NCBI RefSeq assembly: GCF_028502605.1
Contig: NW_026611593.1
Coordinates: forward strand, 1,302,001-1,366,000
DNA length: 64,000 nt
Source of the DNA: Trichoderma breve
Taxonomy: Eukaryota; Ascomycota; Sordariomycetes; Hypocreales; Hypocreaceae
Direction of reading: 5' to 3'
This document shows positions 1-64,000 of the stretch, piece after piece. Below the pieces are notes generated by a model. The model ran no database searches and was not told the origin of the DNA. It saw only the letters and a list, made by a program, of their open reading frames with translations. Within the stretch, counting starts at the first letter, position 1. The number at the start of each line of letters is the position of its first letter. The position numbers were made by a program, and so were the translations under genes.

Positions 1-1640
1 GAGGATGACTTATTCCATAGATGGATGGATGACTGCTGAATGGACCGAGACGTATATCACTTTAAGGTAAGGTATATAGAGCTACGTCTTGATAGGACAA
101 GGAATCAACTGGTTTGAATCAAGAAGGAATAAAAGTGTGAGATTATTTTGTCTTCTAAGGTCATTTTTACCCTCCTGGAGTTCTCTGGGCGGATTACGGA
201 AGTGGTACGGGGGAGAAAGAAAGTGGAGGTCGAAATACGGGCAGTAAAGTAAGAAATGGGGCAGCTAAGCAGCAAGTTGGAATTATTGCTGGATACGGCA
301 ATGATGATAAAATAAAGGCCACTTTTTTGGGGGGCGCGAGCATGGGTCGGAACCTGGTCGGGTATTAGCAGATAGGGAGCAACATCTCTCGGGTCGAAAC
401 ACGTGTGCCGTCATTTTCTGTTTTGTGTGTGTGTTCTTGTGGGTTACTGGGCTTGATTGTGAGTGCATTCCTATTGTGTTAGGTGTGGCGGCGTTTCGTG
501 TCGGGGGGGATGATCGGTTTACTTAAGTACTCCTTGTCATGGTTGGAGGCACAAAGAAAGAGAGAGAGAGTCTAGGATTTGGAGAGAGATTCATTATTTG
601 TTATTCACTGGTGACCTTTTTAACTCTCTTCTTCCTCTTATTGTGTTGTGCTTGTTTAATCATTGTTTGTTTGCGGTTATTTTTTTCATGGCTGGCTGGG
701 TTTTTAGTTAGGGGGGAACAAAAGACTTGGGAATTAAAATGAGTTTATGTGGCTTGCCGGCTGAGTGAGTTTTCTGAGTAAAGGCAAAACGCAAACGCAA
801 GCATGATGAGATGACAGATCAGGTTTGGCAAAAAAGAGACAGATGAGGGGGGCGGCCCTTGTATATCTTGACATATATTGATGCTTGGAGTTTTTTTTCC
901 TCGTCTTGAGGCTGTTTAGATGAGATGCACATGGCTGGCATTTCCAATGAATGGACACGAGAGTTTATAGGGCATTGGCGAAAATGACGACGATGAATAA
1001 GACAGTAACAATGATCGATCTAACAAGGACTCGGATGAGCATTATTTGGACAGTGCGTGCCGTGCCATGGATGCACCTCGCCGGGTGGGCTCTTTGCGGT
1101 GCGTCTTAGTCGATATGTATGTCTCGAAATGTATCACACTAGTTGGCTCAAGGAGATTTGGTCTGATGGACGGAACGGACTAGACAAACTAGAGCCCAGC
1201 CAGGCGAGATACGTGGACGGCTGTGAGAAGCCAGAAGGCAAGGCAAGGGGAACAAAGCAACAGAAATTGATAGAATTCAGGTTGATGATGTGATACCTTG
1301 CCTGTGATTGATTCACACGTTGGCCAAGAAAAGGCAAGGCACCAAGGCAGCAAGATTGAACAAAATAGGTACATGGTGAGATAATGGAAATAAAATAGAT
1401 AAAACCCACGCTGGCCACCCAATGATCACCTCAGATGGAGATTCTTGGTCGGTCCTTCTCTCGAGCTCTGATCTGTCTATTACCTTAACTTAATTCCCTG
1501 ACCTACCTGACCCAGTACATCCTTATATGTACCTCCTCCCTCCACCCCCCTTGGCCTTTTCCCTTTTCCCTTTAGCACGGACAGGCCAAACCTCAGCCTT
1601 TTCTAATTCCTTTTTTTAAGACTCAATCTAGACCATTTCG
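1..1640. other. Intergenic region, no gene supported
   Basis: I see no convincing gene in this left edge. The open frames here are short and of biased composition, none carries a recognisable domain, and none is rescued by plausible splice sites. The neighbour upstream lies outside the window. The right part (from about 1500) grades into the pyrimidine-rich leader of the sirtuin gene. Confidence 0.55.
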
Positions 1641-2367
1641 CATCTTTTTGTTGCAGCCAACCGTCTTTTCCTTCTCCGTCCTTCTACCTTGTTCTTCTTC
1701 CCTTTCTTCTTCCCTTGACCTTGACCTTGACCTTAATCTTGGGCTTCTTGACCTTGTTTCCTCGTTTCAGTTGCCCTGGTCTCCCATTCAGCCCCTTGTT
1801 CTGTTTTTAGACGCGGTGCGTAAGACTGTCTGCCCGTCTGCTTGTCTGTCATTGTCTCGTCAGCTTTCCGAACTCGATACGGTCATCCCAGACCACCAGG
1901 AAATAGCAGCAACAAAGAAAATCAAAGCAAAGCATCCCTGCCCGCCCTCCGACATCAACTTCATCATCGCCGTTTCAACGCGTGGCAACTCTCTGCCTCT
2001 TGGCGAATTGTCGCGGCAACTTTTCGGATCGGTTCCACAACTCGCTCTGATTCACACCTCGCCATCTTTTTTGGACTTCTTTGTCTGCCTGCTTCACAAA
2101 CACAGCCTGTCACCTTTTTTCGCAGACTATTTTTTTTTTCTTACTTTTTGTCTTTTCTTCTTTTCTTTTACATAATCGTTTCTTCTTTACTTTATTTCTC
2201 TTTGACCCAACTGGAGCTCATCTGATTCCTTTGTTTGTTTCCTTTTTTTACGTTTACTTCTACGTGTGCCGTCTTGTGGACCGAATCTCAAGAGATTCGA
2301 CAGGCAATCACACCACCACGCACGCGCAAGATACCAGCCAAAACAGGATCAACTTCTCGTCTTCCAA
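1641..2367 (+). promoter_or_regulatory. Pyrimidine-rich promoter/leader of the sirtuin gene
   Basis: A roughly 700-base stretch with many C/T tracts (for example 1676-1735 and 2120-2170) precedes the sirtuin ATG. CT-rich blocks of this kind are common around transcription start sites and in long 5' leaders of filamentous fungi. Several short upstream ATGs occur in it, so a long leader with upstream reading frames is possible. This is inferred from composition only; I cannot place the transcription start. Confidence 0.4.
1714..1737 (+). repeat. CTTGAC hexanucleotide tandem repeat
   Basis: Three perfect copies of CTTGAC followed by a degenerate fourth (CTTAAT), inside the CT-rich leader of the sirtuin gene. 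Confidence 0.8.
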
Positions 2368-4374
2368 ATGAAACGAGCGCCTGCAGGCAAAAAGGGCGTG
2401 ACCCTTCCGAAGCGAACTCAGGCGCAGTTGAATGCCCTTGATCGGCTTCCCGAGAACCCAACGCTCGAGGAGATCAAGGAGGCCACAGTCCACGTCTCGC
2501 TGGCCGAACTCGAGGAGAGAGTTGCAGACGTGCGCGACTCGTGGGAGACGGATTCGCTGTTTGAAGATGCGCTCGAGGATCTGACGGATGAGAGTGGAGT
2601 GTTCTCTGGTAGTAAGTTGCCACCCCATACCTTTATTTTACTCAGCATCATGTTCTGCACCTGTTACCGTATTCTGCGTTGTTTGTTGTTGTTCTCATCG
2701 GAAATGACGGTCATGATTTGACTCATAATGCCTCATTTCGGCTTTGGGGTGTTGGGGAGACTCAGTGTGCCCTTTTCATTCTATTCTATTTTTTAATTTT
2801 TTTGTTATTGTGGTGGCTTCAATCTCTACACTACGCAATACCCGAAGCCAATAATGGGCGCGACTAGTTTGGGGGATAGCCGGAAATTGCCTCCTTTGGT
2901 TGCTGCCACTGATTCGAAACTACACATGACCTGATCTGTCGTGATGGAATCCCCAGTGCTGACTTTCCAACTCGCAGGACCAGACACTTGCACTCCAGAA
3001 GAGGCATGTAGATTGCGTCGCGAACTGCGTGAACAGGGGCCTGCTGTCTTTTGTCAGCGCACTGTTGATGCTGGTCGATACAGCGCAAAGAAGCTCCTCA
3101 GCGCCTTTGGCATCCGGCCGCCTGGCTTTCTCGAGGGCGAGCCGGATGAGGCCTATTTCAGCCTTTTGTCGCTGGCCATCACGCGAGAGTTGTCCAAGCG
3201 GGCCAAGTTGCATCGCTACAACACGCTCGACGATGCTGTGCAGCTCATCGAAAAGTGCCAAAACATCATTGTCATCACGGGCGCCGGCATCTCCACCTCG
3301 CTGGGCATCCCGGACTTCCGATCCCAGGGCACTGGTCTGTATTCCAAGCTGGAGCATTTAGGCCTCAACGACCCACAAGAGGTATTTGACATTGAGGTGT
3401 TCAAGCAAGACCCGACCATCTTCTACTCTGTCGCCAAGGACATCATTCCGGCCACTGAGCGCTACACGCCCACCCACAAGTTCCTGGCCATGCTCCATGA
3501 GCGCGGCAAGCTGCTCACCAACTATTCGCAAAACATTGATAATCTCGAGGTCAAGGCGGGTTTGCCCAAGGAGAAGCTCATTCAGTGTCACGGCTCGTTT
3601 GGCACGGCAAGCTGCGTCCAGTGCCACTACCAGATCCAGGGCGAAAAGATCTTCCCAGACATTCGGGCCGGCAAGATCCCCAAGTGCACCCGATGCCTCT
3701 CGTCACTCAAGGCCTCTGGTGCTCCGAAGCGAAAGCGATCTGCAGGTGCAGAGAAGAAGAGGCGGCGATGGGCTGACAATGATAGCTCCGAGGACAATTC
3801 CGAGTACGACATCCCTAGTGCTGGTGTTATGAAGCCCGACATTACCTTCTTTGGCGAAGCTCTTCCCGATGAGTTCTCACGGCGCCTGACGGAAAACGAC
3901 CGTGACAAGGTCGACCTGGTGATTGTCATTGGCACGTCGCTCAAGGTCACGCCCGTGTCCGAGATTGTCAGCTTTCTCCCGCCGCATATCCCGCAAATCT
4001 ACGTTTCGCGCCAGGCCGTTTCCCACATCAACTTTGATATTGACTTGCTGGGCGATTGCGATGTCGTGGTTGCTGAGCTGTGCAAGCGGCTCAACTGGCC
4101 ATTGGTTCACGAGATGGTGCCGGTCGATCAGAAAATTGATGTGCGCACAGAGGAAGGATATGCAAGCCGCCATGTCTTTACAACGAACCAGCCTGGCGTC
4201 GAAGTTGCCAAGGAGATGGAGAACGGCAAGGACGCCAAAGATGTTCATGGCAAGGCTTCTCCAAACGGCAATGTCAAGAGTCGCAAGGCCTCTCCCAATG
4301 GCGATGTTAAGAATGCTAAGCCTGTTCAAAATGGCAAAGAGGGCAAGCAAGCCAAGGGAACCAAGACCGCCTAA
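2368..4374 (+). CDS. sir2: NAD-dependent protein deacetylase, Sir2/Hst1 type
   Basis: Two exons, 2368-2611 and 2978-4374, joined across a 366-nt intron (donor GTAAGT, acceptor CTCGCAG) give 546 residues. The join restores a Sir2-type N-terminal extension ([21 protein letters not shown]), which is typical of Sir2/Hst1 rather than Hst2-Hst4. The catalytic core shows [15 protein letters not shown] for NAD binding, SQNIDNLE, the catalytic His in IQCHGS (about residue 286), a zinc site made of CVQC and CTRC, and VIGTSLKV. A basic patch (KRKRS...KKRRR) sits between the second Cys pair and the core and is probably a nuclear localisation signal. The C-terminal 60 residues are low-complexity Lys/Asn-rich repeats ([16 protein letters not shown]). 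Expected role: NAD-dependent histone deacetylation and silencing in the nucleus. Family assignment is firm; the exact paralogue (Sir2 versus Hst1) is less so. Confidence 0.9.
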
Positions 4375-5570
4375 ACGGATTCAGCTATGGAATCGGTGGA
4401 TGCTTCAGTGACCAAGACGGTGGTCTTCTTGTCCTATTTCTTTCTTTCTCTCTTTCTTTTCGCCCCCCTCCCAGCCGGTTTCTTTTCCACCCGATACATT
4501 TCCAGCCTTGTCCGCTTAAAAGACATTTGGCGTTCCGGATCTCTTATGTTATTCCGTTTGCGTTTCTGCAATACGTTGAGCTCTTGTTCTTGTTTCTGTG
4601 TCTGCGTTTGTTTTCTATCAACTTCTCTTCTACCCCCTTGAGCCTACAATTGTTTAATTCGTGAGCATGTCAAGCGAGCTTTGGCATCAATTTTTCTGCC
4701 CAAAAGAATATTCTGTCGTTTTCACTAGGGATGCATATACACAAGAATGGGAGTGGGGGCTTAGATGGGTGGCCACGCTAATACGGGAGGGCATGACGAG
4801 AAAAGACCTCTCTAGAGTTGTCATGTACTTCCCACATAGAGATTTTGAGACTATGATGAGAATACAATGATGTGACTGGTTCTAATCGAATCCTTTATCT
4901 TTCCCCTCCCGTGTCAATTTTTTGCCTTTTTTGTTGAGGTATGCTAGTGGGCTCTGGCGAACTTTGTTGTTAGCAGCCTTACTGGAATAAGATGGTGCGC
5001 TGCTGGAGGGGGCGTAAGCCGGAGGTGAAAGGAATTGACTTGGCGTTTGATGATTAGTCTTTTGATTCGGAGCGATGAGTAATTTCATTCTGAATTGTTT
5101 CTTCCTTTTACCTTATTTTCGTATTGAGAGCGAGATAGGGAAACCTTGTCTGGAAACTCTATGTAGCCTGACAAGTTCAGTGTGTCGATCTGCAAATACT
5201 AATCACTCGCTGATTCATATGTAAATCACAGGTCTTTACTTCTTGAGAGCATTTTCTAGAGCAAATTTTCATTATTCGGTGGTATCTATTTGTTTTGCAA
5301 CTATTTATTTTGCAACTTCCCCGGTTTTCATACATAATAGGTAGATATCAACGTCTCTGTAGATCGCAGCAGAATGCTGCACGGCCTTGTTTAACCCCCT
5401 TTTTGCGACACTTTCGACCTTGTCCGTGCAGATGGTTAATTACCTGACGAATAAGGCGACTTCATGGCCCTCTCATCCTTTTTGTACAAATTACACCCCT
5501 TCTCTTCGTTCCAAGCACGGATTCCCAATTGCGAATTATTAGGTAGTAAGAAGAAACATATGAGCACACG
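4375..5570. other. Convergent 3' flanks, no gene supported
   Basis: About 1.2 kb between the stop codons of the sirtuin and SCY1-like genes. It contains T-rich tracts expected of 3' untranslated regions. The small frames here (for instance 4661-4870) have no recognisable features and are rejected. Confidence 0.6.
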
Positions 5571-8500
5571 CTAAATCAGACTTTCATACTTGTCTAGACC
5601 GGACTTTTGCTGCTGCTGCTGCTGCTGCTGCTGAGGTTGTTGAGGTACGCTACTTGAAAACGAATTTCCGCTTCCCATGGCTCCCATTGAGCTGTTGTTC
5701 ATTCCACCAAAGCCCATTGGTTTCTGCTGTTGAGACGGACTGCTCGAAGCCCATACATTTTGCGATCCTGTTGGCGGTGGCGCAAGACTGAACCCTGATA
5801 GTCCTGAAGAAGAGGGAGTTGTCATCGAATTACCAGCTGGCGGTGGTGCGAGGGAAAACGATGAGCCGCGGGAGTCGCTTAGCGCGGGCCTTTGGGCGTT
5901 GAGCGAGTTGAGAGACATGTTGGACATGGAACTGGTCATGCCTTGGCCGAACGCGGAACTGGAGCTGGAGTTTGACATTGTAGAAGAATAGTTTGATGCC
6001 AAGGGCGGCGGTGTGAAGCTCTTGGTCGTGGTTGAAGCAGTGGATGACCAACCGAAACTTGGTGCAGACTGCTGCGCCGGCGTTTGCTGGAAGCCAGATT
6101 GCGTCGGCTGCAAGGGCTGGCTGAATTGTGTCGAGCTGGGCGTCATGACTTCGAAGCGGTTGAGATCAGGCGTGACGGTGCGGAAAGAAGGCTGCTGGCT
6201 TTGGAGCGTGCTTGGCTGCTTCACTGGAGGGCTCATGGGGGGCTGAGTTGACCAGGAAAAGGACGGAGTCTGGGGAGTTGCCGTTGACGATCGACTGACG
6301 CTGGCGGCGGCCACATGCGGTGAGTCTTCCCAGCTTGGCGTCCTTGCGGCACTGGAGCTGCCTCCTGTTCTTCCCTTAACCAGCGCTTCAAAGTCGTCCT
6401 CGTTGCCGTTGGTAGCATCGAACGCGGTTCCAGTCACTCCGCCAAACGCCATAAAGTCTTCGTTGATGGCTGTAGATCCGTTGATGGAGCCGGAGAGCTC
6501 CTGCAACTTCCTCGTCTGTTCGTCCTCGACTTTACGTGACAATGTCTTGATGAGGTCCATGAAAGACTTGAATTGCTTGAGGTTGAGAAGCGGCCCTAAA
6601 CTCATGCTCCATAGGATTGGTAGGATATCCATGGCCACGAAATCGGCGTCGGCTGTCTGCCCGACCACATACATCAGGTCCCGCGCGGCCATCATGACGG
6701 CGGGCTCCTTTGTCTTGATACCTTTGACTAAAGGTACAATCTTTTCTTGCATGGTGTATTTATCCAGAGCGCTGGACGATGACGTTTTCTTAGTTCCCTC
6801 CAAGCCACTGAGGCCTGCATCGTCTGCACTGGAATCGTTGGAGCCGCCGCAGAGGACGACGAAAGCCTGAAGACCGCGGACTTTGATGGCCAGACTGTTT
6901 GTTCGACTAAATACCGCGGCAACAACGGGGAACAGCTCGTTCTTGATTGTGCTAAAGTCTAGGACGGGTAGCACAACGGCAAAGCTTCTCAGAGCTACAT
7001 CAACAATTGCAGGAGTGGGACACTCGATGGCTGCTATAATAACGGGCAGTACATCTAGGGTATTCGTGTCAGTCATAGGTAGGATCGAATCAAATTTGGG
7101 GTAAATGAGAACGCTTACCATCTTTAAACTCCCCGCCGTTGCTGTTGTCTGCTATTACTGATATGTTCTCTAAGAAGACCATCAGGCCAGCGTCCCGGGC
7201 AGGATCCTTCTCTTGGCTCTGTTTTGCGTTTTCCACAAAGACGGCCTTCAAAGCGGGCCGAACCCTCTCACTGAATGCTCTCCGCGCTGCCGGCAGCAGG
7301 GTGAGTATCTTGAAGACGTTCTGGAGGATCGGAGAAAGAAGATCCTTATCCTTCATCTCATCTAACAGCGCCGGCAAAAGCTTCTTTTCTAGAACCGACT
7401 TGGGGAAAGAGGGCAAGACTTTGTTGAGGCCTCGCAAGAATTGAGACTTTTCATTAGGAGTTTTAGCAGGGAACGTGTCGAGAAACCGGATTGTAGAGAC
7501 AAGGACGTTGTCAAAATACTCGCTCTGCTGAAATTCTCTGGCTGTCATTCTCTGTGCAGGTCTCCTTGTGATGAGCTTTGGGAGCACATGATTTGACAAG
7601 TCCCTAGGCAGTGGTCTGGACGAGAGATAGTTGTTGGTCGTCGTGGGGACGGTGGAAGGCGAAGAAAACGTCCGTTTATATGAAGAAAGACTTCCATGGC
7701 ACTCTATCGGCGACTGGTGAGGTGAATTATACAGAGCCACACACAACAGACCGAGTGAGAACATGTCGGCAGAAGGGGTCAGGTTGTTATCCATGACGAA
7801 ATCTGGAGAAGTGTAGTCCAGGTTTAGCTGGACAAACTTGGGTAATCTGGGATCCAAGTTGAGGACTTCATGCAGACTAATGCCATGGATCGAGGTAGGC
7901 TTGGTCGAGTTGTCCGCGGGACTACAAAAAGACAGACCACTAATCTTCCAGTCAGACTATTACATGGTTAGTTGTCGAAGCCTGTGCACGATAACGCTCA
8001 TATAGAAGAGTTGGACATGCCTTGGCATTGATGAGGACTGCATCGGGAGTCAGGTTGCCGTGAACAAGTCCTGCATTGTCATGTAGAAACTCCAATGCTT
8101 TGCTGATTTGTAATAAGCCCTTTTGGATTTCCAGTTCGTCAATTTCAATCTCCCTCCTTCTGCGTACGCCGTCGGCATCCTCTGTAACGTATCGGCTGGA
8201 CCGTCCTCCGGGACCAGAGCGTTCTTGATCGTCTTTTTCTTGTAGTAAGCCTGACAGCGACGCAGTGACGGCTTCTGTGACGAATTGTAAACCACCGCCT
8301 CTTGTTTCCTCCACTGGCTCGACAAGTTCGAGGACGCTCGGGTGCCGCAGCTTGGCCAAACTGGACGCTTCCTTTTTCAAGCGCTCAACCACCTCTTCGA
8401 CGCTTCGTTTATAGGATGCGGCATTGCCCTTGCCCACAGAACTGCCGTGTGCGTCTAGGGCCTTTTTGTCAAAGACGAAGGCGCTGTACGTCTTGCCAGT

Positions 8501-8620
8501 AGACTTCTTCTTCGCATCGTAAATCTTCCATGGCCCGGCCGTTGATGTGGGATTCGGAGATATCGTATAGTTGGAGGAGATGTTGGTGCTGCCAAAGGAC
8601 TTGAGCGCAGAGGAGAACAT
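5571..8620 (-). CDS. scy1: SCY1/SCYL2-like pseudokinase with HEAT repeats
   Basis: Three exons on the minus strand, 8620-8021, 7956-7119 and 7054-5571, give 973 residues. The first intron is GC-AG (donor GCATGT, branch CTAAC, acceptor TAG) and the second is GT-AG; both are 64 nt. The first 320 residues are a kinase-like fold with degenerate motifs: HGNLTPDAVLIN stands where HRD...N would be, and WKISGLSF replaces DFG, so catalysis is unlikely. A HEAT-repeat region follows (FPKSVLEKKLLPALLDEM and on), then a long Ser/Thr/Pro/Gln-rich tail with a polyglutamine run just before a conserved-looking end, GLDKYESLI. The family (yeast Scy1, human SCYL2) acts in clathrin-dependent traffic between the trans-Golgi and endosomes. 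The start is the first ATG and sits directly before the conserved FSSALKSFGS. Confidence 0.88.
5608..5633 (-). repeat. CAG/CTG trinucleotide run encoding polyglutamine
   Basis: A pure TGC repeat on the plus strand reads as consecutive Gln codons near the C-terminus of the SCY1-like protein. It is a candidate length-polymorphic microsatellite. Confidence 0.85.
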
Positions 8621-9801
8621 GATGGGTCGCGTGGAAGAGAATCTTAGTAAATTAAGAGATCATTTCATTGCGAGCAAACAAACAGAATAAAGAGACACGA
8701 TCTTGAATGCGCCAAAACGGCCTGATGGCACGGATTAAATGCGCCAGCGCACTTGGAGTGGTACAGCAGGATTCCGAGGCTGAGGGCTCTTGCAGCGGGA
8801 GGGTTTGCGTATGTACTGCCGCTTGGCCAAATCAGAGGGCGAGGCTGAGCGATGACACGCGTTTTGGAGATTGTCCGAATTGCATGGAGCCAGGTTTGAT
8901 GCTATTCGAAGCTGTCTGCTATTGGCCACGCCACTGATAACATGATGCTATCAAGCAGCTTGGCGGCACTGCGCCACGACTTTACGCCACAGATGCTCTT
9001 AGTAGGCGTCTGACTAAGAAGATTGATGTTAGTAACTCGTGCATACAGCGAGACAAACCTGCCAAGTAACTGAACTGAGGTGCTAACTCAGTCCCTGAAG
9101 TACATAGTTTTAGGGTACTTTACCCAGAAAGAGGGAGTTGGCATCTGTGAAATATGATTCACCCAAATCCAATTAGCCAAACTCATACATCACCAACAAC
9201 ACATATGAGTGCAATCAAACCATTACAGTCCACACTTCTCCTATATCGGTGACTCCTCGACATTGTCATTGTCCGCCCTGACCAGACCAGCAAGTGACAA
9301 TGCACCGAGTACACTAACATCAGCGGCCTGCTACGGCTTGCGCGGGTACCCTCGGGCTGTTGAACCATCTACGGGCAATTTCTAATTGCAGTAATTCATG
9401 TACTAGAAGCACCAAGAACTCGGTGTTCAGCAGCATGCCCGGCGCTAACTTAGAGGTACCGCAAGCGAGGGCGTATAAGTGCGTATGATGCTGGTACCCA
9501 CGATGTACTCCGTCAGGCACGACTAAGCCCGAAGTCCGGTACCGCTCCGGGCTGTTAGTTTACTCTTCGCCTTATCCTTATCCACCCTCTCCGTCTTCGC
9601 GATCTTGCTCTTCCTTCTGACAATTTCATATATATATTTGTTCAGAAACCCAATTGGCGAGGCTGCCTGGGTAAAAAAGAGTTCAGCCGTGTTTGTTCGA
9701 GCGAGGAACTGGCAGTCTTCTACTTTTTCAATATCTGACGCTGTATATAACCGGAACCCCGCTGGGCTTCAAAAAGAAAAACCACAACAGCCTTACTCAC
9801 A
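8621..9801. promoter_or_regulatory. Divergent promoter region, SCY1-like / branched-chain aminotransferase
   Basis: About 1.2 kb separates two divergent start codons. A TATATAA at 9744-9750 lies 52-58 bases before the aminotransferase ATG. The Leu3-like element at 9536-9545 is listed separately. I see no separate gene between them. Confidence 0.5.
9536..9545 (+). promoter_or_regulatory. Leu3-like element (CCGGTACCGC)
   Basis: CCGGTACCGC matches nine of ten bases of the yeast UAS-LEU core CCGGTACCGG bound by Leu3. It lies about 260 bases before the ATG of a branched-chain aminotransferase, a class of gene controlled by Leu3 in yeast. A second CCG-N3-CGG arrangement overlaps it (9542-9550). 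The sequence match is direct; function is inference. Confidence 0.35.
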
Positions 9802-11094
9802 ATGCGTTCAGCCTTCCCCAGAACGGCGCTCTTGAGCGCAACGCGGGCTTCGCGATTCCTTCCTGCGTATCGCCCTGCCGCCCGTTTCTACAGCATCAAG
9901 GCTGAGGCCGCTTCTCACTCAAAACAGCGCCCTCTGGATGCTTCAAGACTTGCCGTGGAGGAGACCAAGACGCCCAAGGAGTTGCTCAAGCCCGAGGACC
10001 TCGTCTTTGGCAAGGAGTTTACTGGTGAGTTTTCTGTGTTGTATGTGTATGGGAAAGTATAGCGTGGTTGACAACTCATTGCAGACCACATGCTTGCCAT
10101 TGAATGGACAAAGGACGATGGGTGGCTTGAGCCTCGCATCACTCCCTACCAGAACCTGTCTCTGGATCCGGCCACCTGTGTTTTCCACTATGCCTTTGAG
10201 TGCTTCGAGGGCATGAAGGCTTACAAGGACAAGAATGGCGACATTCGGCTCTTCCGCCCTGACAAGAACATGGCTCGTCTTAACAAATCGGCGGCTCGAA
10301 TTGCGCTGCCCACCTTTGAGCCCACCGCCCTCGTTGAGCTCATCTCCAAGCTCGCCAAGCTCGACTCTCGCTTCATCCCTGCCCAGCGAGGCTACTCCCT
10401 CTACCTGCGACCTACCTTGATTGGTACCCAGAGCACTCTCGGCGTTGGCGCCCCCGGCTCTGCCTTGCTCTACGTGATTGCCTCTCCTGTTGGCCCTTAC
10501 TACCCCACCGGCTTCAAGGCCGTCTCTCTCGAGGCCACCAACTACGCCGTCCGCGCTTGGCCCGGTGGTGTTGGTGACAAGAAGCTGGGTGCCAACTATG
10601 CTCCTTGCATTGTCCCCCAGCAGGAGGCTGCCAGCCGTGGCTTCCAGCAGAATCTGTGGCTCTTCGGCGAGGAGGAGTACGTCACTGAGGTCGGCACCAT
10701 GAACATGTTCGCTGCCATCAAGGACAAGGTTACCGGCCAGAAGGAGCTCGTCACTGCTCCTCTTGACGGCACCATTCTGGAGGGTGTTACTCGAGACTCT
10801 GTTCTTGCGCTGGCTCGTGAGCGCCTTGCTCCCGAGGGCTGGAAGATTAGCGAGCGCAAGTACACCATGGCAGAGTTGGCCGAGGCTTCCAAGGAGGGCC
10901 GTTTGCTGGAGGCCTTTGGTGCCGGAACTGCCGCCATTGTCAGCCCTATCAGGAAGATCTCATGGAAGGGCGAGCTCGTCGACTGTGGCCTGAAAGAGAC
11001 TGAAGAATCTGGTGAGATTGCGCTCAAGATCAAGGAGTGGATGGAGGCCATCCAATACGGCGACATTGAGCACGAGTGGAGCGTCAAGGTGTAA
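9802..11094 (+). CDS. bat1: Branched-chain amino acid aminotransferase, mitochondrial
   Basis: Exons 9802-10024 and 10085-11094, joined over a 60-nt intron (GTGAGT...GCAG), encode 410 residues. The first 30 residues are rich in Arg, Ser and Ala with almost no acidic residues ([19 protein letters not shown]), a typical mitochondrial presequence. The body is a class IV PLP aminotransferase: [34 protein letters not shown], and the PLP-binding lysine in GDKKLGANY (about residue 241), then EVGTMNMF and [11 protein letters not shown]. The enzyme interconverts leucine, isoleucine and valine with their 2-oxo acids, using glutamate/2-oxoglutarate. The organelle assignment rests on the presequence alone. 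Confidence 0.95.
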
Positions 11095-11436
11095 GGGGTA
11101 GAAGAAGAAAGAAAAAAAGAGAATAGACACCGGGAAACCATTTGGTTAGCGTATTATAAGTTTGCCGTCACATATTGAGCATTGGCAGTGCAATCATGAA
11201 TCATTTTGTCCAACAACCCAGTCTAATATTCGTGCCGTTTGAGGGACCATGTCTTTGTAACGATAGAAAACCAGGAAAATAAAATGCCGTAAACATGTAC
11301 ATGTTGGCAACTTCCAACGATGCTCCCACCCCACTCCCTTTCCCGAGTCTGATATACCATTTCCCCCCTCCTCTCCTCTATGTGAACATGAACCCGACTC
11401 GTCAACCCCCCCACGTCGTCAAACCAGCCACACTCC

Positions 11437-11984
11437 TTAGTTCTTCTTCTCCGAATTTGAGGGGTCTGGCAGAACACCCTCGGCTTCTAATCTCCTTCGT
11501 GCCTCCTCAAGAGCCCAGGTAGAGACGCTATGAATCGTAAAGTCAGTGCATGTTCCACAATCAAAATAGCGCAGCAACGAAGCCAACAATATCTTCCACT
11601 TCCACGTTCCCAATTTCCCATCCTAGAGGACCCCCACGGAAAGAAAGACAAAACAAGTCCAATGGAAGCAAAGATATCGTCGACTCGTCCCTGAACGCAG
11701 CGAAAACAACGGCTGCAAACTCACGAAGTATCGGGCTTGAAAGCCAGAGCAACACCCGCAACCAACAGGCTGGCGCCAAACAGGTACATGGGCCACTCCC
11801 AGCCCTCGGGCTCAGGCTTCTCGCCGGGCTTGATGCCCCAGAGCCATCCCGAGGGGGGCTCGAACTGTGACTCGTTGCCGTGGCCGCCTTGTCGTCGGGA
11901 CGTCATGGAGAGGCTTCGCGTGGTGGGAACGAGCGGCTTGCGGGCGCATCGCACCGCGCGCACGGTGTGTCGGAGGAGGGCCAT
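11437..11984 (-). CDS. NADH:ubiquinone oxidoreductase subunit ESSS (NDUFB11-like)
   Basis: Two exons on the minus strand, 11984-11725 and 11527-11437, joined over a 197-nt intron (GTGAGT...CATAG), give 116 residues. An Arg-rich presequence (MALLRHTVRAVRCARKP) is followed by the family signature GWLWGIKPGEKPEPEGWEWP, one membrane segment (MYLFGASLLVAGVALAF) and an amphipathic tail (TWALEEARRRLEAEGVL). ESSS is a supernumerary subunit of the membrane arm of respiratory complex I in the mitochondrial inner membrane. The tail only appears after splicing; reading through the donor would stop directly after the membrane segment. Confidence 0.85.
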
Positions 11985-13052
11985 TTGGGGTGAAATCTGG
12001 AGAGGGAGAGGCGCCCCTTTGTGTGTTTTGCGGGTTGCTGTGATGTGGTTTGAGTCCGCAATGGCTGGGAGTTGTGTTTGGAGGATATGCCCGGTTGTTC
12101 AAAGTGCGGCGGCGATTCACTAGTTGGGACTCCGGAGAGCGGATTGCAGAAGTCACATGACGTGAAACGTGACCGGCAGATGGGCGATCCCCACATCTAG
12201 ACGGCGATCCCTTCGTCCATGGACATGTCTTCCCTTCGCCCTCATAATGGCATGATAGGGGGAAAGGAACAAAAGAGAAAAAAGATGGCGATAAAATAAC
12301 GGTTAATTTATCACTACTTTTATTTTATTTTTTTGGCCATTGGAGTTCAAGCCATGTTGTATGAAGGCCTTACCAGCCGCGATGTGTTTTGGGCGGTCTA
12401 TGACACTTACACTGTATCTCGGCAATTCCGTTATGTCATAACACGACGATTAGATCAGTTCGAGAAAGGCTCGGCTATAATTACAAGCCTACCATCGATA
12501 GTCCAGCTGGCTTTTACAAACGGCATTGAGTGATATGATTCTGCTTGGCTCAGTCCATTTACATGCCTAAAACAGCGACATCTCAGCTCACCACATGGCT
12601 TACCGTAACGCAGGCTCTTACATACCAGCAAGGTCTTTGCATAGGTTTGGATCAAGTTTACGCTCTGAAATGCATTAGTCAAGCTCTGTCATTGCGTGCT
12701 TTTGTCCTTTTTATTTTGCTTATCGAGCCAACTTGAAGCTCATTACTTATATCCGTATGCCAGCGGATATCGACAACTGTCCCACAAAGCGAGCAACCAG
12801 TGACTTATCATCGCAATACATACCTGTGACCCTACTATATATTACCTTCTCTAAAGCATCGTTTACAGAAAGAAACACTATTTCAGTTAATTGAAATGGA
12901 GCTACACTACGTTCACATGGCCCGGGATGATTCAATGCCCACGCATTCATCTTACCTTGTTTGCTTGTCTAACTTACCTAACATGTACTTTACCTTCTCC
13001 TGTCCCACAGCCAGGCAGGATATCATACAGATAGAAACCTTACACAAATACC
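11985..13052. other. Intergenic, promoter of the complex I subunit and AT-rich spacer
   Basis: The first 200 bases are GC-rich and probably hold the ESSS promoter. The rest (12250-13050) is AT-rich with only short frames lacking recognisable features. I see no gene. Confidence 0.55.
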
Positions 13053-14789
13053 TTAGAATCCAGCGCCAGCAGCCAGCAATAGTCCAATAATGGTTTCAAC
13101 AAGCTCGGGCTGCCGTTCCAAAAACTTTGAGTTGGCTGCCATTCTGGTGGCAGAGATACCTTGGTCGTCCATTGATGAAACATCAACGCCATGAGCCAAT
13201 AGTACTTTGATGACACCGACAGCGCCACGCTGGGCTGCCCAGTACAACGGTGCCAGCGCGGGCTGTATGACCATGTTGTGAGTTGACGGATCTGTCATGA
13301 CGCCCCTTATACGGTGGCCCCAGGGGAGGCCAAGACAGGGCGCGATAGTCTTGCTGTCTGGGATCAACAGACGAGCGCGAGCTTCCGGGTTGACACCGCG
13401 GGATATCAACTTCCTAGTTAAATCTGCCATCTTACCGTTGACGTCTTTATCGCGATGCAGGGAGAGGACGTGTAGCGGGGTCAGGCCCTCTTCTGTCACG
13501 GTACCAGTATCGGCGTCGTGAGAGAGTAGAAACTGAGCCGCTTTTATTGCTTCGATAGGTGACTTGTACCGATAATATCGACGGTCGATGGGAATTAGGG
13601 CGCACATCAAGGGTGTCCAGCCGTTGGAATTGATTGCGTTTACATCCAAACCTTGAGCAATCAGAACCTCCATCACCTCAATATGACATCCGGCAGCAGC
13701 GTAATGCAGCATCGTCTCCCCGTGATGATTTGTTAACTGAAGCAGAGACTCTCGGCTTTGCTCTGGACAGGATGCCAGGTATAGGCGGAAGAGACGCAAG
13801 TCTAGTCCATAAGCAGCCCGGTGCAAGGGACACTCACCTGCATTGTCTGGCTGAGATACGGAACCTTTGTGTTGCAACACGAGGCGAATCGCAGTCTCAT
13901 TCATCGTTACAGGCATCGGTCGGCCAAATATACCGATCGGACCGGCTAATGCAACCGGCTCAGCAAGAACATGCAGAGCAGACTTACCAGACCCGTCGGT
14001 TTTGTTGGGGTCTGCGCCTTTCTCAAGAAGAGACTTGAGCACACCGGTGAGGTTTGCGTCAGAAGCGACATCGTATATAAGCGGCGGTGTGTTGTTTGGA
14101 CACTCATTCGGATCTGCCCCGGCATCAATCAGCAACTCAACCATGAGTTGCTGGTTCAAGTAGTCAATGGCCTCGCGATGTCCTTTGTCATCGTCAGTCA
14201 CCAAGGCTCTGCGATATGTAGCCAGCCGCAGTGCTTCTTGGAGAGTGGACTGCTCAAATGATGTTCTGCGTAAGAGCAAAGTAGCTACCGCAAGGCGCCA
14301 TCGCACTGCAGCGCCAACAAGTGCATGATACTTCAACTCGTGTGGCCAACCATCCCACCAGTCTAGCAAATCTTCCACAATAGCAGCATGTCCCTGATTT
14401 GCCGCCATAATGAAGCACGACGTATACTGTCTGCCTCTACGCACATGAACTTCCGGTGGGCAAAACCCCCAGAGGCGCTTGACGATGTCTCGGTGACCCC
14501 GTGCAGCAGCGTATGCGATGGCTCTGAGCCTATCCTGGCCTTCGCTCACAAGTAGAGGATCTGCGCCAGCCGCTAGAAGCATTTCGACGGCCTCCAAATT
14601 GCCACACCATGAAGCAAAATGAACTGGCGGACCGAATCCATAAGAATCATATTGGATGTCCGGAGCGGGCGAAGCACCCAGTAGCTGCTGAAGTCGTTGA
14701 AGATTGCCGTCACGGATGCATGCATGCAGCGCCTCATCTTCTGTATCAAAGTGGTTACGAAGCCAGTGGAAGTTGAGTGGTGTCGACAT
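13053..14789 (-). CDS. Ankyrin-repeat protein
   Basis: A single-exon gene of 578 residues, starting at the ATG at 14789. Multiple ankyrin repeats can be read: DEALHACIRDGNLQRLQQLL near the start, PVHFASWCGNLEAVEMLLAAGADP, GKSALHVLAE, GETMLHYAAAGCHIEVMEVLIAQGLDVNAI, TPLHVLSLHRDKD, and APLYWAAQRGAVGVIKVLLAHGVDV near the end. No enzymatic or membrane domain is visible. Ankyrin arrays bind other proteins, so the partner cannot be predicted. It lies among lineage-specific genes and next to a secreted cysteine-rich protein. Confidence 0.85.
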   Translation of the reverse strand: MSTPLNFHWLRNHFDTEDEALHACIRDGNLQRLQQLLGASPAPDIQYDSYGFGPPVHFASWCGNLEAVEMLLAAGADPLLVSEGQDRLRAIAYAAARGHRDIVKRLWGFCPPEVHVRRGRQYTSCFIMAANQGHAAIVEDLLDWWDGWPHELKYHALVGAAVRWRLAVATLLLRRTSFEQSTLQEALRLATYRRALVTDDDKGHREAIDYLNQQLMVELLIDAGADPNECPNNTPPLIYDVASDANLTGVLKSLLEKGADPNKTDGSGKSALHVLAEPVALAGPIGIFGRPMPVTMNETAIRLVLQHKGSVSQPDNAGECPLHRAAYGLDLRLFRLYLASCPEQSRESLLQLTNHHGETMLHYAAAGCHIEVMEVLIAQGLDVNAINSNGWTPLMCALIPIDRRYYRYKSPIEAIKAAQFLLSHDADTGTVTEEGLTPLHVLSLHRDKDVNGKMADLTRKLISRGVNPEARARLLIPDSKTIAPCLGLPWGHRIRGVMTDPSTHNMVIQPALAPLYWAAQRGAVGVIKVLLAHGVDVSSMDDQGISATRMAANSKFLERQPELVETIIGLLLAAGAGF

Positions 14790-15082
14790 GTTGCTCACCT
14801 TGAGGATCGGAAGAGTGGATGGAGAAGAAGTTGATCGCGAAGAGAATGAAGAGGTGAATTTAAGGACGGGAAGCTGCCTACATCACGTGCACGGTTTATG
14901 CCAAGGAACAAGGTCTTGTCAACATTGCATGGACCAACAACATTGAGTTTCTCTGCGTATCTTTGTTTGTAACATAAATTCTCTTTGAAGTCTGAAAGTG
15001 CTACCGTGTTGTAGTCGAGTGCGTTGGCACAGATTCGAACCCATTGAAGTGACAAGCAGTTTATTCCGCCGAAATGAGCCCA

Positions 15083-15099
15083 CCCCCCCCCCCCCCCCC
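15083..15099 (+). repeat. Poly-C run
   Basis: A homopolymer of about 17 C in the spacer between the ankyrin gene and the small secreted protein gene. Its exact length may be unreliable. Confidence 0.8.
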
Positions 15100-15132
15100 A
15101 ACACTTTGCTGCTACATGAATTGGTGATGAAT

Positions 15133-15466
15133 TTAACACTACATCAACAGTTAGCCATGGCCATAAAAACTCGACAATAGAGCGTATAAAATATCTTCAA
15201 CTCACATGTCCGTCAGGCCCAGCGCTCCAGAGGACACACTGCGGGGGGTCCAGATCATAGTTAATCCCAGTGCAGGGGCAACCTCCAACTTCCAAGCATT
15301 CACAGTTGCATGGAAAAGGCACAGTTTGCTCATAACAAGTCTGGCAATTTGTGGTTTTCAGACAGCAGCCTTGGGGTTGGGACGGGCACTGTCTCTTGTA
15401 AAGAGGCGACTTGGGCACGGCAACGGCCAGCCCGACCATCGTTGCGAGAACCACGACGAAACGCAT
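15133..15466 (-). CDS. Small secreted cysteine-rich protein
   Basis: Minus-strand exons 15466-15206 and 15138-15133, joined over a 67-nt intron (donor GTGAGT, branch GCTAAC, acceptor GATGTAG), encode 88 residues. A signal peptide (MRFVVVLATMVGLAVAVP) is followed by a Kex2-type KR at residues 24-25, then a Cys-rich core: CPSQPQGCC, NCQTCYE, PCNCECLEVGGCPC. The second exon supplies only Cys-stop, raising the count from 11 to 12 cysteines, which fits full disulphide pairing. Without splicing the protein would end VS instead. Small size, secretion signal and Cys density resemble fungal apoplastic effectors or defence-type peptides. I do not recognise the family and assign no function. Confidence 0.65.
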
Positions 15467-17032
15467 TGTCGGTAACTACGAAAGGATTGGAATAAGTTAA
15501 ACAAATCGTTAGTTTCAATGATAATGTTTCTTGTAAGTTACTTGAAAGCTCTTATAATATGCTAAAATCGGGGGGTTGGGCCATTCATATTTAGAGAAAT
15601 CATGTCCAACTGTCATGCTGGCCCGTCGGGCTCGTCGGGGGGCGCGAGATCCGACCAAACAATTGCCATTTTCATATTATCCTTCTTTATTAAACTTATG
15701 ATGTGTAACGTTGCAACAGGCCGCATATGCGGAATACTGCCGACGACAATCCGTGTAAAGCCAGCGGTTGCCTATTCCGTTTGCGAGATGTAAGAATCGA
15801 ATGGTAATAGGGTCGCACTGACAATGGCCCGTTGGCATCGGCATAACAAGCTACTAGGCATGGCTTGGTGGGTTCTGCAAGTTCTCGCAAATATATACTA
15901 TACTAGTGCAAGATCTTTGAAACACCAGAGCTTGGCAAGCATGACAGATCGCCGAACAGGCGGCGTAGAGGAGGTTGAATGATGAATGCCGTGCCTAGTC
16001 GGCATTTACAAGAGCTACTCGGCTAGAGGTTTGTTTTCATATTAATCAAGCACTTGTTAATGCTAAAATTGGAGGTGCAGATGAATGTGTAGGGCTCTAC
16101 GGTGTAGAAATGCTTGAACCAAGAATCATGTTTAAGCTCAAAACAAAGCTTGACGCGGCACTTGTTCAGCTTCTTGACCACATGATTTCGAGTGACATGT
16201 GATCGTATGCCTATTTTTCTTTTACCGATTATTTGAAGAAGTAATATCATCAATAGTTGAAGAAATTTGCTTAGCCATACACACAGCATGATCACTGGTG
16301 AGAGGAGAATGGACGCGGTTAATCGTTTTCGGAGTTTTCATTTTGCCGCTTAATTAGAATAATTGAGAACTTATGGCGTCAAATATGAAATAGAACCCAA
16401 AAAGGAGACACTTTTCACGGTTGGGCGAGACAACCAGCTGCAGAAGAGGAATCTTGCCGCGGGTTGAGCGGGCGGTGACCGCACACATGTCCGACGAGGT
16501 CGGCATTCATCCGATCGTTGTTTAGCCTGTCATCCAATGACTAGACTGCATATAATTTACGGGTATAAACCATTTTAGCATCCGATTCTAGCCAATTCGT
16601 CAGATAAGCGAATGGGGGATGAGTTGGAGCTGTGATCCATGGCCTAATATGAACTAACCTACTTTGCCGTACCATGGAGAGGATAGTGTTTAGCACCAAT
16701 TTTGAATCCCAAACTGTCGATTCACAGGAGATGAAAGTTGTATTTTGTGAAAGAAATTATTGTATGGAAAGAAGGGGACAGTCACGAATACTTCATGAAT
16801 GCTATGGAAGAATACTAACGGCGATTCGGTGATTCGGTGATACAGTCTTTAGCACCTGCTACAAGGGGAACAAACACCTCCTGTCAAACCATTGACTTTG
16901 CAGAGAGAAACTCAATCAAAAAAATGCCGGCTTACTCGCAGCCGACCTTTAGCTATGGTCTATACTGTACTATGCGCATGAAATGACAGGGGAAGAAAAG
17001 CAACGGCACATACTCCGGGGTATCATTCCTAT
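15467..17032. other. AT-rich intergenic region, no gene supported
   Basis: About 1.6 kb without a frame that looks coding in either direction. The sequence is AT-rich with scattered short repeats and the promoter of the small secreted protein gene at its left end. Confidence 0.55.
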
Positions 17033-18675
17033 CTACAAGTTCTTTACATCCGATTTTATATGCTTGAGCCCAGATCTCTTAAAAAGTGTATCATAGTCTT
17101 CCGGCTCCACACGCGGCGTGTCTGAAACCTTGTAGCCGTAGAACCAGACGTTTTTACCAACCCACGTCATTAGATAGACTCGGCCAGCGAATTCCACACA
17201 GTCATCGGTCCGGAAATCCAGGTGGCCAGCGTCAGGCTCATAAGTGACTTGGCCCTTGTCAGTTCTGTGGCCATGAGCTCGAAGGTATACACGGTGTTGT
17301 AAGAATTCAGGGACGGGCTCCGCGGCGCGTCTCATTGCCTTGGCCTGCCGTTTGGCCTCCAGTTCAGCTTCATCCCTCCGCTTGCGCTTTCTTCCGCTGA
17401 CCCATTCTTGAAAACGACGCATTTCCTCTTCCAAACTAATTTCTTCCTCTTCTTCGTCACTGAAACGGGCTTCGAGGTCTTGGTCGGATTCGTAGGGATC
17501 GTCTTTGAGCAGGTCCTCAGTCATGCCGAGGATCATAGTTCCCTCTATTAAGCCAAAGTCAAAGGCCGCGACCAGAATATTTTCATCTCGGCTCCATATA
17601 TCCATGGTGAAAGTTCGTCCCTTTAGAAAACTCAACCATTCGTCTGCAATCTCCGCGCAGCGGACAACGTAAGAACCCTTGCATCGATCAAGACTGAACC
17701 CTTCGGGTTGTTTGTTTGGCCCTCTGCTCGGCTCTCCGAGCTGTGCTTGAGCGATATATTCCCGGTGTCTTTCCAGCTGCTGTTCCCACAATGCCCTTAG
17801 CCGGGCTTTGTTTGCCTTTTCATCATCTTTTGTTGTTCTGTATGCCAAATCTAGAACCTTGTCCCTATCCCATCCGATATAGACATTGCGATCTGACCGA
17901 CTGTGCCAGATGAACAGGCTGGGGGCTCTTTTCTTTACCATATCCTCAAATTTCCGTGCGTTCTGCACCTTGCGCAGAACCAGTGGTTTTCTAACTTTGG
18001 CCATATCCTGCTTTCCATTCGTCAAGAAGTATGTGGCAATGAATCGTTCGGGATCCAGGGCCACCCTTTCACTGGCTGACCTGGCAAGCTTAAAGGCCTC
18101 ATCTTCCCTTCGCCTAGCAAGCCTAAAGGCCTCTTCGTTCCTTCGCCTCTTCTCTTTACGCCATGCTATGTAATTGGCCTCCCACTCCTCCTGCAGAGGC
18201 TCATGATCTGCTCGCATTATAGTCTCCAGTTCCAGTATCGATAGGGGAAGACGGTTACACTATATTTATCCGCGAATTAGGAATGGTGACATTATGAGAA
18301 ATGAGATGTCTAGTGGTCAAATTGTGTGGTGTGTATAGAATTGGAGGATGTTACTTTGCCCTGACGAACTGCATCTTGAAGCAGAAGGTGCAGTTGCGGC
18401 TTGCTGGATGACTTCTTGAAAGGGATTTCATAGAATTGCAACTGAGCAGCGAAAAATCGCTTTTTGAACAGCTTCAGGGTGTCTGTTTCCGTATATCTTT
18501 GATCCTGCGGTTGACTGAGAGTCGAGGGATTGAATAGCTTCTGTAAACGCGGGCCATCATAACGCTCGACGCCGTCAACACTGAACACTCTGTTGCGCAA
18601 CTGGAAACCATTACGCTCGAGAATTGGCGGTAGAGGTTCTTGTAGAGGTTCTTGTAGTGTAGGTGTTTCCGACAT
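17033..18675 (-). CDS. Conserved fungal protein of unknown function, 515 aa
   Basis: Two exons, 18675-18355 and 18259-17033, joined by a 95-nt intron (GTAACA...AAATATAG), give one 515-residue protein; taken separately they look like two unrelated genes. The join gives a continuous RQGK-CNRLPLSILELETIM across the splice. Visible parts: an N-terminal segment ending LKLFKKRFFAAQLQFYEIPF; a charged helical region rich in Arg, Glu and Lys; a central block with FIATYFLTNGKQDM and VYIGWDRDKV; a block SYVVRCAEIADEW...FDFGLIEGTMIL; an acidic stretch and a nuclear-type basic patch (GRKRKRRDEAE); and a C-terminal block with YLRAHGHRTDKG and FYGYKVSDTPR. I recall similar architecture in hypothetical proteins of Hypocreales, but know no characterised member. 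Confidence 0.7.
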
Positions 18676-19571
18676 GATTGACGACAGCTGAATGGAGGAA
18701 GTATTAGACCTATGTTATTGTGGAATTAAAGCATTTTACGGATATGAAGTCTACAGGAATTAATTCGAGAACGCGACAGGAAAATATTAAAGTCGCTTCA
18801 ACCCCCCTGCTAACGCGGTCAAGGTGCATTAGTGAGACCCATCAGCGGACGATGTCATCACGTTCAGGGTCCAGCTTGGCCAAGTTGGGAAATTGAACTG
18901 AATTGACCTAGGTGTTGAGCAAGATTGGTAAGTCAATCAATTCGACTATGTTTTCAATACATTTATTTACTTTCTCCGGCTGAGAATTAGCACATCAATG
19001 GACCCATTGTTTGGCCTGTTCCAAGTACCCCAGATATGTACATCGCGACTCTATTCAAGCACAAATGAACCCTAGCTCCGACTCGATAAAACTATATGTA
19101 CTTGTCATTCGGTCTGTCGCCCAGCTTGTAGTGATGGGGATTTATACCGAGCAAGAGTTTAGAAGCTGCCAGGTCCGTTGAGACAGCCAGCAACTCAGCA
19201 GACGAGTTTCCCATGACACTGACCATGTCATGTAATTGGGGTTTGCTACAAACACCTTTGATGAGGTTGATGTCTAATTTACAGTTGATAGATTTTCAAA
19301 TTTTGCCAATTATGGATTCCACATGCTTGCCGAAGAGGTGTGTCAATTCAGACTTCGTGAGGCGTGAGGGCATGAGCCTTATGACGCTCAATGTCCCCCA
19401 GAAACTCCCTTCTGTTATGCAATCCTCCAGACTCCGTCTTCTTTGAGTGCGTCTTCCAGGTTTTTTTTTTTTTTTTTTTAAAGCTTGCCGCTGTCCATGG
19501 ATGAAATGCGCCGAAGGAGATGATTCCGGTTGGACTCCCGCTGTGATTGCCAACTAAGAGTCTGCATCGTC
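18676..19571. other. Intergenic spacer
   Basis: No gene supported. It contains a T19 homopolymer (19461-19479) and the 5' flank of the 515-residue gene. Confidence 0.55.
19461..19479 (+). repeat. Poly-T run
   Basis: A homopolymer of about 19 T, just beyond the 3' end of the minus-strand gene at 19572-20189. Confidence 0.8.
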
Positions 19572-20189
19572 TTAAATGGCCTTGTCTGACCGAATACCGC
19601 CGAACGGCCATTGCATCCCACCCTGAATATTCCGAAATCCTAAGAACATTTGCTTAAACTTCTTCGTCGAGTCGTCAAATTGCGTCGAAAATCGTGCTGA
19701 AAACCATTCCGTTTCCTTGTCACCCCACTCTACCTGATACTCCGAATTTTTCCTCCCATCGAAAGCGACCTTCTCGTGCACCGTTACCGTAGGCTTGAAT
19801 GCTTTTTTTGAACTGTTCTCCATCCAAGAGATACAGTAGTCCTCCACGACAAGCTGCGTAATCTCTCTGATTGAAGGCCAGGGTGGAGAGGTGATAAAAT
19901 AGACACCTGCAAAGAAACCCAAATCGATCATGGGTTTGCTTTCAATAGTCTTATCGACGGGGGCGATTAGATCCTGTGGAGGATTCATTAAAAGTTCCAC
20001 CAACTTCTCTATCGAAAGAAGCTCATAGTTGTGCTTCTTGAGGACCCGTTTGAACTCGGCGTCTCTCTGTTCATCGTGAAAGGACATCATGGCCTTCGTG
20101 CAGTCAATGCGAAGAGGTGAATCCTTTTTCTGCAACTCTCTCACGAATCTGCGAACCTCCAGGTCTTCGATGGAGACTGTCTCAGACAT
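19572..20189 (-). CDS. Hypothetical protein, 205 aa
   Basis: A single-exon frame. The ATG at 20189 (MSETVSIEDLEVRRFVREL) is preferred; in-frame sequence upstream lacks another ATG. The protein is soluble, without signal peptide or membrane segment. An N-terminal helical part (FVRELQKKD, RDAEFKRVLKKHNYELLSIEKLVELL) precedes a beta-rich part (KAFKPTVTVHEKVAFDGRKN, YQVEWGDKETEWFSARFSTQF). I do not recognise the family. Frame length and amino acid composition support a real gene, but it could be lineage-specific. Confidence 0.55.
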   Translation of the reverse strand: MSETVSIEDLEVRRFVRELQKKDSPLRIDCTKAMMSFHDEQRDAEFKRVLKKHNYELLSIEKLVELLMNPPQDLIAPVDKTIESKPMIDLGFFAGVYFITSPPWPSIREITQLVVEDYCISWMENSSKKAFKPTVTVHEKVAFDGRKNSEYQVEWGDKETEWFSARFSTQFDDSTKKFKQMFLGFRNIQGGMQWPFGGIRSDKAI

Positions 20190-21162
20190 TATGGGCAACT
20201 CTGAGCAAGATGTTACGGGTAATGTATGCGATAGTATTAAGCGCAAACGAGTTATCAGTAATCTGATGTATGATTTCGGAGATTATAACATTGGAAGATC
20301 TGTGAACAAGGCAGTATCTAATGTTTTTATAATAGAACGGCATTCCGGATCTTCTGAAGGAGAATTCTCTCCGCTAAAGTATAACATGAGCGGCCTCCGC
20401 GTGGCCTAGAACGCTTTCCAATAGCTGAGAATATGCAGCACTGCAATAGACTGCCAATAGCCTCAAATTCACTTCTCCACAGCTGTATATCCTCCAGTGT
20501 CCAGCTCTTTTCAGCTGGGGACCCCTGCCTGGCTGAACGCACTTGAAAGCGGGAGGATTTTGCTAGCTCGCTCTACTTTTGTCAATTCGCAAGCTCGTTG
20601 GCTATTGATCAACTACACCAACAGCCCTATCTTCAACTTTTAGAAATCGTCGCAGAAGTCATGCTATTATACGGGGTCGGCGGCTAGACCGTTTCAGGGG
20701 TCCGTAGCGGCAGGAAGAAAAGCTACATGTAAGAAATGATAATGGTAAACATCGAGAAGGAAACGGAACGATCCGCGATCCACTACTTAGTATAGCGTCT
20801 CCATGTGTGTAATAAATACGTTATATCGTTCAATAAAACCGTGAGAGTAAAAGATGGCTGTATTTTCCAGTTGACCACAATAGCGTCTTCTTAATTGTGC
20901 AGAGCTACAAGAATAAGTCTCCAGGGCCTTTCAGTCCACGAAATTTGAACCTCTCTGAGCAGCACAACATAGAATATAGGTTAAAACAGATGCTCACTCT
21001 ATACTCAGCTTTGGTGCAAGCTCTGGGCGTTTTCTCTTAGAAGGGATTCACATATCCGGGAGTATCTGTGGACGGAAGTGCTTGTAGATACATCATTTTA
21101 AATTAACGAATGAACCTGTCTATATAGTATAACCCTTCCATAGCAAGGATTGCATCAATCCA
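20190..21162. other. Intergenic spacer
   Basis: No coding signal seen in either direction. It contains the promoter of the 205-residue gene and the 3' flank of the NTF2-like gene. Confidence 0.5.
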
Positions 21163-21725
21163 TTAGTAAACCTGGTTGCCATCCTTGTCATAAACAATCT
21201 CCTTGCCAGGCTTAGGCGGGGTCACGATTCCGAGCTGCTGCAAAACAGTGATTCCGCCCTCCTCAGCAATCTCCTTAACAATCTTTCCATTCTTGAGAGT
21301 GAAGATGGTCATGCCAGAGAAGTGAATCTTCTTGCCAGTGTTGGGCGTCTTGAGCTCGCCCACGGTAAAGTCATCAAAGGCACGGCCGGTGTGAGTACCG
21401 CCGCCAACCCATTGGGCTGCTACGTAGTCGCCCTCCGCAATCAATGGGGTCTGGTAAGCTCGAAAGGTCAGGTCGGGAAAAGCCTTGTTATAACTGTTAG
21501 TATCTTCTCATTCATCGCTTGTTGAAGGTGATTATTAATTACCTCCATAAACTCCCTCAGCATTGTCTTTGCTCCCTCCTTGCCGTGACGAGGTCCATGG
21601 TTAGGGTAGCTCTGGAGAAAGTCGTCGGAGCAGACCTCGTCGACCACGTTCACATTGCCCTTGACCCAGTATTCCTCGAAATACTTGTTAACGATAGCCT
21701 TGTTGCGTTCCTCGAGAGCACCCAT
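21163..21725 (-). CDS. SnoaL-like / NTF2-fold protein
   Basis: Two exons on the minus strand, 21725-21543 and 21483-21163, joined over a 59-nt intron (GTAATT, branch ACTAAC, acceptor ACAAG), give 167 residues. The pattern is that of the SnoaL-like polyketide cyclase/ester cyclase fold: an N-terminal helix ERNKAIVNKYFEEYW, VDEVCSDDFLQSYPNHGPRHGKEGAKTML, then AFPDLTF, VAAQWVGGGTHTGRAF, and HFSGMTIFTLKNGKIVKEIAEEG. Members bind or modify small hydrophobic substrates, but the substrate cannot be told from sequence. No secretion signal. A secreted gene with two NTF2-like domains lies 1.6 kb away. Confidence 0.82.
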
Positions 21726-22047
21726 TTTGTAGTGTAGTGTGGAGTTGATTTTTGGGAAATGAAGAGTATCAATTGATGAGGTGTTGGTTGATTGTGTTGT
21801 TTCGGTGATTGCGTTGTATGATGATGATGTTGATGAGATTCTGATGATGATTTTTCTGAATTGAACGTCGGTGGAATGCCATCTTATATAGCTGTGGCAT
21901 TGTAACTCTACGTGAACAGTTCGAGAGCAATGAAGCTGTCACAACGGAGCTATTCGGCATCTCCAATGGGGCACCGCGTCATTGGCGACATGAGCGTTGC
22001 CATAGAAGTTTAACATGCGTAACGACCTAAGAAATGTTAAAGTAAGT

Positions 22048-23295
22048 TTATTTCGTCCGACCTAGCGGGGGCCATGCCTTCAAAAATATCCAATCATCAG
22101 ATTTATAATAGTCAACGATATCCAAAGCATTGGGCGATGCGGCGCCAGGTTCGCATACATTCAAAGCAACACCCGCATATTCGGCATAGTCGCAAAAGTT
22201 GAACGCCCGGTTGTGGCGTATCCAGCCCAGCGTTTCCCAGAAAGGGTATCTAAACCTACCGAGTTGAGGACTGTCTACTATTATTCATCGTGGCATGCTT
22301 AGTAAATGTAGCGGAAGTCAATTTGGGCGTGGTTGTGTATAGCTGAATCCAGCTTCCGAGTAGCGGGAATCTTTCTGAAAGAATAAGAGAGTTAATAATC
22401 GCCAATGATCTTGCCACATATACGCTATTCTCTTGATGGTAGTTGATAATAGCAGCAATCTGCCTGTAATTTTATCAAGATGCTGCTAGAGGTTGGCCCA
22501 TGATATGGCGAAACGAACGTTGAATTCTTGGTGCAGCCATAGTTCACACATGATCAACCTTCATGGAGCCAGCAAAGGCTCGTCTGGGAAATAATATAGA
22601 AAAATTTTTAATATTTAGAGTAATTAAGCTTATTAGCTATTCATCGAGATAGCAAGACTATAAACTCAGTGATGCATACAGCCTTGAAGATGCCGCTGCC
22701 CTAGCTAGGAGTTTATCCTATTGGATGCCAAGTGAAACAGGGGGATGCAGCGGTAATCTATGAAATATTCGGGTACTAAGACGGCCAGAGTCGATGAATA
22801 AGATATTACCAATGTATTAGCATCGGCTGTTCAGCCTTATTGTCTGCAATCTCCTGTATCAGCTGTATTAGCGCGCCCCAATCCTAGCTGCAGCGGGCTG
22901 AAGCTTACACCTTGATCACCACATCAACCGCCCACATCAAACAATTCCAACCTATAGCAGCCAATCGCTGGGGATTTTCGTCGGAAATAGTTTCTCCAGA
23001 CTTTGTTTCCAGATGCACGGCCTCACGAAACTCCATACCAGGAGAGGCTTGGCACGCCAGGTGGTCTTAGTGATTATTTTTGGTAGCGATGATTCCACAT
23101 CAAATTATAAAAAGTGACGATCGCGTTGGAATACTCCGTCGGATCGCCTCCTTTCAAACGAATAGGGCTATTTTGCTTGAAACCATTAATGCCAAGTTGG
23201 TTGTGTTTATTCAAGGCTTGCGTGTACTTATTGCTTTTGTTTTTCCTCTTCCTAGCAACCTGATTGATAGAACCAGTGAATATACAACTGTGCAT
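22048..23295 (-). pseudogene. Coding-like relic or unmodelled spliced gene
   Basis: Several minus-strand stretches read like protein but do not join into a clean model. The rightmost (23295-23074) includes GINGFKQNSPIRLKGGDPTEY. Another (about 23026-22905) reads PGMEFREAVHLETKSGET and NPQRLAAIGWNCLMWAVDV. A third (about 22470-22265) reads QIAAIINYHQENSVYVARSL and SERFPLLGSWIQLY. The last (about 22285-22048) reads WETLGWIRHNRAFNFCDYAE and KSDDWIFLKAWPPLGRTK, then stops. Adjacent stretches are in different frames. Some gaps could be introns (a donor GTAATA follows a short open stretch near 22820), but the last two overlap in different frames with no room for an intron, which suggests a frameshift. 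I do not recognise the family. Confidence 0.35.
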
Positions 23296-23340
23296 TACAC
23301 ATTTCTCTTACCACAAGAGGAATCCTGAATCATTATCAAA

Positions 23341-24363
23341 ATGCGTTCCGTTCTTGCCTATGTGCTGGCCATGTTGGGCACCGGCACTACCCTCGAGAAA
23401 CCAGTCGGCGTGCCAGGCCTCATCTTCACAGAAGAATACATCGACAAGGTTGCCAACCACTCCGCTTCATTCCATCCGAACTTTAGCAAGAACACCGTTG
23501 CGGGAGTACAAGCCAATGGCCGCCTGGCTACAGCCGATGTCGACCTTTATTTCAGCGGATCTACAAATCTTGGAAGAGCTGCTTTTGAGCAGGCATTGGC
23601 GTTTGATCCTACTGGAGGACTCCGAGCTCAGTTCCTTGACAGACTCATCATTGTTGAAGGCAACATCGCCGCAACCCTTAGTGCTACCAGAATCACTACA
23701 AACAGCACAGATGCTCGCTTTGAGACAACACTAGCAGAGACTATGATTTTCGACAAAGATGCACTTCTCAGCCGCATCGTCAGCATCAGTGAAGGTGGAC
23801 TTCAAGCAGCGCAATTTGCTGGCGAGATAGCACCGCCGCCCCTCGAGCCGATTGTACGAAACCCTATTGCCAACACCTCGTCCGGCTTCACATTCAAAAT
23901 CAAGGAGAAGGCGGCGCAATTCAACATCAATTTCAACAACAAGAACGCTTCAGCCAACGGGCTCCTTGCTACAGAGAACGTCACGGTTGTTTCCGATGGC
24001 CGAAACTCAACGGGTCGTGCCTCGCTGGTGAACTTGTTTACTCGCTACAATACTTCGGTGCCGGATTTGCTGCAGCACGACGAGTTTGTCGTTGGCCAAG
24101 GCAACTGGGTTGCCACCGAATATATATTCCAGGGGACGCGAAATGGCACTTTCACCATGGTCAATGGAACGGAGGTTGCTCCTAATGGGGCTCAGTATCG
24201 TTCCAGAGGAATGCGGTTTATGAGATTCAATAAGGATGGCTTGATTGATTTGTTCTGGCAAGCAGCTGATAACGATATTTTCGTTAATCCTCTCAGCTTG
24301 TTGAATCCGCTTGCTGTTTTGAACAGTGTGGCACCCGAGTGTATTGCTCAGATTCCGGCGTAG
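23341..24363 (+). CDS. Secreted protein with two NTF2/SnoaL-like domains
   Basis: A single exon encoding 340 residues. It begins with a likely signal peptide (MRSVLAYVLAMLGTGTT). Two similar halves can be aligned: GRLATADVDLYFSGSTNLGR...LIIVEGNIAATLS in the first, and GLLATENVTVVSDGRNSTGR...FVVGQGNWVATEYIFQG in the second. Each is followed by a strand pair near DKDALLSRIVSI or NKDGLIDLFWQA, as in SnoaL-like domains. About ten N-glycosylation sequons (for example NHS, NFS, NVT, NST, NGT) support passage through the secretory pathway. Ligand or reaction unknown. It may relate to the single-domain NTF2-like gene at 21163-21725, although that protein lacks a signal peptide. Confidence 0.72.
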   Translation: MRSVLAYVLAMLGTGTTLEKPVGVPGLIFTEEYIDKVANHSASFHPNFSKNTVAGVQANGRLATADVDLYFSGSTNLGRAAFEQALAFDPTGGLRAQFLDRLIIVEGNIAATLSATRITTNSTDARFETTLAETMIFDKDALLSRIVSISEGGLQAAQFAGEIAPPPLEPIVRNPIANTSSGFTFKIKEKAAQFNINFNNKNASANGLLATENVTVVSDGRNSTGRASLVNLFTRYNTSVPDLLQHDEFVVGQGNWVATEYIFQGTRNGTFTMVNGTEVAPNGAQYRSRGMRFMRFNKDGLIDLFWQAADNDIFVNPLSLLNPLAVLNSVAPECIAQIPA

Positions 24364-24715
24364 AGTTGCCTTGACCTGGAGGTGGTGTAATGTAATTAAT
24401 TTTGTATTATTTATTTATTTATAGAGATTTTATTCAAGCCTGGATATTCTGGCTTAATATATCGTTGATGTTTCTTTGTTATTTCTTTACACAGCTTTTT
24501 GACTCTAGGTTAGGCAGCAGGACATGTATATTCCACAGCTACACTGTCTGCTGTAAATGCGCCACACAAAAGACAAGCCACACGGCACGGCAATACCTGA
24601 AACCCGATGCCGCTCAGCGCCCAAAATCTCAACAAAGCAATTCAAGGCTCAAGACTCAACCGCCGCAGACAATCATCTCCACCATAGAACTAATAAGCAT
24701 CATCTCATCTTCAAA

Positions 24716-25325
24716 ATGGGATCCGTCGTTCTCCCGCATCTGAACTCCGGCTGGCATGTCGACCAGGCCATCTTATCCGGTTCGTCATTCTCTTTAGTGT
24801 TGCTCATCATGATTTTCACATGTGATTTCAGTGCTGACCTGTTCCATAGAAGAAGATCGTCTCGTCGTCATCCGGTTTGGACGTGATCACGATCGGGTAA
24901 GAGAATCCATCTCCCGCTTTTCTTCTCTCATGAGCAAGCAGCTGACTGTCATTAGGACTGCATGCTGCAAGATGAAGTGCTCTACAAGATAGCCGACCGC
25001 GTCAAGAACTTTGCCGTCATTTACTTATGTGACATTGACGAGGTACGTTTCATCTTGCCCATGAGTGAGTGCTGCTTTTAACTAGAAACAGGTTCCTGAT
25101 TTCAACGCCATGTACGAGTTGTACGATCCTTGCTCTATTCTGTTCTTCTTCCGCAACAAGCACATGATGTGCGATTTCGGTACGGGTAACAACAACAAGC
25201 TCAACTGGGTGCTGGAGGATAAGCAAGAGCTCATTGACATTATTGAAACGATATACCGGGGAGCAAAGAAGGGTAGAGGTTTGGTGGTCAGCCCCAAGGA
25301 CTACAGCACGAGGCACAGATATTGA
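24716..25325 (+). CDS. dib1: U5 snRNP component Dim1/Dib1 (thioredoxin-like)
   Basis: Four exons, 24716-24779, 24850-24896, 24956-25042 and 25092-25325, encode 143 residues, the length usual for Dim1. Every junction has GT-AG ends; an example is CTGAC...CATAG at the second exon. Diagnostic stretches are LPHLNSGWHVDQAIL, DRLVVIRFGRDHDRDCM, LYKIADRVKNFAVIYLCDID, VPDFNAMYELYDPCSILFFF, and FGTGNNNKLNWVLEDKQELI. Dim1 has a thioredoxin fold without the redox CxxC and is an essential part of the U5/tri-snRNP that leaves before spliceosome activation. Notably, this spliceosomal gene is itself among the most intron-dense here. Confidence 0.95.
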
Positions 25326-26952
25326 GTTGGGAGCTGTCCCGTGAGCACGAGAGAGTGCTCTATTTATACCCCAGTGATTTTACTGTTATGAGAAAGGAAT
25401 ACGAAGGAAAATTCGACGTCGATCTACTGATCACACCGGACCCTAGCGGCATCACGGTTGTGCTTCTGCGCTTGCGCCGTGGAAGATTATGATGCCCGTT
25501 AACGGTGACGCGCGATCAATCCCACGATAATGCTCGGATTAAGGCAGCCGAGAGGAGTTTATCTCACACCAAATGTACCGGCAGCGATGAATCCTTTACA
25601 GAGATTTGCTATAGTGAGACCGATTAGATTCTTGACGCGTTGTGCATATATCGACTAGGAAAACAACGAATAGTCGTATGCAGGATATAACGGTAGTCAT
25701 AAGCATATCGAGAATCGAAGAAAATATCCCGTCGGATACATTGATGACGGAATTCGGAGCCGGCGCCTAAATTCTCCCTGCAATGCTTGATGTGATTCGG
25801 AGAATTTTCCGTTGCCCAGCCGTAGACGTCGGCAGTGGTTCTTGGGCCCCTCTCAGCTGTTTGTTGTACTCGTATATACGTGCATGCTTGACAATATGTA
25901 TTTACATGTGAATAGCGCATATGTGAAAACGAGCCTTTGATGTGCTCTGAAAAACTTCACTATCGTTCGAATTGACCTCATTCTGGCATTATTTGGAAGC
26001 GACACAAGTACGTTGCAGAACGTTAGATCTAGCTGCTGGATACTTTGCATGATGATGCATTTAATTTGTCTAAGAATAATACTATCTCTCAAAATCTCCA
26101 GCTGAGTACCATCGCAATTAGAAATCCAGAATCTGGAGATCCAAGATGCTCCGAATTTTAATCCGGATCGAACGAAATACTCATTCCCATTACCCAACCC
26201 CGAGAAAGCCTTGTTCTAACCCACGAATAGGAAATCTGGGAATAACCTGATCTTCCATCACCCGGCATATGGATCGCCAGATGCCTCCCGCATTAGACAT
26301 AGTCGCGGAGCCATGTGCCGTCCATCCTGGGTTCAAATTGCGGGGGTGGAGCGTCATTCTCCAATAACGAACACGACGGAACATCGCCGGGTTGCGTATG
26401 CATGCATAGTGTGTTGTGTTGAGTTGAGAAAGCAAAGCCCATGTTACGCTGCAATGGCGATGGGCAATGATGCTGCTGTGCGCGTTCCGGTTGGTGCGCT
26501 TCCTCGATAGGGAACTCTCCAGGTTCCTCCTGTTGTATTCCGAAAATAGATGGCTCTTATAAACGGTACTATGTAAAGAGGCACTTTTGTTTTGGACTAT
26601 AAGTGGCCCTTGGCGTTGAAGTTGTCTCGTATCATAGTGTGCATGTACGTGCGTGCATTTGAGGGAGATTGAGTTGTAACACGGCTCCCTCTCCGCACTT
26701 CCGTAGGGTTAATTCTCCCAAAAGTCATTGAGCCGAGCATTGTGGGACAATTATAAATGCGATTCAACTCCCCTCAGTGTCTTGTCTCTTTAATCCGTGG
26801 TGATTCAAGTCAGAGGAGTAAGCTATTCATTGCTAAATCTCCGAACCGCAAGAGAAGTGGCGATACACCTCTTCCATTATAAGAGGAAGACGACCGGCTT
26901 CATCAAAATATATTGTTCTTTAAGCCAAGCCTCTTGAAGAAAGTTTTAGAAA
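25326..26952. other. Intergenic region and alpha-galactosidase promoter
   Basis: About 1.6 kb without a supported gene. The right end is the alpha-galactosidase promoter, with a TATAAAT at 26752-26758 about 195 bases before the ATG. Short frames in both directions have no recognisable features. Confidence 0.5.
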
Positions 26953-28608
26953 ATGGGACCTCGCTCAATCAACAGCGGCGGAAAGCCTTCCGTCTGGGCT
27001 GGCCTTGCGCTCCTTGTCTCTGGTGCACGCGCAATTGCGATGCCCGATGGACACACTGTAAGATTGTGTCCCTCCCTCACCTATAAAGGTGTCTCTGTAT
27101 TCTGAGATGCTGAAAAAATATCTAGGGAAAAGTTCCAAGTTTGGGATGGAATTCGTGGAATGCGTATCACTGCGACATTGACGAAAGCAAATTCCTGTCA
27201 GCCGCCGAACTGATTGTGAGCTCTGGCCTTCTTGACGCAGGATACGAATATGTCAACAGTAAGCCAATCCCTTCGGATTACTAGTCAGCAGCTGCTGATT
27301 CAATTCCTAGTCGATGATTGTTGGTCGATGAAGGATGGGCGGGTTGACGGCCATATTGCTCCTAATACCACTCGTTTCCCTGATGGTATCGATGGATTGG
27401 CCCAAAAAGTCCACGCTCTGGGCTTGAAATTGGGTATTTACAGTAGTAAGTTGCCTTTGCTCGACCCTTGACCAATATATCGAGAAATCATCCTGACGCT
27501 AACTATGTACCAGCTGCTGGAACTGACACTTGCGCTGGCTACCCAGCAAGTCTCGGATACGAGGATGTCGATGCTGCCGACTTTGCCAACTGGGGAGTTG
27601 ATTGTAAGTGCATTATACATGTATCCCACAACAGGGAGTATTGAAAGCTAACCATTCATATTCAAATAGATCTGAAATAGTGAGTCTAAAGTTCTGGTTC
27701 CTGCTTATGAGCATGAAAAGACCAACGTTGACTAACAATGTTCAAGTGATAACTGCAACGTTCCCTCAGACTGGCAAGATGAATACGTTGCCTGCATCCC
27801 AGACGCTTCCACGTCTGGTCCCAATGGCACCTGCACCACCGCCAACACGCCGAACCTCGCTCCTCCAGGATACGACTGGAGTACGTCCAAATCAGCCCAG
27901 CGCTTCGGAGCCATGCGGGACGCCCTGGCTAAGCAGAGCCACGAGATTGTGCTGAGCCTGTGTATCTGGGGCACAGCCGACGTCTTCTCCTGGGGCAACT
28001 CGACGGGCATCAACTGGCGCATGAGCGGCGACATTTCTCCCGACTGGGGCTCTGTCACGCACATCCTCAACTTGAACTCGTTCAAGATGAACTCCATCGG
28101 CTTCTGGGGCCACAACGACGCAGACATGCTCGAGGTTGGCAACGGCGACTTGACCGTCGCCGAGACACGCACGCACTTTGCCTTGTGGGCAGCCATGAAG
28201 TCACCGCTTCTCATCGGAACGGATCTCTCTCAGCTGTCGCAGGATAACATCAACTTGTTGAAGAACAAGCACTTGCTGGCGTTCAACCAGGATAAGGTCT
28301 ACGGTCGCCCGGCTACTCCGTACAAATGGGGAATCAACCCTGACTGGACGTACAACTCTACGTATCCTGCCGAGTTTTGGGCTGGTCCATCGACCAAGGG
28401 GCATCTGGTGCTGATGGTGAATACTTTGGATAAGACAGTTACAAAGGAGGCCAAGTGGCATGAGATTCCGGGCTTGTCCGCCGGACACTACGAAGTGCGA
28501 GATGTGTGGAGTGACAAGAACCTTGGCTGTCTTAGTTCATACAAGGCGGCTGTTGCTGCCCACGACACTGCTGTTATATTGGTTGGGAAGAAGTGCAGGA
28601 AATGGTAG
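26953..28608 (+). CDS. agl1: Alpha-galactosidase, glycoside hydrolase family 27, secreted
   Basis: Six exons: 26953-27057, 27126-27258, 27311-27445, 27514-27603, a 10-nt micro-exon 27670-27679, and 27747-28608. They encode 444 residues. A signal peptide (about residues 1-27, [13 protein letters not shown]) precedes [18 protein letters not shown] sequence, here [15 protein letters not shown]. The nucleophile Asp is in YLKYDNC (about residue 159), formed across the micro-exon. The acid/base Asp is in WRMSGDI (about residue 253). After removing 27 residues these fall at 132 and 226, the positions I know for the T. reesei enzyme. The enzyme releases terminal alpha-galactose from melibiose-type oligosaccharides and galactomannan side chains outside the cell. 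Sequons such as NTT, NGT and NST indicate glycosylation. Confidence 0.95.
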
Positions 28609-29369
28609 ATGTAGGCTATAATTTAAAACAGCCTTGTTCAATTGAAGTATTGATGCAGGTAGTGGCCAATACAATATTAAACAATTCTCAACGTCTTTAG
28701 TATGTGCAGTAGCAATCTGTGCTCTCTACAAGGCATTATCAGCATCCAGGATGGGAATTATGATCAGTATATATATAAGAGAGACAATATTTCAATATTA
28801 TATAAATAGTCACATGTATATGTTAATCCTAAAATGCTGATCATCAAAAATTGTCCCCGTGGTTGAAAAGACGCTGAATCTTGTTTTCCAACCGTTGCCC
28901 CAAAACGGAAAAGTCTTCAGCGCCTTTCATCCACCAACACTTTCAGAGCAACTCCCAGTTGCGTCAGTCATTCCGCCCTGCGACGCCCATTGAACAACTA
29001 AATCTTCTATTGTTCAATCGCCGGATTGCTGGGTGAGCAATTCTAGCACCAATTGATGGGCTCATGGCTCGTGCTCAATCGTCTGCTCTGAGTCCGGGAA
29101 TCGCAGCATTTTCTCCCTCTGACGTAGATGCCGAACGCCGACGATGATATTCCAAGGCCTGCCGAACATGCGATGCCGACTTTGATGTTCTTATCTCATT
29201 TCACTTGATCGGACTTTCGATTCTTTTAATATTAATTCTACGTTACATACAAAGCAGCTCCCGCCATGAGAACACCAACTGAGTGAAATCTCAGCCATTG
29301 GATCTAAAGAACCTTGAAGTCTTGAAGATCCTCGGATCTCAAGACTCATAAATAGATCTCAACGTCAAC
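28609..29369. other. Intergenic spacer
   Basis: 3' flank of the alpha-galactosidase gene and promoter of the BRE4-like gene. No gene seen. Confidence 0.55.
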
Positions 29370-32300
29370 ATGGCCGCCAATAGCTCACCAGACCCCGAAA
29401 GCTTCACTCCACCGGCTCATATCCAGAGCAATAGCGATGTCGAAAATGATCCTCAGTCGCTATCCAGTCCTACATCCACCAGGCTACGCTTCCTTGCCCA
29501 AACTCCACCGCTCAAGACAACAACCACCTCAGCAGCACAGTCCGAATACGGCAGCAGACGCAGCTCTTACATCATCCCGATAGACCAGATTCTCCCCGAA
29601 GATCATATCGATCCGGACACGTTTGGCGTGGCCGAGGAGCGAGATGGCTTCTTTGACGCATTATTCCTTAAGCACACGCCGTTGATGCCGCAAGGCTTTG
29701 TAGAACGATCTAGGGCATCGTTGCCCGCTGCTTTCGACGAAGAGTCGCCATTGGCGGCTAATCGGTTTATTCCAAGACAGATTCAAGGGGTTAAATCGGT
29801 GCTCCGACGTGTCGCCACAACTCGAACCGGCATTCGTCTCCTCAGATCCTTTACCGCCTATTTCGCAGCGTACATTCTGTGCTTGATACCGGCTGTCCGA
29901 AGATGGCTTGGTCCAATTCACTATATGATTGCCGTCTCAGTCATCTTGAACCACCCAGCAAGGACTTTGGGTGCGCAGGTTGAAGGCACCATCTTTACCA
30001 CTATTGGGACAGCAGCCGGGATTGGATGGGGAGTTACCGGCCTCTTACTATCGACATCGACCTCTGCCGCCAGCAATGGCTATGGGGGTATTCTGGCCTT
30101 ATTCTTGGCTCTATTCATGGCAGTCATAGCATGGATACGGTCATTTTATGCGAGATTCTACCAGATGGTCGTGTGTGCAGGCGTAGCAATCATCTTCACT
30201 GTCTTATCTCAGACTCAAGGACACATTATTGTGTGGGAGAAGCTGAGAAATTATGCTGTTCCTTGGCTCTTTGGTCAGGCCATCGCACTGCTGGTAAACA
30301 GTACCATCTTCCCTGACGCTGGTGCAAGACCGCTTGCTCTTATTTTCCACAATTCCTTTTCCCTCATGCTGGTTCGTACATCCTCATCGTCTCTCATACC
30401 TTGGTCGTCGTATCTCATCTGACTCTTTCCATTGTCTAGGAGGCAATTGTGATTCCACGTCCGCGAGACACCAGATTCAGGCGCAGTCTTGTTCGCGCGT
30501 TTGTAGACCTGTCTGCTGCCAACCGTGAGATGCGGTCCAGCCTCACCATTACCCGATTCAAGCCAGACGATGTCAGAGACTTGCGAAACATCATGCAAGC
30601 CGTTATCCGCGCGCTGCTGGCCATGGAAACTGAGAGCGCCCTCTTCAGTGAGACCGACGATGGCAATGTTCCGATTGTAGTCGAGGCCACCCAGATGTCT
30701 TCTTCATCTTCCAGCAGCAATGATCTCAACAATATGACAGCGGAAAAGACTCCTGGTGTATTGAAAGAGGCAGATGTAACGCGTACAGTGATTCGGAAAC
30801 TGGCAAAGCCTACCAAAGAGATTCTGGCTTGCATGAACCTAGGGCTGCAGGCAAGCCAAGCTGCGTTGATGGACCTCTCTGGCTACCGACAATATCTCGG
30901 CCCTCCAATGGCCGTTTCATCTGACATTGCCCCCGTCCAAATTCGAATGAGGACTGCCAAAGCCATCTTCGATGCCGTCGAGTCAGAACTCCTTGAATCG
31001 GGCCAGCTACCCTCATCATCAATGAACGATTCGGCCATCGTCCAACTATTCATCTTTGCCAGACATCTTCGCGAAACCGCAACCACAATCGAAAGCCTCA
31101 TGGGCAAAGTATACAACATGCAACAATGCTCCAACTGGCCACGGCCTCACCTACCGTCATATCCACTCCACAAAGCCGTCCACTGCGTCAACCCTCAAGT
31201 TACCCATGACAGAGGCGGAGCCACAGCCGGATCATACCATGTCACGTTCCTTCAAATTGCTCATGCTCTAGAATCAATCAAGTGTCGAGAATACAAACCT
31301 TTGGAGAAATACGAAGACGACATCTCTGAGACAGAATTACACGCCGAACTGACGCATCTCACGGATCCTGGTGCGCCGCCCGATCTAGGGACCAAGAAAA
31401 ACAGCGTGAGCTACAAAATCTGGCAGGTATTGCACCTTTTACAAGGCTATGAGAGCCGATACGCCTTCAAAACCGTCTTGGTCACGTCTCTTCTTGCAAT
31501 TCCCTCTTATCTCAGCTGGGACAAGGTTTGGTGGGATGAATACGAAGCTTGGTGGGCCGTTACCATGAGCTGGCTGCTTATTCACGCCCGTGTAGGCGGC
31601 AATGTACAGGACCTGATTGCTAGAGCTGTCCTGGCTATATTAGGTGCCGTATGGGCAGGGATTTCACATGCCGCGGGAGATGGAAATCCCTACGTGGTTG
31701 CAGTATTTGCAGCTATTTTCATGATACCCATGCTCTATCGATTTACGCTGAGCTCCCATCCGGTAGGATCTCTATCCTTTATGACTGTTTGGATGAGACT
31801 AATGAATGATGATAGAGATCTGGACTCGTTGGTTGCTTGTCTTTCACAGTCATTTCACTCCAGCTCCAGGCCGGCAATCTCCCTTCCTCAGCAGCTCTAA
31901 CCACCGTCTACCGAGGCGTCGTGTTCCTCGTTGGCACAACTGCACCCATCGTGGTCAACTGGTGTCTATGGCCATTTATCGCAAGACACGAGCTCAGGAA
32001 ATCACTCTCTTCAATGCTCTTCTTCCTGAGCATCATTTACCGAAGTACTCCTACAATCATATATCATAACCTTCATAGGTAACCTTATTAACCACTTCAC
32101 AGACGTCGTTGCAAAATACATTTACTTCGAAGAAGGCAAAGAGCCCACCCCAGAAGACATCGTCAACTCCGAAATCCTCGAAGGCCGCATCAGAGAAGGC
32201 TTTGTACGAATCAGACAGCTCCTCGTAAGCCAACCTCCCTAACTATTCCCCTGCCACTAACCACCAAACCATATATATATATATATACATATACATGAAT

Positions 32301-33115
32301 CCATCAAAACTAACACTGGCTGAATAGGTCATGACCCGTCACGAAGTCCGCCTCCGCAGCCCCTTCAACCCCCTCCCATACTCCGGCCTAGCAGACTCCT
32401 GCGAACGCTTCTTCGACTACCTCATCGCCGTGCGCCAATCCGCCGTCTTCTACAACCCAGACTACATCCGCGACGACCCCGTCGCCGCACAGCGCCTCCT
32501 CGGCTTCAGGAGAGATGCCGTAGCCTCCATCTTAGCTAACCTGTACATTTTCGCCGGAGCTCTCAGGGCGGACCGAAAAGTCCCAGTATGCACACTCCCA
32601 ATAACTCTTCCAACCTCCTGAATCATCATTCTACCATCTAAACTCCAATATCATCATTCTCTGTCTAAACTCCAATACTAACAACCTCTAGCGCTACCTC
32701 CCCAGCGCCGCCGCAGCAAGAAGAAAACTCCTCCTAGAAACCGCCGCCGTGGAAGACGAAATGGCGCAGCACAGCCACGAGAGCGACGTCCGATGGCACA
32801 AGAAGTGGAGCGACATATACAGCTACTCGTACAACGAGAGTCTCACAGGCTGCGTGGCCCAACTGGAAGAACTAGAGAGGTTCACCAAGTTCATCGTCGG
32901 CGAGCAAGGGTAATTATATCTTTCCCCCCAGCTAATTAGCTAATTCTATCTGAAGTTGTGCTCTAATGCTTGATAGGTTTGATGAGGAGTGTAAGTTAGG
33001 ACAGCATTACGAGGATGACACCGAAGAGGAGGAAGTAGAAGAGGAAGAACAAGAAGACCACGAACACGACCAAGATGAAGACAATGATGATCAACACTCA
33101 AGACGGACGGAATAA
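29370..33115 (+). CDS. BRE4-like / FUSC-type multi-pass membrane transporter
   Basis: Seven exons, 29370-30371, 30440-31762, 31816-32044, 32103-32224, 32328-32585, 32692-32909 and 32977-33115, give 1096 residues with phase preserved at every junction. An N-terminal cytosolic part is followed by a membrane block (SFTAYFAAYILCLIPAV, MIAVSVILNHPA, GILALFLALFMAVIAWI, VVCAGVAIIFTVLS), a long cytosolic region, and a second block (FKTVLVTSLLAIPSYLSWDK, WWAVTMSWLLIHARVGG, VVAVFAAIFMIPMLYRF, VVFLVGTTAPIVVNWCLWPF). The C-terminal cytosolic domain (EGRIREGFVRIRQLLVMTRHE) ends in an acidic tail. The architecture is that of fungal BRE4/DUF2421 proteins, related to fusaric acid resistance and aromatic acid exporters. 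Substrate unknown; a role in drug or organic acid efflux is inference. The third intron's weak donor (GTACTC) was picked for phase and is the least certain junction. Confidence 0.82.
32272..32295 (+). repeat. AT dinucleotide-rich run in an intron
   Basis: An ATATAT run continuing into TATACATATACAT, inside the fourth intron of the BRE4-like gene. Confidence 0.7.
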
Positions 33116-33300
33116 GCAAACGTAATATTTCGTAAATCTGAATTCTTGCCAGAATAATACCCTGAATGCAATGCCTTGTTATCCTTTGCTTTACAAATAT
33201 CCTATGACCCCATAATCACACGCGTCCAACAGCTATAAAACTCATAATCAATCCTACCACCCGGCAGAGAAATATGCAACAAAAAGCCTCCGTCTCAAAT

Positions 33301-36300
33301 TCAATATGCGCCATTCGTCATTTCATTCAGTATATCCTTCGTAATCAGCTTGTCCTTGAGTAGCATCCCCTCGCCCATCCTTGCTCTTCTCGGTGACGGC
33401 CTCTTATTCTCCTTGTCCTTATACGAAGTAGGACTCACCCTGGTTGGCCTCTTTGGTGACCTCCGGGGCGTCCGCTGCGTTGTGAGCTGTGTGCTCAAAT
33501 CTTCAAAACAGTGATTCTGAAGCGCGTTATCCGGCAAGTGATATATCCAATTACGATCGTCCATCAGCGAGATGAATTTGCTCAGCATATTCTCATCTCC
33601 GCTTCCCTTGAGGGTGCCCATGCTGCCCACAACGAGCAGCTTCGTCTTTGCACGGGTAAACGCCACGTTGATACGCCGCCAGTCTTTGAGCAGATCTCCG
33701 ATGTTGCACGCCTCGTTGCTTCGTACCAGGCTCAGTACAATGACCTCCTTGTCTCGCCCCTGAAAGCGATCCGTTGTGTGCATTTCCACACCAGGAAAGT
33801 GCTTGAGCTTATCCTTTAGGAGGTGTAGCTGCGCACGGTAATGTGTCATGACACCAATCTCGGTGGCTGGCACGCCTACAGTAAGCAAGCTTTCGACAAG
33901 TTGTGAAACGACTTGTCCTTCGGCCGAGTTAATGATACGCTTGCCTTGAGCCTCTTCTCGAACTTGTGGACGAATTGTATCGGTGTCAACAAACCGAACG
34001 CGAGCTTCAGCATCCAGGAGATCGTAAAGCCAGCATCGTGAAGGGACGGGCCCGGTACAAAACGAGCCAGTTGTTCCAGAGCGATGTATCGTTGTTGAGT
34101 CGTGGTGGCGCTGTCTGAGAGACTCCATGCTGGGAATGTGAAGCTTCTTCTTGCGCAAAGCTTCCGTGCCACAGCGAAGTCTGCCATTGTAGATGAGGGT
34201 GTTGCTGAGAGTCATAATATCTTCGCACATACGGTACTGGTGCTCCAGGTTGACGACAGACTGCGGGTGCGTATCTGATAGTAGTTTGAAGAGACTCACA
34301 TCCAAGCCGCCTAGCCTGGCCTCTTCATTCTTCACCACAGGGGGAAGCTGGTTGTGGTCTCCTACTAGAACAAACGTCCTTGCCAGTCGAATTGGGCCGG
34401 CGCAGATGGGCAACGTAATCTGTGATGCCTCATCTACGATGCAGTAGTCAAAGGAGCGCTCCAAGAAGACTTGGTGATTAATTCCCAGACAAGTCGTGGC
34501 GACAATTGGTGTTCCGTGCCACGCTTCCTTAATCTCCTCAAACGTCTTCTTCGGCTGACCCGCGAGATGTGCAAAATCTTGAACCTCGGGGTGAACCTTT
34601 GCAGGAGCGCCAAGTCGGAGGATGGGGATTTTATCCGACTTGAGCTTGAGGAGGATGTTGTCAACAGCAGTGTGCGTATGAGATGTCAGCAACACTGTCT
34701 TGTTTTGCGAAACGAGAGCCTTGATGATATGAGCAATGGTAGTCGTCTTGCCGGTGCCAGGCATTCCTAGTACAAGCGCATAATCCTGCGCGCTCATGAC
34801 CTTTTCGATTGCTCGCTTCTGATCGACATTCAAGTTCTCCCCGTCTGTGACGGTGTATTGCGTTGCCACTGTTTTAAATCTAGGAGGAACCAAATCCACA
34901 ATCAAGTTGCGAATCTGCACCGCGGCCGGCACATCATTCGCCATCATCTGGATCAAGTTGTTTCTCACAGTGGCCATGCCATTGCTGAACTCGTCCTGAT
35001 CAAGGCGGTATCTGATTGGCGCCTCCTTGATTTTCCCTTGGCTCTGATCAATAGATGCGCCCTCTGGCGCAACTTCCATAATACTAGCGAAGACTTGATT
35101 GCTGACTTCGTCAAATCCAGGCTGTCGAATTCTCGCATTGTGTAATCGCCGGTCGACCGCAACGCTTATCCTTTGCTTTCGAACAGAAGTGATGTAGCCA
35201 ATCGCCAGAGCATAATGCCCTTCTTCGTCTGAAACGACAACTGGCTCGCCAACCGTCAATTCTGATCCGATAAACGTAAAATTAGGCGGAGGCTCGCGTT
35301 TGATAAAGGTGTAGTGGTATCGATTAATCCGTGGGTTATCCTCATCGACCAACGCAGACCCTTCTTCAATGATGACATCGGAAAAGCACCGAGATTTTTT
35401 CTCACGCTCAGCACTCGTCATCGTCCAAAGTTCCCTCTTAGTCTTTTGCCCTTCCTTTTCTTCCTTTGTAAGCAAGTTTTCCCACTTGATGAAAAAATCT
35501 TGATGTTTTGGCGTTAAATGCTTGATGACTTCGTCAAACTTCTCATTCATGCCGCTAGATTCCCCATTACCATCATCAGCTAGCCGGTGATAGATGAAAC
35601 AGGAAGTCTTTGCATAGCACTTTCCACACATGTGCTTGCTCTTTAGCATGGGAGGTAGTTGGACGCTTCGCTCTCGGATATAACATGCTAGTTGGTTTCG
35701 CTGCATAACCATGTGTCGAAGTTCATGTCTAATGGCGGGAATTCGCATCGTTTTAGATGTCTCCATGTAGTATAAAATACCATAGGCAATATCAATGTCA
35801 TAACGGTCCGATAGTAGGAGAGTGTAGAGAGCCGTCTGCGCCATGTGGTTGCTGTTGGCATGTTTGCCAGTCTTGACTTCGAATGGTACTGTCAACACTT
35901 GGCTCTGCTTGCCGTCCAACATTGCGACTTCGACTGTTGCATCAATGTTTCCCTTCAGTCCATACATAGGCGACCAGACATGCTCTTCTACGTCAAGCAA
36001 CTTTCTAACGGCGATAGTAGCCCTATCACCATTTCTTCCCTCGACAATGGCATCGGTCTTGACAGGTGTTAGCATCCAGTATATGCGAAATAGCAGATTA
36101 CCATCATCTTACCTGCGGTTGAGACGCAACAAAACTCCGAGCCCAATAGCTGAGCTCAGTCATTTTTGATTGAAGGTGTTCTTTCGCAGCCGCAATGCCA
36201 ACTTTAATTGTATACAAATCCTCAATGTGTTTCTCAATGTTCTTATCAATCAACTGAGATAGAAAAGGGAGATCAAAGTTGTTGGCGAGTAATGCTGCCT

Positions 36301-38293
36301 GGAAGATTTCGTGCAGCATCGTTCCGTAGACCAGTGGAGGGGAAGCCTCGCTGGTTGCCTTGACTCGATCTTGGAGAACAGCTCGCCGCATGCAGCCAAA
36401 AGAATCAGCAACAACAGTTGCGGACACCAGCTGATCGGGGTGCAGAATGAGCAGATTTTGGGCATCGTCCACAATGCACTGCCCTTTTAGTGAAAACTCT
36501 CCAATGACATGGACGTAGGAATCAGGGTGCGCCGGCGTATCGAACCAAGAACCTCGCAGCTGTACAGTCCGTGAAGACTTGGAGCCATCCGCTTGAATCA
36601 ATAAGATCTAATTTGAGTCAGCTGGTGTTACAAGTCCGAGTAATCGTTGGCCCAGCTCACCTTTTCCGGACAGGTGCGGTTGTATTGATCGACGTATTCA
36701 CCGTCTAAGACACTAGTTACTAAATATCGCTGAATAGTCTTGATTTTCTTCTTGTTCTGGCCTACATTTAGCATGGTTCCTTTCGGGATAGCTTCCTCAC
36801 ATACAGCTGTTGAGGCAGAGTTTCGCTGCTGGACCGCTTGAGTCGCAGCGTATTCAACCGCTTCAAAGTCGACATCGCCGTCAAATACATCATCAAATTC
36901 GTCATCCAGATCAACTTGCTTCTTCGGGGGTTTTTTTTGGGGGGACGTTTTCATTGCCCTTTGCGTCCTTCTCGCTGGCACTGGAGTCTGGGTCTCCAAA
37001 CCTCCCAGCAAATCATCCGCGCCGTCGAATATGTCGTCATCAAAATCGTCAAATTCATCCAAAGCCGGTTTCTTCTCCAATCCCCGCCTGTCTTGTTTCT
37101 CTGCTCTCTCTGTGCTTCCATCACCCTTTGTAGTAGACTCTGCCACTTGAGACGCCCGAATTGTTTGGGATGCCTGGGATGCCAGCAAGGTTTCTTCAAG
37201 CATTAACAGCTCATCATCTAGATCATCATCGTCGCCATAGTCCGAAACGGTAGGGCTTGGTAATCGACGCCTTGCATTCCTCGACGGCGAGTTGTTCTTT
37301 TGGGGTGCAGTTTGCCTCTTCTTAAGAGACGGTGAGTCCATGGCTCCAATATCGGCGTCTTCGTCCGGGGTCTGGTCGTGAATACTACTCGTGACTGAAT
37401 CCAGTAACGCTGTGACAAGAGACGACTTGGACGCAGCCTCCAGCTCTCGCTGACCAGTGCTACTCTGACTGCCAGACTTGGACTTCTCAACCCTCCTCCT
37501 CTTGGTCCAATTGAATCCACAGCTAGCAGCCCGGCGCAAGTCCCCCTGTTCCACTTGTGCAGCCTGGTTTTTAGAAGGTCGCGGAGATGACGATACCATC
37601 AACTGGGCAAGGATGGGATTCGTCACCCCAGTGATGGCAGACTGTCCCTCGGGCCCATTCAGCGAGTAACGATCCCACAGCTCCAGAGTCGGGTCGGGAT
37701 GAGGCCCCTTTAACGCTTTGGCGAGTTTCTTGACATTAACCGTCGGCGTGGCAATTCGTTCGGTGGGAGGCGAAGAGATCGGCGAAGAGCTCCTGGCTCT
37801 CTTTCTGCCTTTACGGGGCATCATCGGCGAAATAGTGGCGAATGCATTGGGATCCTGTTTGTTATTCCACAGCAGCTTTTCGCTGGGAGAAGTGCTGGTA
37901 TCCTCCTCGGCCTGGCTGCATGGCTCGAGGAGGTCGCTCCAGTTCAGCCGAGTCACCGGAGTGGCACTGTTTCCAATCATCTTCAGGTTGGAGGGCGTTT
38001 CCGAGTTGGAGGCTGAGGTTGTCCCGCGGCCCCTCGCTTCTACGCCTTGTTTTGCTGCGGACCCATCTTTGGAGTCTTGGTAGAGGAACTTGTTGAGCTT
38101 TTTCTTTGTCACGTCGGAGATGGGAATCAGATTCTTCGAGTTTGGGGCCTGCAAGTTATTTGGGTGGCTGTGAGACCGCTGCCACGGTGAGCGTTGCTGC
38201 AGCGCTTGTAAGTGACCAGTCACAACAAAACAACAAAAGTAAACATACTCTTGGGAGCCCAATCCGCTCAGAATACGACTTCTGGAGCGGCAT
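33301..38293 (-). CDS. dna2: DNA replication ATP-dependent helicase/nuclease Dna2
   Basis: Four exons on the minus strand, 38293-38249, 38196-36661, 36607-36113 and 36057-33301, give 1610 residues. The 15-residue first exon (MPLQKSYSERIGLPR) is joined over a 52-nt intron. The N-terminal third is disordered and charged. The Dna2 nuclease follows: FGCMRRAVLQDRV, the RecB-type active site PFEVKTGKH, and the iron-sulphur cysteines C-G-K-C and C in KHMCGKCYAKTSC. The superfamily I helicase has Walker A GMPGTGKTTT, DEASQ, GDHNQLPPVV, EHQYRM, TTDRFQGRDKEVI and RINVAFTRAK. Dna2 removes long flaps during Okazaki fragment processing and resects double-strand breaks in the nucleus. A C-terminal basic tail (TPRRSPKRPTR, KRPSPRRARM) is a likely nuclear signal. 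Confidence 0.95.
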
Positions 38294-38421
38294 GATGGGC
38301 GAGGTTGTGACGAGAGCCTTACATTGAAAGGCCTCTCTAACCGTGCATTGTCCGGTTTTCACAAAATTGGACGCTTAGGAGTGACAATCTGCTGTTCAAT
38401 TAGGAAGGGCAGAATGTCTAA

Positions 38422-38445
38422 ACGCGCCCTCGAAGCGCGTCGCGC
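38422..38445. promoter_or_regulatory. MCB-like ACGCG/CGCGT elements in a divergent promoter
   Basis: ACGCG at 38422-38426 and CGCGT at 38436-38440, followed by CGCGC, lie about 130-150 bases before the dna2 ATG in the 376-base divergent promoter shared with the 400-residue membrane protein gene. The yeast MluI cell-cycle box has the core ACGCGT, and replication genes such as DNA2 are typical S-phase targets. The match is partial and function is inference. Confidence 0.3.
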
Positions 38446-38669
38446 ATACAAACATGAAGCTTAATGACACGGTCACGTGGGGGTTGCTTATCGATAAAGC
38501 TGCAGGTCCCTTGCAACGTCTTGCGTCACAGTGCTTCAACCGGCTTCATATGTGGCTCGATAGCTTACATTCGCGGGGTTGCAGCTACGAGACATTGAAT
38601 TCCATTTTCATTACTTATTGACTGCATTATTCATTAAATAAAAAGAAACCAAGATAGAAGGGGGGAAAC

Positions 38670-39872
38670 ATGGACGATTCAGGCGGCAGCAACAATGGCG
38701 GCGGCGGCGGCGACGGCAATCGGAATCCCGACTTCAAGAACATGAGCCGATCTGAATACATCCGAACGGCCAGAGCAGCCATGGAAGAGCGTCGCCAGCG
38801 AGCCATAACGAACCGCCAGCAATTCGAGCCGCAGATTCACGAGCAAATTCAACGCCTCTTCCAGAATTACGAAGCTCCCTTCTATGCGCGATTCCGTGGC
38901 TTCGGAAAGGCCCAGACGCTGGCCCTGGCGGAGTCAACGGTGGTCTCATTAGCCGCAGTGAACAACAGGCCCTTTGAGGACTCGGAAACCCAGGCTCTCA
39001 CCGAGCATTTCCTATCAAGCGTGCACAACTTGCTGGCTTGGAAATGGGCCATGACTGGGTTTGCAGCGTACATGACCTACCGAGGCCGCAGGATATGGCG
39101 GTTCCCCTTCTTCACGCCCGAGTTCAAGCGCTTCAGCCCCATCGGCGGCAGCCCGGGCCTCAAGTTCATGTGGCACAGCGCCCGCTTCGCCGCATACTAC
39201 GGAACTCTGTGGGTTCTCGGAGAACCAGTCTTCCAAGGAGCAAACTTTATGCGACAGCGTTCGGAGATGGAGCGCGATTCAAGGCTGCGGGCGCTCTTAC
39301 ATGACGGAAAGTCGCAAGGCGCAACTTTGCTAGGAGGTAACCCGGACCACCGCGAGCAGATCAACGATGCATGGGAATCAGCAGCGCAGCAAGAGAGCGC
39401 GAGCCAATACAGAGAGCCAGAACAACAGAGCCAGACCACTTCAACATCATCCTCTTGGGCCTCATATGGCACCCCTACGTCATCACCACAGGCCCCACAG
39501 CGATCCGATTCATGGGACTCTCAGATAACCGATGACTTTGACGACGCTTCACCCGTCGCTCCCTCGTCGAGAAATAGCTCAGATGCTTCAGGAAACAGCA
39601 GCGGATCAGCATGGGACCGCATCCGTCAGCAAGCGCAATACCAGCCATCCACCCAGCCAGACAGAAAGACGTGGGAGAAGCCCCAGTCTGGAGGCGGCTG
39701 GGGCTCGGAAGCCGACTCTAGCGCGCAAGTCTCCCGAGACGGCTATTCTTTTTCAAAGGCCGACGAGGAAAAGAACCGGGATAGGGTTCAGGCGCAGCGG
39801 GAGTTTGACCGTCTGCTGGAGAGGGAGCGTGGTGGCACTGACCAGGAGAGGAGTTCGTGGAGCAGGAAGTAG
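38670..39872 (+). CDS. Conserved fungal protein with membrane segments, unknown function
   Basis: Single exon, 400 residues. A Gly/Asn-rich start is followed by an ordered region: RSEYIRTARAAMEERRQRAI, QIHEQIQRLFQNYEAPFYARF, then two hydrophobic segments (HNLLAWKWAMTGFAAYMTY and the stretch around FAAYYGTLWVLGEPVF), separated by RRIWRFPFFTPEFKRFSP. The second half is disordered and rich in Ser, Gln and Pro, ending in a charged helical stretch (RDRVQAQREFDRLLERERGG). I do not know a characterised relative. The ordered N-terminal region looks conserved in style and the gene is next to dna2 in a core region, so it is probably widespread in Sordariomycetes. Confidence 0.8.
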   Translation: MDDSGGSNNGGGGGDGNRNPDFKNMSRSEYIRTARAAMEERRQRAITNRQQFEPQIHEQIQRLFQNYEAPFYARFRGFGKAQTLALAESTVVSLAAVNNRPFEDSETQALTEHFLSSVHNLLAWKWAMTGFAAYMTYRGRRIWRFPFFTPEFKRFSPIGGSPGLKFMWHSARFAAYYGTLWVLGEPVFQGANFMRQRSEMERDSRLRALLHDGKSQGATLLGGNPDHREQINDAWESAAQQESASQYREPEQQSQTTSTSSSWASYGTPTSSPQAPQRSDSWDSQITDDFDDASPVAPSSRNSSDASGNSSGSAWDRIRQQAQYQPSTQPDRKTWEKPQSGGGWGSEADSSAQVSRDGYSFSKADEEKNRDRVQAQREFDRLLERERGGTDQERSSWSRK

Positions 39873-40186
39873 AGAGTTGTCTATTGGGCATGCTCACATT
39901 TCAACACTCGTGTATCATATATATGTTTTATTAGGAGTATAAATCTCAGATAATGTACTATTTATGCAATGATTTACACTATTGGGAGAGATAGGAATGA
40001 TTGTCGCATTAAAGCCAACTGAAGGGAAACACAGCTTGACCTCAAAAATGCCAATGTGTATGATGTATACATCATAAATACCGATGAAAGAAAGTCCAAA
40101 TGTACCAGGTAGATCAATGAAACAAGCCTTCAACGATACAATCGTGCACAAGACACCCAGTGTCAGCCGCACTCACAACAGCCGCT

Positions 40187-43091
40187 CTAAGACTTTACCT
40201 CATCGTTCACCTCGACCGGCTCTACCTTGTCGTCCTTCTGCTCAACCTTGGCCTCCAAGATACTCTCGCCAGCCATGTTCGTCGCAAGTGTTTCTTCCTT
40301 CACAGGCTCATCTGACTTCGCGATTTCCTCAGGCTTCGTCTTCTCGGGTTCTACAGTCTCAGGCTCCTTAACCTCCTCGGGCTCTTCAACCTCTTCAGGC
40401 TCTTTTGCGCTTTCGAGGACCTTGGGTTCTTCGGGTTCAGCCACAGGTTCGGGCGCCGGCACCGTCTCGGATGCTACAGGTTCTGCAGGAGCGGAGGGCT
40501 CAACTGATTCCTTGGGGGCTTCGGTTTCTACCGGCGGCACAATTGGCTCTGGCTGCTTCTCCTCTTCCGCTTTAGGCACTTCTGGTTCAGCAGGTTTCTC
40601 GCTCTCCGTTGGCGGTGCCGGTAGCTTTTCTGATTCTACCCCGGTTTCAGAAGTTTCCTTTAGAGGGGCCTCAAGAGAATCAGAGGCAACATGAACATGG
40701 CCATGTTCCGGATCAATGTTCCAAATTGTCTGTGGCTGGGAAACGGAGAGGGAGACAGGCGTGGCTTCTTTCGTCGCAGCCGGGGCGGGAGCTGGAGCCG
40801 CGCTCCGGGCTGGAGCACGGCGCTGCGGTCCTCTAGCCCGACCCTTTCTAGCATCGGATAGCGGAACTTTCTCCTTTTCCTCCTCAGGTTGGCTCTTCTC
40901 CACCTCTTCCTTCTTTGAGGGCTGAGGTCCAAGCTGCAGACGCTTATTCAGGTCGCTCATGAAACCAGCTTGAAGCGCGGCGATCTTGCCACCAGCAGGA
41001 CGAGATGGAACAGGAGGCTTCGGCTTAGGGGCGGCCGCATCCTTTGAATCGCCCGAAAGCTTCTTCACAGGCCGAACAGGTATTGTCGGCTTGGCCGCGT
41101 CTTCGCTAGCAGCCTCAGCTTGTGGTTTTGACTTTGGCCGCTCAGGTACAGAAGGCTTGTGTGACAACAATTCGGCCAATTTCTTGGATGGTCGAGCGGG
41201 AACTTCAGGCTTCTTCTCGTCCTTTGGTTTTTCTTCAACTTCGGCCTCATACAGAAGACTCTCTGGAGTGTCTTCCCACACATCTTTGCTTGGGAACCGG
41301 TTCGGTTTTCCAGTCTTCAGATGGGGTTGGTGATCCACCCAGGATGGCTTGTGTTCCAGAATGGGCAAGAAGTTGTGCTTCTTCCCGTTTGCCTCTTTCT
41401 CAGCGAGCTGTTCTTGTTGCATGGCAAACATCTGTGCCGGAGTCATAGGGCGATTTTCGTTGTGCGCCGACGACTTCCTTCGATGCGGGTCTTCCTGCTC
41501 TTCCTCCTCCTCCTTCACATTGTCAGGGGTTGATACCTCGGCAGTGTAATGAACGCTGGTAGGCGCATCCTCCCAAACATCCTTGCTGGGGAAGTAATGG
41601 CGTGCTTTGGATCCGTCCTTGCTCTCACGCTTTTGCTCTTCCTCTTTCTTTGCAGCCTCATCATCGAACAGAGGCTCGTACTCGCGTACATCTTCCAGTG
41701 GAGTGGAGTCAAATTCATGGCCGGATAGAGCGTTGTAGATACTCGTCGGGCGGCTGCTTGGGCGACTGGTCGGGCGGCTTGTGCCATCATACGAGCTGCT
41801 ATTGCGGTCAAGGTGCGGGCGAATAGCCGGAGCCTGTGCGGGTTGCCGAACATCCTTTTCGATCTCGTCCGCAGCCAGGATTGGTGCCTCAAATTCGTGG
41901 CCGTGAGTCTCAACGGGGCTTTCGGCACCATAGGAGTATTGCTCCGGATGCTTGGGGTCGTCTACATGGATAGGTTTGTCTTCAGACGCTTCAGGGTCCT
42001 CTAGCGGAACACTTCCATCCAACACAATGGAGACGGGGCGTGGAGTGGCCATTCGGCTGGCATACTCCTCGTGAGCTTGAAAAGCAACCTCCTCATTAGG
42101 GGTTCCTCTATATTCATCAAAATCTGCACAAATTCGTTAGCCAGGATTCATCACAGTCGCCAACCAAAGCAAGTCTAGACCAACCTATGCCAGATCTACG
42201 CTTAGCTGTCTCTCGGACCAGCTTGTTGAGGTCATTGCTGCTCATGGCAAAGTCATTCTGGCGATCGTGTAAGGGAGTGTGGTGCTCTCTCTGCAACAGT
42301 TCAGGATGCTTCTTGTAGTAGGCTTTATCAAGTTCGTCTTGCGAGTCGACACCATGGCCGTGCATTCCGTAACTTCCAGGGGGGAGACCACGGGAGCTGT
42401 GCCTGCGACTGTGATTCTTGCCATTCCCGTCTGAGCCCGGGGCAGGTGACGGCGCTTGGACGTCTCCCAGATGCGGGTTCATGGGGACTCTCTGGCCGAT
42501 TTCGGGGATGCCATGCTCGTCATCAAGCTGATGATCTTGCTCGCTGGTGGTGGAGAAGCTTGTGCTAGACTTCTTCTTCAAGCCATTTCGGGAGGCCGAT
42601 CGTCCCTCAAGATATCCAGGCTTTCCAATGCCAAACGAGGCAGCCTTGTCCGAATCGGTACGGGTGACGGTCTGCAGCCGTTCTTTGGCACTTGAGGCAG
42701 GCAGGGACGGCTTGGGTGCGTGCAGCTTGAGATCTTGGGCGACGGAACGAGTCTGTTCGGGGTCCTCAGTGCCCTCACCCTTGAGCTCGGCGGTAATGAC
42801 GCTGTATTCCAAGCCTTCTTCGCCAACGGAAGGCATCGGCACGCTGTCGGGGTGGTCATCCTCGCCGCTACGGTCACTCGGGCTGAACTGAGCCGCAAGA
42901 GGGCTTATGAGGCCATCGGTAAAGGGAGATTGGGCGAATCGATCGGGGTTGGGAGACTTTGAGCGGTCAATGCGCTTGTTGGTCGGACGCGGCGGGACCA
43001 GAGGAGTTGAAGTGGCGGCCAAGAGGTCCTTGGCCGGGCTTTTGGACGGACGAGGAGGGATGACTGGTTGCTGCATCGTCGGTGCCGTCAT
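40187..43091 (-). CDS. aim21: Aim21-like actin patch protein
   Basis: Minus-strand exons 43091-42185 and 42123-40187, joined over a 61-nt intron (GTTGGT, branch GCTAAC, acceptor GTGCAG), give 947 residues. The splice creates RRSGIDFDEYRGTPNEEVAF, a conserved block of this family. The protein is almost wholly disordered, with many proline motifs for SH3 binding at the start (VIPPRPSKSP, LVPPRPTNKR) and through the middle (VPARPSKKL, IPVRPVKKL, VPSRPAGGK). A motif FPSKDVWED followed by P-x-S-x-x-Y-x-A-E-V is repeated twice. The C-terminal third is Glu/Pro/Val-rich low complexity. Yeast Aim21 works with Tda2 at endocytic actin patches to limit barbed-end growth; assignment rests on these motifs. 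Confidence 0.8.
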
Positions 43092-45697
43092 AGTGTGCGA
43101 ATCATTTAAAGATGTAGATGCAGATGCAGATGCGAAGCGAATTGTTCAATTGGTGTAATTTTTTTATGCGATGTCGATGTAAATAAGTAAATGCGGTTTC
43201 GATCTGGAGAAGAGAAGCCACAAAACGTCAGCTGGTGTCTTTGACTTGACCCTTTTTACATGACAAGGCAGAAGTGGGATGTCACAGGACTAAGGCTGCA
43301 ACACAAAGGGGGTCTGAAACGAAACCCAACGAGCCCATTGATGGCAGTCTTTGGGCCGCGGCGACTAGCAACCTCTCACACAATGCCAATTAATTGCATG
43401 CAGGCAATTGATAGCCAACGAGAGCGTGGTCGAGCCAGTCATGCCCTACAGACTGTGTCGTCTGTATACATGCTTGACATGCAGCCACAAAGGTGTCCCG
43501 CCCTCGGAGTCACTTGTCAGGGGCCAACGTACCAATTGAGTTTGTTTCGGATGATCGCTGTAGAATGTCTTAAAAGGCTACAGCTATAGCAATGTATCGA
43601 ATTCAAGCAGTAACACAAAAGACAGATGTCAATGAGATTGGGAGTGATCAGAGTCTGCGATGCTGCCCTGGGCAAGGTGCCTCGAACAGCTTATCTATGC
43701 CAGTGCTGCCATTGGGGAGGCCTGTGCGCTAATTCTGGCAACCGATAGCGTGGCTCACACATGTGCCGTATGCGCACTGTATTCCTAGCGCCTGGCCGGT
43801 GAGGAATCACAGTGCAATGTGATCGTCAGCCGCACCGTAATCCCACCAACCCCTCTACGCCACACCACGCTTTGGGGCCAAGGTTAAAAGCAAGAAAACG
43901 AGACAGGGCGCTGGTTGACGGATGTGACTCGTTCAACGCAATCGTTTTGTTTACCACCAGACGCTGCGCGATTTTATCTAGACAGTGTAGCGTCATGCAG
44001 GTACTCTATTCTATCTATTACATATTAAATGATTTGATAGGAATATCTCAATGTAAATTGCACAGTATGCGGGCTCTTTACTTCCTCAGCTTCACCCAGA
44101 ACTCATTGTTGCAATCGTCTCTCACATCCCTTGATTGCGTCACTAGTAGCTCAGCAACCCCACCACCTGAGATCACTCGCTCAAAGCTGGATCCCCTGCA
44201 ACTGGCAGAAATCGAATCGGCTGACCTGTAAAACTAATACGCTACGGCCGACTAAAGCTGGCTGGATCAGCTCGAGCAAGCATCAAATCACCAGCTCACC
44301 GCCAGTAAAGCCGCCAAGTGCTTCATTGACACTTCTGTTGGGCTGCTTTTCCATTGGCTGGAGCATGTGCTGTGTGTGTGTTACTCTGCATATATGCACC
44401 TCTTAGACGTTTAGAACATCAATGCTACAGATCCTACCGTCCATCTGAAAGGATTGAGCCGAGAGTCCATTAGCTGAGCCTGGAGCTGCAGGTGATTCAG
44501 CCTGCAGCACTCCGATGATGCCCTGACATCTGCGAGAGGAGCTGTAAGTGGCCGAGCAGCAGCCGTATGAAGTCACAACCCCTGTGAAGAATATGCGACG
44601 TGGCGCCGTCACACCATACCCGTACCTATATATTACATGTTTCTGTTTGTAAAAATGCCGAGTAATACAGGTACCGGCAGTATTGATTCTGCATTTCAAA
44701 ACAGGTGGTTTGTTTCCTCGGTACTTGATCAGTGGGCTCGTACGAGTACCACAGTCAGACGCCACAGTCGCTACAGAGCCACAATTCGCATGGCCGATGA
44801 TCTTGGGATACGTCAAACTTCAGTGGAGCATGCAAAATTCTCTGAAAAGCCATAATCGGCTGTCTAATCATAGACAGGCACCTGGTGGAATAGTAAGTTT
44901 TGCTGTCAAGATGCCATATTAACCTAAAAGCGCCGCAAACTGGTCGATTCACGCGTTGAAGTTCCTTCAAGTGGCTTGACAGTAAACTCATATTGGTGTA
45001 TAGGTAGGTACTATCCCAGAAAAGAATGACATTCGTCATTAATATTTTATAAAATACTTCTGTGTGAAATAAACAGACAAGAAATCCTCTTCTCTTTAAT
45101 TACGGTTATTCAACGTCAATTCAAGGCCCCGGCTCATACTACTAATTCCAAACACTTCATTCCGATCTCTGACACGGGCCAGAATAAATACATGTTAGTC
45201 GACATATGTCAACCAAGAGAAGATGTCGCTTTGAGATACAAAATCTTTCTTAAAATCCCGGCATCGTTTCCAATAGAAAGTAGTCCTCACCTACAGCACC
45301 TAGAGTCCATGAGTCGCACACTAGCCACAAACAAACATCGTAATAGCATTTAGAAACTCTATTCCACTAAGCACAACCATGTAAGAAATGCGCAATGGCA
45401 ACATGTCGAAATCAAACCATAGGCCATGGTGGCTCATTCCCGACGCCGAAATTCCTTTGGTTACAAAGGTCCACTAACCCCATGCAAGCGGTCAGAAGTA
45501 ATACAGGCAAAAAAAAAAAGACAATCATCTCCTTTACCCGCTTGCCAAAAAATTTTGTCCAAGTTCCAAGCCTCGTCACTCCGCCCAGTTCATTCTGAAT
45601 CATGCGTCGTTTGATGAGATAAAACATGTCGTTAATGTATCCCCCTTCCTCTCACCCCTTTTTGCTTCCCCACTGCAGATATCGCGCAGCAAGGATC
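43092..45697. other. Long intergenic region, no gene supported
   Basis: About 2.6 kb containing the Aim21 promoter on the left and the Tvp18 3' flank on the right. Frames in 43260-43590, 43812-44231 and 44403-44816 have no domain, no signal sequence and atypical composition, and I do not call them. An A-rich run lies near 45507. Confidence 0.5.
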
Positions 45698-46401
45698 TTA
45701 GACAATCATTTGGGCAATACCCGCGCCGCCAAGAGTCTTGCTGCCAATAAAAGCCTGGCCCTTGAGTCCAGCAAGGCCATAGCAGATGGCCGTCAGCAGC
45801 AAGAAAACTGCCGCAGCAATTAAACTCGAGCTCACGATAATGGTACTCAGAAATTGAACAATGGCCATGGTGAGGTAGGTGCCTGCTCGAATGTAGTTGG
45901 AGCTGACCTTGCGGATGAGTTCGTCGAACTTGGCGGACGTCGGGCAGATTCTAAGGAGCAGCGGGACCTCGATAAACAAGATGATGAGGGATGAGGCCCT
46001 AAATATCGGTTAGCTGTTTGTATTGGCTCAACAAGCCTTGGAGATGACTTACAGAGCGAGAGCGCAAAAGATAATCAGGAGTGCATATTTAGAGAAGAGC
46101 GTAAAGATGTTGGACAGCCCGGTCGCGAAACAAAGAATCATGGACAGGATTCCGAGCCTATGAAATCGAATTCTGGTTAGAAAAGTATTTCCCCAACGAA
46201 CTGGCATCTGGTATGCCACATCGGATATAGAAGCTCGTTCAAGCAATCGTCTCGCAGATGGCGCATTTCGAGGCTTACCATTGTCCGTAGATACCTGTCA
46301 CTATGGTTAGCACTGATGCGATTCCAGCCTCGACTTGTCTAAGTGATGCGCAAAGGCAACGTACTGAAATTCCGGGTCTGGAACTCTTCCTTGAGCGTCA
46401 T
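45698..46401 (-). CDS. tvp18: Golgi membrane protein Tvp18
   Basis: Four exons on the minus strand, 46401-46365, a 16-nt exon 46294-46279, 46157-46053 and 45998-45698, give 152 residues. Branch points CTAAC precede the second, third and fourth exons. The reconstructed start MTLKEEFQTRNFSIYGQWLG is the family's hallmark. Four hydrophobic segments follow: ILSMILCFATGLSNIF, ALLIIFCALALASSLIILFI, YLTMAIVQFLSTIIV and IAAAVFLLLTAICYGLAGL. EVPLLLRICPTSAKFDELI lies between the second and third. Tvp18 is a small protein of late Golgi compartments. Only the last exon is easy to see in unspliced sequence. Confidence 0.85.
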
Positions 46402-48031
46402 TTTGGCGGATTATCGACGAAGCTGACCAGCAGCCAAGAAAACGGTGTATATAGCGGCGGTTTGTTCGCGATGCGCGCAATGGCCCTGCAAGTCAGGCGG
46501 CGGTTCAGAGACGGCGATCAGAGGACGAGAGCTTGCGCGATATGGCCTGAGTCGAGATTTCGGGTGATCTGCTGATTGCGGTTGTCGATGGCAAGGAGGA
46601 CAAAAGGTGGAATGTCGACGTTGTCCAAGGGACGAGGGCGACGAGACTCTTTTGGCCAGGTTGATTTAGTACCCGTTGCGGTATAGCGGCCGAAGGAATG
46701 GAGAGGAACGAGTGAGTCGGTACGGGCGGCACGAGGTAGATGGTACGAGTGGCCCTGCAGGTGAGACGCAGGGCTCGGCGGGAAAGGAGACGGCGAGGAC
46801 TGTGTGTTTTGTATTCGCGACTTGGGGCAATGTACTCCGTAGCAAGGAACCTTTGAACTTTATGTACTCCGTGCCAGCGACGGGCTGCCGATTGGACCCA
46901 GACGGCTGGGGCGCAGCTGCTGGAACAATTGCGGCTACAGGGGTTTTTCGCACAAGCTTTTAGCGACCCTGAGTCTATTCCAGTCTATTTGCCCCGAGAT
47001 GTCAGCGAAACATCCAGTGTCGACCCTTCATTTGAGGTCCAGTGTCTTTATATCAATCAATGCCTTGATAATGAATGCTTTATTTCAATATTAGTCATCA
47101 CATCTCTGATACATAGTCCTCTCCAGGCAGCAGAATCTCCATCTTCCAATCTTTTTGTCTATGCCCTCTCTTAGGCAGCTCCAATACAATGGATGCATCA
47201 CGGGCAACCTTTGTGACGTAGGCCAGTACGTGGCAAGAGGCTGCGGCGAAGCCGTTTGTCCGCTCTACTGCAATACGAAGGAAATGTCACTCGGCGCTTG
47301 ACACGAAACGTCTAGCACGTTGATGGACAAAGGTTAAACCTTTTGGCTATATGCACTCTATCTGTAAAGTGAGTTGACTGGGTGCCAACGTTCATTTAAC
47401 GATTGCGCCGTAACAACCACTTTCTCGTATGTGCACAATCCAATGGCCTGCGCGAACACGGCCCGTTGATCCGGTGCCTGAGCGTTCCATGCTTGTCCAG
47501 TGCAGGATCGTCAACTAGCACATTCATGTAGCTGCCCGTCGTATGTTGCACTACCCGTACCCTAGAGCATAAAACTCAATAAACGTGCCACTTCGCCTGC
47601 ACATTGAAGTTACAAGTCATTCATTGCGAATGTTTGCCTCTCACAAGCAAAAAGCCGAATACGATGGGCTGCTTCTTACACGTGTGGAGAAACAGTCACT
47701 CCGTCCAGACTCCACCGAAACCTCCTCAACGCCGGACCGGTGCCAAGGGCGCTGCGGTTACATCATGTCATCAGCTCTGCCGATTGAGTGACCAGTATCA
47801 GAACTGCTGCAACTTGCTGTCATAGCAGAGGTACAAGCAGATCTGGACAGTAATCTTTTCATCCAAGTCTGGCATCCACAGCATCGTACTTTTCTGCTTT
47901 TGTCTCATCTTGAGCCATTGGCTTTTAGCGGCTCCGTGTCAATCGGTACTTTATTCCTTATCAGCGCCCTTCACTTGAACTAAACAGTTCCCCTCCAACC
48001 AACCGGCTTCAAGAATAGCCTCACTGCCAAC
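46402..48031. other. Divergent intergenic region
   Basis: About 1.6 kb between Tvp18 and the cyclodeaminase-family gene. The left 500 bases are GC-richer and probably hold the Tvp18 promoter. No gene seen. Confidence 0.5.
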
Positions 48032-49554
48032 ATGACCTTGACGGTTCTCTCAGATGACCAGGTCAGGGATATCCTAGAAACCCTGAGTCTGGATGAGCTG
48101 GAGGATTTTAGAAAGACCTTGGCCGACGCACTTCATGCCTTTTCAACGGACCTGGGTACCGACGGCTTAGGCATATTCCAGCAGCCGCATCGTGTCTCGA
48201 CGTTGCATCCTGATACTCAGGCCACGACTCTGTATATGCCATCATGCGGCCCCTCTGGCATGGGCTGTAAAGGTACGTGGTACACGAACTTTAAAAAGTC
48301 ATTGTATCTTAATCACGAATATTGACGGTGTATAAAGTGGTGTCTCTCACTGCTGCCGAGGCAACCAAGGACCCCAATGTCCAGAAAATCAGTCCAACAG
48401 GAGTCGTCAACCTGTTCTCACCAGATGGCAAGCCCATTGGCCTTGTTCACGCCAGTACGCTCACTGCTTTCCGCACAGCATTGGCCTCGCTATGTCTCGT
48501 CTATCGCCGCAACCACGTCAAGACAATCACCGTCTTTGGCAGCGGCATGCAGGCATACTGGCATGTCCGCCTGGCCCTGATGATGAGGGGGAGCACAGTC
48601 AAGCACGTCAACATCATCAATCACCGCTTCTCGGACAGCGCTGGCCGCATTCTGAAAAAGTTTACGATTATTCCGCACGAGGTCAAGGTGCGCGAGGGCT
48701 GGGACACGGCAAAGTTCAGCATCCTGACGCCCACTTTCCATGAGTTCAACCGCCTACAGAAGGAGTATATCCGCGCTGCCGACATCATTTACTGCTGCAC
48801 TCCATCTCAGGAGGATCTTTTCGAAGCCTCCATCCTCACAAACCATGAAGGCAGAAAAAAGGGCAGGCTCATTGTCGCAGTAGGAAGCTATACGCCCGAG
48901 ATGAGAGAGTTGCCCGAGGGTCTTCTCCAGCTCGTCACGAAGCCCCGTGAAAAGGGCCATAGGCATTTTCACAAGCATGCCGACGAAGGCGGCGTCATCG
49001 TGGTAGACACATTAGATGGAGCGTTAACGGAAGCCGGAGAGATTATCCATGCAAAGATCCCACCCACCCAACTCGTTGAGTAAGTAACCCCTCATTTCCC
49101 TCATGATAACCCCCCCCTATCAGTTTGCGCGTGCCAAGCTAACGGCGATGATTAAAGGCTTGGCGAGCTTGTAATGCTTCACCGAATGGCCGTTGACGAG
49201 TCAGAGTCCGAAGCCTCCGATGTCATGTCACAGACTTCCTCTTTCTCAGAGCTGGACCTCTCAGACAGGACTCAATCTATGAGCACAGTTTACAGTGATC
49301 TGCCACCTAGCCCTTCAAGCACAACGTCTTCGGGGCACAAATCGCCTTTTTCGAAGCACTTCCGGAAAACCTCGAGCAATCTGTCCGACAAGGACAAGGA
49401 GAAGCAAAAGGACGATGCTCTGTCGCGCTGGCTGCGGGACGGCACTGTTGTTTACAAGAGCGTGGGAGTAGGCTTGATGGATCTGGTGGTTGGGACAAAG
49501 CTGATTGAAGTTGCCCAGCAGAAGAACATTGGCACGCAGATTGAGGGCTTTTGA
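48032..49554 (+). CDS. Ornithine cyclodeaminase / mu-crystallin family protein
   Basis: Exons 48032-48272, 48338-49079 and 49158-49554 encode 459 residues; both junctions are GT-AG. The NAD(P)-binding core is clear: PTGVVNLFSPDGKPIGLVHAS, TAFRTALASL, VFGSGMQAYWHVRLALMMRG, then ADIIYCCTPSQEDLF, RLIVAVGSYTPEMREL and VIVVDTLDGALTEAGEI. The family includes ornithine cyclodeaminase, alanine dehydrogenase and ketimine reductases; the substrate cannot be assigned here. The C-terminal 130 residues carry a Ser-rich insert (SESEASDVMSQTSSFSELDL and on) before the last conserved helix (VYKSVGVGLMDLVVGTKLI), making it about 100 residues longer than typical members. Confidence 0.85.
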
Positions 49555-49849
49555 ATAAAATGGTACGAAGCGGTGTAGATGTGTTGGCATTTAGTAGCAT
49601 TCAAGATTTCCAAACTCGAGCAATAAAAGCATGTACTGTTAGAACTCAGGTTTCTATAAGATGTAGGCTGCAAAAGTCACATTCTCTCCACACAGAATTA
49701 CTTTTCTAAATTTTTTAATTAACATCAGGTATTCAATATTTCTATGCTAGATTGTTCTCCGCGTTTTACGAGAACATAAACAAGAGACTCGTTTTCTATT
49801 CGTACACATTCATCCCATATATACCCGCACCTAATAATGATCATCCACT

Positions 49850-51347
49850 TTACTCGGCAACCCAGACGGCGCTCATGCCCATACCAGTGCCAATGCACAT
49901 GGATGTGTTGCCAACCTTCTTACCCGTCCTCTTGAGCTCATACAGCAGCGTCGAAACCTGGCGAGCACCAGTGCAGCCCAGGGGGTGGCCAAAGGCAATG
50001 GCACCGCCCTTGGGGTTAATCTTCTCGTGGGGAATGCCCAGCTGGTTGGCGCACCACAGGCACTGGCTGGCAAACGCCTCGTTGATCTCGAAGATGTCGA
50101 CGTCGTCCTTGGAAATGCCGGCCTTTTGCAGGGCCTTGGGGATGGCCTTCCAGGGACCCTGACCCATGAGCAGGGGAGCAACACCGACGACAGCGCCGGC
50201 GACGTACTTGCCGAGGATGGTCTGGCCGAGCTTCTCGGCGATGGAGCGGCGCATGAGCAGCACGGCGGCGGCGCCGTCGGAGACCTGGCTGGCGTTTCCG
50301 GCGTGGATGGAGCCGTTCTTGGCAAAGGCAGGGCGGATCTTGCTCAGGGACTCGGCGGTGATGCCGTCGCGGACGCCGTCGTCGCGGTCGACGACAACCT
50401 CCTTCCACTCCTCTGTCTTGGGGTCCTGGACGCGGACCTTGAGGGGGACGATCTCCTCCTTGAAGAGACCCTCCTTCTGGGCCTTGATGGCTTTTTGGTA
50501 TGAGGCGGCGGCGAAAGCATCCTGGGTCTCACGGGTGATGCCGAGATCCACGGCCATGGCCTCGGAGAGAACGCCCATGGGGACCTTGCAGTTGGCAGCC
50601 TCCTTGACCTTCTGGAAGTCTTCCGAGAGTTCAGACACGGCGTTTGGGCTGTTCAATGTCAGTCTCTGTTACCATGGCACCAGCAGTATCTTCTCTACTC
50701 ACCCATAGTTCAAGGTCATGCTCTCCACACCAGCACCAATACCGATATCAATCATACCAGCCTGGATCTGGTTCGCGACATCGACGCAGGCCTGCAGGCC
50801 AGACGAGCACTGTCTGTTGACCGCACGCACGGCAGTCTCCTCTGTGAAGCCAGCGACAAAGGCGGCGGCGCGAAACTCGGTGGCACCGGCACCCGGCGCA
50901 AGCACGTTACCGACGGCGACGTCCTCAACGAGCGCGGGGTTGATCTTGGAGCGGTCGATGATGGCCTTTAGGACACCGGCGAGAAGGTCGCCAGCGGGGG
51001 TGTCCTTGAAGCCACCCTTGCCGCCCTTGGTGAAGGCGGTACGGCAAGCGGCAGTGACGACAACCTAGTTTGGAGATGCGAATGAGTATGTGTTGTTTTG
51101 TATATATCACCTCGACAGAGAAGGGAGAGAAAAGGGAGGATTGTAAAGGTTGGAGCGTACATCGTCAGGGCGCTTCTCGAGGATCTTGTCGCGACCACCG
51201 GCGGTAGGGTTGCCGGAGATCTGGCCTCCAATCTGGGAAATTCTGTCGGCGGCTGTTGCAGAAGAGAAAGAGCGTTAGGAACCAAAACTTGAGCTGGATC
51301 AAGGGTGTTGATTTGATCGTCCTGTGACAGGATCACTTACCGCCCAT
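49850..51347 (-). CDS. pot1: 3-ketoacyl-CoA thiolase, probably peroxisomal
   Basis: Four exons on the minus strand: a 7-nt first coding exon 51347-51341, then 51252-51161, 51064-50703 and 50648-49850, for 419 residues. The start MGAADRISQIGGQISG contains RISQIGGQI, close to the PTS2 peroxisomal signal R-[LVI]-x5-[HQ]-[LA]; it exists only after splicing the micro-exon. Thiolase hallmarks are NRQCSSGLQA with the nucleophilic Cys, NEAFASQCLWC, GGAIAFGHPLGCTGARQV and the final MCIGTGMGMSAV. It cleaves 3-ketoacyl-CoA to acetyl-CoA and a shortened acyl-CoA in beta-oxidation. Peroxisomal location is inferred from the PTS2-like start. Confidence 0.92.
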
Positions 51348-52295
51348 TTTGTGTAGATGTGTGAAAAGATGGGAGAAAAAGGATGGGTGGATGGATGAAT
51401 ATGATAAGAAGAAAGATGGAGGAGAGAGAGTAATAGATGATGCGAAAGATCTAAAAGAAGAAGAAGTAAAAGATAAGAAATGACAGTGACGATGTGGACG
51501 GAGGATTATTATAATCAATCCGGCTGACCTCGGATGTATTGACCCTTCCAAATCCCCAAACAGGTGGCACAAACGCTGACCAGCTCCAAGTCGGCCGAGG
51601 CATCTCCAATCGCCCAAAATTGCTAGTGCCCACCCGCATTCGCCTTAGCGCCTTTCACATGCCGATGGGGTCCTTTTGGGGTTCCCCAGCTTTTCGCTTT
51701 TACTTGCTCCAAAACTTGTTGCCGCCTCTTGTCATGGTCATGGTCATGGGGTATGTGGTGTTTGAGTAATCAATCAATCAGATGGGCATTTATTCGCCCT
51801 CGCCTTCACTGAGTCGAGTATTATGGAGCCGGAGTACATGTGCATGTACAGTAATGAAGCCGCATTTCTCTGGCTGGTTTCGGCATCTTCCATTGCACAT
51901 GACGGACAAAAGCTGACAGTACATGATGTTGGCTGAGTTGGCTTGTGAAAAAGCTGAAAATGGCTTTTTCCTAGTGGCAGCTAAATTTACCATCCATCTC
52001 GTACCGTCTTACTGGGCCACTATTGTGCCGCATTGACGTTATCTGGAGGGCTCATCTCATCTGACAATCTCACAGCTTCTCACGCTACCGAGGCTAGATT
52101 CAATCTCAGATCCAAATCTCCAAACACGTTCATGCATGCATATTCTTGCCCATACGTGCAGTTGCTTTTTAAGTGATTTTCATATTTCAATTCCACAAGG
52201 GTTACTAGTATTAACTTTGCCTTACACCGCCCATAACATCTCCAAACGCCCATTATATATACAACGCCAGCCTACCCCATCACATCACTCCGCCA
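51348..52295. other. Intergenic spacer
   Basis: Promoter of the thiolase gene at the left (AG/CT-rich tracts at 51360-51480 on the plus strand) and the 3' flank of the MsrB gene at the right. No gene seen. Confidence 0.55.
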
Positions 52296-52971
52296 TTATG
52301 CCTGGGTATCCTCCTTGCTCTTCTCAACCACCTTATCTTCCGGTGAAAACTTCAAGCTGATGCTGTTCACGCAATGGCGCTCATCCGTCGGCGTCGAGAA
52401 TCCCTCTCCCTTGAAAACATGGCCCAAGTGACCGCCGCAGTTGGAGCAGACGATTTCCGTCCTGATAGAACCAAAGCTTCGGTCCTCGTGTCGAGTCACT
52501 GCGCCAGGCACGCTGTCGAAATAGGCTGGCCAGCCGCAGCCCGAGTTGAATTTGTGAGTGGCCTTGTAGAGCGGCGCATCGCATGCAGCGCAGGTGTAGA
52601 CACCCTCCTTGGGGTAGTGCTTGTCAAACTCTCCAGTACCAGGGGCTTCAGTTCCCTTTTCTCTGAGAATTCGGAATTGTGCTGCGAGAGTGTGTTAGTG
52701 ACATGAAACTTAAAATCGCAAAGCTGGGTGAAAGAAACGCACTTGGGTTGAGAATGGCGCGCCATTCGTCCTCGGTTCGCTGGTCGGGATAAGTCATGTT
52801 GGATGAGGGCTTAGATGATGAACCAAACAGGGCGCTCAAGAATGGAATGCTAGACATAGATTGCAGGCGAATAGGTTGCAGTGCGTGTCGTCGGATTTGA
52901 TGCGGGGATTTAACGCGGGCGAAAGTAGACAGGGAGAAGATGAATCGTGAGAATGCAGGCACAAAGCGCAT
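52296..52971 (-). CDS. msrB: Peptide methionine-(R)-S-oxide reductase MsrB
   Basis: Exons 52971-52743 and 52681-52296 on the minus strand (61-nt intron, GTGCGT, branch ACTAAC, acceptor TCGCAG) give 204 residues. The chosen ATG starts an Arg- and Ser-rich, acid-free leader (MRFVPAFSRFIFSLSTFARV), a likely mitochondrial presequence. Further in-frame Met codons (MSSIPF, MTYPDQ) could give a cytosolic form. MsrB motifs are EKGTEAPGTGEFD, zinc-binding CAAC and CSNC, SGCGWPAYFDSV, GGHLGHVF and the catalytic Cys in RHCVNSISLKF. The enzyme repairs methionine-R-sulfoxide using thioredoxin. Confidence 0.93.
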
Positions 52972-53873
52972 GAAGGCGATGTTGATTGTGTTGATATAAA
53001 TGGGAAGAGGCGACAACTTGATTGCCTTTATATGTATTGATGAGAGATGTTGTAAGAGTATGATTGGTTAATTGGATTTGGAAGACGTGTTACAGCCGCA
53101 ACGAGGTTTTTGACAAATCTGTGTATAGCCGCAATTGATTCCATTGCATCATCCAAATCGAGGCCCCAAAGGCCCCCACACACTGTATTATGCCATATTG
53201 AGCACTGGGAAAATCAGCGCTAAGGCTTCGCATTTTGCGTCTGGAAGGCTTGCAAGGCTACGTGACCCAATTAATTGGAATCGTCATTGATACCTGTTGT
53301 GGAATACAGTGCCAGCTCAAACTCTACCAGTTAGGCATATTCCATAAGTACGGAGTAGGTACCTGGTGATGGAGTTGTCTGAGAGTTGTCTCAGCTCAAA
53401 TATTCCACTGCTACTCTTCAGACAACTATTGGGGACCATGACGTTGCAGCACACCAGATTCAATCAGCCTTCTAATCTGCATCATGTGAATTAATTATTC
53501 CAACTATATGACTTCATTATCCCTCTCTAGCAACAAACCTCATCATAACAAGCAGAAAGTGACGGCAACATTGTGAAATCCGCCCAGCTACCATCTTTCT
53601 GGCTACAGGGTAGGCTGCACCCAATACCACTGCTTTCCGAAGTGCTGCCGACAAATGGGGCCTGTAGCGCTATTGCTGTCTGATACAGGAGGCGGCTTTC
53701 GTGGGGTGCGGTCAACCTGCAACTTGGAAATATCCGAAGAGGCCACACACGACACTTTGCTCTAGGCTGCCGCATTTCTTTCTTCTCTGCACAGCATAAG
53801 TACAAGGCAACCGCCTTTCTAGCAATCCCGACCATACACTATTCGATTATCCTTTTGCGAAATCTGATCCGCC
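52972..53873. other. Divergent promoter region, MsrB / Age2
   Basis: About 0.9 kb with no supported gene; it must hold both promoters. Confidence 0.5.
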
Positions 53874-55617
53874 ATGTCGAGACGAGCCCCAAATCCCGGC
53901 GCCGAGCGGGCGGCGCAGAACCAGGCGACCATCAAGAGTCTCCTGAAGCTCGAACCCAACAAAGTCTGTGCTGATTGCAAGCGGAACAAGCGTATGTCCA
54001 CCTGTCATGAACTAATCTTTCACTATCAATCAATTCCGCCAAAAATACTAACGATAGTCTCGTTCGCTAGACCCCCGATGGGCCAGCTGGAACCTGGGCG
54101 TCTTTGTCTGCATTCGATGCTCCGGCATTCACCGCGGCATGGGCACCCACATCAGCAGAGTCAAGTCGGTCGACCTCGATTCATGGACGGATGAGCAGCT
54201 CCAGAGCGTGCTGAACTGGGGCAACGCGCGCGCCAACAAATACTGGGAAGCCAAGCTGGCGCCCGGCCACACGCCATCCGAATCCAAGATCGAGAACTTT
54301 ATCCGCACCAAGTACGAGCTGAAGCGATGGACAATGGACGGACCGATCCCAGACCCCTCTACCCTCGATGCCGCAGCCGATGACGACGTTCCCCTAAGCC
54401 TGGTCAAGGAGAAGCAGGTCGTTGAGAGAAACGAGTCTATCAGGAAGGCCTCGATTGGACAATCCCAGGCACCGCGAAGAGCTCCTATCCCGGCCCCTGC
54501 CGTAGGAGATCTCATCGGTGGCGATGACCCTGTGCCAGCGCGGGCGACTAGCGGACCTCCTGTTGGCAGAGTCACCCCCAAGGCCGAACCCGCCCCTCCT
54601 AAGACGACTGGTACCAAGGACTCATTGCTCGGACTCGATTTCCTGGGTGAAGCCAGCGCACCGCCGCGGCCAGCGAGCACACCAGGGGTCAGCAGCTCTG
54701 GAGGCCAGTCAAGACCTGACCTGAAACAGTCCATCTTGTCACTATATGCCTCTGTCCCTAAGCCGCAACCCCCTCAACAGCAGTATCAGCAACAGCATGG
54801 ATTTGGAGGCCCCGTCTCTCCAACCATGAGCCACCACTCACCCCAGGGCTCAATGGGCGGCTTCAACGATGCCTTTGGCAATTTGAACCTGGCAGCCGCC
54901 AAGCCGGCACCAGTCGATCCCTTTGCGAGCTTTGGTACGAGAGCGGGAGCGTCCCAATCAAACAACAGCAATGCATTTGGCGGCCTGAGTGGAGGCAGCT
55001 TCTTCGACTCGAAGCCTGCGCAATCTCACCAATCCAAGCCCTCCAACTCCAGCTCTGGATTTGGCGGATTCGGTGCCTTCTCATCGCCTGTGGCCGCTGC
55101 CCCGGCCGCCCCCAAGGCGTCATCTGCCATGGATGATCTCTTCGACTTCTCCGCGCCCGCCACCCAGCCGGTGTCTCCGCCAATTGCCCAACCGAGCGTC
55201 CCGGTGTCCAGCTCCGTCTTCAACCTCTCATCTCCCCAGAACAAACCCGCTGCTCCCGTGCCTGCGCCTGCGCCTGCACCAAGCTCGGCCGCAGCCGTGA
55301 TTGGTGGGGCCAACCTGTCGGGAGCTGATGTCTGGGGTGGGAATGAGTGGAGCAGCTCAACGACGGCCGCTCCGGTCGCCCAGAAGAGCCCTTCGCTGCC
55401 AAAGCCGGCTTCGACCAGCCTTGGATGGGAGGGAGCTTCTTTTGCCAACACGCCGATTGTTCCCGGATCCAACGGTGGCTTCAACCCGGCCCCCAAGGTT
55501 GCCGCCGATGAAGAATTTGGCGGCTGGACGAGCAGCACTGGACCAACTACCTCTGGCACAGCGGCTAAGGGAGGCTTTGGGGGCGACGAGGATTTGTTCT
55601 CTAACGTTTGGCAGTAA
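53874..55617 (+). CDS. age2: ADP-ribosylation factor GTPase-activating protein, Age2 type
   Basis: Exons 53874-53991 and 54071-55617, joined across a 79-nt intron with a TACTAAC branch site and CTAG acceptor, give 554 residues. The N-terminal ArfGAP zinc finger is rebuilt by the splice: VCADCKRNKHPRWASWNLGV then CIRCSGIHRGMGTHISRVKS, giving C-x2-C-x16-C-x2-C and the arginine finger after GIH. The domain continues through WTDEQLQSVLNWGNARANKY. The rest is disordered, rich in Pro, Ser, Ala and Gln, with FGG/FDF-type short motifs that could bind coat or adaptor proteins. Age2 stimulates GTP hydrolysis on Arf in post-Golgi traffic. Confidence 0.9.
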
Positions 55618-56092
55618 TATTGCTTCTCTCTATATATTTTATAATGACGAGCTGTGTGCAGGACCGGGAGGGGAAGGAAAGAGTTTTAATTAACCGGGCT
55701 GCACCATTGGGTAGGGCGGGCATGTTACTGGGCGTTTGTTATGCATGTTAGGAGTCTTGTAGATTGCAAAAAAGGAGGCATAGAGCTGCGTGGTCATGGC
55801 ATTCCTCGTGCCTGTGGTGATGAATCTATCTGACCTGTTTACGTCTTGAAGTATGATGTAATTGATAATATCTGTCCCCATAATGTATTTATTGATTTAA
55901 GAGAGAAAAAAATTGAAAAGAAGCCAATGCTCATAAAAACTCCCCGTAGCACGCCAAGGGTATTGTCTTTGAAGTCCGATTGCACTTTGTATATCCTAAA
56001 CGACAATTACCAAGAGGAAAAAAACACCCCTTTCCACAAGCCCGGAACCTGTCCCAACAGGTAAATCCGTTCTATGCTATGTCCCCCCATCC

Positions 56093-56463
56093 TTAAAAGA
56101 TCCACTTGATGCCGTAGTAGAGTATTAAGAACGCCCCGATGATGATGGCTGAGAGCTTTATTATCGCAACGTTGTTTCCTGAGGCGGCCATTCGCGTTAA
56201 CCTGGATGCGGAGCCTTTGACCTGGGAGGCCATGGATGTGAATGTGTCGGTCTGGAGGAGAGAATCATGTCAGCCTTGGTTCGAGGATTTTGAGTGTGAA
56301 TACAGGGGGAGGATTCTTTTGCACGTACGGTGTTGTCGATGACGTCTTGGGCGCGGGCGTTATCGTAGATGTCGACTGTGACGCCGCGCAGGGCGGTGAC
56401 TTTGGAGGAGAGCTCTTCCAGACGAGCGTTGTTCTGGCGCTCGCGCTCGTATGCCTCGGACAT
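56093..56463 (-). CDS. sft1: Golgi SNARE Sft1 (Bet1-like, tail-anchored)
   Basis: Two exons on the minus strand, 56463-56329 and 56251-56093, joined over a 77-nt intron (GTACGT, branch GCTGAC, acceptor CTCCAG), give 97 residues, the same length as yeast Sft1. The SNARE helix is NNARLEELSSKVTALRGVTV continuing DIYDNARAQDVIDNTTDTFT, then KGSASRLTRMAASGNN, and a C-terminal anchor VAIIKLSAIIIGAFLILYYG. Sft1 is a Qc-SNARE for retrograde traffic within the Golgi. Position of the single membrane anchor at the very end fits a tail-anchored protein. Confidence 0.9.
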
Positions 56464-57661
56464 GGTGGGCGGTTGTGGAGAGGACGGAGGAGGTTCGACG
56501 AGGATGTGAGCGTCTGCTCTCTACTGGATTCGCTTCGTCTGCTTGGAGCGCTGTGATATCGCGAAAGAACGTCTCGTCGGTAAGAAGGGCAGATAGTCTC
56601 GTCAGGGAAAACCGGGAGGTGAGGCTGAATGCGCTTGTCAAAGGGAAGCTGTCCAACGGCGTGTGATGCTTGGTGTTCTCTCGAAGCCGCTATTGGCTGC
56701 TTGTCGGCGCGGGCGCGAAAACGGAAAGGATTGTAGTGAGTCGGGAAAACAAAATAAGGTCAGTTGGAAAATGGATGACGATGGTACCGAGGCTTAGATT
56801 TGATGAAGGTGATTGATGGTTGAATGATGGCGGATGGGATGGATGGACCAGAGCGCTGGGGACTAGCGCTGGTTTCAAGTGGCGTAACCCCCCTGTGATG
56901 GTCCTGCGTTTCAGCGCACCTTGGCCTTAGTGGGATTTCCTGGATTTTGTCGCACGGGTTCATTGATGTTCACGCACCGCCACGCGCCGCGCGGTCGGGG
57001 CAATATTCAAGTTGTGGGCCCCGGGGTTCCGGTCTGGAGATGCGCTGTGCAGGTTGACTGATGCTTTAATGCTTACCGATTCGGGGGTTGTGTGATTTGT
57101 GGTTGTAAGGGATTCGTAATGGTCCGGTTGGTTTACGTATAATAGGAAGAGAGTCCAGCAGATGGGTTGTTTGCTTGTTTGTGCTCCCTTTTCTCCTCTT
57201 TTGTTTTCCTTCTCTGATTCTATATCTCGAGGTGCTTGGCTGGATTGACAGCACGAGTTGAACAGCTCCAGAACTCGCTGTAACAAGCCCGTACAGGCTC
57301 AATCCTTCAGGCCTCCTAGCGCCTATACGGCATCAATCAGGCGCCGCAACTGCCTGCAAGCGCTATCGGATCTTCCAGTACCCCATACCTCCGCCTCGTG
57401 CCGAATCGACGCACCCCAACAGGTACCTCCGACTTGCGCCCCCCTCCACCCCGCCTGGCTGCCTGCTAGCAGTGCTAGGTATATTTCCAAGGTGACGGAC
57501 GACTGGACCTTGCTGACGCACCACCTTCTTTCTAGGATCCGATCTTTGCCTCTGTGTGGTTGTGCTTGATTTTTTTTTAATTTCCTCTCTTTTATTCTCC
57601 GGCTTCCACCTTCAACTGCAGCCTCTGGGAGAACGGCCTCGCCTAGGCACACTCGGTCAAG
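56464..57661. promoter_or_regulatory. Divergent promoter region, Sft1 / Ysc84
   Basis: About 1.2 kb between divergent start codons. A CT-rich block with T run just before the Ysc84 ATG (57570-57625) resembles a fungal core promoter or leader. No separate gene is supported. Confidence 0.45.
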
Positions 57662-59031
57662 ATGGGCATCAACAATCCTCTCCCGGCCTCCATGGCATGT
57701 AAGTTAATTCGCGCGCAGACTCTACGTCATTAACATCTTGCTGTCTGGCTTGTGGCGGCTCGCCCTTGTCGCCACGTTCCTGGTCAACAAGATGAAGATG
57801 GAAATTCTGGCCAAGCTTGGTAACTGACTCTGCTCTTCTTCTCTCTCATAACAGCCGAATGTAAGAAATGCGGAAAGATCCTCTCGTCGTTCATCAATCC
57901 GCGGCAGGCCTTTGGCCCCGAAAAGGTGATTCCGCCCTCGATCCTGTCCAACGCAAAGGGCCTCGCCATCATCACCGTCTTCAAGGCCGGATTCCTCGGA
58001 TCTGGTCGCTTCGGCAGTGGGCTCGTGGTCGCTCGACTCCCTGACGGAACCTGGAGCGCTCCCAGCGCTATTGGAACCCTTGGCGGCGGATTTGGCGGAC
58101 AAATCGGCTTCGAGCTGACGGACTTTGTCTTCATCCTTAACGACACCTCGGCCGTCAAGACTTTTGCGCAGGCTGGCTCCATCACACTGGGAGGCAACGT
58201 GTCATTGGCTGCGGGCCCTGTCGGCCGCAATGCCGAGGCCGCCGGCGCAGCTTCGCTCAAGAGCGTGTCGGGCATTTTCAGCTACTCCAAGACCAAGGGT
58301 CTGTTCGCCGGTGTCTCGCTCGAGGGCTCGGCCATCATTGAGCGCCGTGATGCCAACGAGAAGCTGTATGGCACGCGCTACACAGCGCAGCAGCTGCTTA
58401 CCGGGACTGTACCACCTCCGCCGCAGGCCGCGCCCCTCATGAACATTCTCAATTCGAGAGTTTTTAGTGGCATGAGGCTCGGCTCTTCCGACGACACCAT
58501 GTACAACGATATGCCCGTATACGACGACAACCATGACGATGTCGTGTGGGAGGGCCGACAGGGACAGGCGTATGGTGAAGGCCAGCAGAACCCCCGCTCG
58601 AGATCAAACACCTGGCAGGACGATGTTTATGATAGGCCGAATTACAATGCTCCATCACGCTCAAACACGTTTGCGAGCAGGGGATTCGACGACGATTACA
58701 GGTTCCAAGACAGGCCTCCCGAGAAAAAGGTTGGACCTGGCCGTCCCACTGCGCCCAAGCCTGTTTTCGGAGCCAAGCAGGCTACATTGAAGTCGAACGA
58801 GGCCGTGGCATTGTTCAACTTTGACGCAGATCAGCCCGGTGATCTAGGCTTCAAGAAGGGAGACGTCATTACGATATTAAAGAAGACAGATAGCGATAAC
58901 GACTGGTGGTAAGTTTCCACATGCTTCTGACTGTATATAACACACAATTCTAACGCTAGGGTACCAGGACCGGCCAAATCGGAACAAGGCACGGCATTTT
59001 CCCCAGTAACTACGTTAAGATGAAGGAGTGA
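57662..59031 (+). CDS. ysc84: Ysc84/Lsb3-like SH3 protein of actin patches
   Basis: Exons 57662-57698, 57855-58908 and 58968-59031 encode 384 residues. The N-terminal Ysc84 (SYLF) domain is complete: MGINNPLPASMASECKKCGK, NAKGLAIITVFKAGFLGSGR, GSGLVVARLPDGTWSAPSAI, GGGFGGQIGFELTDFVFIL, LGGNVSLAAGPVGRNAEA and SYSKTKGLFAGVSLEGS. A linker rich in Asp, Arg and Asn follows. The C-terminal SH3 domain (VALFNFDADQPGDLGFKKGD...DWWTGQIGTRHGIFPSNYV) is split by the last intron at its conserved Trp pair. The SYLF domain binds phosphoinositides and actin, and the protein works in endocytosis with Las17-type nucleators. Confidence 0.93.
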
Positions 59032-59671
59032 TGAGTTGGACCCGATACCTGTGATACCACAAAGACTGCTGCTTTTTCTTGTTCTTCTTTTCTTCTCCGT
59101 TATACTTTTTTTTTTATTTTCTTGGAAAAAGGGCTCCAATTGGAAGGATACCAACTTGTTTTAACACGTTCTATCTCCTTGGGTTGAATTGATCGTTTTC
59201 TTTCCATCTTTCTCTTCGCGCTGCTCCTTTGGGATTTATGAAGAGCTTCTTTTTCTCTTTTTGTCCTTTTCTGATGGATAGCCGTGTTTTTTTGGTGTTG
59301 ATTAGCAAGGGGAAGAGTTTTATGGTGATCGACAGGCGTAGGGGTTAAGAGAAAGATTTTCTGAGAAAGAATGCTATTTACCAACTTGATAAATCTGCAA
59401 CACACTATTGCCTAAAAAATAATTTATGTGCATGTCTTATGGCTGTGAGAAATTGCTTTTTCCCGTGTGATTTTACTGTTGACACAATGACCCACCAACT
59501 CACTTTACATCTGATGTGGCACTCATCGAACAACAAATATTTGTGTTTCTTCCCTTGTGTAGCTCTATAACACCACCCTGGGTCACTCAGATTGGACTTT
59601 TAATATGAGGTTGTCCACGCCATGCCGTCAGTCATGAACGATGCGAACCACCGTCAGTTCAGCCCCATTGG
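59032..59671. other. Intergenic, start of the duplicated segment
   Basis: 3' flank of the Ysc84 gene, then from about 59440 sequence resembling 61224-61310 (see findings). No gene seen. Confidence 0.5.
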
Positions 59672-60112
59672 TCAACTTAATAGTTGGCTGTAACAACCGC
59701 AACACGCCTCGAGGTAACTTCTTAACCTCACACACCCTAGCAAGGCCTCTTTTAATTCATCAAACGTCTTGGTTGAGACGTTATTCCATATTTGTCTCCA
59801 TCTATCGAGTTCCCATTCCAAACTGTAGCGATCGGGTGTCGCCGTTTTGAATTTCTCAACCTCTTCATCGCTGAAGCAGCCAGATTTGCAGCTGAAACTC
59901 CAAATCACATGTTCATTTTTAGTGTAGACTACTCTGTAGACAATGATCCTATCCTCTTCGAGAAGAGAATATTTTCCCATATAGATAGGGAGGTCCAAGG
60001 CACACTTTTCCTCGTAGTCCTCAACCTCTTTGATCAACTCGTGGAAGTACTTGTCTGGGATCCCAGAATGGCGGCGATTTATAGCATCTGGGGAAAAGAA
60101 GAAGTAAGACAT
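59672..60112 (-). CDS. Unknown tandem paralogue A, 146 aa
   Basis: Single-exon reading of 146 residues. The core VYRVVYTKNEHVIWSFSCKS ... WRQIWNNVSTKTFDEL is clearly related to paralogue B (VYEVAYTKQYQIIWSFLCKK ... WGGTWEGISTKDF). After GCVR the frame departs from B, ending in a Cys-rich tail of no likeness. The homologous C-terminus (PTIKLTNGAELTVVRIVHD, compare PVTELSNGVVMKVMHIIFE) lies in another frame, at 59687-59628. A 44-nt GT-AG intron (59731-59688) would restore it; otherwise the copy carries a frameshift. No signal peptide or membrane segment. Function unknown. Confidence 0.65.
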   Translation of the reverse strand: MSYFFFSPDAINRRHSGIPDKYFHELIKEVEDYEEKCALDLPIYMGKYSLLEEDRIIVYRVVYTKNEHVIWSFSCKSGCFSDEEVEKFKTATPDRYSLEWELDRWRQIWNNVSTKTFDELKEALLGCVRLRSYLEACCGCYSQLLS

Positions 60113-60199
60113 TGTTATGTGCTTTAGAATGAATGAGTCTTTGTTATGAATGCAAATGGTGCTGAATAGAGGTGGTGAAAGAGAAAGATTCGGTCTGTT

Positions 60200-60362
60200 T
60201 AGGGGAACAGATGCGGTTTATATAGAAACCAGAGATGAAACGTTTCTTTATGAGTAGGTGAACGCCTTTGAACATTTTTGAACGCTTTTGCACTTCTTTC
60301 AACATCTTAAATTAGGTAGAGATGAAAAACAATTTGTTAATTAGCAGAACAAAGGACTCCTA
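60200..60362 (-). promoter_or_regulatory. Promoter of paralogue A with TATA and 10-bp repeats
   Basis: On the plus strand, AGATGCGGTTTATATAGA (60209-60226) gives a TATA element about 110 bases before the ATG. Upstream, 60261-60310 is five successive 10-mers of the type AACGCCTTTG / AACATTTTTG / AACGCTTTTG, one per helical turn. A box GCAGAACAAAGGA lies near 60345-60357. Confidence 0.55.
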
Positions 60363-60419
60363 CAAGTGCCAAGTAATTTGAATCGGAATTCTGAAATAAG
60401 GTTACCCACGCCATGCCAT

Positions 60420-60932
60420 TTATTCAAAAATGATATGCATCACCTTCATTACAACCCCATTAGATAACTCGGTAACTGGCATCGCTACTAGCTCGGAGGG
60501 ATAGACTCTGGATCCTTCCTCATCATTAAAAGTCCTAAAACATTCATTCCATACTTCAAGAAAGTCCTTAGTTGAGATGCCCTCCCATGTTCCCCCCCAT
60601 TTTCTCTTGAGTTCCGTAGTTTCGGGAGTCTTTTGTACCTCGCTGAGTGCCTTAGCCTGTGCATCGGTGACATCGGTCTTTTTGCAGAGGAAGCTCCAAA
60701 TGATTTGATACTGCTTAGTGTAGGCCACTTCATAGACAACTATTTTGTTGTCTGGGGCTGGGAAATAACCTGCCATGAGCAAGTCGGGGACCGATTCGAT
60801 CTTTGGAAGCTTGCCTGAGTCCGGCTCTTCCATCTTTTTGTCACAGTCGATCTGGCTAGCCCAGTCTTCGAAGATGAAGGAGTCGATCCGGCCAAATATG
60901 GGAGACGAGCCGAGAATGAGGGAGTTGGCCAT
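60420..60932 (-). CDS. Unknown tandem paralogue B, 170 aa
   Basis: Single exon, 170 residues, the fullest copy of this family here. Order of features: a variable N-terminus (SLILGSSPIFGRIDSFIFED), a charged stretch, then VVYEVAYTKQYQIIWSFLCK, a helical linker (TDAQAKALSEVQKTPETTEL), KWGGTWEGISTKDFLEVWNE, and a C-terminal hydrophobic strand SNGVVMKVMHIIFE. No signal peptide, membrane segment or known catalytic motif. It lies head-to-tail with three paralogues on the same strand and shares their promoter elements. I do not recognise the family. Confidence 0.72.
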   Translation of the reverse strand: MANSLILGSSPIFGRIDSFIFEDWASQIDCDKKMEEPDSGKLPKIESVPDLLMAGYFPAPDNKIVVYEVAYTKQYQIIWSFLCKKTDVTDAQAKALSEVQKTPETTELKRKWGGTWEGISTKDFLEVWNECFRTFNDEEGSRVYPSELVAMPVTELSNGVVMKVMHIIFE

Positions 60933-61024
60933 GGTTGTGTGTATGAGAATAAATAAACTTTTTTGCTTGTGCTGATAGCCCCGAGTATCGGTGATGGAGG
61001 AAAGATACTGGGTTTATTTGGCAG

Positions 61025-61190
61025 AGCAGAGGCGGTTTATATAGATATTCAGAGAACAGGTGTCTATCTATGGGCAAACAAGTTTTTGAACGTCTTTGAA
61101 CGTCTGTGATCGTCTGCGTTTTATAATTAGACATAGATAGAAAACGATTCGCGGATTAGCAGAACAAAGGATTCTTGAATGGCAACGGTG
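61025..61190 (-). promoter_or_regulatory. Promoter of paralogue B with TATA and repeats
   Basis: GGCGGTTTATATAGA (61031-61045) places a TATA about 108 bases before the ATG. At 61083-61120 the motif TTTTTGAACG / TCTTTGAACG / TCTGTGATCG / TCTGCG recurs every 10 bases. A box GCAGAACAAAGGATTCTTGAA follows at 61159-61179. Confidence 0.6.
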
Positions 61191-61440
61191 GCCAATCATT
61201 TACTTGTTTATATGCTTTACGCGCTGTAAGAAATTGTCCCTTTTCCATAGTGATTTACTGTTGACACATTTAAAAAGCAAGCCAGCTTACACTTGATGCA
61301 GCACTCATAATGGCAACAATGGTATATTTCTCTCTAGCTAATCCCCACTACATCCATATCCTGCTACGTTGGTATGGAGAAATAGCAGTCTATTTCTATC
61401 ATCAAGGGGAGCTATTCAGAAAAGAGCAAAAGGAAGAAGA

Positions 61441-61512
61441 AAGAAAACAACAGAATACATAAAAGAAAGAAAACAGCAGAAGACATAGGAAAGAAAACAG
61501 CAGAAGACATAG
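61441..61512 (+). repeat. Purine-rich tandem repeat, three copies
   Basis: Copies of AAGAAAACAGCAGAAGACAT begin at 61441 (with two changes), 61467 and 61491, giving periods of 26 and 24 bases, in the spacer 3' of paralogue C. Confidence 0.75.
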
Positions 61513-61615
61513 TCTTCTATAGCAAACGGACGACGGGGCAGTTGCGGCTTGCAACGTGGGGGGGATCACATGGATCCGTGATTCTCAATAGCTGGAATCG
61601 AACCTCTCAAGGGAA

Positions 61616-62146
61616 CTAACCTACCCGGCGCCAGGTCTCCCATTGGGCTCCTCGATTCGACATGGCCGCTTGATCATACCATTTGAGACGTGCCATGGTC
61701 ATCTTGACCTCGCCCAAAGCCGCCAAAACGCCCTCGGATGTCACCGATGCGTTTTTCGCAGCAATCTCGACATGGACAGGAAGTCGGAGTTTGTCCAGTT
61801 CAGTGGCCCAGTCTTCTTGCTCGAATGATGCAATCATCGTCCATATCTCATTCCATTGCTTGAGAGCATCAATGTATTTGGGGGCAAATCCATTCAAGCG
61901 ACCGAACATGTCGCGGGTATTCGTATTTAATTGCAACCGGTCATTATGGGACCACTTCCAGATGACCATTTCGGTTTCATCGTAATAGGCGATTTCGAGG
62001 ACGCAGAACCTACCGTTGAGCGCCTCGTAGATTTGTCGAAACTTCTGTTTGGTCTTAGATTCTTGATGCTTATCGGGAGCAATGCCGGATATCGCTCCGT
62101 AGAGGAGAAAAGAGGTCTGGCCATGGTCACCGATCTTGAGACTCAT
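61616..62146 (-). CDS. Unknown tandem paralogue C, 176 aa
   Basis: Single exon, 176 residues. It is the most divergent copy but keeps the core: FCVLEIAYYDETEMVIWKWS, then a linker and ALKQWNEIWTMIASFEQEDW, matching the spacing V-x-E-V...I-W-x-W...W-x-x-I-W-x-x-I of the others. The C-terminus (GVLAALGEVKMTMARLKWYD) is longer and different. No signal peptide, membrane segment or catalytic motif. Same strand and promoter style as its neighbours. Function unknown. Confidence 0.65.
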   Translation of the reverse strand: MSLKIGDHGQTSFLLYGAISGIAPDKHQESKTKQKFRQIYEALNGRFCVLEIAYYDETEMVIWKWSHNDRLQLNTNTRDMFGRLNGFAPKYIDALKQWNEIWTMIASFEQEDWATELDKLRLPVHVEIAAKNASVTSEGVLAALGEVKMTMARLKWYDQAAMSNRGAQWETWRRVG

Positions 62147-62247
62147 TTTGCGCTGGTTGGCTGTCGTCGTTCTTGGTGTGTTTGAGTGTTTGAGTCTTTG
62201 CTGTGTGTGTCGATGGTGTTGATTGGGATTGACGGAAGAGAATTATT

Positions 62248-62465
62248 GAGTTTACTTAGCAGAGAAGATGCGGTCTATATAGATAATCAGAGAACAATTA
62301 CTCCTCCATGAGAAGATGAACGTCTTGAGACTTCATTGACTACAGAGGATGAACGTCTTGAGACCTTATTGAGCACATAGGGATGAATGTCTTGAGACTC
62401 CATTGAGCGTATGGGGGTGAACATCTATCTGCGGATCAGGAAAACAAAGGATATCTTGAACGCTG
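62248..62465 (-). promoter_or_regulatory. Promoter of paralogue C with TATA and 34-bp repeats
   Basis: AGATGCGGTCTATATAGA (62266-62283) is a TATA element about 131 bases before the ATG. GATGAACGTCTTGAGAC starts at 62315 and 62348, with variants at 62382 and 62416: periods of 33, 34 and 34 bases. GCGGATCAGGAAAACAAAGG (62431-62450), followed by ATATCTTGAA, closely matches the box in promoter B. Confidence 0.65.
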
Positions 62466-62888
62466 TGCCGCCACAAAAGACTTGGAATAGAATCTTGAGT
62501 TCACCTATGCCGCATCGTCAACTGGTATACACTGGTTTAGCCGCCGCCTAAGGGGGGAGGGTGTGTGTGTGATTGATACATCTTCCTTTTATTCAATTAC
62601 ACTCCGTGTGTCCTGTGTCTGCCATCGTGTCTTGAACGGCAACACTCTGGAACTAGCTACAATGACTGTCCCCTCGGATGACCTTTCCGGTTCCTTGTTT
62701 GCTCCATTCACTTCGCCACCTGTGAAAGATATTTTGGGTCTCTAGATGATGGTATTTGACATTTGATACGTATATGAGAAGAAAAAGTAAGCTGGTTGAC
62801 ACTTGACAGAGCGCTCATATTAGCAACGACAATGTATTTCTCTCCGCAATAGCTTACAACATCCTTCACGTTCAAAGGCTACTGGCAC

Positions 62889-63440
62889 CTAGTTGGAATA
62901 AACGTGCCCTAAAAGCCTAGGATCTGTGATATCCTCGAGATATACCACACGCAACTTGACGCCTCTCTTTTCATTCTCTTTTGTGGTTATCTCTTCGGCC
63001 CTAAGCCCCATGTGTGTAATCTTACTTATCGCAGTTCCAACTTCCCCCTCTTGAGCGTTTGCAATCTCAACCCATGTGTCCTCCCATTTCCGGTAGAGTC
63101 GTTGAGATTCCACTGTTTCGTTTACCTCTTTCAATTTCCCGAGTTCATTGTCCCGGAACCCATCCACGTCACGGGACCAGATCCAGAGAATCTGTTTCTT
63201 TAGACTGTGGAACACTTCGATAACATGGACGTCCTGCTTCTTCTTGATGCCCGGCTTCTTCTTGATACCCGGCTTATCCACTAGATTGTCGCCCCTGTAG
63301 AAGGTTCCAGCTCCCATTTCGTACTTGGTAGGGTAATCTTCGATCCCCATCTCCTTGAAAAATCTGGTAACCATGAGGGAATCGGACTCGCCAAAGCTAT
63401 AAGTATTGTGTTGATGGATCGATCTATTCGACAACAACAT
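62889..63440 (-). CDS. Unknown tandem paralogue D, 183 aa
   Basis: Single exon; the ATG at 63440 (MLLSNRSIHQHNTYSFGESD) is used because the frame upstream has no ATG. It keeps the family core: VHVIEVFHSLKKQILWIWSR, a helical linker, and LYRKWEDTWVEIANAQEGE, with a C-terminal strand RGVKLRVVYLEDI that matches B's. A short internal repeat KPGIKK-KPGIKK (18 bp, 63237-63272) sits just before the core and makes this copy longer. No signal peptide or membrane segment. Function unknown. Confidence 0.65.
   Translation of the reverse strand: MLLSNRSIHQHNTYSFGESDSLMVTRFFKEMGIEDYPTKYEMGAGTFYRGDNLVDKPGIKKKPGIKKKQDVHVIEVFHSLKKQILWIWSRDVDGFRDNELGKLKEVNETVESQRLYRKWEDTWVEIANAQEGEVGTAISKITHMGLRAEEITTKENEKRGVKLRVVYLEDITDPRLLGHVYSN
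63237..63272 (-). repeat. 18-bp tandem duplication inside paralogue D
   Basis: Two copies of CTTCTTCTTGATGCCCGG (plus strand) differing at one base, encoding a repeated KPGIKK. Confidence 0.85.
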
Positions 63441-63544
63441 TTTGTTTGTTTGCACGAGTACGTGAACTTTATTATATTTGCAAATGATGCTAAGAGTAAT
63501 CGATGACGAGCTTCATTATCCTAGAAATCTAGGGGGTAACTGAA

Positions 63545-63680
63545 GTTTATATAGGTAGATAAATAGCAGGCAACTATATGCCAATGAATCAATAATCGTG
63601 TTTGAACAAAGAGTCTTTGAACAAAGCAAGATGAACAGCAGTATCTGCTTTATGAAAACAAAGGATGTCTTGAAGGCGTA
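63545..63680 (-). promoter_or_regulatory. Promoter of paralogue D with TATA and TTTGAAC repeats
   Basis: GTTTATATAG (63545-63554) is a TATA element about 108 bases before the ATG. TTTGAACAAAG occurs at 63601 and again at 63616, with a third TGAACAG nearby. A box GAAAACAAAGGATGTCTTGAA (63654-63674) matches the boxes of promoters B and C. Confidence 0.5.
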
Positions 63681-64000
63681 CAGGCGCTTAACACTTGGCC
63701 AATAATCTTAGGTTTGCCGGTGTCGCATTATTATCTCATCTACGCCGCTTTGGCCTCCCAAGGACGCGTAATCTTGATATTTCACTTTGTTAAGAAAGGA
63801 AAACCTGCTTCCGACGTCTAGAAGGACCTATCCTATAATGTATTCGAAGTATCCTTGATATCAGCCTCAATAGCCAAATTTTCTAACCCCATGCCCCATT
63901 CCACATTCCTCCACCTCTAGCCCTCCAAGTGTCCTCCATAGAGGGCACAATTTCTATGAACATCTCAGAAGATATTGTTACAGACAAAATTGTCGTATTG
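63681..64000. other. Right edge, no gene supported
   Basis: No coding signal seen in the last 320 bases. The paralogue cluster could continue beyond the window. Confidence 0.5.

What the first reader, a model, noticed from the sequence alone, without database searches (positions are those of the whole stretch)
59612..63680. Four-gene tandem array of an unrecognised protein family
Seen: four minus-strand single-exon genes (A 59672-60112, B 60420-60932, C 61616-62146, D 62889-63440) share a core of V-x-x-V-x-x-x-K/E-x-x-x-[IV]-[IL]-W-x-[FW]-[SL], a 25-35 residue linker, and W-x-x-[IT]-W-x-x-[IV]. A and B are obvious relatives; C and D keep the pattern and spacing but little else. None has a signal peptide, membrane segment or known catalytic motif. 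Inference: repeated local duplication followed by fast divergence, as expected of genes under diversifying selection (self/non-self recognition, defence or interaction with another organism). This is my best candidate for an undescribed system.
Basis: partly seen in the sequence, partly recalled or inferred. Interest (0 to 1): 0.8.

Follow-up and report, generated by a model that had tools for sequence, protein, structure and literature searches.

The report
Nine-gene Trichoderma-only tandem gene array
A mould of the Trichoderma harzianum group carries a row of nine small, fast-changing sister genes, most with a copied switch in front, that match no known protein family; their job is unknown, and they look like a new example of the clade-restricted gene families that fungi often make.

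Summary
The four ORFs are real and homologous, but they are only the left-hand end of a larger array. Gene E, just past the window edge, is identical to T. breve T069G_10630, so this is a Trichoderma. Five more ORFs (E-I) follow on the same strand: nine single-exon genes in about 9.6 kb, plus one promoter without a gene, between a Ysc84/SH3 gene and an unmatched ORF followed by an ARID gene. Profile comparison ties A-E together, F-H together, I weakly, and the two halves to each other. Independently, upstream DNA is duplicated, which settles C and ties in G. Of 41 database relatives 31 carry a name, all Trichoderma. Orthologues differ between species more than the published clade average; the duplications are older than the species. 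No Pfam match above cut-off and no convincing fold match were found. Gene A looks C-terminally frameshifted. Diversifying selection, recognition and expression remain untested. A HMG-box-type core (AACAAAG) in seven of nine promoters gives a testable link to mating or hyphal-fusion control, but its count is inflated by duplication. Verdict: real, larger than reported, a new orphan family of a known kind; function inferred only.

The parts
59672..60112 (-). Gene A, 146 aa; core present, C-terminus in another frame than the B-like tail behind it (possible pseudogene or shortened variant)
   Evidence: ORF; A-B hhalign 1e-12; frame change
59586..59654 (-). Stretch behind A's stop that matches the C-terminus of T. 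aggressivum P0007 in another frame (61% over 23 aa, one stop inside)
   Evidence: tblastn
60420..60932 (-). Gene B, 170 aa; AlphaFold2 model beta-beta-beta-alpha-alpha-alpha-beta-beta, pLDDT 80.2, pTM 0.78
   Evidence: relatives P0001-P0007; model
61616..62146 (-). Gene C, 176 aa; the most divergent of the four, settled as a member by upstream homology with B (81% over 67 bp, 2e-11) and by profile
62889..63440 (-). Gene D, 183 aa; closest to gene E beyond the window (hhalign 4e-26)
60113..60359 (-). Promoter of A: CTTTGTT (AACAAAG on the other strand) at 60348-60354, GTTCA repeats, TATAAA 110 bp before ATG
60933..61174 (-). Promoter of B: same layout, CTTTGTT 61163-61169, TATAAA at -109
62147..62515 (-). 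Promoter of C: CTTTGTT 62443-62449, four GTTCA repeats
63441..63728 (-). Promoter of D: CTTTGTT 63657-63663 plus two more CTTTGTT cores, TATAAA at -111
63969..64000 (-). Promoter copy without a gene, continuing to about 64060 past the window edge; it was one of the five sites from which the box model was built

Best explanation
A nine-member, one-strand tandem array (A-I, about 9.6 kb) of an undescribed protein family recognised so far only in Trichoderma, made by repeated local duplication of a unit that includes promoter, single-exon ORF and 3' flank. Shown: array, homology, duplicated flanks for most members, one promoter without a gene, orthologous groups older than the species, high divergence. 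Predicted: a small protein without membrane-type segment whose core is a three-strand beta-meander followed by helices and a closing beta-hairpin. Inferred: no catalytic motif is recognised and the nearly invariant residues of the A-E type are V, W and one Q, so these are most likely non-enzymatic binding proteins, switched on together through TATA promoters with a HMG-box-type site, each adapted to a different or changing partner, most likely where fungal cells meet (mating, hyphal fusion, confrontation). Odds: structural and evolutionary part about 0.9; binding protein about 0.45 (set down from 0.5 because the F-I type keeps charged invariant residues); cell-contact setting about 0.25.
For: Nine same-strand ORFs. 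Whole-genome tblastn with each of the nine proteins matched only places inside this array (E up to 0.001 for B, up to 1 for the rest). hhalign: D-E 4e-26, F-G 5e-16, A-B 1e-12, F-H 2e-7, G-H 1e-6; ABDE-C 1e-6 and ABDE-FGH 3.6e-6, each with 0 of 60 shuffles reaching it. DNA upstream: A/B 1e-24, A/C 2e-19, D/E 6e-17, C/D 2e-14, D/G 5e-7. A box model built from A, B, C, D and the relic finds G at E 9e-5 (18.7 bits); next-best other site 4.7 bits, reversed control 4.4, shuffled 3.6. AlphaFold2 models of B and of the F orthologue P0031 have the core elements in the same order. The HMG-box core A(A/T)CAA(A/T)G (PMC3730723, passages) occurs as AACAAAG upstream of 7 of 9 genes.
Against: The F-type model is poor (pLDDT 55.7, pTM 0.55) and has an extra C-terminal helix. 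The link between the halves covers only about 35 residues. I is tied in only at 3e-4 (30.2 against at most 20.6 in 60 shuffles). H's box does not score above chance alone (3.7 bits); E and F lack the core. AACAAAG sites were inherited by duplication, so their number is not independent; only the A/B alignment gave a permutation value under 0.05, and on the opposite strand 2 of 10 CTTTGTT also fall in the same upstream stretches. F-I relatives share invariant R35, K68 and S82, so an enzyme is not excluded. No expression data. A may be broken.
Confidence: 0.55

Rival explanations
1. Decaying orphan genes: a clade-specific family under weak constraint, duplicating and dying by neutral birth and death, with no recognition role.
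For: Promoter copy without a gene; A frame change; short members P0006, P0024, P0030 and three apparent fusions P0008, P0022, P0039 among 41 relatives; PMC6560777 reports fast-evolving orphans in Trichoderma with about 40% expressed in T. reesei and T. virens (passages).
Against: Apart from the short and fused ones, relatives of B-G and I keep similar length and an open frame at 48-94% identity, or 100% for the T. breve E; core columns are conserved; the CTTTGTT and TATA blocks are among the longest identical runs between promoters.
Confidence: 0.3
2. Allorecognition or heterokaryon-incompatibility determinants under diversifying or balancing selection.
For: Fast divergence; copy-number differences are suggested by locus tags, as T. 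aggressivum D and F types are consecutive (Triagg1_249, 250) with no E between; [quoted passage not shown]
Against: No HET or NACHT match in the Pfam scans; mid-contig position (1.36 of 3.04 Mb); no HET domain in the four neighbouring ORFs scanned; no polymorphism data.
Confidence: 0.15
3. Selfish killer or meiotic-drive family regulated during mating.
For: Tandem, fast-evolving, clade-restricted; promoter boxes are 1-3 mismatches from the Ste11 TR box TTCTTTGTTY (PMC3416868, one passage; sites).
Against: No toxin-antidote layout or multi-membrane feature seen (hydropathy only); orthologue groups persist across species, unlike what I recall of drive genes.
Confidence: 0.05
4. The four frames are chance ORFs and the motif is coincidence.
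For: C and D share little sequence with A and B.
Against: Frames conserved across species for B, C and D; shuffled-column controls; duplicated promoters.
Confidence: 0.01

Closest known systems
Clade-restricted orphan genes of Trichoderma (PMC6560777, passages seen)
   Same: No known domain, restricted to a clade, fast-evolving; some occur in clusters, in T. reesei up to eight genes
   Different: That paper found most T. reesei orphans single and did not support duplication as the main origin; here nine genes arose by duplication that includes promoters
Neurospora lineage-specific gene clusters (PMC10684091, passages seen)
   Same: Clustered lineage-specific genes with few or no domains; expression there responds to the mat 1-2-1 locus and hyphal communication factors
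   Different: Those are mostly near telomeres and with HET-domain genes; this array is mid-contig, and the four neighbouring ORFs scanned have no HET domain. That paper found no binding-site enrichment; here a promoter box is kept
HMG-box target promoters of Podospora and fission yeast ((A/G)ACAAAGAA; TTCTTTGTTY; PMC3730723 and PMC3416868, passages seen)
   Same: Core AACAAAG
   Different: In A-D the box reads AACAAAGGA; 1-3 mismatches to the TR box across sites; binding untested

Membership tests
One homologous family, genes A-I | Shared core V-x-E-[VI] ... [IV]-[IL]-W above shuffled-column controls | tested here: met
   A-H linked directly or through cluster profiles; I weak (30.2 against 20.6)
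One homologous family, genes A-I | Duplicated flanking DNA | tested here: met
   met for A, B, C, D, E, relic and G; F had no upstream match, H and I only weak ones (E 0.01-0.026)
One homologous family, genes A-I | Same predicted fold in both halves | tested here: inconclusive
   Core elements in the same order, but the F-type model has pLDDT 55.7 and an extra helix
HET / NLR allorecognition proteins | HET or NACHT domain | tested here: not met
   No such Pfam match
Small secreted cysteine-rich effectors | N-terminal signal sequence and many cysteines | tested here: inconclusive
   Hydropathy only, no signal-peptide predictor: none of 9 array proteins passes 1.6 (highest 1.19, gene I at residue 1); 0-7 Cys, 7 only in A
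Genes under diversifying selection | dN/dS above 1 at some sites | not testable with these tools
   No DNA of relatives obtained; paralogues too diverged
Known fold superfamily | Significant structural match | tested here: inconclusive
Targets of HMG-box mating/fusion regulators | Core A(A/T)CAA(A/T)G in promoters | tested here: met
   7 of 9 promoters; not independent because duplicated; E and F lack it
Targets of HMG-box mating/fusion regulators | Binding by, and expression dependent on, an HMG-box factor | not tested
   Needs the bench

The most novel reading that the evidence does not exclude
A Trichoderma-specific, HMG-box-controlled array of paralogous binding proteins with a new fold, diversified as a set for cell-to-cell recognition during hyphal fusion or mating: an allorecognition system without HET/NLR domains.
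Probability: 0.1. Interest if true: 0.75.

Novelty: new member of a known kind. Interest (0 to 1): 0.4.

Why it matters
It is a clear case of an orphan family built by promoter-inclusive tandem duplication, where the published Trichoderma survey did not support duplication as the main source of orphans (PMC6560777, passages). Because units, promoters, a relic and orthologue groups can all be read, it can test whether orphan arrays are adaptive or decaying. If the promoter link to HMG-box factors holds, it would give a direct handle on what clade-specific genes do during fungal cell contact.

Full report
What is there. The window is G000:C7:1302001-1366000 of a 38.5-Mb, nine-contig genome. Gene E of the array is identical to T. 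breve T069G_10630, so the organism is T. breve or close to it. The four ORFs exist as described. Whole-genome tblastn with D found a further copy just past the window edge. The adjoining 10 kb (L009) holds five more ORFs on the same strand: E C7:1366396-1366896 (166 aa), F 1367686-1368162 (158 aa), G 1368552-1369109 (185 aa), H 1369756-1370178 (140 aa from an inner ATG of a longer ORF), I 1370837-1371262 (141 aa, likewise). A to I span about 9.6 kb; gaps between neighbours are 307-955 bp. On the left lies a Ysc84/SH3 gene, on the right a 417-aa ORF without Pfam match and then an ARID gene. Each of the nine proteins was searched in the whole genome; apart from self, the matches were other array members. 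These are single-sequence searches that score only the best candidates, so distant copies elsewhere could be missed.

Are they one family? Group profiles were built from the nine proteins and 37 of 41 database relatives (four fragments or fusions left out). hhalign gives two clusters: A-B 1e-12, D-E 4e-26, B-D 8e-7, B-E 6e-6; and F-G 5e-16, F-H 2e-7, G-H 1e-6; most other single pairs are not significant alone. C joins the first cluster at 1e-6 (score 45.3; highest of 60 column shuffles 22.7). The two clusters match each other at 3.6e-6 over about 35 residues of the core hairpin (42.9 against 16.7). I joins F-H at 3e-4 (30.2 against 20.6). DNA gives a second line: upstream regions align for A/B (1e-24, 65% over 248 bp), A/C, B/C, C/D, D/E and, across the two clusters, D/G (5e-7, 72% over 61 bp); several 3' flanks align as well. 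A DNA model of the box region built from A, B, C, D and a promoter copy at about 64012 finds G at E 9e-5, the next other site in 93 kb having 4.7 bits, the reversed control 4.4 and the shuffled one 3.6. So a unit of promoter, ORF and 3' flank was duplicated. F shows no upstream match, and H and I only weak ones. Between D and E one promoter copy stands without a gene.

Distribution and age. Three homologue searches returned 41 distinct proteins; 31 carry an organism name, all Trichoderma, and 10 carry none. From recall, the named species belong to or near the Harzianum clade. Neighbouring locus tags show the order kept elsewhere: Triagg1_247-250 are B-, C-, D- and F-type, CFAM422_001388-001390 are F, E, D, V8C43DRAFT_309655 and 309656 are B and C, J3E68DRAFT_264095 and 264096 are G and F. 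In T. pleuroticola, T. compactum, T. velutinum and SZMC 28011 and 28013 the tags of two members are not consecutive, though each pair is listed with the same longest-contig length. In a tree of 30 A-E-type proteins the B, C, D and E groups each gather several species, so the duplications are older than these species; A and P0029 are on long branches and their place is unsure. Group mean identities are 61-80%, under the 97-99% average similarity published for orthologues within a Trichoderma section or clade (PMC6560777, passages). Absence of relatives outside Trichoderma is limited by the word-based search.

State of the genes. All nine frames are open from an ATG. In A the core lies in frame -1, while the stretch that matches the C-terminus of T. 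aggressivum P0007 lies in frame -3 and contains a stop; A's last strand is therefore probably lost. Two of the 41 relatives (P0004, P0005, both B-type) have a hydrophobic N-terminus (maximal 19-residue hydropathy 2.34 and 2.68); none of the nine array proteins passes 1.6.

Promoters. A, B, D and E have TATAAA at -109 to -111. CTTTGTT (AACAAAG on the other strand) lies in the 350 bp upstream of 7 of 9 genes; in 93 kb, 9 of 22 sites on that strand fall there against 0.46 expected, and 2 of 10 on the opposite strand. Because the promoters are duplicates this overstates the evidence: the box is in the longest identical run of the alignments A/B, A/C, A/D, B/C, C/D and C/G and in the second longest of D/G and D/relic that span it, but only A/B has a permutation value under 0.05 (0.04). 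AACAAAG fits the HMG-box core A(A/T)CAA(A/T)G and resembles sites bound by Podospora PaHMG5 and fission yeast Ste11 (PMC3730723, PMC3416868, passages). In Neurospora more than a quarter of the lineage-specific genes respond to perturbation of the mating locus, though without binding-site enrichment (PMC10684091, passages). This is a lead, not a demonstration.

Mechanism. Shown: duplicated units, homology, divergence, orthologue groups older than the species. Inferred: small binding proteins, jointly inducible, most likely used where fungal cells meet. The main rival is neutral birth and death of orphan genes; the promoter relic, the damaged A and the fragments fit that as well. DNA of the relatives (dN/dS, polymorphism), expression data and an array deletion would decide.

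Verdict. The finding is real and larger than reported: a new family of a known kind. Diversifying selection is unproven, and a recognition role is possible but not favoured over decay by any result here.

Noticed in passing
window 60933-60960 (just upstream of B): B's 5' leader is open in frame with B and, translated, lines up weakly with the hydrophobic N-terminus of relative P0005 (E 3e-4 for a stretch that is largely B's own start), as if a leader became a membrane segment in some species or the reverse.
   Followed up: partly
L009 4106-4117: A three-codon upstream frame (ATG TCC AAA TGA) overlaps the ATG of gene G, seen; it may affect translation or mean that the start is misplaced.
   Followed up: no
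L009 about 3660-3720 (gene G) and window about 63235-63270 (gene D): Short in-frame repeats: three YREDER units in G; a doubled PGIKKK in D that T. guizhouense has in altered form and the other full-length D relatives lack.
   Followed up: no
window 62315-62406: Local repeat upstream of C (25 bp at 92%); GTTCA repeats lie upstream of A-E, though GTTCA is common in the region (about 1 per kb and strand).
   Followed up: partly
L009 6686-7939: A 417-aa ORF beside gene I with no Pfam match; to the eye it does not resemble the array family.
   Followed up: partly
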